This document shows, in pieces, positions 1 to 64,000 of a DNA stretch of 64,000 nt. The stretch covers positions 2,406,336 to 2,470,335 of the forward strand of contig NC_019695.1 of the NCBI RefSeq assembly GCF_000317125.1, written 5' to 3'. Each line of letters opens with the position of its first letter. Position 1 is the first letter of the stretch. Source of the DNA: Chroococcidiopsis thermalis PCC 7203 (GTDB lineage: Bacteria; Cyanobacteriota; Cyanobacteriia; Cyanobacteriales; Chroococcidiopsidaceae). The position numbers were made by a program, and so were the translations under genes. Below the pieces are notes generated by a model. The model saw nothing but the letters and a program-made list of their open reading frames with translations. It had not been told where the DNA came from and made no database searches.

Positions 1-516
1 TGCCTCGTTGACCACATCCCAGGAATGCATCTGTCCGGCATAATGCCCAGCAACTTTTGTGATGTGTTCCAGCATTATCTGTCTGGCATTCCGATGGTTG
101 ACCGTCGATTTAAACCATGATGGTAATCGGGCGTGCCATAACAAGGTGTGTCCGCGAAAAAGTAGATTGTGAGTTTTGGCAAACTGAGCTAGGCGATCGC
201 TGCGCGTAAAGTCAAAACGGTTTGGACTAGGGCGAAGACTTTTCCACTTCAATTCATCTTCTGGCACGAGCATGGCACACTCTCGAACAAAGCTGCTGGC
301 AAATTGCGGATTGGATGACAGCATGTATTCTTGCGTAGCAGCTCCATAGATTAATCCCTTCGCTGCTGCCCATTCGCGTAAAGAAGCATTCTCGATCGCT
401 GCGTCTGTATCCGCCGTTAATATCTGCCGATCGTACCCAGCCTGAGCTTGACTAGCGCCAGCACCTATACCTGCTAAAGCGCCCAAACCTAATAAAAACC
501 TACGTCTGCCAGTCAT
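1..516 (-). CDS. GH10 endo-1,4-beta-xylanase-like hydrolase, Tat-exported (3' end outside window)
   Basis: The visible 172 N-terminal residues match glycoside hydrolase family 10, which cleaves beta-1,4-xylan-type backbones with retention. The GH10 segments HTLLWHARLPSW (about residues 130-141) and SWDVVNEA (165-172) are clear, and the Glu in NEA is the family acid/base residue. The nucleophile region lies outside the window. The N terminus MTGRRRFLLGLGALAG has a twin-arginine signal followed by an Ala-rich stretch, so export by Tat is likely. The ATG overlaps the TGA of the upstream glycosyltransferase (ATGA), implying translational coupling and a place at the end of the exopolysaccharide operon. 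I infer that it trims or releases the polymer made by this locus; the true substrate cannot be told from sequence. Confidence 0.85.
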   Translation of the reverse strand, partial: MTGRRRFLLGLGALAGIGAGASQAQAGYDRQILTADTDAAIENASLREWAAAKGLIYGAATQEYMLSSNPQFASSFVRECAMLVPEDELKWKSLRPSPNRFDFTRSDRLAQFAKTHNLLFRGHTLLWHARLPSWFKSTVNHRNARQIMLEHITKVAGHYAGQMHSWDVVNEA

Positions 517-1271
517 CGTTCTTTAACTAATAACTCAGTGGCAAATAGCCTCAAGATCAACCAAGGCTCAATTGAGTAGCGCCGCCAGAGCCGTTGCGGT
601 TCAGCCAGCAAGCGAAACAACCACTCTAGACCGAATTGTCCCGCCCATCTAGGGGGAGTTGGTACGGCTCCTGCTACGTAGTCCATAGCAGCTCCAGCAG
701 TCAAAATCGCATTGGCAGACAGTCGATCGAGGTTATCTAGTATCCAGTGTTCTTGTCGAGGCATACCCATACCCAACATCAGTACGTGCGGTTGGTAAGC
801 GGCGATCGCGTCCAAAACGGCTCGGTTTTCTGAACTGCTCGGATGTACGTCAAAATAACCGTGAGCTGTAGCTAATTGCAAGCCAGGAAATCGCTGTCGT
901 AGTATACTAGCACCCCGCTCGACGACTCCTGGTTTACCTCCCAAATAAAATATGCGCCAACCTTGCTGCGCGGCTACCGCCATCAAATGATCTGTCCAGT
1001 CTACATATGTAACTCGATGCTCTCGTCTAAGAGGCAAGCCCAGCAACCGCCCCAGCAAAATTAAAGACATACCATCAACATGTATGTAGTCAGCGCGATC
1101 GTAGAAGGCACGCATCTTCGGGTCTTTGTGGTAGATGCAAAGACTGTGTAAATTGTGATTGGCAATAATCCATCGTTCGTCATGCTTAACAGCCTCGGCA
1201 ATGAGGCGATTGAGATCCGAGATTGTCAATGCATTCACCCACACTCCAAGCAGGTAATAGGACTGCTTCAT
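513..1271 (-). CDS. WecG/TagA/CpsF family glycosyltransferase (GT26)
   Basis: This 252-residue protein belongs to the WecG/TagA/CpsF family, which adds a sugar (ManNAc or a uronic acid in studied members) to a polyprenyl-diphosphate-linked sugar at the inner membrane face. The sequence shows the N-terminal HVDGM motif (Asp about 66, matching the catalytic-base Asp of TagA), the Rossmann-like segment IFYLGGKPG (about 108-116), GMGMPRQEHWI (about 167-177) and the C-terminal RWAGQFGLEWLFRL..EPQRLWRRY signature. Full family length. It overlaps its neighbours by 4 bp on both sides (ATGA), so the three genes are translated as a coupled set. The donor sugar cannot be assigned. Confidence 0.9.
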   Translation of the reverse strand: MKQSYYLLGVWVNALTISDLNRLIAEAVKHDERWIIANHNLHSLCIYHKDPKMRAFYDRADYIHVDGMSLILLGRLLGLPLRREHRVTYVDWTDHLMAVAAQQGWRIFYLGGKPGVVERGASILRQRFPGLQLATAHGYFDVHPSSSENRAVLDAIAAYQPHVLMLGMGMPRQEHWILDNLDRLSANAILTAGAAMDYVAGAVPTPPRWAGQFGLEWLFRLLAEPQRLWRRYSIEPWLILRLFATELLVKER

Positions 1272-2476
1272 TGTTCCCTATCCCTAAAGATTTGCTCAAC
1301 TGTTTCAATTAATGTCCGAACGCGGGCAGTCCAACTGTGGTAAGTGAGGATCTCTTGACGAGCTAGCTCTCCCATGTTTGGTAACGCTACCCGCGACTCA
1401 TAAGCTCTGACCAATGCCAATTTGAGCGCTTGTTTATCGCCAGAAGGAAACAAAAATCCGGTTTCTCCATCTCGCAGCGTGAACTTGGCATCCTCAAAAG
1501 CCGAAGCTAAAACTGGTTTGCCCATCGCCATGTACTCATAGATTTTGAGCGGCGAATGATACATTGCACCGATTTGCATTTTGACATGACCGGAATATCC
1601 TAAGTCAAATCCGGCAATATAATCGGGTACTTCGTCCCAGGCAACTTGACCGACAAACTCGACCCGGTTTGATAAACCCAAGCTACGAGCTTTAGATTCC
1701 CACTCCTGTCGCATCTGACCGTCTCCTACAACGACCAGAGACAGATCGAAGCCATCTGTTTGCAAATCGTTAAGGACTTCTAGCAAATCGTCTAAACCCT
1801 GCCAAGGGTAAAGATTACCGACAAATCCAATTGTGAAGTTATCGAATATGCGTTTGGGATGACGACCCTTGGAGTCAAAAACACTAGTATCTACGCCGTT
1901 GGGTAAGACAATGACTTTCTCTGGTGAAATCTCTGCTTCTCGAATGATAATCTCTTTGAGTGCTTGGGTGACGCAGACCAGCAGATCGCACTCTCGGTAG
2001 GCTTGAATTTCCAATTGACGTTGGAGATCGCTTAAAACAACATTCTTTCGCTCTGCTTTTGTTTCGTAGAACAAAGGGGAATTAGTTTCTAAGATCCAGG
2101 GAATACCGTGCTGCTTGAAGATCCAACCTAGAGACTGCAACGCAGCACGACGCTCGTAAACCAAATCTACCTTTTGAGCTAATTCTTGCGAAGCTCGTCT
2201 TGCATTGAGGTTACTCATGTACAAGCGGATTAAATCCGATCCAAGAGTCCGAACAAATCCTGCTGTTACGGCGCGCTCCGAGCCTTTTGTCACCCAACTA
2301 CGCGGGACGCGATCGCCTACAATAAAAGGATGAACTTGCCATTGGAGAGCTGCAAAAGCTCTCATCACTCCCAACATATGCGATCGCGGTCCGCCTGCTT
2401 CAGCATCAGGACGAGTAGAGGCTCGTGGGGCAGCAGATAAGTAGCCAAGCCTGCGTATCACACTTTTGCGTTCCAT
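1268..2476 (-). CDS. Glycosyltransferase family 4 (GT-B fold)
   Basis: A 402-residue retaining GT4-type glycosyltransferase. The C-terminal Rossmann domain shows FTIGFVGNLYPWQGLDDLL (about residue 215 onward) and the donor-binding segment SPLKIYEYMAMGKPVLAS followed by DGETGFLF, which is the usual E-x7-E region and nucleotide-sugar pocket. The N-terminal part starts with GYLSAAPRA and contains a GGPRSHMLGVMRAF segment typical of acceptor domains. No membrane segment, so it probably works at the cytoplasmic membrane face extending the lipid-linked repeat unit. The stop overlaps the start of the WecG-type gene by 4 bp. The acceptor and donor are unknown. Confidence 0.88.
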   Translation of the reverse strand: MERKSVIRRLGYLSAAPRASTRPDAEAGGPRSHMLGVMRAFAALQWQVHPFIVGDRVPRSWVTKGSERAVTAGFVRTLGSDLIRLYMSNLNARRASQELAQKVDLVYERRAALQSLGWIFKQHGIPWILETNSPLFYETKAERKNVVLSDLQRQLEIQAYRECDLLVCVTQALKEIIIREAEISPEKVIVLPNGVDTSVFDSKGRHPKRIFDNFTIGFVGNLYPWQGLDDLLEVLNDLQTDGFDLSLVVVGDGQMRQEWESKARSLGLSNRVEFVGQVAWDEVPDYIAGFDLGYSGHVKMQIGAMYHSPLKIYEYMAMGKPVLASAFEDAKFTLRDGETGFLFPSGDKQALKLALVRAYESRVALPNMGELARQEILTYHSWTARVRTLIETVEQIFRDREQ

Positions 2477-2564
2477 ATTTACAGTTCTAAAACACTGTGA
2501 TTAGCCCTTAAATTCTGCAAAAATTGCAATGACTGCTTAACTAATTTTTTGACAGCGTTAAGTA

Positions 2565-2843
2565 CTAGCAATATATTGCTATATCCTCTCCGCATTCGTC
2601 CGCTAGATAGCATAGGGCTTTAAAGCGAAGATTTACCACTTGCTCGTAAAAAGGATTTAACTTGCATAGGGGCGGAATATGAACTAGGATGCGATTGAAG
2701 AACTTGATTTCGCGCTCAAACGGACAACTGGATGGAATTGCCTTACACAATAAATGGGCTTTTTTAGAGTCACGAATCTCAATTCCATCCAACCAAGAAC
2801 AAACTAGTTCTTTTAGATTGATAAGTTTTATCATCATTTTCAC
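2565..2843 (-). CDS. Small cyanobacterial protein resembling the Mo-dependent nitrogenase C-terminal domain (PF06967)
   Basis: A 92-residue protein. The block KAIPSSCPFEREI, then IPPLCKLNPFYEQ and LRFKALCYLADECGED near the C terminus, is the pattern I recognise from the cyanobacterial family named Mo-dependent nitrogenase C-terminal domain. The name is historical: members are mostly free-standing small proteins and a role in nitrogen fixation is not established. Five Cys residues and the CPFER and ADECGED motifs are visible; there is no signal peptide or membrane segment. It sits between two GT4 genes on the same strand, 88 bp upstream of one and about 360 bp downstream of the other, with no nif gene in the window. 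The family call is from memory of the motif, not a search. Confidence 0.7.
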   Translation of the reverse strand: MKMMIKLINLKELVCSWLDGIEIRDSKKAHLLCKAIPSSCPFEREIKFFNRILVHIPPLCKLNPFYEQVVNLRFKALCYLADECGEDIAIYC

Positions 2844-3201
2844 TCCTTTTTATCTATAGCACTTGCGATCGATGCATAAGATTTGGAAGTTGTAAGTCGT
2901 AAGTTGTCATTACGAAATCACAAACGAGTAATGACATTCATTTTGCGTGTTGTACAGTTCGATCGGAATGCTATAGATGGTTAATACTAGTGTTTAGCAA
3001 TTTAAGCTTTAGGGAAAGGTGAGCAATGCCCACCCTACTACATGGTGGGAAGAGTGTTACATCCAACTCGATGTTTTTCGGTGAAAATAAACTGGCAAAC
3101 CTGATAGTAAATCTCAGAAGCTGTTATCTTCAACCTTGATGTTTAATTTACAACAACAAAAGTGTCAAACTAGGAACAAAAAGGTAACAAATTGGGAAAA
3201 G
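2844..3201. other. Intergenic region with a small hairpin
   Basis: About 360 bp without a supportable gene inside the exopolysaccharide cluster. It contains an inverted repeat CCCACC/GGTGGG (3029-3034 and 3044-3049, loop 9) within the sequence AGCAATGCCCACCCTAC, a motif type often dispersed in cyanobacterial spacers. There is no T-run after it in the minus direction, so it is not a clear terminator. The spacer probably carries the promoter of the small protein downstream. Confidence 0.4.
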
Positions 3202-4383
3202 TTAGGATTGCGAGATTGAGTTATGAACTATTTGTGTGCTTACCTTGGGTCGCAAAGTAGTGTAGTAAATATCTTCCAAAATACTAGTTTGACTGCGAAG
3301 ATTAAATCGGGTGCGGACTCGTTCTTGACCGTTTTGGCTAAGTTGCTGCCATAAGGTTCGGTCGTTAAGTAAGAGCAAAATATATTCAGCTAGTGTCCTC
3401 CAATCTCGTTCTCTAGCCAGGAAACCTGTCTGACCGTGTAATATAGCATCAGGGATACCAGAATGCATCGAACTGACAACTGGCAAACCCATTGCTTGAG
3501 CTTCGATGAGAACAATAGGAAGCCCCTCTGAGTCTCCTGTAGCAGCCGTTACGCTTGGTGCAGCCAGCAAAAGCGCCTGATTCATCCAGTTTTTTACGAC
3601 TTGTGGCGGTTGCGTTCCGAGAAAACGATAGCGACGTAGTTTTATCGCTGCCATGTTTTCTAAATCAACCCTTAAGGGTCCATCACCAATTATCACCAGT
3701 TCCACATCTGGCATTACTGCTTGTACTTGGTTCATAGCTTGAATCAGATATTTACACCCTTTCTTCTCAGCTAGCCGTCCCACAAACAGCACGATTGGAC
3801 GACGTTGCACGGATGGATCGGGTTGAAAAGTTTCTGTATCGACACCAATATGATGTACAACTACTTTATTTGACGGAAAATCCTGCTCTAGTAACTTCCG
3901 CTTAATAGACTCAGAAACCGCAATAAATAGCCGTGCCTTCTGCTTTAGTAGCTCTCGACGACGCAGATAAACGCGGTGACTCCAGAAGGAGGCTTTTGCA
4001 TACTTATCGTGCATAGTAGCGTCATAACCGTGGAACGTAACTACGAGCGGGACTTGTAAACATTGCGCTAGTGGCAAAGCGATCGCCCCATCTGGGGCAA
4101 AATGAGCGTGAATCAGTGCGGGATGAAGTCGCTGTAAAGATCGCACAAAATCGACAGATGTTTTCCCCCATAACTTATAAGACAGCTCATTTGTCAAGCC
4201 TAACAATCCACCTTGGTTGAGGGCGATCCGGCGCTCTTGAGGAAGTTGCAAACCTTGTACGAGACGAGAGCCTACGTAATAAGGAATAAAATCCCGTAAG
4301 GCTTCTGCTTGTTTTTGCACAAAGGTTTCTGAGGCAGGCAGGAGATTATTTCTATAAATTAGGACAACAGGTTTGTGAAGCAT
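3202..4383 (-). CDS. Glycosyltransferase family 4 (GT-B fold)
   Basis: A GT4-type glycosyltransferase of about 393 residues. It contains VLFVGRLAEKKGCKYLI, the start of the donor-binding domain, and the catalytic segment GDSEGLPIVLIEAQAMGLP with its E-x7-E pattern, then GIPDAILHGQTGFL. The N-terminal half has HAHFAPDGAIALPLA and LVVTFHGYDA, as in colanic-acid-type GT4 enzymes. The frame is open 34 codons further upstream to 4485, but that would overlap the polymerase gene by 88 bp; the ATG at 4383 starts MLHKPVVLIYRNN, lies 14 bp after the polymerase stop and has AGGAAAA upstream, so I chose it. Sugar specificity is unknown. Confidence 0.87.
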   Translation of the reverse strand: MLHKPVVLIYRNNLLPASETFVQKQAEALRDFIPYYVGSRLVQGLQLPQERRIALNQGGLLGLTNELSYKLWGKTSVDFVRSLQRLHPALIHAHFAPDGAIALPLAQCLQVPLVVTFHGYDATMHDKYAKASFWSHRVYLRRRELLKQKARLFIAVSESIKRKLLEQDFPSNKVVVHHIGVDTETFQPDPSVQRRPIVLFVGRLAEKKGCKYLIQAMNQVQAVMPDVELVIIGDGPLRVDLENMAAIKLRRYRFLGTQPPQVVKNWMNQALLLAAPSVTAATGDSEGLPIVLIEAQAMGLPVVSSMHSGIPDAILHGQTGFLARERDWRTLAEYILLLLNDRTLWQQLSQNGQERVRTRFNLRSQTSILEDIYYTTLRPKVSTQIVHNSISQS

Positions 4384-4397
4384 ATTTGATTGTTTTC

Positions 4398-5669
4398 CTA
4401 TGCTGAAAATTTCCGAGTTGCAGGCGGTTTGGCTGGCTGAGGCTGAATCGTCATTGAGAAAACCGTTGAAACATAAAAAATCCAAAAAATATTGTTTTGC
4501 TGCAAGATAATGCTGTCGGTCATGTTATACGGCAACAAGAATGTCAAAAACGCTAATGGAAACATTCCTGTGGCAGTTTGGTTAGTACGCGCCCAGATCA
4601 GCGATCGCCCAAAGTAAATCGAGAATCCCAATACAAATACTGCAATACCTAGTAAGCCTAAATCGAGTCCTAATTGTAAATAACCATTGTGAGCGTATGT
4701 AGGTTCCCAAATCAGTACGTTCCATACCCTTCCAGATTCGCCCTGCCAACCCAGCCAGAAGGCACTATATCCATAACCCAACCAGGGATATTTTTGGATT
4801 GCTTGCAGCAAAACAGACCACAATTCTGTGCGTCCGGTAAAAGTTAAATCCCGTCCGGTAGCAGCGAGAATTGCTTCCACTTGACTCAAAAGCCATAGAA
4901 CCATAGCTGCACCAAGCGTCACTGTCATGACAACACAATGCATGAATAGAGGATTGCGCCACCGCCACAGGCTGTAGAGTGGCAATAGAGCGAGAACAAT
5001 TAGGGAAGACAAAAAGGGTGTTGCTGACGTTGACAGCAGTATTAAGGCAACTGAAAGTGCAAAACCAGTCCATGCAATCCATCGATATCTGTAGCTATAA
5101 AGAGCAAAAAGCGAGAACAACACCACGCTTAAACCCATAGCTCGACCCAAAGCATTTTTATGCACGAAGATTCCTCGCCAAGCACCGATGTGTCCCCCTT
5201 CCTGGTGAACTCCGTAAGCTGGCAGGGCGATCGCAAACAGAAAACTGAGTACTATTGCTATACCTAGAGTCCACGCGAGCAACTGCAATTGCTGTTTTAA
5301 ACTGTAGCGCGTCGCTAAGTACACCCCAAATAAAGTTGTCATGACGAGTGCTACACTACGGCGAAGAGTGACTATTGGTGCAACAGACCAAAGCACGGAG
5401 AAAAGCGCGATCGCGACTAGTAGGATTAACAGCTTTTCCTTAAGTACGAGTTGCATAACACTTTTCCACCGCAGCAGAATCAGGAAGAAGGTGACTGCAT
5501 AGACCCCAAATAAAAAAATTTGCATGACTGGATCGCCTTCAGTCGCATCAAGTACAAATCCTTCTTGACGGCGGAAAAGCGAAATTAAAGCATCTGAGAA
5601 AAGTAGTAGAGCTAAAACTACAAATCCTTTTTCAAATAAGTTTTTCTGGATGGCAATCTGTAGTTTCAT
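4398..5669 (-). CDS. ExoQ/Wzy-type O-antigen ligase-polymerase family membrane protein
   Basis: A 423-residue integral membrane protein with about ten to twelve hydrophobic segments. The segment GAWRGIFVHKNALGR (about residues 163-177) in the large periplasmic loop, followed by hydrophobic helices and LWSVLLQAIQKYPWLGYGYSAFW, is characteristic of ExoQ and the Wzy_C/O-antigen ligase family. Such proteins polymerise flipped lipid-linked repeat units, or ligate polymer, on the periplasmic face. It is the only such gene in the locus and sits with the flippase and chain-length protein, which fits a Wzx/Wzy-dependent pathway. The next gene follows after 14 bp. Confidence 0.85.
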   Translation of the reverse strand: MKLQIAIQKNLFEKGFVVLALLLFSDALISLFRRQEGFVLDATEGDPVMQIFLFGVYAVTFFLILLRWKSVMQLVLKEKLLILLVAIALFSVLWSVAPIVTLRRSVALVMTTLFGVYLATRYSLKQQLQLLAWTLGIAIVLSFLFAIALPAYGVHQEGGHIGAWRGIFVHKNALGRAMGLSVVLFSLFALYSYRYRWIAWTGFALSVALILLSTSATPFLSSLIVLALLPLYSLWRWRNPLFMHCVVMTVTLGAAMVLWLLSQVEAILAATGRDLTFTGRTELWSVLLQAIQKYPWLGYGYSAFWLGWQGESGRVWNVLIWEPTYAHNGYLQLGLDLGLLGIAVFVLGFSIYFGRSLIWARTNQTATGMFPLAFLTFLLPYNMTDSIILQQNNIFWIFYVSTVFSMTIQPQPAKPPATRKFSA

Positions 5670-5758
5670 CTTCTATTGAATTGAGTTCAATTGATGTTTA
5701 TTTCTTGCAGATTTGCAGTTAAAAATACAGAAATTAAACGTTTGAAGTTTCAGATATC

Positions 5759-5916
5759 GATCCCCCCTAACCCCCCTTAAAAAAGGGGGGAACTAATACC
5801 CCCTTTTGAAGGGGGTTGGGGGATCGACTGCCAAGCGACTGCAACAAAAAGGGGGGAACTAATGCCCCCTTGTTAAGGGGGTTGGGGGATCGACTACAAA
5901 GCGACTGCAACAACGA
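5759..5916. repeat. Palindromic C-run/G-run element with GATC ends, partly duplicated in a 66-bp tandem
   Basis: Between the polymerase and a GT2 gene lies a block starting GATCCCCCCTAACCCCCCTT and ending GGGGGTTGGGGGATC, with internal complementary C and G runs that can fold into long hairpins. The unit beginning GGGGGGAACTAAT recurs 66 bp later (5785 and 5851). The GATC-plus-C-run left end and G-run-plus-GATC right end are the same as in two blocks inside the coding region at 61354-61539 and 62124-62283, so this looks like one dispersed element family. Confidence 0.85.
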
Positions 5917-5928
5917 ACACATGAATTA

Positions 5929-6882
5929 TTATCGCTCCCAAATTTTTAAACTATAGTAAACTGCTCTTAAACTAATTCTCAGCCTTTCTAGAATTGAAAT
6001 TGAAGCCAGATATTTTTTGACAAGTTCTTTAGCTGATGCTTCCACTCCGCCAGTGCGCCAGTAAATGCTAAGTCCTTTGGCGAAAGATTTATTAGTAAAC
6101 TTTGCTAATTCTGGAAATCTAACTCTCATCCAGTTAGCCATAATTAAAATCGATCTTGCCATATATTGTTGTCGATCGCTCCTAGCAGTGTAAGCGTTAC
6201 AATCGTGTACTCTTTGAATAGTTAGCTCTCGATCTAAGAAAAAACCTGAACTTAACGCGATCGCCGAAAATTTCAAGCAGCGGTCAGCTGAGGTTTTATG
6301 AGTTTTATACTGAGGCAAGGGAAAAATTTGCTTTAGCAGAGAACGTGTAAAGCACAAACCAGAGGTCGGAGGTATAATAAAATCGACTTTTCCTCGTTCG
6401 AGCATTGACGCTCTAAAATCGCATTTTTGCGATCGCGACTGCTTTGTTTCCTCTGTGATAGTTACATATACATTGTCATGGCATATTCGTTTTAGCAACT
6501 TACCCGTTTTCATATCCATTACCTTAATGCTATGAAAACACCAACCGATATCTGGGTTATTTTTAAATACATTGACAACTTCTGAAACTTTTTCTAATAG
6601 AGCCAGATCGTCGGCATCAAGGAAACAAATAATATCACCTTTAGCTATGTTAAATCCGACGTTCAATGCTGACGACTGACCCTCATTTTCTTTCAAAACT
6701 GGAATGACTCGATCTTGATAACGAGCGATAACTTCGCGAGAATTATCGATAGAACCATCATCAACTACAATAATTTCCAGATGAGAATAAGTTTGATTTA
6801 AAGCACTTTCAATTGCTTTATCAACGTAACATCCATAGTTGCAATTATTGATAATTATACTAACTAAAGGTCGATCGTTCAT
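5929..6882 (-). CDS. Glycosyltransferase family 2
   Basis: A 317-residue inverting GT-A enzyme. The N terminus LVSIIINNCNYGCYVDKAIESAL, then EIIVVDDGSIDNS, the NEGQSSALNVGFNIAKGDII stretch and the metal/nucleotide-binding FLDADD motif (about residue 93) are all standard GT2 features. The C-terminal third has no membrane helix and ends in a basic helix-rich tail, suggesting peripheral membrane association. It lies 32 bp after the flippase gene in the same direction. It would transfer a sugar from a nucleotide donor to the growing repeat unit; the exact linkage is unknown. Confidence 0.9.
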   Translation of the reverse strand: MNDRPLVSIIINNCNYGCYVDKAIESALNQTYSHLEIIVVDDGSIDNSREVIARYQDRVIPVLKENEGQSSALNVGFNIAKGDIICFLDADDLALLEKVSEVVNVFKNNPDIGWCFHSIKVMDMKTGKLLKRICHDNVYVTITEETKQSRSQKCDFRASMLERGKVDFIIPPTSGLCFTRSLLKQIFPLPQYKTHKTSADRCLKFSAIALSSGFFLDRELTIQRVHDCNAYTARSDRQQYMARSILIMANWMRVRFPELAKFTNKSFAKGLSIYWRTGGVEASAKELVKKYLASISILERLRISLRAVYYSLKIWER

Positions 6883-6914
6883 ATCTCATTACCTTCTCTG
6901 TCAGAGCGAATCAG

Positions 6915-8348
6915 CTAACGCATGAACCTCAGAATGTGCCAAAATAACTTTGGAGCGAGTATGAAAATTGTTAGAGCATAAAAAACAGCACCGATTAGCG
7001 TATAGATCGCTAGTGAGGCTGGTAGAGAGAGCAAACTAGGCAAAAAATATTTGGCTGCCAAAATAGCACTTACCATAACCGAGGTTGCCGCGATCGCGAT
7101 CGCATATTGACGTAGATAGGCGATCGGTTGTAAAGGAATTAATTTACGCACTACATATATAGAAATTGGAAAAGTCAAATAGCTACCAATGACATAAGCT
7201 AATGCAACAGCTACAACTCCCCAACGAGTTACTAATATAAAACCTAAAATATTAACTACAGCAGTCAGACAGTTTACCCCCAATTTCCAAGCTGGTTTAC
7301 CTTTAGCCATCATTACAGTGGAATTGAAGTTAAACATCGAGTGGAGAATGCCAACAAATGCTAATACTTGCATAATTGGAATACTCGATCGCCACTGACT
7401 GCCAAATAAGATCTGTACGACTTCAGGCGCTAACACAGCCATACCAATAAAAGTTGGAAAAGCGACGAGACTTGTTAGTTGCGTCACAGCGTAGAACGCA
7501 CGTTGCAATCGTTCTGGTTCTGCTTGTAGCTTAGAAAAAGTAGGTAATGCGACTTGATTAGTGACGGTAATTAGTAATTGCGTCATGACCAATAACACTC
7601 GATAGGCAATGGTGTAATACCCTAGTGCTACAGGACCGAGAAAATATCCGATTAAAAAATCGTCAGTGCGGCGATTAAAGAAATTGATTGCGTTTAATCC
7701 GATCGCATTAATACCAAAAGCAAATAATTCCTGGAAGTGTTTTACAGAAACACAAAATCTTGGTCGCCAGTCACTAGCACTCCATAAAACCACAGCTCCT
7801 ACTAAAGCACCCGCTAACTTTTGACCGACAAGGCTCCAAACACCAAAGCCAGCAACCGCCATAGTAATGCCAATCGTACCAGCGCCTAGAGCTGCCAAGA
7901 GCGATCGCGCCGCGACAAACTTAAAAGCCAATTCGCGATGAAAAATTGCTTGCTGTACGCAACTGAAGGAGTTCAACAAAAAACTCAGCGACAGCCATTG
8001 TAAGATTGGTGCTAGTTGTTGACGGTTGAATAAATTAGCAATTGGTTTAGCAAAAATGATGCTGCATATAGTTAGTAATATACCAACTGTCAAGTTTGCC
8101 CAAAAAGCAGAATCTAGATGCTCTGGCTCTAATTGCTGGCGTTGAACGATCGCCTGAGATAATCCTTGGTCGAGAAAGATTTCCATCAAAGCAATAAAAA
8201 CGCTAGCTAAAGCAACCAGACCAAATTCTTCTGGTTTAAGTAAGCGAGCTAGTAGAGAAAATACAGCAAAGGAGATTGTCTGACTACCCCAGTGCTGAAT
8301 CACAGACCAAACTACACCTTTGACTACTTTTTGGCGGATGTCCATCAT
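6915..8348 (-). CDS. Wzx-type polysaccharide flippase (MOP/PST superfamily)
   Basis: A 477-residue polytopic membrane protein. The N-terminal block VVKGVVWSVIQHWGSQ and LLKPEEFGLVALASVF, with the downstream LDQGLSQAIVQRQ, is the signature of the lipopolysaccharide/teichoic-acid flippases (WzxC/TuaB type). Around 12 hydrophobic segments can be traced to the C terminus. Such proteins move undecaprenyl-linked repeat units across the inner membrane to the polymerase, which is two genes downstream. Two ATGs are adjacent (MMDIRQ); either could be the start. It follows the ATP-grasp-like gene after 12 bp. Confidence 0.9.
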   Translation of the reverse strand: MMDIRQKVVKGVVWSVIQHWGSQTISFAVFSLLARLLKPEEFGLVALASVFIALMEIFLDQGLSQAIVQRQQLEPEHLDSAFWANLTVGILLTICSIIFAKPIANLFNRQQLAPILQWLSLSFLLNSFSCVQQAIFHRELAFKFVAARSLLAALGAGTIGITMAVAGFGVWSLVGQKLAGALVGAVVLWSASDWRPRFCVSVKHFQELFAFGINAIGLNAINFFNRRTDDFLIGYFLGPVALGYYTIAYRVLLVMTQLLITVTNQVALPTFSKLQAEPERLQRAFYAVTQLTSLVAFPTFIGMAVLAPEVVQILFGSQWRSSIPIMQVLAFVGILHSMFNFNSTVMMAKGKPAWKLGVNCLTAVVNILGFILVTRWGVVAVALAYVIGSYLTFPISIYVVRKLIPLQPIAYLRQYAIAIAATSVMVSAILAAKYFLPSLLSLPASLAIYTLIGAVFYALTIFILAPKLFWHILRFMR

Positions 8349-8360
8349 AGGATACCCTAG

Positions 8361-9422
8361 TTACAATTTTGATGGATTTAACAGTGCTGTTTTAAAGGCT
8401 TGAGCTAACTTTTGCAGAGCAATTAGGCGATCGCTGGGAGACAGAAAACATTTCTGCTTATCGAGAGGTAGATCGAGAGGATTGTAAATCATAGTGGCAG
8501 AGGGAGTATTATTAGCATCAACAATGTACAATCGTCGATCTCTTCTATCTCTGAGTATGTCTAATTCGCCATAATCCAGTCCTAATTTTTGGCAAAAACA
8601 TAAAATTTTACTAATTTCTACTTCAGAAAAAATGTCTTGAGCCTCCGCTAACCGTACCGAAATTAGGTGAGCAAAAGATCTACCAAAGCGATGTTCGACT
8701 GGGAAGTATTTTAAATAAACAAAGGGAATTATATATTTAAATACCGGAACTCTTAGTAGTAGTACTTTGCCGTCTTCTACTTCATTATCGATGAGTTTGT
8801 TATAAACAATACCTGGTTCTACTGTGTCAATCGGACAAGAAATTATCTTGCCGTCGTGCTGACCGTTTAGGTCGGATTTCATCACGCATTGTCCGGTATA
8901 TGTCAGCGGATCTACAGTGACGCTGTAACCAAACACAGTATGAAATACTCGATCTACATATGTTTTGCTAATATTTTCGCAGTTTATATTGACAATGCTA
9001 AGAATTGGATTTTGAACTGATAATCGAAATAGTACGTAATCCTTTGGGGAAAAAGTTGCATCTTTCCACTTAATGCATAGATCGAAAGCTGCTTCGGGGT
9101 TATTAGTGACGTTATAACCTAGAAAGAGGCAGATATAGTAAATTGCCCCAGAAGTAGGAAACTCTGGGTAGAACAAGATTGTTTTTCTATTAGCAATTAA
9201 CTTTTTAGTTGTTACTACTTGATTTCGGAAAAGATTTGATAGCTGCCGATCTATTACGGTAGAAAGATTATACTTGTACGTTCTATATAAATGAAGTAAG
9301 GGAAAAGGTATGTATGTTTGTAGTAGTTTGGCGATCGCTGGGATTGATTTGAACCCAAACAAGCGTAGTAGAGCAAAAACTATCTTCACATACTTACCCT
9401 GTGATTTATGTATTTGTGACAT
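8361..9422 (-). CDS. ATP-grasp-like protein, possible amino-acid ligase of the polysaccharide locus
   Basis: A 353-residue protein. The C-terminal part shows LDYGELDILRDRRDRRLYIVDANNTP (Asp 288, Asp 302, Asn 304), which resembles the metal-binding end of ATP-grasp ligases, where an acidic residue and a DxN pair hold Mg-ATP. The N-terminal part has a Rossmann-like FYPEFPTSGAIYYICLFLGY stretch. I could not find a clear glycine-rich lid, so the call is tentative. It lies 29 bp downstream of an Asp/Glu racemase-like gene, and I infer the pair may make and attach a D-amino acid to the sugar unit. It could instead be an unrelated cyanobacterial family protein with a similar tail. Confidence 0.5.
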   Translation of the reverse strand: MSQIHKSQGKYVKIVFALLRLFGFKSIPAIAKLLQTYIPFPLLHLYRTYKYNLSTVIDRQLSNLFRNQVVTTKKLIANRKTILFYPEFPTSGAIYYICLFLGYNVTNNPEAAFDLCIKWKDATFSPKDYVLFRLSVQNPILSIVNINCENISKTYVDRVFHTVFGYSVTVDPLTYTGQCVMKSDLNGQHDGKIISCPIDTVEPGIVYNKLIDNEVEDGKVLLLRVPVFKYIIPFVYLKYFPVEHRFGRSFAHLISVRLAEAQDIFSEVEISKILCFCQKLGLDYGELDILRDRRDRRLYIVDANNTPSATMIYNPLDLPLDKQKCFLSPSDRLIALQKLAQAFKTALLNPSKL

Positions 9423-9451
9423 ATTGACCGTCCAATAAAAACTGGTTTTGG

Positions 9452-10216
9452 TTAACGCTCATTGAAGGAATAAATAGGCGATCGCCTTCTCGAATCGACA
9501 GTTATAAAATCTGCATCGTGTGGTTGTAAATCGATGAATCTTCTTAAATTTGTTGCTATAATTAAGAGCGGATCTACGATGCGATAATATTGGGCATGAT
9601 GTTGGATAAGGTACTTTGCAAGCAAGTGAAATTCAGTACATCCGGCAATAAAAGAATTTACTTCATATTTATTTAGTAATGTATTGAGGAAAACCAGAGC
9701 TGATTTCTGAATACCTTCTTTTTTTATTTGATAAATCAGATTGTGAATCTGTTTATGCTCTGCTTGCGGAACAATTATGTATGGTTCAGCCCATTTCCAC
9801 AATCTATGTTGTTGAAAAATACATGCATTTAGCGTTCCTTGCGTACAGAGTAAAAGTTGATGTTCTTGCCTATTTAAGACTTCTTCTAGAATTAAATCGA
9901 CCAAAGACACGATCTTCTCTCTCAAAATTGATGGAACCTTGGGAAGAAAATAATGTATAGTTATACAAGGGATGACAATCTTATCAACACCCAATAAGTA
10001 AAGTGTTTCTAGAACTGTAATTAGATCGTTAAGTAATAACTCATCTAAGCCATTAGCGATCGCTTCCGTGCGATCGGGAATTGTCGGATCGGAGTAAAGA
10101 AAACATGCAGGCATTTCTTGTTCTCTATCGGCAAGATTAAACTCATAGATTGTTTTTAAAAACTCCGCAGACGCAAGGGGACCCATTCCCCCCAATATTC
10201 CTAAAACTTTTTTCAT
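9452..10216 (-). CDS. Aspartate/glutamate racemase family protein
   Basis: A 254-residue protein of the Asp/Glu/hydantoin racemase superfamily, which is cofactor-independent and uses two cysteines. The N terminus KKVLGILGGMGPLASAEFL is classic, and both catalytic Cys are present: Cys 84 in IPCITIHYF and Cys 193 in AGCTEFHLL. The first motif is usually PCNTAH; here Asn is replaced by Ile and Ala by Ile, so substrate preference may differ. The position inside the exopolysaccharide operon, just before an ATP-grasp-like gene, is unusual for an enzyme of cell-wall or amino-acid metabolism and suggests a role in decorating the polymer. Confidence 0.85.
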   Translation of the reverse strand: MKKVLGILGGMGPLASAEFLKTIYEFNLADREQEMPACFLYSDPTIPDRTEAIANGLDELLLNDLITVLETLYLLGVDKIVIPCITIHYFLPKVPSILREKIVSLVDLILEEVLNRQEHQLLLCTQGTLNACIFQQHRLWKWAEPYIIVPQAEHKQIHNLIYQIKKEGIQKSALVFLNTLLNKYEVNSFIAGCTEFHLLAKYLIQHHAQYYRIVDPLLIIATNLRRFIDLQPHDADFITVDSRRRSPIYSFNER

Positions 10217-10319
10217 ACGTTCCTCAACTTTTTTCTAAGGTTCAACAATTTTGCTTGTTTTACTAGCTGGCAGTGATTTTTGCGATCGAGTACTTAGCCT
10301 TCCAAAACTTTGTCAATTC

Positions 10320-12638
10320 TCACGTAGAATTATGAGTATAGCCATTGTATTTAAAAGAAATTTTTTTAGAGGATATGTTATTGTTTTTTAAATTCCTTTT
10401 TCTGAAAGAGACTAAGGAATGATTGAATTTTTCTTCTTTGCTCCAATTATTAATGACCAAACCCAGAGGTTTTTGAGTAGAACGCTCTAATAACTCCTTA
10501 GCAGCATCAGCACTGACGTAGTTAAGTAATCCAGGTCGCGCTACAAATAAAACGCCATCACTCATATGACTCAAAGTGAGAGCATCAGCTGCATGGCTGA
10601 AAGCAGGCGCATCGATAATTACAAAATCGTAGCGAGCAGCAAAATAATCAATTAATAAAGCCATCCGTGGAGAGTCTAGCAGAGCTATAGGTTTAGGCGG
10701 TATGACTCCAGCCGTCAAAATATCTAAATTAGCCACATCAGACTTTTCTATGACCTCAAATCCAGCTTGACCGCTTAGAATATTGCTTAAACCAGATGTA
10801 TTAGACAATCTCCAAATTTGGTGCTGTATTGGATGGTGCATATTTGCATCTACTAACAGAACTTTACGTCCTATTTCTGCCATAGTTGCGGCTAAATTAG
10901 CTGAAATTGTAGACTTACCTTCTTTAGAGATAGAGCTTGTTACCACAATTGTTTTGAAGGCTTTATTAGAGTTTTTTAAACTACTGAAAAAAGTTCCGAT
11001 ACTGAGAGATGGCTTAATTTTTCTTTTTGCGTGAGTGGCTTGAATCGATATACTATCTGCTGGATGTAATAGATGAAAAAATTTTAGATTAGCCTGAAGG
11101 ATATTGAATGCCTCACTGATGGGAGAATCAGGCATTTCTCTTACAAAAACTGGTGGAATATTTTGCTGTTCATCCTGACGATGACTATTAACTTTTTTCC
11201 CAAACTGAGGAATATCACCTACTACTGCGTAGCCAAAAACTTTTTTGACTTCTTGAAGTGATTTAATAGATTTGTCCGTTATTTCTAAAATTAGAACGGC
11301 AATTGTAGAAAGAAAAATTCCTGATAAAATTCCTAAAATGACGATCGAAGCTGGTTTGCGAATAGAAGCTTTTGTAGGAACTAAGGCGTTTTCAATTATA
11401 GTAGCATTACCTGTGTTTTGGTTTTCTGCCAACCGCACTTCTTGAAATTTCTGTAACAAGGTTTGGTAAGTAGACTGAGCTGCTGCTAGTCTTCGCTGTA
11501 GCTCTCGCTGTTCCTGTTCTAATTTGGGTAGAGTCGTGAGTCGTTTTTTAAAGCTAGATTGAGCTTTAGATAATGAAGCCAAACGACTATGTATAGCCAA
11601 GCGCGTTCCTTCCGTAGCAGCAAAATTTTCAATCAGTTTTTGTTGACTTTCTCCAATTTGTAAACTCCGCTTGGATATTTGTGTATGAGTCCCAAGTGCT
11701 TGTTGAACGCGATCGTGCAATAATGAATTGAGGCTATCTCTTTCATGCTTTAGACTGATAATCGTAGGATTATTGTCTGAGAAGCGATTTTGTTGGACTA
11801 CTATTTGACTTTCTACTTGTTGTAATTCTTCCAGAACTTTTTGCACCCCTAAAGACTGATTGAGAGAGTTTATAGCCAAGGCATCCTTTGAAGTCATGCC
11901 TACTTTCTGTTGAAGATTTACTGACCGAGTAGTAGCATCAGCAAGGTCAGCTTCAGTTTGCTTGATTTTGTTTTCTAACTCCTCAATAATTTTGACTGCC
12001 GATTTAGCTTCCTCATCCAAAGCTACGACTTGATTTTTTTCCTTAAATTGGCGCAAAGCTACTTCTACCTGACGGACACTAGCTTCAGCTATGGGTAATT
12101 GCTTGGCAATAAATTTATTCGCCGTAACAGCTTCAGTGCGATTAGCAAGTAAATTTCTAGTGATGTAAAGGTTCATGAGTTTGTTGACTACTACCGCAGC
12201 TTGTGTAGAATCATGACTTTTATAAGAAATTACTAACATATCTGTTGCTCCAATATTTTTTACATCGAGCTGTTGTTTGATAATTGTTTGTGGGTCTAGA
12301 AAAGTGCCGTTTTGGTCTTTTAAGTTAAGGGTACTAATCGTCTGTTGTACCAGAGGAATAGAACGAATAATCTCTATTTCTGTATTGAGAGGACTGCTCT
12401 TTGCTGCTAGCGGAGGATCTAATTCTCCTAATTGTTGACCTACTCCTGTTAGAGAAGGAGTACGGCTAACTTTTAATAGGAGTTTTCCTTGAGCTTCGTA
12501 TTCAGGTTGTTGCAAACATGCTACTAAGGTTGCAAGGACAGAAACTAATCCAAAAGTAGCTACAGCAGGTATCCAATTGCGTTTTAGGCTCTCCCAATAC
12601 TTTTGCAAATCTAAATTAAGATGTTCTTGAGATTCCAT
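10320..12638 (-). CDS. GumC/Wzc-type polysaccharide co-polymerase with BY-kinase domain
   Basis: A 772-residue inner-membrane protein. The Wzz domain begins after residue 10 with a first membrane helix near 20-45 (WIPAVATFGLVSVLATLVACL), a long periplasmic coiled-coil part (about 150-400), a second helix near 430-450, and a cytoplasmic ATPase domain. Walker A is SKEGKST (571-577) and Walker B FVIIDAP (672-678). The Walker A' motif reads VLLVDANMHH (593-602), so the usual second Asp is Asn 599 and the Arg is His. The C-terminal tail has only two Tyr (YNGY). It should set chain length and export; its kinase activity is doubtful. Confidence 0.9.
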   Translation of the reverse strand: MESQEHLNLDLQKYWESLKRNWIPAVATFGLVSVLATLVACLQQPEYEAQGKLLLKVSRTPSLTGVGQQLGELDPPLAAKSSPLNTEIEIIRSIPLVQQTISTLNLKDQNGTFLDPQTIIKQQLDVKNIGATDMLVISYKSHDSTQAAVVVNKLMNLYITRNLLANRTEAVTANKFIAKQLPIAEASVRQVEVALRQFKEKNQVVALDEEAKSAVKIIEELENKIKQTEADLADATTRSVNLQQKVGMTSKDALAINSLNQSLGVQKVLEELQQVESQIVVQQNRFSDNNPTIISLKHERDSLNSLLHDRVQQALGTHTQISKRSLQIGESQQKLIENFAATEGTRLAIHSRLASLSKAQSSFKKRLTTLPKLEQEQRELQRRLAAAQSTYQTLLQKFQEVRLAENQNTGNATIIENALVPTKASIRKPASIVILGILSGIFLSTIAVLILEITDKSIKSLQEVKKVFGYAVVGDIPQFGKKVNSHRQDEQQNIPPVFVREMPDSPISEAFNILQANLKFFHLLHPADSISIQATHAKRKIKPSLSIGTFFSSLKNSNKAFKTIVVTSSISKEGKSTISANLAATMAEIGRKVLLVDANMHHPIQHQIWRLSNTSGLSNILSGQAGFEVIEKSDVANLDILTAGVIPPKPIALLDSPRMALLIDYFAARYDFVIIDAPAFSHAADALTLSHMSDGVLFVARPGLLNYVSADAAKELLERSTQKPLGLVINNWSKEEKFNHSLVSFRKRNLKNNNISSKKISFKYNGYTHNST

Positions 12639-12672
12639 AAGATCTTTTTAATACATAAGCGATAAGTATTTT

Positions 12673-14103
12673 TCAGTAAGCTCCTGTTTTCTGAGCTACA
12701 GTCACAATCGTTTTTAGCAAAATCTGTAAATCCAACCACAAAGACCAGTTTTCTATATAGAAAATATCCAAAAGCAGAACATCTTTAAAGTTAGTAATTT
12801 CTGAACGACCGGATGTTTGCCAAAGACCAGTTATTCCTGGTAAAACTTCGTGGCGAATTAATTGAGTTTCCGAAAGTTGCTCAATGTCCCTGAGCGGTAG
12901 CGGGCGAGGACCAACTAAACTCATTTCACCACAAATTACGTTGAATACTTGGGGCAGTTCATCTAAACTATAACGTCTTAAAACACGTCCAACTTTTGTA
13001 AGGCGAGGGTCATTTTTAATCTTAAATAATATACCGTCATTCATTTCATTAAAGTTTTCCAATTCCTTTTGAAGCTTGTCTGCATTATTAACCATTGTTC
13101 TAAATTTCCAAACATTGAAGTGTTTACCATGTAAACCTACGCGAGTCTGTTGATAAAATATAGAACCGGGAGAATCTAGTTTAATTAAAAGCGCGATCGC
13201 TAGATATAGAGGTGATAAAACTAAGATAATTAGAACGGCTAGGCAAAAGTCAAAACAGCGCTTGATCCGAAAATCTAATCCTGCAATTAATGGAGGAGAA
13301 AGTTTGAAGAAGGGTATGCCGCTTTTTAGTGATAAAAATGCTCCCATTTTCTCCTCTACAATTTCTTCTAAGCTAAGTGGCAAAATATTGAGTGTTATGC
13401 CATGATTACGCAATCTCCAATAAAGAAACATTCTTTGCTCTATTTTGTGCCAAGAACAGACAAATACTTCAACTGCTCCTGAGCTAGTAATTTCATCAAC
13501 TATTTTGTCTACACCATATTTCTCTAATGCGTAAATTGGCAAATATCCTATAATTCTGTAATGATTTTCTTGTACTAATAACTGGGTAGCTTTTTCAATA
13601 TCTGTAGGAAAACCAATAATGAAAATTGGATTACAGATTGTACCTTGTTGGCGTAGCTTGTTAGTAGTAAAGTTCGCGCACAGTCGTCCAGCCAAAGAGA
13701 ACAATACGCTGAGTAACCAAGCCCAAAAGAAAGTAGACCAGGGAATGAAATGATGTGATTGATAGGAAAAGACAATCGATAGTAGCAAAAGATGCGATAA
13801 AGTTAGGGCTTCGATTGAGCTTACATATTTACAATATTCTTCATTAGAGTTATATAATCCTCGTGCTACCATTATCCCAATATGAGCAATCGGAATCGGT
13901 AAAAGTAAGTTATTCAACTTCCAGGGAAAATCTAGAGGAGTGCAAAGAGTCTGGGTGGTATGCCATGCCAGAGATAGAAGTATGTAATCTACTAAAACTA
14001 GTATGATGCGTTGCACCCAATCTACACCAATTCCCTTACTTAAGGTTGTAAAGATAGGTGCGCGAAGATCTAAATTAGCGGCTGGAGAAGCGATCTTAAC
14101 CAT
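12673..14103 (-). CDS. Polyprenyl-phosphate sugar-1-phosphate transferase (exopolysaccharide initiating enzyme)
   Basis: A 476-residue member of the WcaJ/WbaP/CpsE family that starts synthesis by moving sugar-1-phosphate from UDP-sugar to undecaprenyl phosphate. The N-terminal half has four to five hydrophobic segments and a degenerate Rossmann part. The C-terminal catalytic domain shows FRIKRCFDFCLAVLIILVLSP, VWKFRTMVNNAD, LRRYSLDELPQVFNVI, MSLVGPRPLPLRD and GITGLWQTSGRSE, and ends in GAY as is typical. It is the first gene of the minus-strand locus, with an 830-bp spacer upstream that likely holds the operon promoter. Confidence 0.92.
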   Translation of the reverse strand: MVKIASPAANLDLRAPIFTTLSKGIGVDWVQRIILVLVDYILLSLAWHTTQTLCTPLDFPWKLNNLLLPIPIAHIGIMVARGLYNSNEEYCKYVSSIEALTLSHLLLLSIVFSYQSHHFIPWSTFFWAWLLSVLFSLAGRLCANFTTNKLRQQGTICNPIFIIGFPTDIEKATQLLVQENHYRIIGYLPIYALEKYGVDKIVDEITSSGAVEVFVCSWHKIEQRMFLYWRLRNHGITLNILPLSLEEIVEEKMGAFLSLKSGIPFFKLSPPLIAGLDFRIKRCFDFCLAVLIILVLSPLYLAIALLIKLDSPGSIFYQQTRVGLHGKHFNVWKFRTMVNNADKLQKELENFNEMNDGILFKIKNDPRLTKVGRVLRRYSLDELPQVFNVICGEMSLVGPRPLPLRDIEQLSETQLIRHEVLPGITGLWQTSGRSEITNFKDVLLLDIFYIENWSLWLDLQILLKTIVTVAQKTGAY

Positions 14104-14937
14104 CTCTAATTCCTTTCTGAATACGTACTAAGTTCTAGAATTACTATTGTTGAAAACATGCGTAATAGACCTATTGCTTGACTTAATTGCATTACCGTTC
14201 TCATAAAGATTTATGAAATTGAATTAATGATTTGGAATCATTTTTTACTTGAGGTAGCATTTTGGTTACTTACTTTTAGTTTGTGCCATCGTACTACCAG
14301 AAGCTCGGAGAGCCAACTAAGTAGTACGTGCAATCGTTGACAACTAAGCTATGGCATGAAATCCGTTCTGTTTGTAAGTTTCTTTGTCTTAATAGTCACT
14401 ACAGTTACTTGAATGTTGAATTTGATACCTTAGCTTAGAGCTAAAAAAGTGAAAAACTTGGAACAAAATCAGACATTATTGATATGGGTTTAATTCCGGG
14501 GTTGTGTTGCAAAAATCGGTGCTGAGCAGATATCATATTCTTTTTAGGCAAAATATTTTGTCTTAATGAACCCTAACCATCCCTCTCAGTAGGGACATTT
14601 TTAAATGCGAAATTATTCTGCCATGCGTGAAGTCGTAAGTCGTTTGCAACAGGTGTGGCGTTAGAAGCACTCTCCCAACAGAGTAGTGTGCTGAAAGCTT
14701 TTTGGGCAAAAACTAGGAAAGCACTTTACTCGTGCTGAAGCACGCCTCTATACTCTAGGTTAGTATCATTAGACCTCCTGCGTGAATACTTGAATTGTCA
14801 TCCACACGCGCAGCGAAACATCTGGGAGATTCTTCACTACACTGCGTTGCGTACCCTTCGGGAAGGCTTCGCCAACAGAATGACATCCATGATTTTTTGA
14901 TTCATGCAGGAGGTCTATTGTTTGCATCGTTCAGAGC
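14104..14937. other. Long spacer between exopolysaccharide and MocA/XdhC blocks
   Basis: About 830 bp with no supportable gene. The part next to the sugar-transferase gene is AT-rich and probably holds the promoter of the exopolysaccharide operon. The part near 14771-14916 is a repeat-like element with inverted ends, listed separately, that contains the dispersed CCCTTCGGGAAGGCTTCGCC motif. No tRNA or riboswitch was recognised. Confidence 0.5.
14771..14916. mobile_element. MITE-like element, 146 bp, with 17-bp terminal inverted repeats
   Basis: The left end AGACCTCCTGCGTGAAT (14771-14787) and the right end ATTCATGCAGGAGGTCT (14900-14916) are complementary at 16 of 17 positions. ATT lies directly outside each end and could be a 3-bp target duplication. 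The interior has no open frame of note and holds CCCTTCGGGAAGGCTTCGCC (about 14854-14873), a motif dispersed in many cyanobacterial genomes. The size and structure fit a non-autonomous miniature transposable element. Confidence 0.6.
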
Positions 14938-15552
14938 TTAACCCTCTGTCCGGTGCTTGGAAATCACTTCAGATTCCAATTGTTGAAGGTCGTCCTTAGT
15001 ATCGATATCATGTGGATTACCGATGCGATCGCAACTGACTTCCACAACTGAGTAAACTCGCATCAACTGTCTGGCTCCTTCGTCCCCCTCAAGTTTCATG
15101 GCATCAAACCACAACGAACGAGCCAGGAGGACGGGGTTGCGCCGAGATCCTTCATAGGTAGCTACAACAAAAGAAGCTCCTTCATGGTATGCAGCTACGA
15201 GACGACGATAACAAGCAGCCGTCACGAATGGTTGGTCGGCAAGTCCAATGCAGAGAGCATCAATAGATTTATTCGGCTCTAACATCCACAGAGCTTGTTT
15301 TAGACTTGAAGCAATTCCACTTTGCCATTGTAGGTTATGTACTATACTCACTCCTGGTAAGGCTGCGGCGGCTACTTGCTGGGAATTGTAACCGACGACA
15401 AGTAAAATTGGGGCAAGACCGCTATCATCAGCAGCCTTAAGAGCATAGGAAACTAGCGATCGCCCCCTAAACATTGCTAAAGGTTTAGGAAAATTCCCGC
15501 CAAACCGAGAACCTCTACCAGCAGCAAGGATAGCAATAGCAACCTGTCCCAT
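14938..15552 (-). CDS. MocA/MobA-like molybdopterin nucleotidyltransferase family protein
   Basis: About 204 residues. The N terminus AIAILAAGRGSRFGGNFPKPL is the NTP-transferase loop, followed by LADQPFVT, RRNPVLLARSLW and GDEGARQLM, as in MocA, which makes molybdopterin cytosine dinucleotide for xanthine-dehydrogenase-type enzymes. The frame stays open upstream to 15615, which would overlap XdhC; ATG at 15552 (MGQVAIAIL) starts just before the conserved loop and 4 bp after the XdhC stop, so I chose it. Context next to XdhC and a CoxS-type protein supports a molybdenum-cofactor role. Other sugar-nucleotidyltransferase roles are less likely. Confidence 0.82.
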   Translation of the reverse strand: MGQVAIAILAAGRGSRFGGNFPKPLAMFRGRSLVSYALKAADDSGLAPILLVVGYNSQQVAAAALPGVSIVHNLQWQSGIASSLKQALWMLEPNKSIDALCIGLADQPFVTAACYRRLVAAYHEGASFVVATYEGSRRNPVLLARSLWFDAMKLEGDEGARQLMRVYSVVEVSCDRIGNPHDIDTKDDLQQLESEVISKHRTEG

Positions 15553-15556
15553 GTGC

Positions 15557-16672
15557 TTACTTGACGTGAATTGATTTTTGTTGGGTCTGAGAAAGCCTAC
15601 AGCCGCTACGTCCACTCTTAAGCGCGATAACTTCAGCCATAATTGACACAGCCGTCTCTTCTAAAGAGTTAGCACCAATGTCTAGCCCAATTGGGGCGCA
15701 AATCCGAGCCAGTTCAGTTTCAGTGAGTCCAGCTTCCTTCAGACGACGAATTCGATCTGCGGTGGCTTTGCGGCTTCCCATCGCGCCAATGTAAGCTGCT
15801 GGTGTTCGTACTGCGGCTATGAGCGCAGGAACATCAAACTTAGGATCGTGAGTGAGTACGGTAATAATGGTACGAGCGTCTATCTGGATGCTTTGGAGAT
15901 ACTGACCGGGCGAGTTCACCACGATCTCGTCAGCTTCAGGAAAGCGTGCTGGTGTGGCAAAGCGAGACCGAGCGTCACATACGGTTATTCGGTAGCCTAA
16001 TATCTTACCTAGCTTGCAAAGCGATCGCGCAAAATCAACAGCCCCGATCGCAATGAAGTGCGGTTGGGGTACAAAGGACTCAATAAAAATTGCCACATCC
16101 GCCTGCCCGCATTCGCCGTTAGCACCGTAGTAGCTCAAGTTTTTCCATCCCTGAGTTAACATCCTTTGAGTGTTACGAGACACCACCTGGTCTAGCTCTG
16201 CGTTGCCAAGAGAACCAGCGATCGCACCGCGATCGGTCACTAACATCTTAGCTCCAACATTCGTCCCCTCAACTAACGTACAGAGTGCTATAGGCTGCTC
16301 TGATGCTTTGCAGATGGCATCAAAGACAAAATTCATTGGCAGCTCGCTCCCAAAGCACTTTTGCATGAGGGGTTCCACGAAAACTTGAATAGTGCCTCCA
16401 CAGGTCAAACCAACCACAAAGCCCAGTTCGTCAGCCACTCCATATGTTAATAGCCGTGGCTGATTCAGCGCGATCGCTGCTAGTGCTTCCTCAACGACTG
16501 CTCCTTCAACGCACCCGCCACTGATAGAACCAGCGACCTCGCCGCTACTCGATACAGCCATGACAGCTCCAGGTTCTCTGGGACTTGAGCCTTGAGTGCA
16601 GACAACAGTTGCTAGTGCCACAGAGTCACCCTGATTCCACCAGCGTTTGATATCAGCAACAACGTTCCTCAT
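15557..16672 (-). CDS. XdhC/CoxI family molybdenum-cofactor insertion and maturation protein
   Basis: A 371-residue XdhC-type chaperone that handles molybdenum cofactor, including sulfuration and insertion, for xanthine-dehydrogenase-family enzymes. The N-terminal domain has ATVVCTQGSSPREPGAVM and GSISGGCVEGAV (about 22-60); the C-terminal Rossmann domain has FIAIGAVDFARSLCKLGKILGYRITVCDARSRF and YIGAMGSRKATADRIRRL. The usual GAG of the Rossmann loop reads IGAVDF. Its start overlaps the CoxS-type gene's stop by 4 bp (ATGA). No large molybdoenzyme subunit is nearby, so its client must be encoded elsewhere or the operon is incomplete. Confidence 0.9.
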   Translation of the reverse strand: MRNVVADIKRWWNQGDSVALATVVCTQGSSPREPGAVMAVSSSGEVAGSISGGCVEGAVVEEALAAIALNQPRLLTYGVADELGFVVGLTCGGTIQVFVEPLMQKCFGSELPMNFVFDAICKASEQPIALCTLVEGTNVGAKMLVTDRGAIAGSLGNAELDQVVSRNTQRMLTQGWKNLSYYGANGECGQADVAIFIESFVPQPHFIAIGAVDFARSLCKLGKILGYRITVCDARSRFATPARFPEADEIVVNSPGQYLQSIQIDARTIITVLTHDPKFDVPALIAAVRTPAAYIGAMGSRKATADRIRRLKEAGLTETELARICAPIGLDIGANSLEETAVSIMAEVIALKSGRSGCRLSQTQQKSIHVK

Positions 16673-17253
16673 TGACTTTTTGCCTTTAGGGGTACATTAG
16701 CTGTTCGCGCAATTGGTAAACATTCATGAGCCGTTACGGTTTCCGGCTTAGCTATTACAGATTCCATCTGCATTTTTTCTACAGCATTTTTTTCTACAGC
16801 ATAATGTACGGCGCGAACGGCGTTTGGATAGACACCACAGCGGCAAAAGACACCATCCAGCCAATCTCGAATTTCTGCTTCGCTAGGTTTAGGGTTATTT
16901 TGTAATAAATCCATGAGTGACATAATCATAGCTGGCGTGCAGTAACCGCACTGTAGCCCGTGCATGTTCCAGAAACTTTCTTGCAATGCACTAAGTTGAC
17001 CGTTTTGAGCAACGCCTTCAATCGTCATGACATTGCTACCATCAGCTTGAACTGCTAAGACTGTACAGCTTTTGACTGATACGCCATTCAGCATTACTGT
17101 ACAAGCACCACACTGTCCCGTATCGCAGCCACTCTTTGTTCCCGTTAGATTTAGAATATCGCGGAGAAAATCTACAAGTAGCAACCGTGGCTCAACATCT
17201 GTCGTATACTGTTTGCCGTTGACTTTGATGACAGTTTGCATAAGATTTTGCAT
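16669..17253 (-). CDS. CoxS/IorA-type 2Fe-2S subunit of a molybdenum hydroxylase
   Basis: A two-cluster ferredoxin-like small subunit, as in aerobic CO dehydrogenase, xanthine dehydrogenase and isoquinoline oxidoreductase. The plant-type cluster motif GCDTGQCGACTV and a following Cys are present, as is the second-cluster domain LQCGYCTPAMIMS and VFCRCGVYPN. It passes electrons away from a molybdenum site. The frame is open to 17316, but MQNLMQTVIKVNG at 17253 or MQTVIKVNG at 17241 is the natural start; no strong ribosome site separates them. A 40-residue C-terminal extension rich in Glu, Ala and Val follows the conserved domain. No large or FAD subunit is in the window. Confidence 0.88.
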   Translation of the reverse strand: MQNLMQTVIKVNGKQYTTDVEPRLLLVDFLRDILNLTGTKSGCDTGQCGACTVMLNGVSVKSCTVLAVQADGSNVMTIEGVAQNGQLSALQESFWNMHGLQCGYCTPAMIMSLMDLLQNNPKPSEAEIRDWLDGVFCRCGVYPNAVRAVHYAVEKNAVEKMQMESVIAKPETVTAHECLPIARTANVPLKAKSQ

Positions 17254-17329
17254 AAAATTGTTTTTCTGAAAATGTGTTTTTCTAAAAATGAGACGCAGAA
17301 GCGATCGACATAGCAAAATAGCTTTTCGT

Positions 17330-18043
17330 TTAGCTAACTATCCCTGTCACCGTGTTCTTTGCTGGCTGCCGGAAACGTAAATTAACCAACCACCACCACC
17401 ATGTATGGGATACTTGCCACCACTGTCCCATCGTAGAATTTTCGTCTAGTTGATTAACTTGCGGGTTTTTAGGTAGTACAAAATAAATGAGATTTGAAGT
17501 TTCCTGTAGGGATTGAATCTTCAAATTGGGAGGAAAGACTGCTCCCATTTCTGCTTCAAACGTAGCTTTTGGATTAGATGTAATTCTCTCATGGAAAGCC
17601 TCATTTGTCCAAATACGAGCGATCCACAATGCTTGCAAGCTCTCTCTGTAAGCTCTGGCTTTCTCAGCACCGCAAAGATAATAGTATGTCGTCCACCAAG
17701 TATGACCCAACATCCACCAAGTAGCAAGTTGTTCGTACCGATACCATTGCTCTTCTGCTCGCGGAGTTGCAGGAATCACAAAGTAAAATGTATCCTCTGG
17801 TTCCTCTAAAACTCTAACTTCTACGTTGGCGGGAAATGTAATATCCGATTCCCGTTCAAAAACGGCTTTTGGATCGATCAGTATTTCTTGCTTAAGTAAT
17901 TCATCATGCCAAACACGGTCAATTAGTCGTGCTTGTAAAGCTTCGTAGTAAGGTCCAAAATCTGTAACATTTACATTCGACCACAATGTTCTAACTTGAG
18001 GGAATTGAGTTAGAATATCTGTAAATTTAGTACTTGCTTTCAT
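17330..18043 (-). CDS. Tandem NHLP-domain protein with WWxxxHTWW repeats (possible RiPP precursor or scaffold)
   Basis: A 237-residue protein made of two similar units. Each unit has a nitrile-hydratase-alpha-leader-like (NHLP) domain: residues about 32-94 with LIDRVWHDELLKQEILIDPK and VRVLEEPEDTFYFVIP, and 132-194 with WIARIWTNEAFHERITSNPK and LQETSNLIYFVLP. Each is followed after 14-16 residues by a Trp/His cluster, WWMLGHTWW (109-117) and WWQVSHTWWWW (208-218). NHLP domains are known as leader regions of proteusin-type RiPP precursors. There is no GG cleavage motif and no obvious modification enzyme next door. It lies just upstream of the CoxS-type gene, probably in one operon. The function is not known. 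Confidence 0.7.
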   Translation of the reverse strand: MKASTKFTDILTQFPQVRTLWSNVNVTDFGPYYEALQARLIDRVWHDELLKQEILIDPKAVFERESDITFPANVEVRVLEEPEDTFYFVIPATPRAEEQWYRYEQLATWWMLGHTWWTTYYYLCGAEKARAYRESLQALWIARIWTNEAFHERITSNPKATFEAEMGAVFPPNLKIQSLQETSNLIYFVLPKNPQVNQLDENSTMGQWWQVSHTWWWWLVNLRFRQPAKNTVTGIVS

Positions 18044-18415
18044 TGTCTATTCTCGTTTCTCTTCCTTATTTGTAAGGGTGAAACTCTATGTTTTAAATTT
18101 ATCGGTTAAATTATTTAAGAGCAAGGACTTTTATTTTGTTTAATGTTAGAATTATTTTGCTGTTTATTATTTCTATTTAATGACTATTAGTTAATAAAAT
18201 TTTATAAACTAATAGCTTTAACTATAGAGTAAAAATAATTATTTTACTTGTTCTTTGCCCTATAAATCCTATAAAATACCTGTGGAAAAGTTAATTTTGA
18301 CACATACCAGATACTTAAAAGGTGAGAGATATTAGCATTACTCTCACCTACTTATATAAACTACAACCTTTTAAAACAGACCCTACTACTTTTGTTGATA
18401 CCAGTAAAAGTCTAC
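18044..18415. other. AT-rich spacer between SDR and NHLP-protein genes
   Basis: About 370 bp, strongly AT-rich, with no supportable gene. It should contain the promoter for the NHLP-protein operon on the minus strand. A hairpin near its left end is listed separately. Confidence 0.4.
18321..18348 (-). terminator. Hairpin downstream of the SDR gene, weak terminator candidate
   Basis: GGTGAGAG (18321-18328) and CTCTCACC (18341-18348) are perfect inverted arms with a 12-base loop, about 70 bp after the SDR stop in the minus direction. On that strand it is followed by TTTTAAG, a short T-run only, so termination is plausible but not certain. Confidence 0.45.
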
Positions 18416-19141
18416 CTACACTGGCTGAGCTACTGGTACAGCTAAAAGTCTAGGAATCAGAATATTACCTGGTTGCTCTAGAATAAATCGAACGCAACGA
18501 GCCACATCCTCACTTTGAAGTGGGTTTGGCACCAGCTCGTCATAACCTTTCATCCCACGCGATTTCCAAGAGTCGTACAGGTTAGTAGCAACTGCACCAG
18601 GCTCAACTGTGGCAACACCAATACCAGAACCAGCCAACTCCATCCGCAAGGAATCAGTAAAAGCTTCTAAGGCGTGTTTAGTACCGTCATAAACCGCTAA
18701 CTTGGGAGTCGTTTTCAGTCCAGAAATACTAGACATATTGATGATATAGCCACTACCCTGTTGCTTAAAATGCCGCAGTGCTACGTAGCTCATTCGCACT
18801 ACAGCCTCAAAATTAATCCGAATCATTTTACACAAAGCTTCGATGTCTGCATCCTCAATTGACATCATATGCATTACACCTGCGTTGTTGATGACAACAT
18901 CCAGACGACCCAATTTTTCTAAAGCTACATCAACCAAGTGTTGTGGCAATTCAGAATCAGTTATCTCTCCTGGTACGATCGCCGTTTCATTATTCATTTG
19001 AGCGGCGAGTTCTGCCAGTTTTTCTGGCGATCGCGCTGTAATCAACAGCTTCATCCCCGCCGCATCTAAACTCTTGGCGATCGCCGCTCCAATGCCGCTA
19101 CTGGCTCCCGTAACAATTGCTACTTTATTTTGTAAATCCAT
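18416..19141 (-). CDS. Classical short-chain dehydrogenase/reductase (SDR)
   Basis: A 241-residue NAD(P)-dependent oxidoreductase. It has the cofactor loop TGASSGIGAAIA, the NNAG motif, the catalytic Ser in NMSSISGL and the YDGTK (YxxxK) pair, and full family length. The segment LITARSPEKL after the second strand has an Arg that favours NADP(H). Substrate unknown; similar enzymes act on alcohols, ketones or aldehydes. It lies about 200 bp downstream of the VOC gene in the same direction and probably belongs to the same metabolic block. Confidence 0.88.
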   Translation of the reverse strand: MDLQNKVAIVTGASSGIGAAIAKSLDAAGMKLLITARSPEKLAELAAQMNNETAIVPGEITDSELPQHLVDVALEKLGRLDVVINNAGVMHMMSIEDADIEALCKMIRINFEAVVRMSYVALRHFKQQGSGYIINMSSISGLKTTPKLAVYDGTKHALEAFTDSLRMELAGSGIGVATVEPGAVATNLYDSWKSRGMKGYDELVPNPLQSEDVARCVRFILEQPGNILIPRLLAVPVAQPV

Positions 19142-19349
19142 AGTGGCTCCTTTTACTGTTAACTAAATCAACTGATGCTCATGTAGTGTGCCTACATCTC
19201 TTGAGTAGCTCAAAGCAAGCTCTGATTCTTCGTTAGAATGCCTTTCAGCTTAGGGACTAAAAAACACTGACGCAAGGATCGAAATTTCGATGCAAGTTGA
19301 CAATCTTTTGATTTGACTATCTTGCTCTTATGTGCCAGTGTTTATATTT

Positions 19350-19805
19350 TCAGTAAATAGAAGCAACTTCTTCATTCGCCTCTAAAGACGGCGGATTATC
19401 CTGATCGGTGTATCCTTGACTAATTTCGATAATGTTACCGTTTGGATCGGTAATCCAAACCGATCGCCATCCACTGATAAACTCATCAAAGTTGAGCGGT
19501 CCTAGAGAAATTTTGGCATCCTTACCCATTTCTGCTAGCTTAGCATCGACATTATCGACCTGAAAGCCCAGGTGTCGCCAGCCTGGGTAGGCGGGTCCAT
19601 CGTTACGAATCTGGTAAGCAGGAGATTCTTCCTTTGCTTGAATCAGCTCAAGATACATATCACCCAATTTCAGAAACACAATCTGTTCCTTGCCAAGTGG
19701 TGCGACCCGAGCGCGTTGGAAGCCGAAATATTTCGTGTAAAATTTTTCAGTTGCAATTGGATCTTGGCAGCTGATTGCCATCTGAGAAAATTTGAGCCAA
19801 GCCAT
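19350..19805 (-). CDS. VOC (glyoxalase/bleomycin-resistance) superfamily protein
   Basis: A 151-residue protein with two beta-alpha-beta-beta-beta modules: MAWLKFSQMAISCQDPIATEKFYTKYFGF at the start and GWRHLGFQVDNVDAKL in the second half, ending with WITDPNGNIIEISQ, the usual metal-ligand Glu region. VOC enzymes include glyoxalase I, dioxygenases and epimerases, so the reaction cannot be stated. It follows the duplicated SnoaL-like gene by 36 bp on the same strand, which suggests joint transcription and a shared substrate. Confidence 0.85.
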   Translation of the reverse strand: MAWLKFSQMAISCQDPIATEKFYTKYFGFQRARVAPLGKEQIVFLKLGDMYLELIQAKEESPAYQIRNDGPAYPGWRHLGFQVDNVDAKLAEMGKDAKISLGPLNFDEFISGWRSVWITDPNGNIIEISQGYTDQDNPPSLEANEEVASIY

Positions 19806-19841
19806 AACTTAGATCCTTACTAAAGCTGGACAAAAACGTAT

Positions 19842-20660
19842 TTATGCGTATGACCCATCGGGATATTGAACGACACCAGCAAAGTGAACGGCAATTTTGC
19901 CATCACGCAATACCCAATTATCGTAGAAACTCATTTCACCAACTTCACCACTAGTGCTGTGAGTTTTGAGACTTTCTACCATCATCAGCGTATTCTCAGT
20001 CTCTGCCCACTGGTTGAGCGAGACTTCCAAATCTTCTAAACTGAAGATGCGGCTTTCAAAAAACTCCTTGAGCTGTTGTCGTCCACGGATGTAGAGCGGC
20101 TGGCGATTTTCAGTCAGGGTACTAATTAGTAGCAGATCCTCGGCATACTGGTCGAGCAATCCTTCGACATTCTTGGCTTTGATAAAACCAATATGCTCTT
20201 TATAGAGCTTACCTAAAGGAGATGCAGGAATTGCTCCGACCTTTCCTGCATTAGCATACGTGCTATCTGGATACTGAATGACTCCAGCAAAGTGAATAGC
20301 AATCTTACCATTTTGCAAATACCAATTGTCGTAGAATTCAACATTGCCGACCTCACCGCTAGTGCTGCGAGTTTTGAGACTTTCTACCATCATCAGCGTA
20401 TTCTCAGTCTCTGCCCACTGATTCAGCGAGACTTCCAAATCTTCTAAACTGAAGATGCGGCTTTCAAAAAATTCCTTGAGCTGCTGTCGCCCACGGATAT
20501 AGAGCGGCTGGCGATCTTCAGTTAGGGTACTAATTAGTAAAAGATCTTCGGCATACTGGTCGAGCAATCCTTCAACATTTTTTGCTTTAATGAAACCGAT
20601 ATGCTCTTTGTAGAGCTTGCTCATCGGAGACAATAGCAGTTGTTCCATTGGTGTTTTCAT
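19842..20660 (-). CDS. Duplicated SnoaL/NTF2-like protein
   Basis: A 272-residue protein made of two nearly identical NTF2-like folds, residues about 11-136 and 147-272, joined by a 10-residue linker. Both begin SPxxKLYKEHIGFIKAKNV and end HFAGVxQYPD; by eye only about 14 of 126 positions differ, mostly in the last third. The DNA is similarly conserved, so the duplication is recent or kept by gene conversion. SnoaL-like folds act as cyclases, isomerases or small-ligand binders and commonly form dimers, so the fusion may be a single-chain dimer. The closest neighbours are a VOC gene and another SnoaL-like gene. Confidence 0.82.
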   Translation of the reverse strand: MKTPMEQLLLSPMSKLYKEHIGFIKAKNVEGLLDQYAEDLLLISTLTEDRQPLYIRGRQQLKEFFESRIFSLEDLEVSLNQWAETENTLMMVESLKTRSTSGEVGNVEFYDNWYLQNGKIAIHFAGVIQYPDSTYANAGKVGAIPASPLGKLYKEHIGFIKAKNVEGLLDQYAEDLLLISTLTENRQPLYIRGRQQLKEFFESRIFSLEDLEVSLNQWAETENTLMMVESLKTHSTSGEVGEMSFYDNWVLRDGKIAVHFAGVVQYPDGSYA

Positions 20661-20722
20661 AGTAATCCTTTATGCAGGAGATGAGAACGCAAGCAAGTTT
20701 TAGGAACAGAGTATGGCTCAGA

Positions 20723-21100
20723 CTAAGCCCAAATCCAAAAACCAAAATGATAAGCAATTTTGCCGTCGCGCATCATCCAAGCATCTCCAGCATTCACTGA
20801 ACCAAGATCGTTATTGAAATTAGCCTGGAAGAAAATAGTATCTTCAGTCTCAGTAAAATCAAGCGACTTGAGATCGATATGACCGATCGCTTTCATGTAT
20901 TTATGAAAAAACTGTTTAATGTTTTCACGACCTTGAATTGTAATTGGTGCGGGCATGTCAGCAAAGCCGTTGAAATAGGTGATTAACACAGCGTCTTCCG
21001 TGTAATCTCTATCTACCATCTCATCGACTTTTCCGGCTGCGATCGTCTCTAGATGGGTATTGAAAAACTTGCGCCCAGGAGAAATTGTTGAAGTTACCAT
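20723..21100 (-). CDS. SnoaL/NTF2-like protein
   Basis: A 125-residue single-domain protein with the cone-like alpha+beta layout of the SnoaL family: an N-terminal helical part FFNTHLETIAAGKVDEMVDRDYTEDAVLITYFNG, then ITIQGRENIKQFFHKYMKAIG, and strands ending GDAWMMRDGKIAYHFGFW. It shares the ITIQGRENIKQFF and RDGKIAYHF pattern with the duplicated protein next to it, so the genes are probably paralogues. The catalytic residues of this family vary and I cannot assign a reaction. It lies about 60 bp upstream of the duplicated gene. Confidence 0.8.
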   Translation of the reverse strand: MVTSTISPGRKFFNTHLETIAAGKVDEMVDRDYTEDAVLITYFNGFADMPAPITIQGRENIKQFFHKYMKAIGHIDLKSLDFTETEDTIFFQANFNNDLGSVNAGDAWMMRDGKIAYHFGFWIWA

Positions 21101-21236
21101 TGTCTGACCTCTTTTGATTTGCAGTTAAACTGGATTGATGAAATAGTTCGAGAAATTATCTCTTATGACACTCTTCTATTGAAAATTCCACTTCCACCGA
21201 TCGCGGATGCTGATGATGGAAGTAGAAAATTTTGCC

Positions 21237-21686
21237 TTAAAGCCGAGCAGACCCCTCATAATAATCAAGAGAGTCTACAATATACGTCTCAATGACTGCT
21301 TTTCCTGTCAGAGGCGATCGCTGCACTACCCAAGTTTGGTAAGCATCTAGAGTAATCCGATCGCTTTTTGCTGCTGGTGGATTCCACACACTAGCCTCCC
21401 ATTTCACCACCACTTTGACATCAGCCTTATCTCCTTTGGGAGTCACTTGAACTTTTTTTAAGGTGTGAACTTCGTCGAAAAAAATACCAATCACGCGCTC
21501 GTACCAATCTTTAAATCCATCAAAGCCGTAGACAGTTGCTTCAGGAAAGCACATTTCTGAGCCTTGCTCAGCCAACATGGGGATATATTCCTCAAGTGGT
21601 GCGTGAACGTCTAACTTTGAATACCAATCCGCTGCTAATTGCTGTACTTCAACTTGAGATAGAGCTGCGATCTTGCTTAATGTCAT
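21237..21686 (-). CDS. SnoaL/NTF2-like protein
   Basis: A 149-residue NTF2-like protein. The segments QQLAADWYSKLDVHAPLEEYIPML, FDGFKDWYERVIGIFFDEVHTL and VKVVVKWEASVW fit the fold, with an Asp/His pair in LDVHAPLEEY. It is more distant from the two SnoaL-like proteins downstream, which resemble each other more. It lies 40 bp after the TPP-enzyme gene, so it is likely co-transcribed with it. Three SnoaL-like genes in a row beside a carboligase-type enzyme suggest that they act on its product, but this is inference. Confidence 0.78.
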   Translation of the reverse strand: MTLSKIAALSQVEVQQLAADWYSKLDVHAPLEEYIPMLAEQGSEMCFPEATVYGFDGFKDWYERVIGIFFDEVHTLKKVQVTPKGDKADVKVVVKWEASVWNPPAAKSDRITLDAYQTWVVQRSPLTGKAVIETYIVDSLDYYEGSARL

Positions 21687-21725
21687 GGTTTTTCCTCTCG
21701 ATGATTATGTAGAAACACTGGATTG

Positions 21726-23456
21726 CTATTGACCGCACTTAACACCAATTTTTGAGCCTGCAACCTCGTTGGTCAGTACTAAGTCAATTAAGAAGGGTCC
21801 ATTGTAAGCTAATGCTTTCTGGATGGCTGATTCGATCTCGTCAGGCTGTTCAACCCGTATAGACTGAACTCCCATAGCCCGCGCTAACTCATCAAAACGG
21901 ATGTCTGGATTGCCTATGGTGAAAGAAGTTGGAAAATCGTGTTCTGCAATTCCTCGTTCGCGCCAATATTGCATAATATTGAGCTTGAGTATTTGATAAC
22001 TGTGATTGTTGCAGATGACAAATTTAGCATCAATGTTGTGATGTGCAGCAGTCCACAATGCCTGAATGGTGTACATACTGCCACCGTCACCAGTGAAACC
22101 AATAACCGTCTTATCTGGATTAGCCAGCTTTAAACCAATTGCACCTGGAATACCAACACCAAGGGAACCACCCCGCGTTTGAAAATAATATCCCAAAGTT
22201 GTAGGGGGAATGTAACGACAAAGTTCTTCAGAGTTAGTGATTGCTTCATCGAAAATTACCGTATCTGGTGGTATATGCTGAGCCAAGTCTCGCGCAAAAC
22301 GCGACAGATGCAAAGGTACTGAGTCGCAGACAGCTCGATCGGACTCAAGCTGAGTTGTTAATTGCTGCTTTTTAGCTTCAGCTATCCGAATAGATCTTTG
22401 AAATGCTTCCTGCTGCTGTTCGGGAGTCATCATTGATTCCAAGGTTGTACCTAGAACTGCAAGGGTAGTTTTCGGATCGCTCATCAGCCCGAGATCTACT
22501 GGGAAATTTTTTGCAATCTCATAACCATTTAAATCAATGTGAATCACTTTTGCATTGGGAGCAAAAGCATCAGAGAGTACAGGAAAGACTTCAGGGAAAA
22601 CGTAAGTACCGCAAATTAACACTGCATCTGCTTGGGAGGTGATGCGGCGACTAACTTCGCCAAACATATGCCCGAGCAATCCTCCAAATAGAGGATGGGT
22701 AGCGCTCATGTTTGGTTCCGATGAATCTGCTCCCCATACTTGAGCGCCAATTAGTTCGGCAACGCGGATTAATTCAGCTTGAGCATCTGAAAAAGCCACG
22801 CCGTCACCTACCACAATTAAAGGCTTGGTTGCAGTAGCTAGTATACTTGCGGCTCGTTCGATCTGTTCTGGTTCGGGGGTGACTCGCGCGATTGGGAAAG
22901 AAGTTGGGATCGCTTCTTCTTCATTAGGAGCATCAAGGATATCCATTGGCAGGCTAACGAAGACAGGACCCATTGGTGGTGTACCAGCAATCTTAATTGC
23001 CCGACGCAAAACTCGTAAAAGAGAAGCAGGATCGACAACCCGCGTAGCCCATTTAGTCACGGGCTTGGCTATGCTCACAAGGTCAGATGCCATCTGAGCA
23101 TCCATTGCATCGTACATAATGCCTGCTTCACCAGCTAGCACGACTAGTGGCGCATGACCGCGCATCGCTTGGTACATCATGCCAATTCCATTTCCCAATC
23201 CAACACCACTGTGTAGTTGCACAATTGTTGGTTTTTTGGTGGCACGGGCATAGCCATCAGCCATACCTACTGCAATCGTCTCTTGCAAGGCAAAGACATA
23301 TTTGAATTCAGGCTCGTAGTGACTTAAAGCGTCCAGAAATCCCTGCTCGACTGTGCCAGGGTTGCCGAACATGTATTGTATGCCATCTGCAAGCAGTTGT
23401 TCTATAATCGCAAAGCGCCCATTTCTGTTAGCCATAATTTTCGTTTTCTTGGGCAT
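21726..23456 (-). CDS. Thiamine-pyrophosphate enzyme, benzoylformate decarboxylase/acetolactate synthase-like
   Basis: A 576-residue TPP-dependent decarboxylase or carboligase. The N-terminal domain has FGNPGTVEQGFLDAL and the conserved Glu in VFALQETIAVGMADGYARA, then LHSGVGLGNGIGMMYQA, close to the benzoylformate decarboxylase pattern. The central domain has PLIVVGDGV. The C-terminal domain has the cofactor motif GFTGDGGSMY followed about 25 residues later by NNHSYQILK. The start may be ATG at 23456 or the internal MANRNGRF at 23435; neither has a clear ribosome site. It is the likely core enzyme of this block, surrounded by two DJ-1-like and three SnoaL-like genes. Substrate unknown. Confidence 0.87.
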   Translation of the reverse strand: MPKKTKIMANRNGRFAIIEQLLADGIQYMFGNPGTVEQGFLDALSHYEPEFKYVFALQETIAVGMADGYARATKKPTIVQLHSGVGLGNGIGMMYQAMRGHAPLVVLAGEAGIMYDAMDAQMASDLVSIAKPVTKWATRVVDPASLLRVLRRAIKIAGTPPMGPVFVSLPMDILDAPNEEEAIPTSFPIARVTPEPEQIERAASILATATKPLIVVGDGVAFSDAQAELIRVAELIGAQVWGADSSEPNMSATHPLFGGLLGHMFGEVSRRITSQADAVLICGTYVFPEVFPVLSDAFAPNAKVIHIDLNGYEIAKNFPVDLGLMSDPKTTLAVLGTTLESMMTPEQQQEAFQRSIRIAEAKKQQLTTQLESDRAVCDSVPLHLSRFARDLAQHIPPDTVIFDEAITNSEELCRYIPPTTLGYYFQTRGGSLGVGIPGAIGLKLANPDKTVIGFTGDGGSMYTIQALWTAAHHNIDAKFVICNNHSYQILKLNIMQYWRERGIAEHDFPTSFTIGNPDIRFDELARAMGVQSIRVEQPDEIESAIQKALAYNGPFLIDLVLTNEVAGSKIGVKCGQ

Positions 23457-23514
23457 AATCTATTTGCTGGTAGCGATCGCGCAGTTATTACAAAGCCAGA
23501 AATCGCTTAGAGAT

Positions 23515-24342
23515 TTACCATCCATACCGTCTTAGCCCTTTCTCTAAGACTTCTACTAACTTCTGACCAGTTGTATAAGAATCTGCGGTAGACCGTCCCG
23601 TGATAAATGGATAGTCAACAATGACAGAAATCTCTCTGCCAAAATTACCGTGATATTCTCCGTCTGGAGCTGTTGCATCACTGAGGATATACTCTAAGGG
23701 ATAGGGAGGTGGACCCATATTAAGATCGCTACCAACAAACCCAGTTCCATCTAAGTAGTCATACTCCTTACAGTGACCTGTGACGTGTTTACCTCGAATA
23801 ATACTCTTGCGTTCTACCAGGTCGCGAGCAAAAGCCAGACAAGTTACACCATAGCACTCCGCAGCGATCGGTTTACCCAGCTTGTAAAAACCGAGAATCA
23901 GGTCATGGACTCTATGGTTGTTGACCAAATCGACGATTGGACCGCTACCACCTACGATCAAAAGAGCATCATATTGCACTAGATCCTGCTGCACCTCGTC
24001 GATCGCGTTGTTGTAGGCTTCCATTTCTCGCAGAAACTTTTCAGCACTCCAATAAGGGCGATCGGGCAACCATTCTGACAGAATGATCGGATTATCTAGC
24101 CGAGGATTCTTTGGATCTTCTAATCGCTTGACTTTCTCCGCCATCTCCTCAGATACGACTGCCCGACCTAAAGGAGGGTCAACGAAAGTAGGATCTAAGC
24201 TGGGAGGAAGCGCCACTGGTCTTTTACCAGTCGGAGTTGCAAAGTCAACTTGGTATCCTGCTGCATCAAAGGTTTCCAGAGGACCTACTAGTTCTTCACC
24301 CCAGTAGCCGTACTCTGACAGAATTGTCAGTATTTTTCTCAT
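23515..24342 (-). CDS. DJ-1/PfpI family protein, large (Hsp31-like) type
   Basis: A 275-residue member of the DJ-1/PfpI class-I amidotransferase-like superfamily. The nucleophile elbow is AAECYGVTCL with Cys 163, and the usual Glu lies in GEELVGPLETF (about 16-24). The length and the PYWSAEKFLREMEAYNNAIDEVQQDLVQYDALLIVGGSG insertion resemble the Hsp31/glyoxalase-III-like branch. Members act as glyoxalases, deglycases, chaperones or isonitrile hydratases. It follows another DJ-1/PfpI gene by 38 bp and precedes the TPP-enzyme gene by about 60 bp, so it may detoxify or process a reactive carbonyl made in this block. Confidence 0.84.
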   Translation of the reverse strand: MRKILTILSEYGYWGEELVGPLETFDAAGYQVDFATPTGKRPVALPPSLDPTFVDPPLGRAVVSEEMAEKVKRLEDPKNPRLDNPIILSEWLPDRPYWSAEKFLREMEAYNNAIDEVQQDLVQYDALLIVGGSGPIVDLVNNHRVHDLILGFYKLGKPIAAECYGVTCLAFARDLVERKSIIRGKHVTGHCKEYDYLDGTGFVGSDLNMGPPPYPLEYILSDATAPDGEYHGNFGREISVIVDYPFITGRSTADSYTTGQKLVEVLEKGLRRYGW

Positions 24343-24380
24343 AGAATCATCTCCTGCATGTGAATTTGTTTTTGAAATAG

Positions 24381-25064
24381 TTAGCTAGCAGCTCTTGCTC
24401 TTGCAAGGGGAGTAGCAGTTTTTTTGGTTGAGAAGAGATTTGTCGCTGAGGAAATTTGTTGGATTCGTTCGGTAATAGCGTCTATAAATGGATATACTTC
24501 GTGTCGCGATCGACCAGTAACCAGGTCGTCATCTACAACTACCCCTGTGGGTGAGGGTTCGTAAATTGCACCAGCATTCATGATGTCTGCAAGCACGACC
24601 TCATGACAGATCACTCGTCGTTCTTTAAGTAACTCTGGCATTGGTGTTAATATCCACAATCCGTGACAGAGCGCCCCTTTGACAATCTTAGGATTCGCCA
24701 TAGCTTTAGCATAAAATTGCACTGCTGGCGAAGTGCGAACTTGTTCGCCACCGATTGGTTGACCCTCAGGTGGTTGGAAGAAACGCAGACGCACGCTGGT
24801 GTAATTGGCAGACATGATCACAGCCGCGTAGTCGTTAAGATCGACATTTTGAAAATCGATATCCACTTCTATAGTTCGAGGTGTAGCACCTGTATCTTCA
24901 TCGCTGAAGAAGCGGACGCTTGGTTGACCCCAAAGCCTAGACATTAAATGCACCGTTGCCTTTAATTCCGAAAAGCGTTGCTGGTACGCTTCAATTTCTT
25001 CAGGAATGAATTCACTTTCGAGAAGAACCGCGATTTTCTTACCTCCAAGGGATCTGGGTATCAT
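24381..25064 (-). CDS. DJ-1/PfpI family protein
   Basis: A 227-residue DJ-1/PfpI protein. It shows the N-terminal KKIAVLLESEFIPEEIEAY, with the conserved Glu region, the strand YAAVIMSANYTS, and the nucleophile motif VKGALCHGLWIL with Cys 133 followed by His. A C-terminal tail with DDDLVTGRSRHEVYPFIDAITERI matches the family. It appears to be the first gene of the minus-strand block; a palindromic pair of 10-mers lies 90-160 bp upstream. The tail after residue 205 is Ser/Ala/Thr-rich and probably disordered. Confidence 0.84.
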   Translation of the reverse strand: MIPRSLGGKKIAVLLESEFIPEEIEAYQQRFSELKATVHLMSRLWGQPSVRFFSDEDTGATPRTIEVDIDFQNVDLNDYAAVIMSANYTSVRLRFFQPPEGQPIGGEQVRTSPAVQFYAKAMANPKIVKGALCHGLWILTPMPELLKERRVICHEVVLADIMNAGAIYEPSPTGVVVDDDLVTGRSRHEVYPFIDAITERIQQISSATNLFSTKKTATPLARARAAS

Positions 25065-25153
25065 GTTAGTTAGATGTCCTTGTTTTGTGCTTATTTATTG
25101 ACTGGATAATTGTAGCGAGATCGAATGTTTAGTAGTTCAATTTCATTTTATCG

Positions 25154-25224
25154 AGTACAAAGCTCAGAGGAAACGGTTGAATTTTTGTAGTAAGTTCATA
25201 TTTTTTTTGACTTTGCTTTGTACT
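25154..25224. promoter_or_regulatory. Inverted AGTACAAAGC pair upstream of the DJ-1/TPP block
   Basis: AGTACAAAGC (25154-25163) and its exact complement GCTTTGTACT (25215-25224) face each other across 51 bp in the promoter region of the first DJ-1-like gene. The left copy lies in TTATCGAGTACAAAGC, which matches TTATCGAGAACAAAGC at 35902-35917 upstream of the GlgX-type gene at 15 of 16 bases. A regulator binding site is inferred; no known operator was recognised. Confidence 0.4.
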
Positions 25225-25335
25225 GAGCTTCCATAGAAAATCTCTATTTTTTTGTGAAAGATTTACATTTTTAATAGAGACATATTGTCAGAAATACAGC
25301 TACTTATTTTTAACCTTAAATGGAGCTGTATTTAC

Positions 25336-25461
25336 TTAATGCCTGCCGAACACAATACCTTTAGAAGTATTTCTGTTGGGAAGAGGGGCGAAATATGCTA
25401 ATAATCCGGCTAGCACAAAAAGTATTAAAGTAGCTACGATGGGAAATTTGTGAGGTGTCAT
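25336..25461 (-). CDS. Small single-pass membrane protein coupled to MalQ
   Basis: A 41-codon frame that starts on the last base of the MalQ stop (TAATG), the arrangement used for reinitiation. The product begins MTPHKFPIVATL, has one hydrophobic helix (about residues 8-25, IVATLILFVLAGLLAYF) and a short Pro/Asn/Gly tail ending VFGRH. I know of no family. The exact stop-start overlap and the clean membrane helix argue for a real gene, but without homologues it remains a candidate. It could regulate or anchor carbohydrate enzymes at the membrane, which is speculation. Confidence 0.5.
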   Translation of the reverse strand: MTPHKFPIVATLILFVLAGLLAYFAPLPNRNTSKGIVFGRH

Positions 25462-26990
25462 TATTTGTAGTCAGAAATTTGAAGAATAGAGGTTCGACCG
25501 TAAGTTTCAGCGATCTTTTTGAGGCGATCGCGCAACTGAGGTGTTAAATTAGACTGTTGATATCGCCAACCCCAGTTTCCTACTGCTTTACCAGGAAAAT
25601 TCATGCGAGAGTTCGTACCCAATCCCAAAATATCTTGAAGGGGGGTAATTGCGCGATCTGCAACAGAGCTTTGCGCCAAGCGAATTAAATCCCAATGAAT
25701 TTCCTCCGAACTCGTACAACCCAAATAAAACCGGACGGCTGCTCGTGCTTGTTCTGACAACTGGTTAAACCAGCCTACAGTCGTGTCATTATCGTGAGTC
25801 CCCGTGTAAACGACACAATTGTGTGAATAACTAAACGGTAAAAAGCGTTTTTCTATTTGCGTGCCGTCGCCAAAGGCAAATTGCAAAATTTTCATCCCAG
25901 GAAGTTCAAAGCGATCGCGCAACGCCTCCACCTCGGGTGTAATCGTTCCCAAATCCTCAGCAATAATCGGTAAGTGACCTAGCTTCTCGTTAAGTGCCTT
26001 AAAGAAAGCTTCTCCAGGGGCTTCAATCCATTCTCCATTCATGGCAGTGGTTTCGCCTTGTTTCACTGCCCAGAAAGCCTGGAAGCCTCGGAAGTGGTCG
26101 ATGCGAATTAAGTCTACGTAGTTAAGAATGGATCTAAAGCGTTGCAACCACCACTCGAAGTTCTCCCGCTGTAAATTTTCCCAGTTATAGACTGGGTTGC
26201 CCCACAGTTGTCCTGTAGCACTGAAGTAATCTGGTGGTGTTCCTGCCATCAGTGCTGGTTCACCTGTCGCTGGATCTAGGCAAAAATTTTCGGGATGCGC
26301 CCAGACATCAGCACTATCATGTGCTACGTAAATAGCAATATCTCCTACAATTTGAATGCTGCGTTGGTTGGCATAACGTTTTAGTTCTGACCATTGTTGA
26401 AAAAATTCAAATTGAAGATACTTATAGTAAAAAGTACCCGTACTTAACTGTTGCTGCCATTGTTCGATCGCGGCTGGCTGTCTTCTAGCGATCGCTGGCT
26501 CCCAATGATTCCAACTAGCACCTTGGTGAGCATCTTTGAGCGCCATAAACAGAGCGTAGTCATCTAGCCAGTAAGCATTGCGATCGCAAAATTCTGAAAA
26601 CTCCTGTTTTTCAAACGATGTAGCATTTGCTTCAAAGTTCGAGCAAGCTTTTCGCAGCATTGGTATTTTTGTTGAGATCGCTTGCTCAAAGTCTACAGTT
26701 TCAGCATTAAACTCAGGTAAATGAGCCAAGTGAGCTTTTTCTAATAAGCCTTTTTTCTCTAATAATTCTGGACTAATCAGCAGTGGATTTCCTGCCATTG
26801 CTGAATAAGAGGCGTAAGGAGAATTACCTTTTCCCGCAGGTCCCAATGGTAATATCTGCCATAGTTGCTGTCCGCTATCCGCTAAAAAGTCAATAAAGCG
26901 ATAAGCGTCTATACCTAAGTCTCCAATGCCAAACTGACTTGGCAAGGAAGTGGGATGCAACAAAACTCCGCTAGCTCGGCTGAAGGACAT
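25461..26990 (-). CDS. malQ: 4-alpha-glucanotransferase (amylomaltase, disproportionating enzyme)
   Basis: A 509-residue GH77 enzyme that transfers alpha-1,4-glucan segments between maltodextrins. The start SGVLLHPTSLPSQFGIGDLG, then LPLGPAGKGNSPYAS, are family signatures. Catalytic segments are RIDHFRGFQAFW (Asp nucleophile), IIAEDLGTI (Glu acid/base) and YTGTHDNDTTVGW (Asp stabiliser). Full length. It probably opens the minus arm of the carbohydrate block, with an 800-bp spacer upstream, and overlaps the small membrane protein gene downstream. It works with the GlgX-type debranching enzyme encoded about 9 kb away in recycling glycogen-derived oligosaccharides. Confidence 0.95.
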   Translation of the reverse strand: MSFSRASGVLLHPTSLPSQFGIGDLGIDAYRFIDFLADSGQQLWQILPLGPAGKGNSPYASYSAMAGNPLLISPELLEKKGLLEKAHLAHLPEFNAETVDFEQAISTKIPMLRKACSNFEANATSFEKQEFSEFCDRNAYWLDDYALFMALKDAHQGASWNHWEPAIARRQPAAIEQWQQQLSTGTFYYKYLQFEFFQQWSELKRYANQRSIQIVGDIAIYVAHDSADVWAHPENFCLDPATGEPALMAGTPPDYFSATGQLWGNPVYNWENLQRENFEWWLQRFRSILNYVDLIRIDHFRGFQAFWAVKQGETTAMNGEWIEAPGEAFFKALNEKLGHLPIIAEDLGTITPEVEALRDRFELPGMKILQFAFGDGTQIEKRFLPFSYSHNCVVYTGTHDNDTTVGWFNQLSEQARAAVRFYLGCTSSEEIHWDLIRLAQSSVADRAITPLQDILGLGTNSRMNFPGKAVGNWGWRYQQSNLTPQLRDRLKKIAETYGRTSILQISDYK

Positions 26991-27790
26991 AATTAACCTC
27001 TAGTAGAATATGTTTACTCAGTGGCAAATAGCTTTGTTTTTTGTCACCGATTGACTTAATTTTCCTCTTCGTTAAAAATTGTCAATACACTCGGCTTACA
27101 GCGTTTAATCTCGAACTTAAAAAGATTTAAAGATCGCTCATGAGAGATTCTTCTCAGTATGAAATCGCGATCTACTCTGCGAGAATACTACGCGGATGAG
27201 AGCGTTTGCGTTTAGCAAGAGTAAGCTTTGCGCGATCCCAAATCAGCTCTATGCAAGAAATCTAATGTAAGATTATCAACCAGACAGCATAGTTACAATG
27301 ATTTAAGTTTCGGGGCAAGGTTGTCTTCTTTAGATTTTATTTATAAAGTCTCTATATAGCAATCTAAATTAAATTGTGAACGTTTTCTGTTTAGAGGTGT
27401 TACATGTAGAGACGTTATATGTAACGTCTCTACACGGTTTCTATAAACAAAAAGATCTGGTTTTATAAATTTATAGTTTGGCTTTAAGTTTTATATTTAT
27501 CAACAAAAACCGTTCGAGTTAAGCGCTTAAAAATATGTGAAATCAGACTTCTTGTTTTTAGTCTTATGTAAGTTTTTTATATATTAAATCGATCTCCTAG
27601 TCAAACTAAATTTAAAATAAATGGCATTTATGATTGAATATCTTTTAGCTAGCAAGCTCGCTCAAAAATGGATAAATGAGCTAGGAGAGAAACTGTTTTA
27701 TTCGTCCTCAACCGAATAGAATGAAGTAGTGCGATCGCATATTTTGACTTAGAAAAGCTGACTTAAAACTTATTTATAGTATTTAGAGCT
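26991..27790. other. Long AT-rich spacer upstream of malQ
   Basis: About 800 bp between the lipoprotein gene and malQ, both on the minus strand. It contains the malQ promoter region, a perfect 13-bp hairpin listed separately, and one short plus-strand frame (27621-27719) that lacks a ribosome site and is not called. Nothing else is recognised. Confidence 0.45.
27405..27434. repeat. Perfect 13-bp inverted repeat, dispersed cyanobacterial type
   Basis: TGTAGAGACGTTA (27405-27417) and TAACGTCTCTACA (27422-27434) are exact complements with a 4-base loop. Sequences of the TGTAGAGACGTT type are commonly dispersed in cyanobacterial spacers. There is no T-run, so it is listed as a repeat and not as a terminator. 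Confidence 0.75.
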
Positions 27791-28825
27791 TCAGTCATTT
27801 TTCTGAGTCGTAGTAATTGCTGGTTGACGAGGACGGATATCTAACCCCTGCACGCCTAGATCTAGGCGAAAAATACCTCCTTGACCTGCTTCTGTTTCAA
27901 CACCACCAGTCACGAAAAGACTTTTTAAATTCGCTCCACCAAAAGCGCAATTACTAGTAGTCAGATTACCGCTCGCATACCGACGAATTAACTGACCGCT
28001 GGAGTTCAGTACTTCTACATGGCGCGTACCGTAGTGAGCTATATAGAGATTTCCCGCAGCATCCAAGCATAAACCATCAGGCTTGTTATCGATTTCCCCT
28101 GGTTGTTTGACTGGTAAAGCAAATACTTTTTTTTCCCCCAGCTTTCCTGGCGCTAGCACATTGTAGACAGCTACTATATTTTTATTACTTTCACTGACAA
28201 AAAGACGTTGACGATCTGGGGTGAGGACAATTCCATTTGCAAAAGCAAGTCCGCTAGCCACCTGGTTGAGTTGACTTGCGGCATTGACGTAGTAGACTGC
28301 ACCATTGGGATTCTGAGGATTTGAGTCGCCAGAGTCGGTGAAATAAAAACCTCCTTGCGGATCGACAGTGATGTCATTGGGATATATTAATGGTTTGCCG
28401 TTAAACCGATCGGCAATTATTTTTAAGGGATTGCCATTAGCATCCAACTGTAGCACCGAATTTTTGGCAGCAACAATATGAGAACCATCGGGCAGAATTT
28501 TGTGTCCGTTAACTCCTTGAACCTTAGCCCAAATTCGACTGGAGCCATCAGGCGATACAATCGTAATCGTTCCTGCTTTAGTTTGGGAAAAGTAGAAATT
28601 GCCCTGGCGATCGAAAACAATTCCCTCACTATATTTGTCACTTTGCAGGACTTTTTCTGGTGAGATAGTATGCGCTGCTGGTAATGTTTCTTGTGGAGGA
28701 GTGACTATAGAGCGATCGGACACAAGATTCACATGCTCGGACACGGTAGATGGAGTGTCTAGCTTGGTATGACTGCAAGAAACCAACACTGTAGAGCTAA
28801 ACAAGAGTGCAATTATTTTCCGCAT
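27791..28825 (-). CDS. SMP-30/gluconolactonase-like beta-propeller lipoprotein
   Basis: A 344-residue protein with a lipoprotein signal: MRKIIALLFSSTVLVSC gives a lipobox LVSC with Cys 17. The rest is a six-bladed propeller of the SMP-30/LRE/gluconolactonase type, with SEGIVFDRQGNFYFSQT, IYPNDITVDPQGGFYFTDSG, FANGIVLTPDRQRLFVSES and KPDGLCLDAAGNLYIAHYG; these Asp/Asn/Glu positions are the usual metal site. It may hydrolyse a sugar lactone in the periplasm. The next gene upstream is a glucose-dehydrogenase-like SDR, which would make such a lactone, so the two may form a short pathway (inference). Confidence 0.87.
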   Translation of the reverse strand: MRKIIALLFSSTVLVSCSHTKLDTPSTVSEHVNLVSDRSIVTPPQETLPAAHTISPEKVLQSDKYSEGIVFDRQGNFYFSQTKAGTITIVSPDGSSRIWAKVQGVNGHKILPDGSHIVAAKNSVLQLDANGNPLKIIADRFNGKPLIYPNDITVDPQGGFYFTDSGDSNPQNPNGAVYYVNAASQLNQVASGLAFANGIVLTPDRQRLFVSESNKNIVAVYNVLAPGKLGEKKVFALPVKQPGEIDNKPDGLCLDAAGNLYIAHYGTRHVEVLNSSGQLIRRYASGNLTTSNCAFGGANLKSLFVTGGVETEAGQGGIFRLDLGVQGLDIRPRQPAITTTQKND

Positions 28826-28959
28826 GGTAAAAAATGTATGTAAGATGTACTTGTTTGTGTTGTGAACCTCGCTCCGATCTACAAATTCCGTTATGCTTTA
28901 TCTAAATGCGATGGGAGCGAGGGTAAACGCGATCGCCTCTTTTGGCAATACACAGCGAT

Positions 28960-29730
28960 TTACTGCTCGTGATAGTTCCACAGCAGTCCACCATCAACAA
29001 AAAAGGTAGAACCAGTGATGTAGTCGGCATCAGATGAAGCTAAAAAAGCAACCACAGGTCCAATATCTTCTGGTTTCCCTAAACGCCCTAAAGGAATATT
29101 TTGTAATAACGCTCCTAGCTTTTGGGGGTCATTTAAAAGATTAGTATTGATGGGAGTCTCAATTGCTCCTGGGGCTACATTGTTAATTGTAATTCCCAGC
29201 GAACCTAGTTCGACTGCCAAGTTTCGCATAACCATCTTTAACCCACCCTTGCTGGCACAGTAGGGCGTGAAATGCGGAAAAGGCAGTTCTTCATGCACGG
29301 AACTAATATTGATAATTTTGCCTTTGCGTTTAGTTTCAATCAAATGTTGCACGATCGCCTGTGTAGCGAAAAACGCACCTTTTAAGTTAACATTCAGCAC
29401 TGCATCATAATTAGCTTCGGTAACGTCCCAGAAATCAGTGTTCTTACCATCAACTCCAGCATTATTCACCAAAATATCCAGTTGACCAAAATATTGAATG
29501 CTTTCAGTAACTAATCTGCGAACATCACTAACTACTCCCAAGTCTGCCTGAACGATATAACCTTTACGTCCAGTTGCTTCTACTTGTTTCAACGTAGCTT
29601 CTGCGCCTTCTGGATGAGAGCGATAGTCAATGACCACATTTGCTCCTTCCTTGGCAAGGCGGACGGCGATCGCGCTGCCAATCCCCTGACTGCTACCAGT
29701 CACGAGTGCAACTTTACCTTCAAGTTTCAT
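28960..29730 (-). CDS. SDR, glucose 1-dehydrogenase-like
   Basis: A 256-residue classical SDR. Features are TGSSQGIGSAIAVRL, the NNAGV motif, catalytic Ser in INISSVHEELPFPHFTPY, the YCASK active-site pair and the C-terminal DADYITGSTFFVDGGL. The VHEELPFP stretch is typical of glucose 1-dehydrogenases, so oxidation of glucose to gluconolactone is a reasonable guess. The start overlaps the aquaporin stop by 4 bp (ATGA), implying coupling, and a lactonase-like lipoprotein follows about 130 bp downstream. Cofactor choice cannot be fixed from sequence; ANVVIDYRS suggests NADP acceptance. Confidence 0.87.
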   Translation of the reverse strand: MKLEGKVALVTGSSQGIGSAIAVRLAKEGANVVIDYRSHPEGAEATLKQVEATGRKGYIVQADLGVVSDVRRLVTESIQYFGQLDILVNNAGVDGKNTDFWDVTEANYDAVLNVNLKGAFFATQAIVQHLIETKRKGKIINISSVHEELPFPHFTPYCASKGGLKMVMRNLAVELGSLGITINNVAPGAIETPINTNLLNDPQKLGALLQNIPLGRLGKPEDIGPVVAFLASSDADYITGSTFFVDGGLLWNYHEQ

Positions 29731-30563
29731 AACTTTCTCCTTGTTGTCCGAAAAACATCAACTTTAGTGGGGCTGCAATAACCGCAGTTAGCATGGTGAC
29801 AGGGAATGTCTGATGCGTGAAAAAGCTTGCTACAGTAGGATTTTCCAGTACCAATAATCCCCTGTCGGTACAGGAGTGCAGCTAAAGCAGCCCCAAGAGG
29901 TGGAGCAATCCAGTAAATCCATTGATCCTGCCAAATCGAAATCAGGGCAGCTGGAGCAAAAGAGCGGGCTGGATTCAGACTAGTGCCAGTCAGTGGCGAT
30001 TCGGTAGATACCAGAAAAGCAACTAGCGCCCCGGCGATCGCACCAGTCCAAGGCATAATGGACGAGTTAACTGAGATTAAAATTGTCAACATCAGCAAAA
30101 ATGTAATGCCAACTTCAATCCCAAAACCCATGACTGGCGATACTCCTTTCCCCAACAGAGTCGCACCCAGATGAACGCTGCGAGCAAAGTCAGACCATAA
30201 TACGAGTACTAAGGCAGCACCGATCGCAGCACCAATAACCTGCGCAAAAGCGTATGCTACGGCATCGCGGGTAGAGATTTTTTTCATCAGCCAGAAGCCC
30301 AAAGTGACTGAGGGATTGAGATGTCCTCCAGAGCGTTTGCCTAATGGCGAGTAAGCGATCGCCGTTCCTCCCCCAGCAAAACATAAAGCTGTGAGACATA
30401 AGCGCACATTAGGGTTGGGGATTAACTTGACGATTGGGGATTCTGGGCTAAAATTCCAGCAAACCCAAGAGAGACCGTTGAATATCATTAACATTGTGCC
30501 TACCAGTTCTGCGACGTAAGCAGGGATAGCACTGGGTCTGCTACTGGCAATCCTACGTTTCAT
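29727..30563 (-). CDS. Aquaporin/MIP family channel with variant first NPA box and Cys/His-rich tail
   Basis: A 278-residue channel with six hydrophobic segments and two half-helices. The first box reads GGHLNPSVTLGFW (NPS instead of NPA); the second is canonical, SLNPARSFAPA. The tail after RQGIIGTG contains HASDIPCHHANCGYC, a Cys/His-rich cluster unusual for MIP proteins and possibly metal- or redox-sensing. The family moves water, glycerol or other small solutes through the membrane. It lies 50 bp after a GH63-like hydrolase gene and overlaps the SDR gene, so it may serve solute balance in this carbohydrate block. Confidence 0.88.
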   Translation of the reverse strand: MKRRIASSRPSAIPAYVAELVGTMLMIFNGLSWVCWNFSPESPIVKLIPNPNVRLCLTALCFAGGGTAIAYSPLGKRSGGHLNPSVTLGFWLMKKISTRDAVAYAFAQVIGAAIGAALVLVLWSDFARSVHLGATLLGKGVSPVMGFGIEVGITFLLMLTILISVNSSIMPWTGAIAGALVAFLVSTESPLTGTSLNPARSFAPAALISIWQDQWIYWIAPPLGAALAALLYRQGIIGTGKSYCSKLFHASDIPCHHANCGYCSPTKVDVFRTTRRKL

Positions 30564-30613
30564 CTCAGGTTCCTCAACTCGTTAAGTTATAGATTGGGCA
30601 ATGCTTTCAGTCA

Positions 30614-33343
30614 CTAAACTGTTAAAGGTTGGGCTTGTGCTTCTGGGCATTTAGAGTTGCTCGTACTGCGATCGCTATATTCTCCACACTGTTGAATCAG
30701 TTTGGCGACTAATCCCGTCCAGCCAGTTTGATGACTAGCACCAATTCCCGCACCGATGTCGCCATGAAAGTATTCGTGAAACAAAATTAGGTCGTGCCAG
30801 TGAGGATCGGTTTGGAACTTTTCAATCCCACCGTAGACGGGTCGTTTGTGAGACGAATCTTCCAGAAAAATTTGCACTAGCCTTTGTGACAATTCAAATG
30901 CAACTTCCCAAAGTGTCATCATGCAACCGGAGCCAGTAGGACACTCTACTTTAAAATCATCTCCAAAGTAGTGATGGAACTTTTGCAGCGATTCAATAAT
31001 TAAGTAGTTGACGGGAAACCAAACTGGACCGCGCCAGTTAGAATTCCCGCCAAACATACTCGTGCTAGATTCTGCTGGCTCGTAGTCCACGCGATACTGA
31101 TATCCATTGGTTTCAAAAACGTAGGGATGAGACTCATGAAATTTGGAAACTGCACGAATGCCGTAGGGGCTTAAAAATTCGCTTTCATCCAAAATTCTTT
31201 TCAGAATGCGCTGGAGTTTTTCACGATAGGCGATCGCCAAAAGTCTTCTTGCCCCTACTCCAGGTGATTCCATGCAAGCAACATTTTGGCGTAGATCTGG
31301 GCGATTTCTGATAAACCATTCCATCCGCCGTTTGAAACCGGGGAGGCGCTGCAACATTTCTGGTTCCAAGGTTTGAACGGCAAATAGCGGAATGAGTCCT
31401 ACCATCGAACGTACTTTTAACGGCAACCGATCGCCATTAGGTAGATGCAATGCATCATAATAAAATCCATCAACTTCATCCCAAAGGGATATTTCCGTCT
31501 TACCAATGCCATCTATTGCATCAGCAATGTAGAGAAAATGTTCAAAAAATTTGCTGGCAATATCTTCATAGGTAGAGTCTACTTTTGCTAGTTCCAGAGC
31601 GATCGCCAGCATATTCAGGCAATACATCCCCATCCAGCTCGTGCCATCTGCTTGATTGATATGTCCACCCGTGGGAAGTTCGGCGCTTCTGTCAAAGACA
31701 CCAATATTATCTAATCCCAAAAAGCCACCCTGAAAGACGTTATTGCCTTCAGCATCTTTCCGATTCACCCACCACGTAAAATTCAGTAATAATTTTTGAA
31801 ACACCCGCTCTAGAAAATTCGTGTCGGCACGACCGTACATTTTACGTTCAATCTGATACACGCGCATGGTAGCCCAAGCGTGAACGGGCGGATTTACATC
31901 ACTAAAAGCCCATTCATAAGCTGGTAGTTGACCGTTAGGGTGCATGTACCATTCCCGCGTCAAGCGACTCAACTGACGCTTGGCAAAGTCTGGATCGATC
32001 GCCGCTAGTGGAATCACGTGAAAAGCCAAATCCCAAGCGGCAAACCAAGGATATTCCCACTTATCTGGCATCGAAAGAATGTCATCGTTAAATAGATGAA
32101 TCCACTCACGGTTTCTGCCATGCCGTCGTTCGGCTGGTGGTGACGGATTTTGGGGATCGCCCTTCAGCCACTCATGGACGACATAGTAATAATACTGTTT
32201 GCTCCATAACATACCTGCAAACGCCTGTCGCTGGACGTTGCGTTCATCTTCTGAAATGGAGAATGGACAAATTCGATGATAAAATTCATCTGCTTCCGAA
32301 AGCCGAGTTTGCAAAATTTCGTCAAATTGAGTATCAAAAGGCTGAATTAAACTCGGCGAATCGCTTAGGCGTAGCCGCACAGTTTTGGTTTCGCCTGCTC
32401 CAATTAACAATGCGTAATGAGCCGCACTTTTAGTGCCAATTCGATTTGGGTTGACTGCTGCTTTTCGACCTTCTACTATGTAATCGTTGATTCCATCTTT
32501 GACGTAGGGAGAAACATTGCTAGTTCCAAATAATTTCTCAAAGTTAGTTTCATTATTTGTAAATAGCAGTTCTGTTTCTCCGTCACAATACAGCCATCTA
32601 TCTCCCAATGTTGGATGGATAGCTTCAATAATACTGAAATCGGACTCGGATTTAACGGCTTTGAGAATCGGTTGTTCTTGGTGAGAATCCCAAGACCAAG
32701 TATTCCGAAACCAGAGTGTAGGCAATAGATGTAGAGTTTTTGCTTCCGCTCCTCTATTAATGATACTGACTTGAATCAGAATATCTTCTGGTGAATTTTT
32801 AGCATACTCAATGAAAACATCAAAGTAGCGATCGCCTGCAAATATGCCTGTGTCGAGCAGTTCATACTCTAAATCCTGACGACTTCGACGTTGATTTTCC
32901 TCAACGAGTTGCTGATAAGGGAAAGCCTGCTGAGGATATTTGTACAGGCATTTCATGTAGGAGTGCGTGGGGGTGTTATCCAAATAAAAATAATATTCTT
33001 TGACATCTTCCCCATGATTGCCTTGATTTCCCGTTAGACCAAACATTCTCTCTTTGAGAATTGCATCCTCTCCGTTCCACAAGGCGATCGCAAAACAAAG
33101 GCGTTGGTGGTTATCAGAAATTCCAGCAATTCCATCTTCTCCCCAGCGATAAGCGCGAGAACGGGCGCGATCGTGAGGAAAGTAATCCCAGGCTTCCCCA
33201 GTCGCACTATAGTCTTCTCGCACGGTTCCCCACTGTCGTTCGCTCAAATAAGGTCCCCAACGCTGCCAGTGAGCGGTGCGTGAAGCGGAGCTATCCCGAA
33301 GGGAATCGCGAACTTGTTGCAATCTTGCTTCTTCTCGGGTCAT
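30614..33343 (-). CDS. GH63/MGH1-like glycoside hydrolase (glucosidase-type)
   Basis: A 909-residue protein of the GH63-like family annotated as glucosidase or MGH1-like hydrolase. The block [18 protein letters not shown] with [20 protein letters not shown] near the N terminus is the family signature, and the central and C-terminal parts hold the alpha-barrel region with [50 protein letters not shown] and [13 protein letters not shown]. No signal peptide, so cytoplasmic. Members act on alpha-glucosides or glucosylglycerate-type solutes; the substrate here is unproven. Residues 12-21 look inserted, because they are encoded by a dispersed repeat motif listed separately. Confidence 0.87.
33285..33310. 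repeat. Dispersed CCCTTCGGG-type motif inside the GH63-like reading frame
   Basis: GCGGAGCTATCCCGAAGGGA and the following bases are a variant of the CCCTTCGGG repeat that also occurs at 14854-14873 in a spacer. Here it is in frame and encodes about residues 12-20 of the hydrolase (RDSLRDSSA), just before the family signature [13 protein letters not shown]. Relatives I know begin close to that signature, so this is probably a tolerated insertion. Confidence 0.5.
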
Positions 33344-33457
33344 ATCTTTCCTGCCTCAATACTAGAGTTAATATTCATTGGCTAGCGATGACAATCTAGA
33401 CGGCAACTACAGAATGCAAAACTATAGCGGTTTTCAATTGGATGCAATACATGTCTG

Positions 33458-33487
33458 GTAGGGGCGCTTTCTCGCTCGCGCCCCTAC
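33458..33487. repeat. Perfect 10-bp inverted repeat GTAGGGGCGC/GCGCCCCTAC
   Basis: The arms at 33458-33467 and 33478-33487 are exact complements around a 10-base loop, in the 180-bp spacer between the GMC oxidoreductase and GH63-like genes. The motif type is widely dispersed in cyanobacteria. It could attenuate transcription between the two genes, but it lacks a T-run. Confidence 0.6.
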
Positions 33488-33524
33488 AAATGTCATCCGC
33501 ACAATCGAGAATTGCTATCGTAAA

Positions 33525-35093
33525 CTATCCAAGATCTTCAGCAATGATTTTTTCTATATTGCGTTCTGCTAAAGCCGCAATAGTAAAGGAAGGATTTGTG
33601 ATAGCTGTATAGCCAGGAATCATGGCTCCATCCATGACATAAAGACGTTTATACCCAGCGACGCGCCCGTAGCGATCGCAGGCTTTTCCTAGTGTTGCTC
33701 CTCCTAGAGGATGCCCAGAGATGGAATTGATAAATGCTGATGTAGGCTGACTGGTAGAGGTCGTATTTTTCTCGTCAAGGATTTGAGCAGTTAACTTGAC
33801 AGCATCTAATTGAGCATTGTCTTGAGTCCAGTTCAAGCGGACAGAATCAGTAGATGCGTTATATGTAAATGTCCCTGTTTGTCGAGGTATACCTAAAGCG
33901 AGTAACTGTAGCGTACCATCAGCTGCATTTGCATCTGGAATATCCTCAAAAACAGTTGCACCAAGAGGGTTATCTAGGTGTTCCAAAACTACACATGCTG
34001 GTCCTCCCTTACCAGATACAGACGGCAATAAGTTGCTACGAGTTACAATCGCATCTCCATTACCTCCCCAATGTTTGCCAACTTCATCGTTTAATTTTGG
34101 TAATAAGCCCGTTGCTTTAGATCTAACTAAAAGCTTGGAAGTTCCAATAGAACCAGCTGCTAAAAATAAATAGCGACAGGTGAAAGACTTCTGAGCGACG
34201 ACTGCTCCTGATGTGTCAATTTGAGTACATAAAACTCTGTATCCATATTCAGGTACTTCAGTAATATCTGTAGCTAGATGTAATGTTAAAACATCTAATA
34301 ATCCAGTTTGCTCTGCCTGAAATAGGTAGTTACGATCCAGGCTATTTTTAGCCCCACTGTTAATGCCGTACCAGTGATTACCTAGAATTGCAGAAGGTAT
34401 CTTTGTTCCTTCTATTTCTTGGCGAATTATATTCCAATCTACTGCAAGATTATATGGATATGTAGCAAAGCCTGCTCTATTTCCTTGTTCGATTAATAAC
34501 CTAGCGCGATCGTAGTAAGGACTTGCCAAAATATCATCAGGAATGCTTGCGGGTTGTAGGAGCGATCGCACGCGCGGATAATAAACTGCATCCAATTCAT
34601 CATAGTCCACAACATCAGGAGAAAAAATACCGCTGAAGATTTCGCGCCTGGGTTGGTAAGTAATCGCGTTATAAACTAACGATCCACCTCCAAAGCCAGC
34701 CCCATGCAAGATATTAATTCCATTTTCCTGAGAAAAGTCTAGCACTCCTGTAAACGGATCGACGGGAACTCCATTCCATGTCGTATTACTTAACCAGGCA
34801 GCTCGACCATCTATTTGTTGAAAAGTAGCAAAAGTATTTCCATCATCTCTGATAGGCCAGCGGATTCCTCGCTCTATCATCAATGTTCTAATCCCAGCTT
34901 GTGTCAAGCGCAGAGCCGTAATCGCTCCGCCAAAACCGCTACCAAGGACTAGAGCTTCTACAGCTTCATCTGGAACATTTCGATCTTGGGCGCTCGCGCG
35001 ATAAATACTAGCTAGCGGACTTAGGGCAGCACTAGCAGAAATAAGTGCAGTAGTTTGCAGAAAGCGACGACGGCTGCGAAACCTATTCTTCAT
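33525..35093 (-). CDS. GMC-type FAD oxidoreductase, cholesterol-oxidase-like, Tat-exported
   Basis: A 522-residue flavoprotein. The N terminus RSRRRFLQTTALISASAAL is a twin-arginine signal. The FAD loop is ALVLGSGFGGAITALRL, followed by GIRTLMIERG; LHGAGFGGGSLVYNAI and the C-terminal GHPLGGATLGKACDRYG...VMDGAMIPG..ITNPSFTIAALAER match the cholesterol oxidase branch of the GMC family, with the catalytic His in GHPLGG. It probably oxidises an alcohol in the periplasm. It is the first gene of a minus-strand run whose later members are the GH63-like hydrolase, aquaporin and SDR. A sterol substrate is not implied. Confidence 0.88.
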   Translation of the reverse strand: MKNRFRSRRRFLQTTALISASAALSPLASIYRASAQDRNVPDEAVEALVLGSGFGGAITALRLTQAGIRTLMIERGIRWPIRDDGNTFATFQQIDGRAAWLSNTTWNGVPVDPFTGVLDFSQENGINILHGAGFGGGSLVYNAITYQPRREIFSGIFSPDVVDYDELDAVYYPRVRSLLQPASIPDDILASPYYDRARLLIEQGNRAGFATYPYNLAVDWNIIRQEIEGTKIPSAILGNHWYGINSGAKNSLDRNYLFQAEQTGLLDVLTLHLATDITEVPEYGYRVLCTQIDTSGAVVAQKSFTCRYLFLAAGSIGTSKLLVRSKATGLLPKLNDEVGKHWGGNGDAIVTRSNLLPSVSGKGGPACVVLEHLDNPLGATVFEDIPDANAADGTLQLLALGIPRQTGTFTYNASTDSVRLNWTQDNAQLDAVKLTAQILDEKNTTSTSQPTSAFINSISGHPLGGATLGKACDRYGRVAGYKRLYVMDGAMIPGYTAITNPSFTIAALAERNIEKIIAEDLG

Positions 35094-36109
35094 ATTTTCT
35101 CAATTTATGACGATCGAGTTATAAGATTTCTAAGCAAAGCGGCTAGCGATCTCAAAGTTAACAATTTCTGTTTTGAGGAAAGTAACAACGTTGACTAGGC
35201 TTTCAATCCATGTATTTTCTATAACTACCAACATCAATTTTTTAACTCGTTCAAAGATATATAGCCTTTGCTTTTGTTTGCCAAGGCATTTTTTTTAGCC
35301 AGACACACTAAAAATCCTAAACTCATCCGAAGTATATTTATCAATTTTTTTTTAGAGAAGAGACAAAAATTAGAATTAAGTTTGTATTATTTTGATTTCA
35401 ATACTCAATATTTTATTTAATATTTCCTTAAGGTTTGACGACAAAATCCCTCATAACTATATTTAACTAGATAACATATGTAAAAATATAAAAATGTATA
35501 AAATAACTGAAGTTTAATCTTGTATTTCAAATAGAAATGTTTAAACAACTTTGACTCGATCGCGATCGTTTTAATTTTAAATTTTTAAAAATCAAGTTAT
35601 TTGTCAAATTCTACATCAATATTTTTCAAGATATTTTATAATTCACGTTGATTTTAACCAGTCATTAAGCTTGTTAGCAGATGCTTATAAAAAAATAGCT
35701 TTTATAACGTTAATAACCTAAGACTGAGTGGTTCCTAAAGAATGCAAACTAGCTCCGAAAGTTCAACCATTGTGTTCTTACTTCATGTTACATAAGCTTT
35801 TCAGTATCAAACATCGGCTAAAACTCAATAGTCTTTTGCACAACGCTTAAGTATCGTGCCAAGATGCCGAAGCTTGAGCAAGCAAGCGATCGAAACTGAA
35901 TTTATCGAGAACAAAGCAATACCCGATCGTCCATTTTTTTTGTTTTTTCTTGCTATACGACTAACAAAAAACTTCAGGCTAATCTAATGAAGTTAGGTCA
36001 AATGAATACTGCGTCAGAAGTGGTTTTTGCAAATTTCTAGGTTTTTTACTGAACCTTCAATTACTGAACAGAATCAGTAAATGTCGTAAATAAATAGTCA
36101 GGAAGAGTA
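35094..36109. other. Long AT-rich divergent promoter region
   Basis: About 1 kb between the GMC gene (minus) and the GlgX-type gene (plus), with many A/T tracts and no supportable frame. It must hold both promoters. TTATCGAGAACAAAGC lies at 35902-35917. The ribosome site AGGAAG (36100-36105) precedes the ATG at 36110. Confidence 0.5.
35902..35917 (+). promoter_or_regulatory. 16-base element shared with the DJ-1/TPP promoter region
   Basis: TTATCGAGAACAAAGC matches TTATCGAGTACAAAGC at 25148-25163 with one mismatch. It is about 190 bp upstream of the GlgX-type start. A shared regulator of the two blocks is inferred from two occurrences only. Confidence 0.35.
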
Positions 36110-38227
36110 ATGATTCTAACTACAGCTACACAGCAAGTTGAGCTAGCGAAGACTAAGTATCAATTGGAGCCAGGATGCCAACATCCCCTGGGTGCAACAC
36201 CAAATTCTGAAGGAGTCAATTTTGCGATCTTTTCAGAACATGCCACATCTGTAGAACTTTTGCTATTTGAGAACCATGACGATCTTGAACCTGCACAGAT
36301 TATTCAATTAGATCCCAGGATAAATAAAACTTTCCACTTTTGGCATGTCTATGTTAGGGGGTTGAAATCTTGCACTTACTACGCTTATCGAGTTAGTGGA
36401 TCTCAGGACATACAAGCAGGACATCGCTTTAATGAAAATAAGGTATTGCTCGATCCATACGCGAAGGGAAATACAAATACGCTTTGGAACCGCGTTGATG
36501 CTATAGGGACAAAAGATAACATAGCTACCTCAATGCGTAGCGTAGTCGTTGATATATCGGATTATGACTGGGAAGGCGATCGCCCCCTTAACCGACCCAT
36601 GAGTGAGACGATCGTGTATGAGCTTCATGTTGCAGGATTTACTAAGTCCCCCTCTTCAGGCTGTCAACACTGCGGTACTTTCTCTGGAATTGTCGAGAAG
36701 ATTCCTTATCTAAAAGAGTTGGGGATCACGGCTGTTGAACTGATGCCAATTTTTGACTTTGATGAAAAGAACATTTTTCGGGAGGTTGACGGTAAGCCAC
36801 TAAGAGACTATTGGGGATACAATCCACATAGCTACTTTGCACCTGAAGGTTCATATTGTACCTCGCCAGAAATAGGGAGCCAGATCCGAGAGTTTCGAGA
36901 TCTGGTTAAGGCACTGCACAAAGCAGGGATTGAGGTGATCTTGGATGTAGTTTTTAACCACACGGACGAGGGCAACCATGACGGTCCTACGATTAACTTT
37001 AAAGGGCTGGACAATAGCATTTACTATCACCTAGTACCATTCAACAAGTATTACTACATGGACTATTCTGGGTGCGGAAATACTGTTAACTGTAACCATC
37101 CTATGGTGGAAAAGTTAATTGTAGATTGCCTAGAATTTTGGGTGAAGGAAATGCACGTTGATGGTTTCCGATTTGACGAAGGCTCTATTCTCGCCAGAGG
37201 TCAAGATGGAGTACCTTTAATTCATCCACCAGTCATATGGCACATAGAAACATCTGAAATTTTAGCCGATACCAAAATTATTGCAGAAGCATGGGATGCT
37301 GCTGGGCTTTATCAAATTGGCTACTTCCCTGGTTATCGATGGGCAGAATGGAATGGACGCTACCGAGATGATATCCGACGCTTTGTCAAGGGAGATTCAG
37401 GATTAGCAGGATCTGCTGCTTGGCGAATTGCTGGTAGCGCCGATCTCTATCAAGCTAGTGGGCATCTACCTATTAATAGCGTTAATTTCATCACTTGCCA
37501 TGATGGGTTCACTCTCAGCGATTTGGTTTCCTACAACGATAAACACAATGAAGCTAATGGCGAAGGTAATCGCGATGGCATTAATGATAATTTGAGCTGG
37601 AATTGTGGTGTTGAAGGGGAGACTGAAGATAGAGAAATTGATGCATTGCGTCGGCGACAGATTAAAAACTTTGCAGCTATTCTTCTGTTGTCGCAGGGCG
37701 TACCGATGATTGTGGCTGGCGATGAAGTCAGACGTACTCAACAAGGCAATAATAATGCCTACTGCCAGGATAGTGAGATTAGTTGGTTTGACTGGAGTTT
37801 GGTAGAGAAGAATGCTGATATATTCAGATTCTTTAAGCTGGCGATCGAGTTCCGCAAATGCTATTGTCAATCTGCCTTACGCCGTTCCCAGTTCTTCAGT
37901 GGCGATGTCAACGAGCGTGGTTTAGCAGATATGTCTTGGCACGGCACAAAGTTGTTTAATCCAGGATGGTACGATCCTCATTCTAGAGTTCTTGCCTTGA
38001 CTTTAGGCGGTTTTGAAGGAGAAGCAGATATTCATATCATGTTCAATATGTACTGGGATGCTTTAGAATTTGAAACTCCCTTAATTCAGGGTAGGAATTG
38101 GTACAAAGTCATTGATACTGCCGAACCTTCCCCGATGGACATTATGGAACCTGGGAAAGAAATCTTGGTTTCAGGCAATGTTTGCCCTGTCAAAGAGCGT
38201 AGTGTCGTCGTTCTCGTTTCCAAATAG
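36110..38227 (+). CDS. glgX: GlgX-type glycogen debranching enzyme/isoamylase
   Basis: A 705-residue GH13 enzyme that hydrolyses alpha-1,6 branches of glycogen. The N-terminal CBM48-like part has PGCQHPLGATPNSEGVNFAIFSEHATSVELLLF. The barrel shows VILDVVFNHTDEG, HVDGFRFDEGSILARG (Asp nucleophile), IIAEAWDAAGLYQIG (Glu acid/base) and FITCHDGFTLSDLVSYN (Asp stabiliser), then VPMIVAGDEVRRTQQGNNNAY. The usual GFRFDLASIL reads GFRFDEGSIL here. AGGAAG precedes the start. It heads the plus arm, followed after 37 bp by the AGE-STAS gene. Confidence 0.92.
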   Translation: MILTTATQQVELAKTKYQLEPGCQHPLGATPNSEGVNFAIFSEHATSVELLLFENHDDLEPAQIIQLDPRINKTFHFWHVYVRGLKSCTYYAYRVSGSQDIQAGHRFNENKVLLDPYAKGNTNTLWNRVDAIGTKDNIATSMRSVVVDISDYDWEGDRPLNRPMSETIVYELHVAGFTKSPSSGCQHCGTFSGIVEKIPYLKELGITAVELMPIFDFDEKNIFREVDGKPLRDYWGYNPHSYFAPEGSYCTSPEIGSQIREFRDLVKALHKAGIEVILDVVFNHTDEGNHDGPTINFKGLDNSIYYHLVPFNKYYYMDYSGCGNTVNCNHPMVEKLIVDCLEFWVKEMHVDGFRFDEGSILARGQDGVPLIHPPVIWHIETSEILADTKIIAEAWDAAGLYQIGYFPGYRWAEWNGRYRDDIRRFVKGDSGLAGSAAWRIAGSADLYQASGHLPINSVNFITCHDGFTLSDLVSYNDKHNEANGEGNRDGINDNLSWNCGVEGETEDREIDALRRRQIKNFAAILLLSQGVPMIVAGDEVRRTQQGNNNAYCQDSEISWFDWSLVEKNADIFRFFKLAIEFRKCYCQSALRRSQFFSGDVNERGLADMSWHGTKLFNPGWYDPHSRVLALTLGGFEGEADIHIMFNMYWDALEFETPLIQGRNWYKVIDTAEPSPMDIMEPGKEILVSGNVCPVKERSVVVLVSK

Positions 38228-38264
38228 TTAGTCAAGCATTAATTTCCACGCAGGGAGATCTTCA

Positions 38265-40439
38265 ATGAGTAACATGGGTTTTTCATTTTCGGACTCGATC
38301 GCAGGATACGTAACAGAAGTTGACTTAAGCAGAAATACTTTCAACCTGAAAACTTCTGATGGTAGAAATTTTGAGATTGCATTAACCTCAACAACTTACG
38401 CAGAAATGGTTCGCAATCTGGGAGAACCGTATTATGACTGTACTAGCCAAATGCAGTCAATGCTTGTTCCCGATCGCTATCTTTTTGCCTATGGCATCTT
38501 TTATCCTGAAGCAGATCGAAACAAGATTGAAGCCAAACACATTGTCTTTTTGGGTCGGACAGAAAACGAGTATCTGTTTGAAAGACCGGACTGGTGGGTA
38601 AAACAAATTAGTAATCTTGCCAATTTTTATCTGAAAGCACAGTTTGAAGATGGCGAAATTGACTATCGGAAATACCGCACTGGAATCGGTTTAGTGGGTT
38701 CCAAAGAAGATTCCAATCGTCAAGAAACTGATACCATTTCTCGCTTAGTTTACGGTTTCGCCACAGCATACATGATGACTGGCGACGATCGCTACATAGA
38801 AGCAGCGGAAAAAGGTACTGAATATCTGCGCGAACACATGCGTTTTCTCGATGAGGGCGAAGAAATTTGCTACTGGTATCATGGTGTTGATGTGAAGCCA
38901 GATGGTAGCGAGCAGAAAATATTTGCCTCAGAATTTGGGGATGATTATGATGCACTGCCAGCATACGAGCAAATTTATGCCTTGGCTGGTCCCACCCAAA
39001 CTTATCGGGTGACAGGCGATCCGCGCATCATGAAAGACATTGAATTAACTGTCAATTTATTTAACCGCTATCTCTTAGACAAAACAGATAAAGGCGGCTT
39101 TTTCTCTCACATCGATCCCATTACCCTCAGCCCTTATGCCGAGTCTTTAGGGAGAAACCGCGCGAAAAAGAACTGGAACTCAGTTGGCGATCATGCCCCA
39201 GCCTATTTGATCAACCTTTGGTTAGCAACTGGCGAAGACAAATACGCCGACTTCCTTGAGTATACGTTTGACACCATTGAGAAACGTTTCCCAGATTTCG
39301 ACAATAGCCCATTTGTGCAGGAACGTTTCTATGAAGATTGGAGCCACGACACGACGTGGGGTTGGCAGCAGAACCGAGCAGTGGTGGGTCATAACCTCAA
39401 AATTGCTTGGAATCTGATGCGAATGAACCACTTGAAACCAAAAGAAAGGTATACCACTTTAGCCGAAGAAATTGCCGAGATTATGCCAGATGTTGGTAGC
39501 GATCGCCAACGTGGGGGTTGGTACGATGTCGTAGAGCGCAGTTTGGAACCAGGACAAGAAGTACACCGCTTTGTCTGGCACGACCGCAAGGCTTGGTGGC
39601 AACAAGAGCAAGCGATTCTAGCTTACTTAATCCTAGCTGGTTCCCTTGGTAATACTGAGTATCGACGCTTAGCACGGGAGTCAGCAGCTTTCTATAATGC
39701 TTGGTTCCTCGACAACCAGTCTGGTGGTGTCTACTTTAATGTCTTGGCAAACGGAATTCCTTATCTAATGGGTACTGAGCGTGGCAAAGGTAGCCATTCG
39801 ATGAGCGGCTACCACTCGTTTGAGTTAGCTTACTTAGCGGCGGTTTACACAAATCTGCTAATTACAAAACAGCCAATGAACTTGTACTTTAAGCCCAGAC
39901 CGGGAGCATTTAAAGACAACCTTCTGCGAGTTACACCGGATATTCTGCCACCAGGTAGCGTGCGGATTGGTGAGGTATGGATTGACGATCGACCGTATAC
40001 TGATTTTGATGCCGATAAACTGACTGTCAAACTGCCTGATACTCGCGATTCAGTGAGAGTCAGAGTCAGAATTCTACCAATTCAGGTTTTCTTTGATGCC
40101 GCTTTACTGGAAGTCGCTGATGGGACTGCCAAGATTTCATTAACTGGCTTACTAGATGTAAATGCAATACCAATTCTGGAAGCAGAGTTAGAAAAGGTAC
40201 AAACACAGCCACTCAAACGCCTCGTCTTTCTGTTACAAGACTTAAAGTGTATCTCTAGTGCTGGACTGCGTTTTCTGATTTTCACAAAGCAAAAGCTAGG
40301 TTCTGACGTTCAAATTCATATAGTTGGCGCACAGGAAAATGTGCAGAATTACCTCAAGATGAGTTCATTCTGTCAAGGCATTACTGTGTCCGATCGGTAT
40401 GATGTGACTGAAACAGCCAACGTGTATTTAGTTCCCTAA
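38265..40439 (+). CDS. N-acylglucosamine 2-epimerase-like (AGE) protein fused to a C-terminal STAS domain
   Basis: A 724-residue protein. Residues about 1-110 form an N-terminal beta-rich part, 120-540 an (alpha/alpha)6-barrel of the AGE/cellobiose-epimerase type (RLVYGFATAYMMTGDDRYIEAAEKG, YEQIYALAGPTQTYRVTGD, SVGDHAPAYLINLWLATGED, ESAAFYNAWFLDNQSGGVYF), and about 615-715 a STAS domain (GTAKISLTGLLDVNAIPILEAEL...LKCISSAGLRFLIFTKQKLG). STAS domains are anti-anti-sigma or signalling modules, and fusion to a sugar-epimerase-like barrel is unusual. SSAG is the usual phosphoserine position. It is followed by a receiver fusion and a kinase, suggesting signalling linked to carbohydrate state. Confidence 0.83.
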   Translation: MSNMGFSFSDSIAGYVTEVDLSRNTFNLKTSDGRNFEIALTSTTYAEMVRNLGEPYYDCTSQMQSMLVPDRYLFAYGIFYPEADRNKIEAKHIVFLGRTENEYLFERPDWWVKQISNLANFYLKAQFEDGEIDYRKYRTGIGLVGSKEDSNRQETDTISRLVYGFATAYMMTGDDRYIEAAEKGTEYLREHMRFLDEGEEICYWYHGVDVKPDGSEQKIFASEFGDDYDALPAYEQIYALAGPTQTYRVTGDPRIMKDIELTVNLFNRYLLDKTDKGGFFSHIDPITLSPYAESLGRNRAKKNWNSVGDHAPAYLINLWLATGEDKYADFLEYTFDTIEKRFPDFDNSPFVQERFYEDWSHDTTWGWQQNRAVVGHNLKIAWNLMRMNHLKPKERYTTLAEEIAEIMPDVGSDRQRGGWYDVVERSLEPGQEVHRFVWHDRKAWWQQEQAILAYLILAGSLGNTEYRRLARESAAFYNAWFLDNQSGGVYFNVLANGIPYLMGTERGKGSHSMSGYHSFELAYLAAVYTNLLITKQPMNLYFKPRPGAFKDNLLRVTPDILPPGSVRIGEVWIDDRPYTDFDADKLTVKLPDTRDSVRVRVRILPIQVFFDAALLEVADGTAKISLTGLLDVNAIPILEAELEKVQTQPLKRLVFLLQDLKCISSAGLRFLIFTKQKLGSDVQIHIVGAQENVQNYLKMSSFCQGITVSDRYDVTETANVYLVP

Positions 40440-40638
40440 GAATCACTACCCATCTGTAGGACGAAAAACCCTGACACCAAATAATTGCTGAGTTAGTGCT
40501 TAGTGTTTGGTAAACCAGATTTTGCACGTGTTTTCCTGCCTGTTGTCATACCATTACTACACTGTGTGGGAACATTTGACCAAGCAGGGACACTTGCATC
40601 GAAAATTTCGCTGCTGGTCGTAACGCGACTAGGTTATG

Positions 40639-40644
40639 AAGGAG
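40639..40644 (+). promoter_or_regulatory. Ribosome binding site AAGGAG deciding the start of the receiver fusion
   Basis: AAGGAG lies 5 bases before GTG at 40650, which begins (M)ANPVLLTLDDDPG, the natural first residues of a receiver domain. The reading frame is open 49 codons further upstream from a GTG at 40503 but has no such site there, so the downstream GTG is preferred. Confidence 0.75.
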
Positions 40645-40649
40645 TAACT

Positions 40650-42311
40650 GTGGCTAATCCTGTTCTGTTAACTTTAGACGACGATCCAGGAGTTTTGCGA
40701 GTCATTGAGCGCGATCTCCGACGGGAGTATGGTAGCCGATTTCGAGTCATGCGATCGGAATCGGGTTTAACAGCTCTGAAGGCACTGCAACAAGTTAAGT
40801 TACGCAGGGAAATGGTGGCACTATTCTTGGTAGATCAACGGATGCCAGAGATCGCAGGGGTAGAGTTTCTCGAACAGGCGATGGAACTTTTTCCAGATGC
40901 AAAGCGGGTCTTGCTAACTGCATATGCGGATACTGATGCTGCCATCCGCGCCATCAACACAGCAAAGATTGATTACTACCTTCTCAAGCCGTGGGACCCG
41001 CCACATGAAAAACTATATCCCGTGCTGGACGATTTACTAGATGATTGGATTTCGTCTTGTCGTCCGCCCTTTGAAGGTTTGCGAATTGTTGATTCGCGTT
41101 GGTCGCCCCATCTGCATCAAATCAAAGATTTTTTGGCTCGTAATCATGTGCCTTATCAATGGCTGGACATTGAGGCAGAAGCAGAGGCACACCAATGGAC
41201 TAACTACACCGAATCTGGTGCTGCAAATTTACCACTGGTATTATTTCCTGATGGTTCTCACTTAATACAACCGACAAATACGCAAATTGCCCAGAAACTC
41301 GGATTGCGAACCCATGCCCAAATGCCATTCTACGACTTAGCGATTGTCGGTGCTGGTCCAGCGGGTTTAGCAGCAGCAGTCTACGGAGCGTCTGAGGGAT
41401 TGCGAACCGTGTTAATTGAAAAAGAAGCCCCAGGCGGGCAAGCAGGAACGAGTTCTCGGATTGAGAACTACTTGGGCTTTCCCGTTGGACTGAGTGGAGC
41501 GGATCTAGCCCGACGTGCAGTAACTCAAGCCAAACGGTTCGGCGTGGAGATTCTCTCGCCACAAGAGGTGACTGGTGTTCGAGTCGCCGATCCCTATCGT
41601 ATTTTGACACTGAGCGATGGCACAGAGGTTTGCTGTCATGCAATGCTTATTGCTACTGGTATCTCGTATCGCAGACTTGATATACCTGGGATCGACAATC
41701 TGATCGGAGCTGGCGTATATACTGGGGCAGCAATGACTGAAGCACTCTCTTGCTTAAATCAAGAGATTTACATCGTTGGCGGGGCTAACTCAGCCGGACA
41801 AGCAGCAGTCTATCTTGCTAAATACGCCAGTCGTGTCAGAATGCTGGTGCGCGGCGATTCTCTCGCTAAAAGCATGTCCCAATATTTAATAGAGCAGATC
41901 TCAGCGACAGATAATATCGAAGTTAGAGTACACTCTAGCATTGCCCAGGTTCATGGTGAAAACTGCCTAGAAGCAGTTACGATTGCTGATGCCCAGACAG
42001 GCGAAAAGCGAACTGTTCCGACAAACTTACTCTTTGTCATGATTGGTGCCAAACCACGTACAGATTGGTTAGATGGCATCGTGGCAAGAGACGAACAAGG
42101 ATTTATCTTGACCGGAGCAAGTTTAAACCGTAATGGATGCTGCAACAAAGGATGGATGCTCGATCGCGAGCCTTTTCTGCTCGAAAGTAGCGTACCTGGG
42201 ATATTTGTGGCTGGAGATGTGCGCCACGGTTCGGTGAAGCGCATTGCTTCAGGGGTAGGAGAAGGTTCGATTGCCGTTCAGTTTATTCATCAGTACCTTA
42301 GTAAGATGTAA
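40650..42311 (+). CDS. Response-regulator receiver fused to a thioredoxin-reductase-fold FAD protein lacking CxxC
   Basis: About 553 residues. The receiver domain (1-125) has LLTLDDDPG, the phospho-Asp in LFLVDQRMPEIAG and Lys in YYLLKPWDPP. A middle part (about 150-230), GLRIVDSRWSPHLHQIKDFL and VPYQWLDIEAEAE, resembles a glutaredoxin-like fold without cysteines. The C-terminal 320 residues are a class-II pyridine nucleotide disulfide reductase fold: LAIVGAGPAGLAAAVYGA, RIENYLGFP, YIVGGANSAGQAAVYLA and GIFVAGDVRHG. Where thioredoxin reductase has CATC, this protein has VYTGAAMTEA, so it cannot be a dithiol reductase. It lies 2 bp upstream of a sensor kinase and is probably its partner. Confidence 0.87.
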   Translation: MANPVLLTLDDDPGVLRVIERDLRREYGSRFRVMRSESGLTALKALQQVKLRREMVALFLVDQRMPEIAGVEFLEQAMELFPDAKRVLLTAYADTDAAIRAINTAKIDYYLLKPWDPPHEKLYPVLDDLLDDWISSCRPPFEGLRIVDSRWSPHLHQIKDFLARNHVPYQWLDIEAEAEAHQWTNYTESGAANLPLVLFPDGSHLIQPTNTQIAQKLGLRTHAQMPFYDLAIVGAGPAGLAAAVYGASEGLRTVLIEKEAPGGQAGTSSRIENYLGFPVGLSGADLARRAVTQAKRFGVEILSPQEVTGVRVADPYRILTLSDGTEVCCHAMLIATGISYRRLDIPGIDNLIGAGVYTGAAMTEALSCLNQEIYIVGGANSAGQAAVYLAKYASRVRMLVRGDSLAKSMSQYLIEQISATDNIEVRVHSSIAQVHGENCLEAVTIADAQTGEKRTVPTNLLFVMIGAKPRTDWLDGIVARDEQGFILTGASLNRNGCCNKGWMLDREPFLLESSVPGIFVAGDVRHGSVKRIASGVGEGSIAVQFIHQYLSKM

Positions 42312-42313
42312 TT

Positions 42314-43780
42314 ATGCTTGAAGCTTTAAGGCAAACAGCGCTCTTTGCAGAACTCACAGACGAGCAATTGCAATGGTTAGCCGAACACGGTAGCCTGATT
42401 CAGCTAGCCGCTGGAGAGTATCTAGCGCTTGAAGGAGAGCCGCCGAAAAATTTTTACGTGCTTGCAGAAGGCGAAATACAGCTGACAAAGAAGGTTGGTG
42501 ATATAGAAAGGCATATGATGACCTTTGGACCAGGAACGTATACAGGTCACGAGTTAATTTTATTAGATATGCCTTACTTTGCTAGCGGACGAGCTACAAA
42601 AGCAAGTCGCGTGTTGAAATGGGACACACATGCTTTCTGGCAAATGCTAACCAGATGTCCTTCGATTACACGGGATCTGCTGGTCATAACAGCCCAGCGG
42701 ACACAAATCTTGGAAACAACATCACGACACCACGAAAAGCTACTTGCACTAGGTACTATGGCAGCTGGTCTTGCCCACGAACTTAACAATCCAGCAGCAG
42801 CAGTCAGTCGAGGTGCGAAGCACATGCACGAATTATTTCAAGAATTGCTCTTGCTAGCACTCAGTCTGAACCAGCAGCAGATGACAAGCACGCAAATGAC
42901 TTTTCTGGCAAACATTTTGCAAGACGCGATCGCGCGCGCCGCAACACCACTACAGTTAGATCCGCTCGTGCAGAGCGATCGGGAAGATGAGATCGCCATC
43001 TGGCTTGAGGCAAACGGCGTTGAAGATAGTTGGAATCTCGCCCCTACCCTGGCAGTAGCAGGACTGGATACAGAATGGCTAGATGTTGTCATAGAACATG
43101 TGCCTACTCAATCCTTGGGTAAAGTACTGACCTGGATTGAAGCAACTCTAACTGGGTTGGGGTTGTTAGACGAAATTGAGCAAAGCGCGGGACGCATTTC
43201 TGAGCTAGTGAAAGCAGTCAAAGAGTATTCCTATATGGATCGAGCGCCAATGCAGGATTTAGACGTACACCAGGGAATTGAAAGTACGTTAATTATGCTA
43301 GGTCACAAACTTAAGGGTGGTGTAACTGTGTCGCGCAAGTACGATCGCAGCCTGCCTACTATTTGCGCCTATGGAAGTGAGTTGAACCAAGTTTGGACTA
43401 ACTTGATTGACAATGCGATCGATGCAATGGACGGACGCGGACAAATCTGGATTCGTACAGCGTTAGACAATAATGATTTGCTCGTAGAGATTGCTGACAA
43501 TGGACCAGGCATTCCGCCAGACATTCAAGGGCGTATCTTCGAGCCATTTTTTACCACTAAGGGTGTGGGTCAAGGAACCGGCTTAGGTTTGGTGATTAGC
43601 TATCGAATTATTGAGAAACATAGAGGCGACATCCGCTTTCATTCTGAGCCAGGCAACACTTGCTTTCACATTCGCCTGCCGATCGCTCCGTGTCAAGTGC
43701 AAAATCGTCAGGAAAACTCAAGTACTCAACTTTCAAGTACTCAACTTTCATCAATCTTAGTGGGTGGCGAGTTATGCTAA
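42314..43780 (+). CDS. Histidine kinase with N-terminal cyclic-nucleotide-binding (CAP_ED) domain
   Basis: A 488-residue protein. Residues about 10-125 are a cNMP-binding domain (LIQLAAGEYLALEGEPPKNFYVLAEGEIQLTKKVG, PGTYTGHELILL). The phospho-acceptor box is LGTMAAGLAHELNNPAAAV. The ATPase domain has NQVWTNLIDNAIDAMDG (N box), IADNGPGIP (G1) and TKGVGQGTGLGL (F/G2). No membrane segment, so cytoplasmic. Starts 2 bp after the receiver/FAD gene, a strong sign of a two-component pair. The C-terminal tail contains a 15-bp tandem repeat (STQLS twice) and looks disordered. The signal could be cAMP or a related ligand. Confidence 0.88.
   Translation: MLEALRQTALFAELTDEQLQWLAEHGSLIQLAAGEYLALEGEPPKNFYVLAEGEIQLTKKVGDIERHMMTFGPGTYTGHELILLDMPYFASGRATKASRVLKWDTHAFWQMLTRCPSITRDLLVITAQRTQILETTSRHHEKLLALGTMAAGLAHELNNPAAAVSRGAKHMHELFQELLLLALSLNQQQMTSTQMTFLANILQDAIARAATPLQLDPLVQSDREDEIAIWLEANGVEDSWNLAPTLAVAGLDTEWLDVVIEHVPTQSLGKVLTWIEATLTGLGLLDEIEQSAGRISELVKAVKEYSYMDRAPMQDLDVHQGIESTLIMLGHKLKGGVTVSRKYDRSLPTICAYGSELNQVWTNLIDNAIDAMDGRGQIWIRTALDNNDLLVEIADNGPGIPPDIQGRIFEPFFTTKGVGQGTGLGLVISYRIIEKHRGDIRFHSEPGNTCFHIRLPIAPCQVQNRQENSSTQLSSTQLSSILVGGELC
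43718..43747. repeat. 15-bp tandem duplication in the kinase 3' end
   Basis: TCAAGTACTCAACTT occurs twice in tandem (43718-43732 and 43733-43747) and adds five residues in frame near the C terminus. It lies close to the boundary with a decayed insertion sequence. Confidence 0.8.
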
Positions 43781-43880
43781 AAAGGGCATTGCTCACAAGT
43801 TAAGGTTGCCAAAGATTTGTCAAGAGGCAGGCAGAGATAGTGTAAAACTCATAGCAGATAAGCTATAGAGGGATGAAGCC

Positions 43881-44913
43881 GTGAGCCGGAGCAAGCGCGA
43901 CCATGCCAAAAAGCAGCATCGCCCAATGGTAGAAGATGAAGCCATTGCCTCGCAACTAGAAGCTTTATTGACACCAGCTATTACCTCCCAAGAAAACTAC
44001 TACCGTCAGCTGGGGTTAAGAGACAGAATTCTCAACCTACCGTTAATGGTAGCGGCGGTATTAACCTTGCTATGGCGAGATGTGGCGGGAGTTACGGAAC
44101 TGACAAGAATGTTGGCAAGGGAGGGGTTTCTATGGTGCAGTCCCAAAGCTGTCAGTCAACAAGCAATAGCGAGAGCGGTTTTTATCATTTCTAGCCCAGA
44201 TATTTGAGAAAGTTTTTAAGGATTTGCTACCAAATTTAACAACAAGTTGGCAAGCTAGAAGCTAGCGAAAAATACCTGAAAGTGTTCAATTTACTATGTC
44301 AAAGTTTGAAAAAATTTGGTTAGTAGATTGTTCGGTATTAGAAGCATTGTTTTGCAAGCTGAATAGTCTTAAAGATGTTCCGCAAGGACAATTAGCCGGA
44401 AAAATGGGGACTGTAATAGATTTAAGCACTCGATTACCTGTAGAGATTTGGTTTCAGGAAAATTCCAAAGCTTCTGAGATCAAATTTGAGTTAGATATCT
44501 TAAACTTAGTCACAGCCAAAACTTTACTTTTGCTGGACAGAGGATTTTATCACTTTAATTTTTGGCTTTTGTTAATCGAACAAAAAGTTGATTTTATTAC
44601 TCGGTTAAAGAAAGGAGCATCAATTAAGCCCTTGCAAACATTTACGCACAGCTATGCGCTACGAGATCGTTTAGTCCGTCTAGGTTCAGGTACGAAAAAA
44701 ACTCCATTTATTACCTTACGTCTAATTGAAGTTCGTTCGGGAAAGACTTGGCATTTTTATTTAACTAGTGTACTCGATCCAACTATTTTACCACCGTATG
44801 TTGTGACTGATTTATATCAAAAGCGTTGGCGAATTGAAGAGGCTTTTAATACAGGAAAAAGGCTCTTAAGTTTAAGTTACTTGTGGACTGGTTCTGTTAA
44901 CGGTATTCAATAA
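43881..44913 (+). pseudogene. IS4-family transposase, frameshifted, interrupted and truncated
   Basis: Two frames carry one IS4-type DDE transposase. The N-terminal part (43881-44207, GTG start) includes EDEAIASQLEALLTPAITSQENYYRQLGLRDRIL. After a frameshift near 44175 the second frame reads LAQIFEKVFKDLLPNLTTSWQARS, hits TAG at 44263-44265, and continues SKFEKIWLVDCSVLEALF (first Asp), LLLDRGFYHFNF (second Asp) and YQKRWRIEEAFNTGK (the Y-x2-R-x3-E-x6-K box). It then stops at GSVNGIQ, short of the normal C terminus. Three lesions mean that it is inactive. No full terminal inverted repeats were identified. Confidence 0.87.
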
Positions 44914-45141
44914 AATTACCTAAATTAACGGCGGTCGCGAAGCTTGCTACGACAATAACCAATAAAAATAATTTAGATTCAGGCGTAGTCGAGTAGTAGC
45001 AGGACACGAGAATATTACTCTAGATAACAAACATTACTCTTAGCCAAAATAAACTCTGTCCTGTCAGCTATATTCACGGCTGCAAAATTCAAAAGGATCG
45101 GTGGGTGCTGGTAGGCACGCTAATAATTTTTCACTAAACAG

Positions 45142-45516
45142 ATGGAAGCTGTAGAAGATATCCAACGTGCAATATTGGCTGCAATCAGAGAGCAGACACA
45201 GGCAATTCAGTCTTCAGAGAAGACGATTCAGGAAGCGCAGCGCACTCAGCAGCAATTAATAGATGTTTACAGGCGAACGCTAACAGATCGATGGGTAGGA
45301 TCTGATGATGTTGCCTGTGAATTCGGCATGGCAATATCTGCTCGCTCGATTACCAATCGCATCCAAGACGGTAGACTGGAGCAGGGAATTCACTGGATTA
45401 ACACTAGTGACGGCGATCGCCCTACTTATTTAATCTGCGTCCGCACGGTAATGGAATACTTCAAAAAACCCCCTCAGAAGCGCCGTCCGCCTAAAAGAAA
45501 TCGCTTACAAAATTGA
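45142..45516 (+). CDS. Small protein with coiled-coil N terminus and basic C terminus, putative DNA-binding partner of the integrase
   Basis: A 124-residue protein that I do not recognise as a named family. The first 50 residues are Gln/Glu/Ala-rich and helical (AIREQTQAIQSSEKTIQEAQRTQQQ), likely a coiled coil. The middle part DRWVGSDDVACEFGMAISARSITNRIQDGRLEQGIHW resembles an excisionase-like winged helix, and the tail KKPPQKRRPPKRNRLQN is strongly basic. The 3' end overlaps a broken tyrosine integrase by 12 bp in convergent orientation. I infer a recombination directionality or DNA-binding role in the decayed element. Confidence 0.5.
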   Translation: MEAVEDIQRAILAAIREQTQAIQSSEKTIQEAQRTQQQLIDVYRRTLTDRWVGSDDVACEFGMAISARSITNRIQDGRLEQGIHWINTSDGDRPTYLICVRTVMEYFKKPPQKRRPPKRNRLQN

Positions 45517-46669
45517 CGGCACTTGATATTTTTCAATTACCCCTGCATAATGCTCCAGAATTATTCTGGCGCTATTGCCAACCCAGCGAGCAATTTGGGG
45601 TATAGGGATATTTTTCTCAATACAGTGAGTAATGAAGGTATGGCGAGTCTGGTACTGACAGCGATAACGAATTCCTTGTTTGAGCAGCACGGACTTCCAA
45701 GCACGATTGAGAAAATTGTGGGCATCAATTAGCTTACCCCTAGGGGAGACAAACACAGGGGAATCTGGAATCGGGTTTTCCGATCGCAGGGAAAGCAGCA
45801 ACTCTCTCAGTTTTTCATCACTAGGAAACTTCCGCTTTCACGTCTTTGGACCTTTTCGATGACCATCAACCACTGCTTCCTCAAACAAAATAGTAGACAA
45901 GTCGTTACTGACGTGCTTCCACTGCAAACTAATAGCTTCAGAAGTACGGCATCCAGTCATGAAGAGAAATTTAACAAATGGCGTGTAGTGCTTGAAATAT
46001 CTGTCAGTCTCGAATCCCCGCACAATAGCTCCTATCTCTGCTCGGTCAAAGGGATCGATCTCATCCGCCTCAGATTTGGCTACCTTAATTTTGCTTGTCA
46101 TTCCCTCAAAGGGATTTGACTCTAGTATTGCCCGTTCGACAGCCCATTTACAGCAAGCATTCAGTTGTGCCAGTACCCGTCTAGAAGTGTTTGCGGTTTT
46201 AGTAGCAAGCAGGCGATCGCGAAGTGCGATTGCATTCTCTAGATCTAGCTCAGCCAAAGCTACTAAATGATTTCGTACCTTTTTAAAATCTTTATTGAGG
46301 GTAGTGATACTGACAGAACTCGCTCTATGCTCCACATACTTGCCCCATAGGTTCAACAATTGAGCTGTAAACGATTGCTCTTGGGATCTTTTCGCGTGTA
46401 GGTATGGCTCCTTTGGAAAATTCCCGCTTTGCCAATAAAGAGCCAACTAGCTTAGCCTCGTTCTCAGCATAGGTAAAACCAGCAGGATTGCAGTAAACTC
46501 CCAGATAAATTTCTTGGCGAAACGGTTTATCTTTTGTTGAGTTAGGTCTTGGTGGGAGAGTTCCGCGCAAGCACAAGCGATCGCCTCGCTGCTGGACGCT
46601 AACCCCTACCTTCCCAGCCTTAAGTCGAGCGTTAATCTGGCGAATTCTCTCCTCGATATCTAGCGCCAA
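45505..46669 (-). pseudogene. Tyrosine recombinase/integrase, frameshifted and with an in-frame stop
   Basis: The combined frames encode about 385 residues of a phage-type tyrosine integrase. The N-terminal part begins ALDIEERIRQINARL and shifts frame near the GGAAAATTCCCG at about 46415-46426 (AKREF joins PKEPYLHAKR). The core-binding domain follows (SVSITTLNKDFKKVRNHL). The catalytic domain shows MTGCRTSEAISLQW (Arg), a TGA at 45838-45840 after HRKGPKT, then RHTFITHCIEKN (His-x-x-Arg region) and EHYAGVIEKY (catalytic Tyr). The catalytic residues survive but the two lesions make it a pseudogene, unless there is recoding. The start is a TTG at 46669. It lies 120 bp from tRNA-Phe, the likely integration site. 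Confidence 0.85.
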
Positions 46670-46788
46670 AATTCACCCCAAAATTCACACCGATTTTACC
46701 CGTTAATTCTGCTATTTTTTGCAGTTTTTTACAAGTTGGGGCGTGCGGGATTAACGGCTAGAAACCGCTCTATGAGCTAGATTAGCGA

Positions 46789-46861
<73 letters not shown>

Positions 46862-46941
46862 GAAGTTGGTGCGTCAATTTTTGGCGCTTTATTAAGGTAG
46901 CAAACTTATCAGACCTTGGCAAGGGTTAGGCGCGAAATTTC

Positions 46942-47799
46942 TTATGCCGTTTTCCAGATGAGCTTCACCCAACTGAAAATGAATGTAAATAGCAAGAATT
47001 GGACGAGAACGATACTAGGACCAGAAGCAAAGTTGAGTAGACCCGATAACATAATGCCGACAATGCTACTAACAACCCCAAGCATCACGGAAATGACTAA
47101 AAAGCGGGTAAAATGATGACTCACAAGCTTGGCAGTAGCGGCGGGAATGACCAAAAAAGCATTCACCAATAACACGCCTACAGCCTTAATTGCTACGGCT
47201 ACAGCTAGTGACAGCAAGACAACAAAAGCGTAGCGATAGAGGCGCACGGGGATACCCTGCACCTGTGCCACTGTAGGGTTAAGAGTCAAGAGAATCTGCT
47301 GACGCAGGGTAGGTAGTAAGAAAATAACGCTGCCAATTAACACCAAAGAGGTCAAGATCAGATCCGTAGTATCGATCGCCAGAATATCTCCGAATAGGAC
47401 TCCCATCAAATTGCCGCGATATCCTTGGATCAGGCTGCTGAGGATGACACCTATTGCTAATGCACCCGATAGTACTACACTCAATACGCTATCACTCGAC
47501 AAATTTGTTTGGTCAATTAAATAGAGGACAACTAAGCCGAATGCAAGGGTAAATGGGAGTAGCATCCAGGTAGGATTTAACTGAAGCAAAACCCCTAAAG
47601 CAACGCCTACCAAAGCTGCATGACCTACAGCATGACTGAAAAAAGATAACTGTCGTAGGGTGACGAAGCTACCCAGGAAACCGCCAAGGATACCCATTAA
47701 TATCGCTCCTGCGATCGCCCTTTGCATGAAGGGAAACTGAAGCAGTTCGAGTAGGTTATTAACTCCAGCAATAGCAACCCAGCTAAACTCTAAAATCAT
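46942..47799 (-). CDS. ZnuB-type metal ABC transporter permease
   Basis: A 285-residue integral membrane protein of the ABC-3 family that forms the channel for zinc or manganese import. The N-terminal half has AGAILMGILGGFLGSFVTLRQLSFFSHAVGHAALVGVALG, which is characteristic; ILAIDTTDLILTSLV and VGVLLVNAFLVIPAATAKLV are later family motifs. About eight hydrophobic segments. No ATPase or binding-protein gene is present beside it, since tRNA-Phe follows. It is divergent from a SmtB-like repressor gene 123 bp away, which supports zinc control. The missing partners probably lie elsewhere or were separated by the insertion. Confidence 0.88.
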   Translation of the reverse strand: MILEFSWVAIAGVNNLLELLQFPFMQRAIAGAILMGILGGFLGSFVTLRQLSFFSHAVGHAALVGVALGVLLQLNPTWMLLPFTLAFGLVVLYLIDQTNLSSDSVLSVVLSGALAIGVILSSLIQGYRGNLMGVLFGDILAIDTTDLILTSLVLIGSVIFLLPTLRQQILLTLNPTVAQVQGIPVRLYRYAFVVLLSLAVAVAIKAVGVLLVNAFLVIPAATAKLVSHHFTRFLVISVMLGVVSSIVGIMLSGLLNFASGPSIVLVQFLLFTFIFSWVKLIWKTA

Positions 47800-47843
47800 T
47801 GAACCAACTTATTCTTAAACAGAGCATATCCTAGACCGCCCTA

Positions 47844-47871
47844 TAGTTGGGCTACATAGTTGGGCTATACT
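47844..47871 (+). promoter_or_regulatory. Tandem 13-mer and candidate promoter between ZnuB-like and SmtB-like genes
   Basis: TAGTTGGGCTACA (47844-47856) is repeated as TAGTTGGGCTATA (47857-47869), and TATACT at 47866-47871 could be a -10 box for the sensor gene. The 123-bp divergent spacer is where a SmtB-type repressor would bind, though no textbook SmtB operator palindrome was seen. The regulatory function is inferred. Confidence 0.35.
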
Positions 47872-47922
47872 TAGGGTGTCTGAAGATTTAATCCAGCAAA
47901 CACAGTCTTTTATTATCACCCA

Positions 47923-48333
47923 ATGTCAGTTTACTCTGCTTCCGATCGGGCTAAACCAAACTCTACCTCAGAGGCGGATCGTCTTCAGTGCCATCCACCA
48001 CATCCTGTAGACGTGGATGGAGTTAATCATCTACAAAGCTGCGTCCTGAAAACCGAGAAAGCGCAGCGGATGGCTGAATTTTTTAGCCTCTTAGGAGATG
48101 CCAATCGGTTACGAATTCTTTCATTATTGGCACAAAAAGAACTCTGTGTCTGCGATTTAGCCGCCACTCTAGACATGACTGAATCGGCTGTCTCCCATCA
48201 GTTGCGGACATTACGTGCTATGCGGTTGGTGAGTTATCGCAAGCAGGGACGCAATGTTTTTTACAACCTCCAAGATAGTCACGTTCTTAATCTCTATCAA
48301 TCTGTTGCCGAACACTTGGACGAGGAAATCTAG
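47923..48333 (+). CDS. SmtB/ZiaR-type ArsR-family metal-sensing repressor
   Basis: A 136-residue winged-helix repressor that releases DNA on binding metal. The recognition helix region reads [28 protein letters not shown], where CVC is the alpha-3N metal site of SmtB/ZiaR-type sensors. The C-terminal helix [17 protein letters not shown] carries the alpha-5 Asp, His, His and Glu ligands. The N-terminal arm CHPPHPVD adds further Cys/His. This pattern indicates zinc. It is divergent from the ZnuB-type permease and its 3' end overlaps that of a CdaR-like gene by 4 bp. Confidence 0.9.
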
Positions 48334-49550
48334 TATTGAAGCTTACGTAATAGCAACGCTAACCGAATTTGTACTGCATCATCAAAGCGCCGTGGGTCGA
48401 GACCGATTAACGAAGCTATTTTATCAAGACGATAATTCAGAGTATTGCGGTGAATCAAAAGCTGCTTGGCTGTAGCTGAAGGGCTACAATCACGGGCAAA
48501 AAACGCCTCTACGGTTGTTAATAATTCCAATTCGCAATCGAGCGGACTGAGTAAATGCGTGGCTAATTCAATCTTGGTTTGTTCGTCAGCTACGCCAATA
48601 AATGCAGCAATTCCCAGACGATCTAAACAATAGACGCGATCGCAACCGTTAAAGCGATGACCGAGTGAGAGTGCCATCCTCGCATCTTGATACGATCGCG
48701 CTAAACCAAGAATACCTGGATGATAGCGACCGATACCAATACTAATTGCTGCTCCTGTATCGCTGCGCAAGCGCATTAGCAAAGCGTCACCCGCACGTTT
48801 AAGTGCAGCTAGATTCGTCCATAACGCATTCAATGAATCTGTATGATTTCCTCGTTCTGCCCAACTGCCAAGATTTTTGGTATTGCTAGCTTTTAAAACT
48901 ACCAATTCGCCGTTACCTAAATCGGCACAGATCGTATCATCTGGTAAGTGAAAAAAGTTGACTATGCTGCCGATCGCATATTGCGTGCGGCGGCGTTGTC
49001 GCACCGTAGCTTTTTCTAAATTCTTGCCGTCTGATTCACCTGCTGAAGGTTTTAATACGTATTGAGCAGCATCGATCAAAATTACCGCTCGCGGAGGTGA
49101 TAAATCTAGACCTAATAGCTTTGCCTGCCTTAAAATTTCTGTTTCATCGATAATTTGACCGTGTAACAGATGATTGACGAACTGATTCTTCAACGCTTGT
49201 TGGTTAGGTCGATGGTTCAGTACAGTGGCTTGATTGATTATCAATTCAACTAGAACTTTTGCTAGACGCGGTGAAATTGTTTCACCATTAAATGGTTCTC
49301 CAATTGCGACTTCACCTACTTCTGATTTGAGGTGTAGTGGAACTCGTAAATAGTTCGTTTCTTGTTGCTCCTGAAAATGAAAAACTTTGCCAATTCGCTC
49401 GCATTTACTACTGGCAACGATAATATTATTACAATTTACTACAAATACTTGAGTTGACAAAAGTTCTGTTATTTTACTTGTTACTAATCGAGCAACTTGT
49501 GTAAACTGCGTAGTATGGGTAAAAGATATATGCGTTGAATTACGTTGCAT
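48330..49550 (-). CDS. CdaR/PucR-family transcriptional regulator
   Basis: A 406-residue regulator. The N-terminal 130 residues ([34 protein letters not shown] and [19 protein letters not shown]) match the putative sugar-diacid recognition domain of CdaR. A GGDEF-like middle part follows, with [31 protein letters not shown]. The C terminus is the PucR-type helix-turn-helix, [37 protein letters not shown]. It is transcribed away from the GT4 gene of the heptose block, sharing a 257-bp promoter region, so it might regulate that block or itself. The ligand is unknown. Confidence 0.88.
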
Positions 49551-49758
49551 TGAGTTTCAACTTTATTTCTTATACATGTAAATCGTCAGAATCAAGAATT
49601 AAAATTATGCGTCTTATCGCTCAAGAATAGCCATTGCTACTCCGGCTTACTTCTGCCTAAAGATATAATTCTTTGTATGTTTATTTGGTAGTTTTATTTA
49701 CTAAAACTTTTTTAAGTTTTAACGATAACAGAGTACACAATTGATGCATTATTAGTAT

Positions 49759-49790
49759 TTCAATAATCAATTGAATCAAAAAATATTGAA
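49759..49790. promoter_or_regulatory. Inverted TTCAATA/TATTGAA pair in the divergent promoter region
   Basis: TTCAATA (49759-49765) and TATTGAA (49784-49790) are exact complements separated by 18 bases, in the 257-bp spacer between the CdaR-like gene (minus) and a GT4 gene (plus), just before the GT4 start at 49808. It could be an operator for the CdaR-like protein. The spacer is very AT-rich, so chance is possible. Confidence 0.3.
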
Positions 49791-49807
49791 TCACTGACAA
49801 ATAACAA

Positions 49808-50911
49808 ATGCAAGTAGTCATTTATACAGATTCCGGCGGAATTGGTGGTGCAGAGATTAGTTTAAGCCACTTGGTTGCTAGCGTTTCAGATCGAATTGAG
49901 GTAACAGTCATAGGTACATCTGAGCTTGTCGTGGAAGCGATCGCCCGACAACGCCCTCAAACCGCGAAGATAGTCTTACCTAAGACACCAATTCATTCGC
50001 TGTTGGCTCATCTCACAGCTTTATTACAACTACGTCCTGACGTAGTGCATGTTAATCTCTGTACGCCTTGGGCGGGAGCAATGGGTTTAGCTGCTGCTTT
50101 AATCTTACCTGGGGCGCGAGTCGTGCGAGTCGATCAACTACCACTACGGACAACGGACTTACTGACTTGGTGGCGGACGCGAGTACTTTCGTTACGAGTT
50201 GACGCTCATGTTGCTGTTGGTGAAGCGAGTGCGCGGCTAATGGAAGATTTTTATGCCCTCGGTCGTAATTCGGTGGTTTCCGTTCCTAATTGCGTTCCCG
50301 ATTTGGCTGAGGAACTTCAACTCTTGACTGTTCGCCCTGAAGGAAAAGTAACAATCGGTAGCGTCGGGCGGCTGGATGCAATGAAAGGACATGACATATT
50401 GTTACGAGCGATCGCATCTGTTGATGGAGTGCAACTAGTCATTCTGGGTGAAGGAGATGAACGGGCAAATTTAGAGCAATTAGCGATGGAACTGGGAATA
50501 AGCGATCGCGTTAATTTACTCGGCTGGGTAGAAAATCCGCGTGCATACCTACCACAATTCGATATTGTCGCTCAACCATCGCGATCGGAAGGTTTTCCCC
50601 TAGCAATTGTAGAGGCGATGCTGGCTGCACGTCCTGTGGTTGCCACTCGCGTCGGTAGCGTGGCTGAAGCAGTTATCGATGGAGAAACAGGATTTCTAGT
50701 CAATAGAAATGATGTTGTAGGGCTAGCATCGGCACTAAAACAGTTAAGAGATGATCCGCAATTGCGCTGGCATTTTGGTCAAAGAGGGCGAGAAATTGCC
50801 AAAGCTAATTTTACAGTTAAGCAGATGAGCGATCGCTACGAACTACTGTGGCGCGAATTATTAGCCCGACCTCAAGTACCTAGATTATTTGTTCCTCGTC
50901 CTAAAGATTAA
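49808..50911 (+). CDS. Glycosyltransferase family 4
   Basis: A 367-residue GT-B enzyme. The N-terminal domain starts MQVVIYTDSGGIGGAEISL, the usual GGAE loop; the donor domain shows VTIGSVGRLDAMKGHDILL and ERANLEQLAMELGISDRVNLLGWVENPRAYL, then the E-x7-E region PSRSEGFPLAIVEAMLAARPVV and VAEAVIDGETGFLV. It is the first gene of the plus-strand heptose and polysaccharide block. The start lies in TGACAAATAACAAATG, part of the heptamer repeats seen throughout this block, and has no clear Shine-Dalgarno sequence. Sugar specificity is unknown. Confidence 0.9.
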   Translation: MQVVIYTDSGGIGGAEISLSHLVASVSDRIEVTVIGTSELVVEAIARQRPQTAKIVLPKTPIHSLLAHLTALLQLRPDVVHVNLCTPWAGAMGLAAALILPGARVVRVDQLPLRTTDLLTWWRTRVLSLRVDAHVAVGEASARLMEDFYALGRNSVVSVPNCVPDLAEELQLLTVRPEGKVTIGSVGRLDAMKGHDILLRAIASVDGVQLVILGEGDERANLEQLAMELGISDRVNLLGWVENPRAYLPQFDIVAQPSRSEGFPLAIVEAMLAARPVVATRVGSVAEAVIDGETGFLVNRNDVVGLASALKQLRDDPQLRWHFGQRGREIAKANFTVKQMSDRYELLWRELLARPQVPRLFVPRPKD

Positions 50912-51223
50912 TAGGTCATTTGTCATTTGTGAGGGGTATAGGGCTGGCATGGCTCGCTTTAGAAAAGCATGGTCTAGGATTGCTATTTTCAAAGATTGCT
51001 ACAATTATCTAAGTATGAAAAAATACTTCATCCTTTGCGGAAGATCGACACTTTTACGCAAGGTTAAATCTACCTATAGAAAGAAGAAAAAAGATTATTT
51101 TGCTCAATTGTGCAATTGCACAATTTTTAGCTGAATAAATCAGTAATTATTTGGACAAATGCCCAATGAAAACATCTAGACTGCTTGCCTAAGATAGTTG
51201 GACAAAAGTAGGCGAGTCAGTCT
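50912..51223. other. Spacer with inverted heptamer repeat copies
   Basis: About 310 bp. It begins with GTCATTTGTCATTTGT (50915-50930), the complement of the AATGACA heptamers expanded at 53955-54045. A short frame through it is basic, unlike known proteins and lacks a ribosome site, so it is not called. The promoter of the GT9 gene may lie in its right part. Confidence 0.45.
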
Positions 51224-52252
51224 ATGAGTTACAGCCATCGACTCCCAAAAGTATCGCAAGTGGCGATCGCCCGTTGCTTACCAGGACTAGGCGATCTACT
51301 ATGCATTGTTCCGGCGTTGAGGGCTTTACGTGCTGCGTTACCTGAAGCACGTATGACACTGATTGGTTTACCTAACGCTCAAAGCTTTGTGAAGCGATTC
51401 AACTGCTATATAGATGCTTGGTTGGAGTTTCCAGGTTATCCAGGGATTCCTGAAGGATGGCGATCGCCCCAACATACTCAGGCATTTTTAACTCAGGTGC
51501 AAGCGCAAGCCTTCGATCTAGTCATTCAAATGCACGGTAGCGGTATTGTGAGTAATTCGTTCGTAGTATTACTAGGAGCGAAATTGAATGCAGGCTTTTT
51601 CTTGCCAGGATATTACTGTCCCGATCCAGAGTGGTTTTTACCCTATCCAGATCGAGAAGCAGAAGTAAGACGGCATCTACGTTTGATGGCATTTTTAGAC
51701 ATTCCCTTACAGGGCGAACAACTAGAATTTCCGCTTTGGGAATCTGACTGGTGGGAATTACAACAAATATCTGCGGTGCATGACTTACAATCTCAGCATT
51801 ATATTTGCATTCATCCAGGTGCAAGTATAAGCGATCGCCGTTGGTCGCCACGTCAATTTGCCCTTGTCGCTGATGCAGTAGCTCAACAAGGGTATGCGAT
51901 CGTTCTCACCGGAACCGTAGCAGAAACAGGTTTAACTGAAGCGGTTGCCGAGGCAATGAATACCCCCGCAATTAACCTAGCAGGACGCACTAGTTTAGGT
52001 GCATTAGGGGCATTACTCAAACAAGCTGCACTTTTGGTATGCAACGATACTGGAGTCTCGCATTTAGCATCTGCTTTACAAGTTAAGAGCGTAGTCATAT
52101 TTTCTAACTCCGATCCCGATCGCTGGAGACCTCTAGATCGCGATCGCCATCGAATTGTTTTTGCTAGCAATGAAGGTGCGATCGCCTCTGTCTTAACTCA
52201 AGCAAAAGACCTCTTACAACAGGAGGCAAGTAAGTCAAAAGTTAAAAGTTAA
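51224..52252 (+). CDS. Glycosyltransferase family 9 (heptosyltransferase-like)
   Basis: A 342-residue GT9 protein. It shows VAIARCLPGLGDLLCIVPALRALRAALP at the start, FDLVIQMHGSGIVSN, and the donor half with YICIHPGASISDRRWSPRQFALVADAV, NLAGRTSLGALGALLKQAALLVCNDTGVSHLASAL, which is the ADP-heptose-binding pattern of WaaC/WaaF-type enzymes. The C terminus ASKSKVKS is encoded by the AAAAGTT/AAAAGTC repeat array that overlaps the stop codon, so the tail was probably changed by the repeat. Likely a heptosyltransferase using ADP-heptose made by the genes downstream. Confidence 0.88.
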   Translation: MSYSHRLPKVSQVAIARCLPGLGDLLCIVPALRALRAALPEARMTLIGLPNAQSFVKRFNCYIDAWLEFPGYPGIPEGWRSPQHTQAFLTQVQAQAFDLVIQMHGSGIVSNSFVVLLGAKLNAGFFLPGYYCPDPEWFLPYPDREAEVRRHLRLMAFLDIPLQGEQLEFPLWESDWWELQQISAVHDLQSQHYICIHPGASISDRRWSPRQFALVADAVAQQGYAIVLTGTVAETGLTEAVAEAMNTPAINLAGRTSLGALGALLKQAALLVCNDTGVSHLASALQVKSVVIFSNSDPDRWRPLDRDRHRIVFASNEGAIASVLTQAKDLLQQEASKSKVKS

Positions 52253-52262
52253 AAGTCAAAAA
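52232..52262. repeat. AAAAGTT/AAAAGTC heptamer array overlapping the GT9 3' end
   Basis: Tandem copies of a 7-base unit (AAGTCAAAAGTTAAAAGTTA and following) cover the last codons and stop of the upstream GT9 gene. An inverted copy lies at 52819-52852 and a direct copy at 63341-63367. This matches the STRR type known from cyanobacteria. Confidence 0.8.
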
Positions 52263-52280
52263 TATGTAACGGCTTATTGT

Positions 52281-52739
52281 ATGCAAATTAATTGGCAACA
52301 GATGCGACGTTTGCTCGTTATTTTTGTCGGAGATCTAGAAACAGAAGTCACTTTTTTACAAAGTGAATTACTGAAAATACGAGAAACATCAACGGATGCA
52401 GAGATTACTTTATTACTCCCTAGAAGTCAAGAGACAGAAAAGGACAAAGGGACAAGGAAGACAAGGGAGCTTTTCTCCCCCAACTTCCCCGACTCCCGAC
52501 TCCCGATCCCCGACTCCCGCTTGGTCGATCGCATCATCACCCATACAACGACTTGGCAAGATCCAGCTAAAGAAAAAGAATTAGTCGAAAATCTAAGTCA
52601 ATTTGACTTTGAAGCAGCAATTATCTTAACCAAAAAAAATGAATCTCCTTATGCCTTTGCTTATTTAGCCTATTTAGCTGAAATCCCGATTCGCATGGGG
52701 CGATCGCGAGAATTTGGCGGTTCCGTTATCAGTGGCTAG
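52281..52739 (+). pseudogene. GT9 N-terminal half, carrying a repeat-derived insertion and truncated
   Basis: A 152-codon frame that resembles only the N-terminal half of a GT9 enzyme: LLVIFVGDLETEVTFLQ, AEITLLLPRS, then FDFEAAIILTKKNESPYAFAYLAYLAEIPIRMGRSREFGGS, which parallels the first half of the GT9 proteins downstream. Between the first and second parts it has KDKGTRKTRELFSPNFPDSR and PIPDSRL, encoded by GACAAGG and CGACTCC simple repeats. It stops at GGSVISG, where a full GT9 would continue into its donor domain. Repeats flank it on both sides. I call it a decayed gene; a short functional half-domain is a less likely alternative. Confidence 0.65.
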
Positions 52740-52818
52740 TGACTAGAAAGATTCCAGCCACTAACCACCAGCCACCAGCCACTCATTAACTACCAATTAC
52801 CAATCTCCAAACAATTAA

Positions 52819-52852
52819 TTTTGACTTTTAACTTTTAACTTTTGACTTTTTT
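52819..52852. repeat. Inverted copy of the AAAAGTT/AAAAGTC heptamers, abutting a start codon
   Basis: TTTTGACTTTTAACTTTTAA and the following bases are the complement of the array at 52232-52262. It ends directly at the ATG of the next gene (52853), so the array forms its entire immediate leader. No Shine-Dalgarno sequence is present. Confidence 0.8.
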
Positions 52853-53931
<1,079 letters not shown>

Positions 53932-53954
53932 TTAACACGCACCACTCTCTTACC

Positions 53955-54045
53955 AATGACAAATGACAAATGACAAATAACAAATGACAAATGACAAATG
54001 ACAAATAACAAATGACAAATGACAAATAACAAATAACAAATGACA
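53955..54045. repeat. Heptamer array AATGACA/AATAACA, 13 copies, ending in a start codon
   Basis: Thirteen copies of a 7-base unit run without a break. The last copy contains the ATG (54040-54042) of the GT4-GmhA gene, so the array replaces the whole leader with no Shine-Dalgarno sequence. Upstream ATGs in the same reading phase (for example 54019) meet a stop inside the array. Confidence 0.92.
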
Positions 54046-55941
54046 AAACACATTGCCCTAATTAGCGAACATGCCACCCCGTTAGGAATTTTTGGGGGGG
54101 TTGATAGTGGTGGTCAGAATGTTTATGTGGGTCAGGTAGCAAAACACTTGGCAGCAATTGGTTATAGCGTTGATGTATTCACGCGGCGCGATCGCCCCCA
54201 ATTACCAGAGGTGGTGGAGTGGCATTGCGGAGTCAGAATTATTCACGTTAGCGCAGGTAAACCGGAGGTATTACCTAAAGAGGCATTACTACCGCATATG
54301 GAGGAATTTACTGCCAATGCGATCGCTTTTATGGATCGTCAGTGGCGCTACGACCTGATCCACGCCAATTTCTGGATGTCAGCCTTAGTTGCCGCAGAAA
54401 TTAAGCGCCAACGAGGAATTCCCTTTGTGGTTACGTTTCATGCGTTAGGACGGGTACGGCGTTTGCATCAAGGCAATGCCGATCGATTTCCTGACGAACG
54501 CTTTGCAATTGAAGATCGGATCGTGCGGGAAGCCGACAAAATTATTGCCGAGTGTCCCCAAGATCGAGAAGATTTACTTTCCCTTTATCCAGCCGATCCT
54601 GAAAAGATTAAGGTGATTCCCTGCGGTTTCGATCGCTCGGAGTTCTGGCAGATCGATCGCTTCCAAGCACGATTGAGTTTAGGTATACCTCAACAGGAAA
54701 GGATCGTACTGCAACTCGGTCGCCTAGTTCCTCGTAAAGGTGTGGATAATGCGATCCGAGGGTTTGCGCGTTTGGTCGAGCAGCATGAAATTACAGCACG
54801 TTTGCTCATTGTGGGGGGCGAGTCCGTTCATCCCGATCCGCAAATTACGCCTGAGATCGGTCGCTTAAACGCGATCGCATCTACTTTGGGAATCGGCGAT
54901 CGCGTCACGTTTATCGGTCATCGAGGGCGCGAGGTACTGAAATATTTTTACAGTGCGGCAGATGTCTTTGTGACGACTCCTTGGTACGAACCGTTCGGCA
55001 TTACCCCTTTAGAAGCAATGGCTTGCGGTACGCCCGTCATCGGCTCGAATGTGGGAGGGATTAAATTTACAGTTAAAGATGGAGAGACGGGATATTTAAT
55101 TGCACCCAACGAACCGGAAATACTAGGCGATCGCCTTGCGTTTCTGTTCCAAAACCACTCTTTGTTACACCTTTTAGGCAAACAGGCACTCCGCCACGTC
55201 GAACGGTGCTTCACCTGGCAAAAGGTTACTAGCGAGATTGCTGCGCTATACGAAACGATTTTAGCAGGTAGCAAATTGGTTGGTAATTCTATGCATGAAT
55301 TGGCAGCGATCGCAAGTAGTTTTGATGCAGCAATTCAAGCTTTTCAAGCATCTAAAGCTACCCTGAGTGAAGGAATTCTCGCAGCAGCCAAGCAATTAAG
55401 CCACTGCTTTGCCCAAGGGGGAAAAGTCTTAATCTGCGGTAACGGTGGCAGTGCGGCTGAAGCGCAGCATCTGGCTGCCGAATTCGTCGGTCGTTTTCGC
55501 TGTCCCTATCGGGCAGGACTACCCGCGATCGCACTAACGGCTGATAGTGCAATTCTGACTGCATGGTCGAATGATGTGGGATATGACGACATTTTCGCTC
55601 GACAGGTGAAAACCTTTGCTCAACCTGGAGATATATTGCTCGGTATTAGTACCAGTGGGCGATCGCGTAATGTCATCAACGCTTTCCAAGCAGCACGCCA
55701 GCAAAATCTTAGTTGCATTGCCCTCCTTGGCGGTAACGGTGGCGAACTAGTAGGACTTGCAGATATTGTAATTCGCGTTCCTGCCAACGATCCGCAACGA
55801 ATTCAAGAGGTTCAGTTGTTAGTAGTGCATTTATTGTGCGAATTGGTAGAGGAAAAACTGTTAACCGTTCCACAACTATCTGGGAACAAGGAGCAGGGAG
55901 CCGGGAGCCGGGAGCAGTTATCAGTTATCAGTTATCAGTGA
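54040..55941 (+). CDS. GT4 glycosyltransferase fused to phosphoheptose isomerase (GmhA)
   Basis: A 633-residue bifunctional protein. Residues 1-410 are a sucrose-synthase-like GT4: FGGVDSGGQNVYVGQVAKHL, VLQLGRLVPRKGVDNAIRGF, EPFGITPLEAMACGTPVIG and DGETGYLIAP. Residues about 430-610 are a SIS-domain GmhA: GKVLICGNGGSAAEAQHLAAEFVGR, ILLGISTSGRSRNVINAF and RIQEVQLLVVHLLCELVE. The His, Glu, Gln and His matching E. coli GmhA His61, Glu65, Gln172 and His180 are all present, so the isomerase (sedoheptulose 7-phosphate to heptose 7-phosphate) should be active. The last 19 residues derive from simple repeats. The fusion couples heptose supply to a transfer step. Confidence 0.9.
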   Translation: MTKHIALISEHATPLGIFGGVDSGGQNVYVGQVAKHLAAIGYSVDVFTRRDRPQLPEVVEWHCGVRIIHVSAGKPEVLPKEALLPHMEEFTANAIAFMDRQWRYDLIHANFWMSALVAAEIKRQRGIPFVVTFHALGRVRRLHQGNADRFPDERFAIEDRIVREADKIIAECPQDREDLLSLYPADPEKIKVIPCGFDRSEFWQIDRFQARLSLGIPQQERIVLQLGRLVPRKGVDNAIRGFARLVEQHEITARLLIVGGESVHPDPQITPEIGRLNAIASTLGIGDRVTFIGHRGREVLKYFYSAADVFVTTPWYEPFGITPLEAMACGTPVIGSNVGGIKFTVKDGETGYLIAPNEPEILGDRLAFLFQNHSLLHLLGKQALRHVERCFTWQKVTSEIAALYETILAGSKLVGNSMHELAAIASSFDAAIQAFQASKATLSEGILAAAKQLSHCFAQGGKVLICGNGGSAAEAQHLAAEFVGRFRCPYRAGLPAIALTADSAILTAWSNDVGYDDIFARQVKTFAQPGDILLGISTSGRSRNVINAFQAARQQNLSCIALLGGNGGELVGLADIVIRVPANDPQRIQEVQLLVVHLLCELVEEKLLTVPQLSGNKEQGAGSREQLSVISYQ

Positions 55942-55984
55942 CCAATTACCCATTACCCAATAACAAATCAAAACGGAAAAAATT

Positions 55985-56710
55985 ATGCAAAATTTAACTG
56001 CAAAAGTAGCACTAGTTACAGGTGGCGCACGCGGATTAGGTGAAGCAATTTGTCATATCTTAGCTGATGCAGGAATTACCACCATTATTGCTGATGTTCG
56101 TCTTGAATTAGCAGAAAAAGTTGCGCAAATCTTACGCGATAGCGGCAAAGAAGCAATGGCAGTTGCACTTGATGTTTCTAGCGCCGCACAAGTTGAAACT
56201 GTCATTGAAAAAATTGTGAATCGATATGGAAGAATAGATGTCTTAGTTAATAACGCAGGTATAGACTTAACCGTTTCGATTGAAGAAATGCCCGTTCAAG
56301 AATGGGAGCGTATTCTCAATGTGAATTTAACGGGACCATTTATTATGTCTAAAGCCGTTTTTACCCCAATGAGAGAACAGGGAGACGGTTTTATTATTAA
56401 TATTACTTCGACGGCGGCTAAACGAGCGTGGGCGAACGCCTCAGCTTACCACGCTAGTAAATGGGGATTATTAGGCTTTTCTCATGCTCTACATGTTGAA
56501 GGTAGACCGCACAATATTAAAGTGACTGCTGTAGTGGCTGGCGGGATGCGAACCCCTTTCTTAACAGAACGTTTTCCCGAACTCGATTTAAGCACATTGC
56601 AAGATCCAAAAAACGTTGCTCAAACAGTTTTATATCTATTAATGCAACCAGCCGATACGGTAATTCCAGAAATCATGGTTTTACCAATGAAAGAAAGTTC
56701 TTGGCCCTAA
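55985..56710 (+). CDS. Classical SDR oxidoreductase in the heptose block
   Basis: A 241-residue SDR: VALVTGGARGLGEAICHIL, DVRLELAEKV, LVNNAGIDLTVSI, Ser in INITSTAAKRAWANASAY, and YHASK. The Asp after the second strand favours NAD(H). It lacks the length and motifs of HldD, the extended-SDR heptose epimerase of about 310 residues, so it is not that enzyme. It might modify a sugar nucleotide or an unrelated substrate. The C-terminal segment DTVIPEIMVLPMKESSWP is similar in style to the SDR at 18416-19141 (ILIPRLLAVPVAQPV), suggesting the same subfamily. Confidence 0.88.
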   Translation: MQNLTAKVALVTGGARGLGEAICHILADAGITTIIADVRLELAEKVAQILRDSGKEAMAVALDVSSAAQVETVIEKIVNRYGRIDVLVNNAGIDLTVSIEEMPVQEWERILNVNLTGPFIMSKAVFTPMREQGDGFIINITSTAAKRAWANASAYHASKWGLLGFSHALHVEGRPHNIKVTAVVAGGMRTPFLTERFPELDLSTLQDPKNVAQTVLYLLMQPADTVIPEIMVLPMKESSWP

Positions 56711-56785
56711 TTCAATTTTAGATTTTGGATTAAGTCTACTTTTGCCCTCTACTCCCTACTCCCTGCTCCCTGCTCCCTACTAAAT

Positions 56786-57373
56786 ATGAAAGCAGTTTTT
56801 CTGGATAAAGATGGTACTTTAATTGAAGATGTTCCTTACAACATCGATCCAGATAGAATTCGACTTTGTGCAGGTGCATTAGAAGCAGTGCAAATGTTAG
56901 CCGCTGCTGACTACCAAATCTTTATTATTACAAACCAATCTGGTATAGCACGCGGCTACTTTCCAGAAAGCGCTCTCATAAATGTAGAGAAACATTTGCG
57001 GCAATTATTGGCTACTGCTGGTGTTTCTCTAGCCAGTTTTTATTATTGTCCTCACCACCCTCAAGGAGTTATCACAGAATTTGCGATTGATTGCGACTGT
57101 CGTAAACCCAATCCTGGCTTGCTGAAAAAAGCAGCAAAGGAACACTCAATTAAATTAGATCGATCTTGGATGATTGGTGACATTTTAAATGATATTGAAG
57201 CAGGAAATATAGCAGGTTGCCGCACAATTTTAATTGACAATGGCAATGAAAATGAATGGCAAATATCGCGATCGCGATTACCCAACTTTATCGTAAATAA
57301 CTTACGGGAAGCTGCTGCGGTAATTATGGCAAGCGATCGCTCACCTCCACAAAAAAAACACCCCTATTCTTAG
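56786..57373 (+). CDS. gmhB: D-glycero-beta-D-manno-heptose-1,7-bisphosphate 7-phosphatase
   Basis: A 195-residue HAD phosphatase. The first motif is FLDKDGTLIED (Asp 7 and Asp 9), the second is IITNQSG, and RKPNPGLL and MIGDILNDIEAG complete the HAD set. The zinc loop CPHHPQG...DCDCRKP (Cys, His, Cys, Cys) separates GmhB and HisB-type phosphatases from others. With HldE and GmhA in the same block the heptose assignment is firm; alone it could also fit histidinol phosphatase. The start follows a CTCCCTACTCCCTGCTCC tract with no classical ribosome site. Confidence 0.9.
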   Translation: MKAVFLDKDGTLIEDVPYNIDPDRIRLCAGALEAVQMLAAADYQIFIITNQSGIARGYFPESALINVEKHLRQLLATAGVSLASFYYCPHHPQGVITEFAIDCDCRKPNPGLLKKAAKEHSIKLDRSWMIGDILNDIEAGNIAGCRTILIDNGNENEWQISRSRLPNFIVNNLREAAAVIMASDRSPPQKKHPYS

Positions 57374-57404
57374 CATTCTTCATATCTAGAACGCGAGAAA
57401 CCCT

Positions 57405-57438
57405 TTGCGACTCTGCGCCTTTGCGTGACACAAAAACA
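57405..57438. repeat. CTTTGCGCCTTTGCGT-type repeat before hldE
   Basis: CTTTGCGACTCTGCGCCTTT and GCGTGACACAAAAA form a degenerate repeat 20 bp before the HldE start. A related block (58943-58977) precedes the next GT9 gene. The pattern is a dispersed spacer repeat of cyanobacteria. Confidence 0.65.
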
Positions 57439-57457
57439 AAACTATGGAATATAAATT

Positions 57458-58930
57458 ATGATTGCCCAACAGTATCTCGATAAATGGACAAACTTGCACG
57501 TTCTTGCGATCGGCGAGGCAATGTTAGACTGTTACTTAGAAGGGACCTCTAACCGCCTTTGCCGAGAAGCACCCGTTCCCATCGTCGATATTAGTAGCTT
57601 GAAAGACGTACCTGGAGGTGCAGCAAATACTGCAGCAAATATCGCTCGTTTGGGAGCAAGTGTATCATTTCTATCAGTCATAGGAACCGATTTAGAAGGC
57701 GATCGCTTAAAACGAACTCTTCAAGAACGAGGAATTTCCACTCATAATTTAATCGCTTCTACCCAAAGGCAAACTTTACTCAAACAACGCATTTCCTCTG
57801 ACTCTCAATTACTCCTAAGGTGCGATCGTGGTAGTACAGAAAACATCGATCCTCAAATTGAAAACCAACTGATAGAAAACTTAAACCGTCTTTATCCAAC
57901 TTGTGACGCAACTGTAATTTCAGATTACGGTGGTGGAATTCTCACCCCAAGAATTATTCAGACAATAGCTCAACTTCAAACACAATATCCTCGAACTATA
58001 GTTGTTGATTCTAAACAGTTGAAAAATTTTCAGTCTGTTAATATCACTGCAATTAAACCCAACTATCAGCAAGCTATTCAACTATTAGAGATCTCAGCTT
58101 TAAAAGGAAAAGAACGAATTCAGCAAATTGTAGACAGGGGAGCAAAACTACTCGATTTAATTAACACTCAACTCGCCGCAGTCACTCTAGATGCCGAGGG
58201 AGCCATCATTTTTGAGCGTAACAATCCACCCTATATTATCCCTTCCCATCCCACGTCCAACAGCCAAGCAACAGGCGCAGGAGATACATTCGTAAGCGGC
58301 TTAACCCTTGCCTTAGCCGCAGGTGCAGCAGGAAAACTTGCCGCATCAATTGCATCTGCAACAGCAGCAATTGTGGTAACTCAACCAGGTACGACGACTT
58401 GTAGCTTATCAGCATTACACCAGTCTCTTTCCGGTAATCAAAAACTAGTTGTCAGTCGGGAATCGCTAGTAACTTCGATCCAAGAACACCGCAATTGGAA
58501 ACACAAAATTGTTTTTACCAATGGATGTTTCGATCTTCTACATCTCGGACACGTTACCTATTTAAAACAAGCAAAACAATTAGGAGATATTCTCATCGTT
58601 GGTGTTAACTCAGATGAAAGTATTCGACAATTAAAAGGTGCAAATCGTCCTGTAAATTGTTTGAGCGATCGCTTGGCAATTCTCTCGGCTTTGGAAAGCG
58701 TCGATTATGTCATTCCTTTTGCCGAATCAACCCCCAGCGAACTGATTAAAATTATTCGTCCTGATATTTACGTTAAAGGAGGAGACTACACCCCAGAAAT
58801 GCTACCCGAAGTTCCTCTAATAGAAGAACTAGGCGGCGAAGTCAAAATCTTACCTTACGTCAGTAACATTTCTACAACCGCAATAGTCAACCGCATCTAT
58901 CAAACCTTCTCCAAACTCCCCTCAATCTAA
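57458..58930 (+). CDS. hldE: Bifunctional heptose 7-phosphate kinase/heptose 1-phosphate adenylyltransferase
   Basis: A 490-residue two-domain protein. Residues 1-330 are a PfkB-type kinase: VPGGAANTAANIARLGASVSFLSVIGTDLEGD and QATGAGDTFVSGLTLALAAGA (the GAGD base). Residues about 350-490 are a nucleotidyltransferase with FTNGCFDLLHLGHVTYLKQAKQLGD (HLGH motif), VNSDESIRQLKG and YVKGGDYTPE. This enzyme forms ADP-heptose from heptose 7-phosphate after GmhB removes one phosphate. Complete length and motifs. Together with GmhA and GmhB the block has the full route to ADP-D-glycero-D-manno-heptose; HldD epimerase is not in the window. Confidence 0.95.
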   Translation: MIAQQYLDKWTNLHVLAIGEAMLDCYLEGTSNRLCREAPVPIVDISSLKDVPGGAANTAANIARLGASVSFLSVIGTDLEGDRLKRTLQERGISTHNLIASTQRQTLLKQRISSDSQLLLRCDRGSTENIDPQIENQLIENLNRLYPTCDATVISDYGGGILTPRIIQTIAQLQTQYPRTIVVDSKQLKNFQSVNITAIKPNYQQAIQLLEISALKGKERIQQIVDRGAKLLDLINTQLAAVTLDAEGAIIFERNNPPYIIPSHPTSNSQATGAGDTFVSGLTLALAAGAAGKLAASIASATAAIVVTQPGTTTCSLSALHQSLSGNQKLVVSRESLVTSIQEHRNWKHKIVFTNGCFDLLHLGHVTYLKQAKQLGDILIVGVNSDESIRQLKGANRPVNCLSDRLAILSALESVDYVIPFAESTPSELIKIIRPDIYVKGGDYTPEMLPEVPLIEELGGEVKILPYVSNISTTAIVNRIYQTFSKLPSI

Positions 58931-58942
58931 TTACCTTGCCAT

Positions 58943-58977
58943 CTTTGCGCCTTTGCGTCTTTGCGCGACACAAAAAT
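58943..58977. repeat. CTTTGCGCCTTTGCGT-type repeat before GT9
   Basis: A run of related CTTTGCG units in the short spacer after HldE, continuing almost to the start of the GT9 gene at 58982. The reading frame of that gene is open through the repeat from a TTG at 58961, an artefact of the repeat. The later ATG is the sensible start. Confidence 0.65.
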
Positions 58978-58981
58978 ATCT

Positions 58982-60085
58982 ATGTCACCAACCTGGAATA
59001 CCGCCAAAAAAATTCTCTGTGTCAGACTAGACACGATTGGCGATGTGATTATGACAACTCCCGCCATCCGTGCTTTAAAAACTTCCCACTGCGATCGCCA
59101 TATTACCTTAATGACTTCTTCAGCAGGTGCTGTAGTTGCACCACTTTTACCAGATATTGATGACTTAATTGTTTACGATTCTCCCTGGTTAAAAGCAACT
59201 GCAACCCGCCAAAATAGCGAGCCTGAATATGCGATTATCTCCGAACTTAAAGCCAGAAATTTTGACGCAGCAGTCATTTTTACGGTTTACAGTCAAAGTC
59301 CTCTACCCACTGCCTTTCTTTGCTACATGGCAGGTATTCCACTGCGATTAGCGCATTGTCATGAAAACCCTTATCAATTACTAACCGATTGGATTAAAGA
59401 TCCAGAACCAGAAAATTTCACCCGTCACGAAGTTCAACGTCAACTCGATTTAGTCGCCAGCATTGGTAGTAAAGTTGAAGATAAACGCTTGCGAGTACAG
59501 ATATCAGAAATTGCGAGAAAAAATATTCAAAACTTACTTGAGGAAATTAGAATTAATTTCAGCCAACCTTGGATTATTATGCATCCAGGTGCAACAGCAA
59601 TTTCTCGTCGCTATCCTCCAGAAAGTTTTGCGATCGCCGCACGTAAATTAGTGCAAGACTATAATATTCAAGTTATTTTTACAGGTATAGAATCAGAAAT
59701 AGAACTCGTCGAATCAATTCGATTACAAATGCGATCGCCTTCTTTTTCTCTCGTTAATAGACTAAACTTATCCGAACTTACTGCATTAGTAGAAAAAGCA
59801 CATTTATTAATATCTAATAATACTGCACCCGTACATATTGCTGCCGCAGTTGGGACACCAGTTGTCGATCTTTATGCTTTAACTAACCCACAACACACCC
59901 CTTGGGAAGTTTTAAATCGCGTTATTTTTCACGACGTTCCTTGTCGGATTTGCTATAAAAGCATTTGTCCTGAAGGACATTACCACTGCTTGCGCCTAGT
60001 CGAACCTGAAAGAGTTGTAGATGCTGCGTTAGAACTATTACAGGTTCGTCAGCCAGCTATGCCTGTTCGCGCAACCAAGTTGTGA
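58982..60085 (+). CDS. Glycosyltransferase family 9 (heptosyltransferase-like)
   Basis: About 367 residues. The N-terminal block KKILCVRLDTIGDVIMTTPAIRALK and FDAAVIFTVYSQSPLPTAFLCYMAGIPLRL are GT9 acceptor-domain features; the donor domain shows WIIMHPGATAISRRYPPESFAIAARKLV, FTGIESEIEL, NRLNLSELTALVEKAHLLISNNTAPVHIAAAVGTP and CRICYKSICPEGHYHCLR, a Cys-containing tail. The start ATG at 58982 (MSPTWNTAKK) is preferred over the upstream TTG, which lies in a repeat. A GT2 gene starts with a 4-bp overlap at the 3' end. It probably adds a heptose. Confidence 0.9.
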   Translation: MSPTWNTAKKILCVRLDTIGDVIMTTPAIRALKTSHCDRHITLMTSSAGAVVAPLLPDIDDLIVYDSPWLKATATRQNSEPEYAIISELKARNFDAAVIFTVYSQSPLPTAFLCYMAGIPLRLAHCHENPYQLLTDWIKDPEPENFTRHEVQRQLDLVASIGSKVEDKRLRVQISEIARKNIQNLLEEIRINFSQPWIIMHPGATAISRRYPPESFAIAARKLVQDYNIQVIFTGIESEIELVESIRLQMRSPSFSLVNRLNLSELTALVEKAHLLISNNTAPVHIAAAVGTPVVDLYALTNPQHTPWEVLNRVIFHDVPCRICYKSICPEGHYHCLRLVEPERVVDAALELLQVRQPAMPVRATKL

Positions 60086-60933
60086 GAGCAGTAACATCTT
60101 GGAGCCAAATTGTGACGAAAGACGATTATAGAACAATTGATGTCTTAATTCCAACCTGCGATCGCCCAGTAGCTTTAGCTGTAACTTTAGCTAGCCTTTG
60201 CGCCCAAACTTATCGAGATTTTCAAGTAATTATTTCCGATCAAACTGAAGATCGAGATATATTTGAAACTCGGGAAGTACAAGCAGTGATGCGAGTACTT
60301 GAAGTCCACGGACATTTAGTTAAAACTTACAAGAATTTACCTCGGCGTGGCATTGCCGAACAACGTCAATTTTTATTAGATAAAGCGACTGCTACCTATG
60401 TCATTTTTTTAGATGATGATATAATTTTGGAACCTTATGTCCTCCAAAATTTACTTACAGCTATTCAAGAGGAAAAATGCGGTTTTGTAGGAAATGCATT
60501 TATCGGTCTTAGTTTTATTAACGATATTCGTCCCCACGAACAAAATATTGAGTTTTGGGACACACCAGTAACGCCAGAAGTCGTGAAATCTGGAACCCCA
60601 GCTTGGGAACGGTGGCGCTTGCACAATGCAGCAAACTTACATCACATTCAACAACGCTTTAACATTACTAGCGATCGCCCGCGTAAATATCGTATAGTCT
60701 GGGCAAGCGGTTGTGCCATCTACGATCGCCAAAAATTATTAGATATCGGCGGATACAACTTTTGGCAAGAACTTCCTCCCTATGCTTGCGGCGAGGACGT
60801 GTTAGTACAATTGCGGCTGATGGCAAAATATGGCGGTTGCGGTTTACTCCCATCAGGAGCATATCATCAAGAATTACCAACCACAATTAGCGATCGCAGC
60901 GTTGACGCGCCACACTTATTACCAATTTGTTAG
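60082..60933 (+). CDS. Glycosyltransferase family 2
   Basis: A 283-residue GT-A enzyme: IDVLIPTCDRPVALAVTLASLCAQTYRDFQVIISDQTEDRD, LPRRGIAEQRQFLLDKATATYVIFLDDDIIL (the DDD metal motif) and IVWASGCAIYDRQKLLDIGGYNFWQELPPYACGEDVLVQLRL, which is the acceptor and catalytic ED region. The start may be GTG at 60082, overlapping the upstream stop (GTGA), or GTG at 60112 (VTKDDYRTID). It is placed between two GT9 genes, so it likely acts on the same oligosaccharide. The substrate is unknown. Confidence 0.88.
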   Translation: MRAVTSWSQIVTKDDYRTIDVLIPTCDRPVALAVTLASLCAQTYRDFQVIISDQTEDRDIFETREVQAVMRVLEVHGHLVKTYKNLPRRGIAEQRQFLLDKATATYVIFLDDDIILEPYVLQNLLTAIQEEKCGFVGNAFIGLSFINDIRPHEQNIEFWDTPVTPEVVKSGTPAWERWRLHNAANLHHIQQRFNITSDRPRKYRIVWASGCAIYDRQKLLDIGGYNFWQELPPYACGEDVLVQLRLMAKYGGCGLLPSGAYHQELPTTISDRSVDAPHLLPIC

Positions 60934-60938
60934 TCAAA

Positions 60939-63350
60939 GTGAAGCGAATTTTATTTATTGAATTATTGGGAGGAATTGGGGATTTAATTATCGCGCTACC
61001 AGCGATTAAAGCTTTGGCATTGTCCCATCCTCAAGCACGGATCGCGGTGCTAACTTTTCCTCCAGGTGGCGAACTGCTACAAAGCGATCGCCACATACAT
61101 GAAGTCATTTTTGCCCAGCGAGGAGCAGCCCGTCAATCGGTCGCGCAGATTCTCACTCAACAGAATTTCGATCTAATTGTTTCTGATGTCAATTATGATG
61201 GCATTACCGAGCTAATTCACAATAGTGGTGCTAATAAACGCACGGTGACGAATTTATGGCGTAACCCGCCCGATAATCAACTCATAAGCGATCGCTTTTG
61301 TCAAATTTTGTATGAAGAGGGTTTAATTGCAACTGCTGGACTACGCCACGGCAGATCACCCCAACCCCCCTTAAAAAGGGGGGCAATCGGATCTTCCCAA
61401 CCTGACTCAAGTGGTGGAGCAGAGAAGCGGCTTTCTCCCCCCTTGCTGAAAGGGGCAATTGGATCTTCCCAACCTGACTCAAGTGGTGGAGCAGAGAAGC
61501 GGCTTTCTCCCCCCTTTTTAAGGGGGGTAGGGGGGGATCTGATTCACCTGCTAGAGAGTGAAATAGCCACAGCTCGACAAACATTTGGAGCCGCATACCG
61601 TCCCTTGGTCTTCCTCATTCCCGATTCGGCAATGCCAATCAAGCGGTGGTCAACACAGAATTTCATTACTGTCGGCAAAGCCTTACAACAGAAATATAAC
61701 GCCACCATTATTGTTGCTGGAGGCGACGATGAAGAGATGGCGCGGCAGATTAAGGCAGAAATTGACAAGACAGCACGAATTTGGCAACGGGGAACCCTGC
61801 GGGAACTGGCAGCGGGTATATCCCAAGCAGATTTAGCGATCGCAGTTGATACCGGACCCGCTCACATTGCTGCTGCTCTTAACGTGCCTACTATTACCCT
61901 CTTCGGTCCTGCTTGGCACGAACGCTACGGACAACCCGCACCTCATATTAACTTGCAGGGTTATCCTGAATGTTCCGAACGAGTCATTCGCAATTTTACC
62001 GAACAAAGCTGTTGGTACAGTGGTGTTTGTCCTTTCGATTGGCACTCCTGTACGGAGGATATATCTGTTGCATCGGTTTTGGCAGCAGCGGCGAAATTCT
62101 TGGATCGGCAGGAGGAGCTTGACGATCCCCCCCTGCCCCCCTTTTTAAGGGGGGAGTTAGAAGCGGTGCGAGATACTGCTATCTCTCTGCCTCCAGCAGA
62201 GGCGCGAGAAACTGCTGCCCCCTCACCTCAACTAGTAGCGCCAGAAACTACTGCCCCCCTTTTTAAGGGGGGTTGGGGGGATCTCCGCAACATCCTAGTC
62301 ATGCGCCTAGATAATATTGGTGATGTCATCATGACTAGTCCTGTCCTGCGAACGATTAAAGAAAACCTTCCCACTGCCAAATTAACCTTAATGGCAAGCC
62401 CAGCCGGGGCATTGACACAACCTCTACTGCCGTGGGTAGATGAAGTCTTATCCTGGCGAGTCCTATGGCAAGATTTGGGACGATTGGACTTCGATCCGGC
62501 GCGAGAATGGAAACTAATTGAGACTTTAAACCAACGTCAATTTGATGCGGCAATTATTTTGACAAGTTTTAGTCAAAGCCCTTACCCAGCTGCTTTAGTT
62601 TGCTATTTAGCCGGAATTGGATTGCGTTTAGGAGAATCGAAGGAGTCGGGACAAGGAATATTAACGCATTGGGTTGACCCCTTACCGGATGAAATTCACC
62701 AAGTAGAGCGGAATTTGCGCTTAATTGAAGCAGTTGGGTTTAAAGTGCGCGATCGCCGTCTTTGCTTGCACGTTCCTCAAACTATAACAGCAGCAATCCC
62801 AAATTCTTACATCTTGCTCAATCCCTGGACGACTTGCCAATCTCGCAACTACGACGACTGCCGCTTTGCAACAGCAGCCCGTCAATTATCTCAAATGACG
62901 AGTTTACCTATTGTCGTCACGGGAACCAATAAGGATCGCGATCGCGCCCGCCCCTTACTCGATATTTTAGGCGACGCGATCGATCTGATTGGTGCGACTA
63001 GTCTCGCTGAATTTGCTGCCCTGATTGCCAATGCCCGATTGGTTCTAACCAATAACACATCTACCATGCATATTGCTGATGCTACCAACACTCCAAGCGT
63101 CATTCTCTTTGCTGGTACTGAACTCGAATCTCAATGGCAACCCTGCTATGCTCCTGTTAAACTCCTCCGCCGTCCCACAGTTTGCAGTCCTTGCTACGCC
63201 TTCACCTGTCCCTACAACATGGAATGTTTAGATATTTCCCCAGAGGAGGTGATTGCAGCTGGATTGGAAATGCTCGATCGAACCAATTCAAATTTCAAAT
63301 TTCAAAATTTTAGAGGGTACAAGAACCTACTAGAACAATTCAAAAGTTAA
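60939..63350 (+). CDS. Double GT9 protein, two heptosyltransferase-like units joined and invaded by palindromic repeats
   Basis: About 803 residues with two GT9 units. Unit 1: MKRILFIELLGGIGDLIIALPAIKALA, then donor features VFLIPDSAMPIKRWSTQNFITVGKAL and ADLAIAVDTGPAHIAAALNVPTITLFGPAW. Unit 2: RNILVMRLDNIGDVIMTSPVLRTI, FDAAIILTSFSQSPYPAALVCYLAGIGLRLGES and NTSTMHIADATNTPSVILFAGTE. Unit 1 carries a 62-codon insertion made of two 24-residue repeats (GAIGSSQPDSSGGAEKRLSP and following), and the interdomain linker has DPPLPPFLRGE and APLFKGGWGDLRN; both come from the GATC-ended palindromes. The start is GTG at 60939 (MKRILFI); a TTG at 60927 is possible. Both units could be active, as the insertions fall in loops. 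Confidence 0.87.
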   Translation: MKRILFIELLGGIGDLIIALPAIKALALSHPQARIAVLTFPPGGELLQSDRHIHEVIFAQRGAARQSVAQILTQQNFDLIVSDVNYDGITELIHNSGANKRTVTNLWRNPPDNQLISDRFCQILYEEGLIATAGLRHGRSPQPPLKRGAIGSSQPDSSGGAEKRLSPPLLKGAIGSSQPDSSGGAEKRLSPPFLRGVGGDLIHLLESEIATARQTFGAAYRPLVFLIPDSAMPIKRWSTQNFITVGKALQQKYNATIIVAGGDDEEMARQIKAEIDKTARIWQRGTLRELAAGISQADLAIAVDTGPAHIAAALNVPTITLFGPAWHERYGQPAPHINLQGYPECSERVIRNFTEQSCWYSGVCPFDWHSCTEDISVASVLAAAAKFLDRQEELDDPPLPPFLRGELEAVRDTAISLPPAEARETAAPSPQLVAPETTAPLFKGGWGDLRNILVMRLDNIGDVIMTSPVLRTIKENLPTAKLTLMASPAGALTQPLLPWVDEVLSWRVLWQDLGRLDFDPAREWKLIETLNQRQFDAAIILTSFSQSPYPAALVCYLAGIGLRLGESKESGQGILTHWVDPLPDEIHQVERNLRLIEAVGFKVRDRRLCLHVPQTITAAIPNSYILLNPWTTCQSRNYDDCRFATAARQLSQMTSLPIVVTGTNKDRDRARPLLDILGDAIDLIGATSLAEFAALIANARLVLTNNTSTMHIADATNTPSVILFAGTELESQWQPCYAPVKLLRRPTVCSPCYAFTCPYNMECLDISPEEVIAAGLEMLDRTNSNFKFQNFRGYKNLLEQFKS
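61354..61539. repeat. In-frame GATC-ended palindromic element, with a 72-bp internal duplication, inside the double GT9 gene
   Basis: The block starts GATCACCCCAACCCCCCTTA and ends GGGGGGGATC, spans 186 bp (62 codons), and keeps the reading frame. The unit beginning GGGGCAAT recurs exactly 72 bp later (61380 and 61452), giving two nearly identical 24-residue peptides. C-runs and G-runs at the borders can pair. The same ends are found at 5759-5891 and 62124-62283. Confidence 0.88.
62124..62283. repeat. GATC-ended palindromic element forming the linker between the two GT9 units
   Basis: Starts GATCCCCCCCTGCCCCCCTT and ends GGGGTTGGGGGGATC, containing two copies of the CCCCCCTTTTTAAGGGGGG palindrome about 110 bp apart. 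It covers the whole linker between the first and second GT9 units, so the fusion may have been made through it. Confidence 0.85.
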
Positions 63351-63367
63351 AAGTTAAAAGTCAAAAT
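63341..63367. repeat. AAAAGTT/AAAAGTC heptamer copy at the 3' end of the double GT9 gene
   Basis: CAAAAGTTAAAAGTTAAAAG followed by TCAAAAT overlaps the last codons and stop, as in the first GT9 gene at 52232-52262. The gene tail NSNFKFQNF just before it is also encoded by a TTCAAATTTCAAA simple repeat. Confidence 0.75.
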
Positions 63368-63751
63368 AGAGCGTATTGCTGCTTCAATTTTCTCAGAATT
63401 TTATTTAGAAGATTATCGAAAAGTCGATCGAGCGATAGACGATTGATTTACTCCTGGCTGCCGCATCCCAGTTCAAGAAAGGAAATCTTTTTTATAATTA
63501 AGTTTAGCGATCGAGTGTAGCTAGATAAAAACTCCAAAATTCTGTCTTGAGATAGAAACTTATTTCTATCTTATGGGGGATAGTATGAAATAAATTAGAT
63601 CAGTGTCACATTTGCCTGGACTTATGCACCTTTCTCTAAATCCATTACTAATACAAGCGATCGTCCTCGAACAGCCAACAATTATTAGCCCGAAGCGGCA
63701 ACTACCACTAAGCTCAGAGATGACTCAAAAGTAGAGCGGCAGAGAGAAAGA
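63351..63751. other. Spacer between the heptose block and a sensor gene
   Basis: About 400 bp with no supportable gene after the heptamer repeat at its left end. AT-rich with scattered CGATCG sites. It should contain the terminator of the heptose block and the promoter of the sensor gene, but no clear hairpin with T-run was recognised. Confidence 0.45.
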
Positions 63752-64000
63752 ATGACGCAAGAGTCAATATCATCCAGCAATGCCAATACCAATTTTCTGC
63801 TCGGTGGCGGCGAGATGGGCGCGCGGATGCGAGAAAAAGATTGGTCGAAAACGTCGCTGGGTGTACCGCAGCATTGGTCGCAGAGTCTGAAAACCGCCGT
63901 GCGGATTATGCTTACCTGTCGCCAACCAATGTTTGTCTGGTGGGGTGAGGAGCTAATCAATCTCTACAACGATGCCTACAAGTCTATTGTTGGTGGCAAA
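63752..64000 (+). CDS. N terminus of a PAS/GAF-type sensor histidine kinase (3' end outside window)
   Basis: Eighty-three visible residues. LGGGEMGARMREKDWSKTSLGVPQHWSQSLKTAVRIMLTCRQPMFVWWGEELINLYNDAYKSIVGGK is the standard beginning of a large family of cyanobacterial and proteobacterial multi-PAS sensor kinases. The start ATG at 63752 follows AGAGAGAAAG, an acceptable ribosome site. The kinase domain lies beyond the window. It probably belongs to a different unit from the heptose genes. Confidence 0.85.
   Translation, partial: MTQESISSSNANTNFLLGGGEMGARMREKDWSKTSLGVPQHWSQSLKTAVRIMLTCRQPMFVWWGEELINLYNDAYKSIVGGK

Follow-up and report, generated by a model that had tools for sequence, protein, structure and literature searches.

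The window analysed here, a stretch of 64,000 nucleotides from Chroococcidiopsis thermalis PCC 7203, encodes on its minus strand a 237-aa protein (17330..18043) with two NHLP (leader-fold) units, as delineated by TIGR03793, the Pfam NHase_alpha family and an alignment with seven full-length relatives. NHLP unit 1 (residues 35-97; 17753..17941, minus strand) is a TIGR03793 match with three helices and two strands in the AlphaFold secondary structure. It is followed by the first Trp-rich linker (residues 98-133; 17645..17752, minus strand), which contains WWMLGHTWW and stands out by a predicted helix and its Wimley-White sum. NHLP unit 2 (residues 134-195; 17459..17644, minus strand), located by TIGR03793 and AlphaFold models, precedes a Trp-rich C-terminal region of predicted helix and tail (residues 196-237; 17333..17458, minus strand), which contains WWQVSHTWWWW, is characterized by its dN/dS, invariant residues and helix prediction, and occupies the position that the core has in RiPP precursors.

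Two NHLP leader-like domains in one chain, as the original prediction had it, were recovered by profile searches. The whole protein scores 102.3 bits against TIGR03793 in two matched stretches (cut-off 50.9), and in the genome scan with this model the stretches separately reach 55.6 and 50.9 bits, so that both units attain the cut-off; this ORF accounts for the sole NHLP matches (E up to 0.001) in the 6.69 Mb genome. Aligned with each other, the two halves share 38% identity across 86 residues (two-sequence comparison, E 2e-22). The Pfam NHase_alpha match has 42.9 bits (gathering score 27.2), and the best PDB sequence match is the proteusin precursor leader 8tb1 (E 2.3e-5), with nitrile hydratase alpha chains next. 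These HMM and PDB sequence matches, with which the predicted fold agrees, speak against the outcome contemplated in the prediction that neither half would be related to NHLP or nitrile hydratase alpha proteins. A promoter and terminator scan gave a result near that of shuffled sequence.

The neighbouring genes described here share the minus strand. A short-chain dehydrogenase (SDR) is encoded at 18416..19141. The gene for a 2Fe-2S subunit of the molybdenum aldehyde oxidoreductase type (16669..17316; glyceraldDH_gamma 223.9 bits, under the cut-off of 290) begins 13 bases downstream of the double-NHLP gene as called with its long TTG start, and is accompanied by an XdhC-family aldehyde oxidoreductase maturation factor (15557..16672; NF045664 201.3 bits, under the cut-off of 350) and a MobA-like nucleotidyltransferase (14938..15615; PF12804). 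A cluster shared with relatives, as judged from domain matches and the relatives' loci, includes a VOC protein with SnoaL-type proteins (19350..21686), a thiamine-diphosphate (TPP) enzyme (21726..23456; 79% in loci L031 and L033, 63% in L083) and two DJ-1/PfpI-type proteins (23515..25064). An SMP-30/gluconolactonase-like protein (27791..28825; PF08450) and a cholesterol-oxidase-like GMC oxidoreductase (33525..35093; PDB 4rek, 2e-90) are also present. The GMC gene is 15.5 kb from the double-NHLP gene, inside a shared gene set of malQ, the DJ-1 pair, the TPP enzyme, SnoaL proteins, the gluconolactonase-like protein, a sugar dehydrogenase, an aquaporin and a glycosidase. Its product scores 123.8 bits against the cholesterol oxidase equivalog model NF058674, far below the cut-off of 850, and starts with a twin-Arg (Tat-like) sequence, read by eye, that is also present in the 98% identical copy of genome G506.

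At 19842-20660 (minus strand) two near-identical SnoaL-like units are fused, with the same fused length in Nostoc sp. C052 and G477; G506 holds only one unit (136 aa), the other having probably been lost there. In the G506 cluster the ThiJ-like gene is in two pieces, with about 4.8 kb of other sequence between them (L068:6665-12344). The window genome also contains a paralogous cluster (L087, G000:C1:5100000-5117000) of ThiJ-like, TPP, GMC, DJ-1, glgX and AGE-epimerase-like genes, which has no NHLP gene.

Relatives of the protein and selection on its tail

Among 386 genomes of the phylum, 12 had any match and one contained a further full-length relative (G278, 66%), and a plasmid search found a relative in Nostoc sp. 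C052 (64%) among 5 records. An alignment-based scan of genome contigs identified relatives in Desmonostoc geniculatum, Nostoc calcicola FACHB-3891 and Nostoc sp. CHAB 5824, whereas the scan of genome contigs with a single-protein query found none. In the order, 30 of 388 genomes have a match at E up to 1e-10, and six of the 388 carry the full-length protein (the window genome, G477, G506, G278, G643 and G390). With the Desmonostoc geniculatum and N. calcicola proteins counted as one with those of G278 and G643, eight distinct proteins were aligned. Among the remaining matches, those read comprise single NHLP domains, a nitrile hydratase alpha ORF (L013) and double-NHLP proteins of a different kind. 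G477, G506, G390 and G278 likewise have no NHLP match outside the double protein, and G643 has two further NHLP ORFs besides it. One 391-aa ORF (L066, G556:C212:40354-40611) combines an N-terminal cyclic-nucleotide-binding-like domain, recognized by eye, with a near-C-terminal NHLP leader carrying LSEESLDAVSGG; a 403-aa frame in G452 (L060) may resemble it.

The tail of the double-NHLP protein is under purifying selection. Overall dN/dS is 0.13-0.21 in the three same-genus pairs: 0.131 and 0.133 for the window gene against its two same-genus copies (tail 0.064 and 0.122; linker 0.075 and 0), and 0.213 between these two copies (tail 0.186, linker 0.315). For three Nostoc pairs the overall ratio is 0.11-0.14; a fourth, G278 against N. 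calcicola, has 0.275, a value resting on very few changes. The tail of the window protein is 93% identical to that of each same-genus relative. At long range the Trp regions change more than the NHLP units, with 34% identity in the linker, 30% in the tail and 67% in unit 1 for the window protein against G390, and 57% in the tail and 76% in unit 1 against N. calcicola. That the exit motif and core are missing might point to a former RiPP precursor now in decay; given these ratios and reading frames that are unbroken in all eight full-length proteins, we regard such decay as hardly credible.

In a domain tree of only 64 columns each half of the family forms a group (96/94 and 95/97) and the two halves group together (89/83), which weakly suggests that the duplication in this family was separate from that of other double-NHLP proteins.

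Features of RiPP precursors

In name and annotation, NHLP domains count as RiPP leaders. A proteusin leader is described as a folded part of three helices and two strands, after which come a proline-rich stretch, a short LxxxxL helix and then GlyGly (PMC10858898), and GlyGly with a hypervariable core belongs to the first description of the NHLP family (PMC2887384). The window protein resembles the proteusin precursors of TIGR03793 in its profile scores, its predicted helix-helix-helix-strand-strand order and the sequence match to 8tb1, although structural overlay on 8tb1 is weak (Z 2.9 and 4.9 for two models), and it differs from them in having two units with a Trp-rich stretch after each, in place of the LxxxxL helix, GlyGly and variable core. 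A loose LxxxxL plus Gly-(Gly/Ala/Ser) pattern was found in none of the eight double-NHLP proteins, compared with 22 of 24 ordinary NHLP ORFs; the control comprised 24 of 49 loci, namely NHLP frames read on the plus strand of the locus, L006 coinciding with L050 and L007 with L058. The pattern is loose enough that 5 of the 22 control matches fall past the exit, yet a GG exit is visible in those five. The C052 protein has GG at 125 and lacks the LxxxxL motif. None of the eight full-length proteins has a Cys/Ser/Thr-rich variable core (1-2 Cys per whole protein), and the low tail dN/dS among same-genus copies argues that the tail is not a hypervariable core.

The original prediction had noted that no RiPP maturase is adjacent, and the search extends this observation: none occurs among the scanned neighbours, and profile searches of the whole window genome gave no match to LanM or YcaO. 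The TIGR03796 exporter model gave 77 matches in the genome, none of them over the cut-off (best 575.8 bits against 853.3), and it also matches below the cut-off in all 14 control genomes. As far as these models go, the genome differs from NHLP/proteusin systems in having no LanM, no YcaO and no exporter above the TIGR03796 cut-off.

Doubling as such is not novel and was set aside as the distinguishing feature. Of four further double-NHLP proteins identified, three have Cys-containing tails and one adjoins a partial LanM ORF. The protein of L072 (G560), which lacks a Cys-rich tail, adjoins a LanM ORF of 539 bits that covers only positions 2-519 of 932; that of L073 (G627) has a Cys-containing tail and adjoins a LanM ORF (938 bits) and a lasso_biosyn_B2-type protein; and L093 (G643) encodes two double-NHLP proteins with the exit LSDxELELVAGG and Cys-rich tails. 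From their sequences or surroundings these look like true RiPP precursors. They share with the window protein two NHLP units per chain and differ from it in the LanM neighbours (L072, L073), the Cys-containing tails (L073, L093) and the GlyGly exit (L093). At L093:294-1839 the two double-NHLP ORFs are followed by an ORF that, by eye, resembles a phytanoyl-CoA-dioxygenase-type protein. Fused pairs have also been reported for the related NHLP-Burk family (TIGR03795; BMA_0021/0022), again with two leader-like units per chain (PMC2887384). Those proteins are TOMM precursors, and the window protein scores 31.8 bits against TIGR03795 (cut-off 41). The earlier remark that no described protein with this layout was known should therefore be narrowed: it is the coreless, Trp-rich double-NHLP form outside RiPP clusters that is unusual. 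In the parts of the literature consulted on NHLP domains and proteusins, cyanobacterial GMC enzymes and tandem leaders, we found no description of a coreless double-NHLP protein.

Taken together, the double-NHLP protein is very probably not a RiPP precursor. It would be one if its Trp/His tail served as the core and were modified by a distant maturase or by an oxidoreductase of the cluster. The TIGR03793 score above cut-off, the LanM genes adjoining other double-NHLP proteins, the radical SAM model and ABC exporter matches in the genome (all under their cut-offs) and the reported distance that may separate RiPP precursors from their maturases (PMC2887384) are compatible with this idea, which we nevertheless consider decidedly improbable when LxxxxL-GlyGly is missing in 8/8 proteins, the tail is conserved and not hypervariable, and the genome lacks LanM, YcaO and an above-cut-off TIGR03796 exporter among the models searched.

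Trp-rich stretches and predicted fold

The predicted WWxxxHTWW cluster after each unit is present at near-equal spacing, 18 and 17 residues past the P of VIP/VLP, the proline of the final strand (residues 109-117 and 208-216). Even the looser WWxxxHxWW occurred twice in none of 200,000 composition-preserving shuffles, and at least once in 7, so the doubled cluster is not a product of chance. Of the eight aligned proteins, only the three from the same genus retain the exact double WWxxxHTWW; W109, W110, T115, W208, W209, H213, W217 and W218 are invariant in all eight.

In the AlphaFold model of the window protein the linker forms one helix (96-124, with pLDDT under 50 at 97-112) and the tail another (205-224, with pLDDT under 50 from 217). 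The model of the Desmonostoc protein divides the first Trp stretch into three helices (98-109, 111-115 and 118-125) and has the second at 206-224. Confidence is low in both models (mean pLDDT 59.6 for the window protein, 64.1 for Desmonostoc), the Trp parts being among the least certain. As modelled, the Trp-rich stretch is probably helical and takes the place of the maturase-docking helix of leaders. Wimley-White interfacial sums peak in the two Trp stretches (11.5 at 106-124, and 9.6), where they are the maxima of the chain, and Kyte-Doolittle values of both remain low. High interfacial sums combined with low Kyte-Doolittle values suggest that these stretches bind an interface or a partner and are not membrane-spanning helices.

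Structure comparison relates the predicted body to the nitrile hydratase alpha chain. The top Foldseek match of the model is nitrile hydratase alpha (E 1.4e-4, TM 0.41/0.46, rmsd 10.9). VIA-align superimposes the window model on 4zgj with Z 8.7 (3.2 A, 124 residues, model positions 32-212) and the second model on nitrile hydratase alpha with Z 8.3 (3.6 A, 123 residues), compared with Z of 3.3 or less for unrelated rows; a Z near 8 can, by the program's own note, reflect a common arrangement. The structure prediction proposed as a check on the leader-like fold accordingly yields, for models of low confidence, an overlay that covers both units. In a profile comparison the alignment spans both units and both halves of a nitrile hydratase alpha ORF, with a probability of 79%. 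That nitrile hydratase alpha is itself an NHLP tandem was considered but found no support: BLAST of the two halves of such an ORF aligned 4 residues (E 2.2).

Alternatively, the protein may be a metal-free relative of nitrile hydratase alpha (PF02979, TIGR01323), with a small substrate as its ligand or with a metallochaperone-like function as a subunit. The Pfam score above the gathering score, the overlays across both units and the profile alignment fit such a role. We rate it as quite unlikely, however: the TIGR01323 score is 39.1 bits against a cut-off of 249.85, the CxxCSC metal-binding motif is absent from all eight proteins (1-2 Cys each, one in the window protein), no nitrile hydratase beta subunit occurs among the scanned ORFs of the window, Z values of this size can arise from a common arrangement, and the tree (89/83, 64 columns) weakly points to an NHLP unit that was duplicated separately.

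Gene neighbourhood and proposed role

A search of homologues for conserved gene neighbours, proposed with the original prediction, revealed conserved linkage. An SDR orthologue is adjacent to the double-NHLP gene or one gene off in 8/8 loci, on the same strand in each (upstream in 6, downstream in 2), and a cholesterol-oxidase-like GMC gene lies within about 30 kb in 8/8 loci. The immediate neighbours differ: the window's genus has 2Fe-2S/XdhC genes there, and three of the four Nostoc-group loci have GMC. All three loci of the window's genus share the order SDR, double-NHLP, 2Fe-2S, XdhC, MobA-like. The GMC gene directly follows the double-NHLP gene after 337 bases in Nostoc sp. C052, 355 in Desmonostoc and 585 in N. 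calcicola; CHAB 5824 has none directly after it, and one full-length and one short GMC ORF 6-8 kb upstream.

All six full-length carriers among the 388 genomes hold SDR and GMC on the contig of the protein, at distances of 0.3 to 29 kb, against a background of 13 genomes with SDR and 26 with the GMC enzyme (the three 388-genome samples of the order, for protein, SDR and GMC, were assumed to be the same draw). By genus, 3/3 with the double-NHLP protein hold SDR and GMC, compared with 9/149 and 17/149. The corresponding chance of linkage is about 0.0002 for SDR and 0.001 for GMC if independence is assumed, which genera and genomes do not have. Seven of the 13 genomes with SDR, and 20 of the 26 with GMC, lack the full-length protein, which is thus not essential to either; in G650 SDR and GMC are close together in a genome without any NHLP.

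A similar cluster in G229, a genome of another family, brings together MobA-like, XdhC, GMC (42%), 2Fe-2S (60%), TPP enzyme (63%) and ThiJ-like (57%) genes with three SnoaL-type ORFs. A bare NHLP domain of 62 aa (L083:16656-16844, minus strand; 67.5 bits), the only NHLP match of that genome, lies 2 kb beyond the cluster, separated from it by a 383-aa ORF, and has neither exit nor core. No SDR orthologue was found in G229 (best 30%). A search for the protein or small Trp-rich ORFs around 12 of the 36 GMC places (one being G506's own cluster) and all eight SDR places lacking the protein turned up nothing beyond the G229 NHLP and a 73-aa frame that overlaps the TPP gene.

The 2Fe-2S and XdhC genes call for a molybdenum large subunit. 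Of the two such genes in the window genome, the one at 3672584-3673333 and a second GMC gene at 3676694-3678169 are 3.4 kb apart, a pairing also found in G477 and G506, and in G229 the large-subunit gene is 13 kb from GMC. Since a large-subunit gene lies close to a GMC gene, an alcohol-to-aldehyde-to-acid route would fit this gene content.

The linkage to SDR and GMC could instead reflect shared transfer of a sugar-metabolism island in which the protein is a passenger with an unrelated role. The plasmid location of the locus in Nostoc sp. C052, the rearrangement of neighbours between genera and the occurrence of SDR and GMC without the protein are in line with this. The SDR gene, however, has stayed adjacent or one gene off on the same strand in 8/8 loci despite differing gene order, and a bare NHLP gene is found near the similar cluster of G229, and we consider the passenger explanation unlikely, if worth keeping in view.

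The original prediction had left a choice between a doubled precursor and a scaffold built on an adopted leader fold. The latter is by far the better fit, because LxxxxL-GlyGly and a variable core are missing, the tail is under selection, LanM and YcaO are absent and the oxidoreductase neighbourhood is conserved. We propose that the gene product is a folded, uncleaved protein of two NHLP units, in each of which a Trp-rich stretch, probably a helix, replaces the LxxxxL helix, the GlyGly site and the core. The two units together would rebuild a metal-free body resembling nitrile hydratase alpha, and the Trp helices would dock it to a membrane surface or to a hydrophobic groove of a partner enzyme. 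Such a protein may serve as a non-catalytic assembly or tethering factor for the surrounding alcohol/aldehyde oxidation system, the enzymes served being SDR, the cholesterol-oxidase-like GMC and the molybdenum aldehyde oxidoreductase. Because the GMC enzyme looks Tat-exported, it is not obvious that it would form a stable complex with the protein in the cytoplasm. To this co-option of the leader fold as an accessory protein, the positive reading with most support and one inferred from gene linkage, we assign a probability of slightly less than one half (about 0.45).

Mycofactocin is a peptide-derived redox cofactor system with a GMC enzyme, MftG, and SDRs. The window locus resembles it in linking a RiPP-related protein to a GMC oxidoreductase and an SDR, and differs in that the window GMC scores 40.5 bits against the MftG model (cut-off 400). 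The best match in the genome to the MftC-type mycofactocin radical SAM protein has 106.3 bits against a cut-off of 265, the 14 control genomes being under it as well, and on these scores membership in the mycofactocin system was rejected. In a far more speculative scenario, to which we give very little credence, the protein would be a redox partner whose invariant Trp/His cluster (W208, W209, H213, W217, W218) is modified into, or binds, a cofactor that shuttles electrons among SDR, GMC and the molybdenum enzymes. If true, it would be a whole-protein counterpart of mycofactocin-like cofactors, with the leader fold retained as a docking module.

This family bears on how NHLP proteins are classified. 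The relative in Nostoc sp. C052 (WP_179069833.1) is annotated automatically as a RiPP precursor; for the double-NHLP protein this usual label is probably wrong, and it would be corrected for such proteins. The role of the leader's structured part varies with the enzyme in published work, being reported as dispensable for the brominase SrpI (PMC10858898) and as needed for a YcaO enzyme (PMC12455567). In the present family the fold is retained with neither exit motif nor core, and is therefore separable from its RiPP function. A stand-alone, partner-linked NHLP protein would make the binding role of the fold itself testable.
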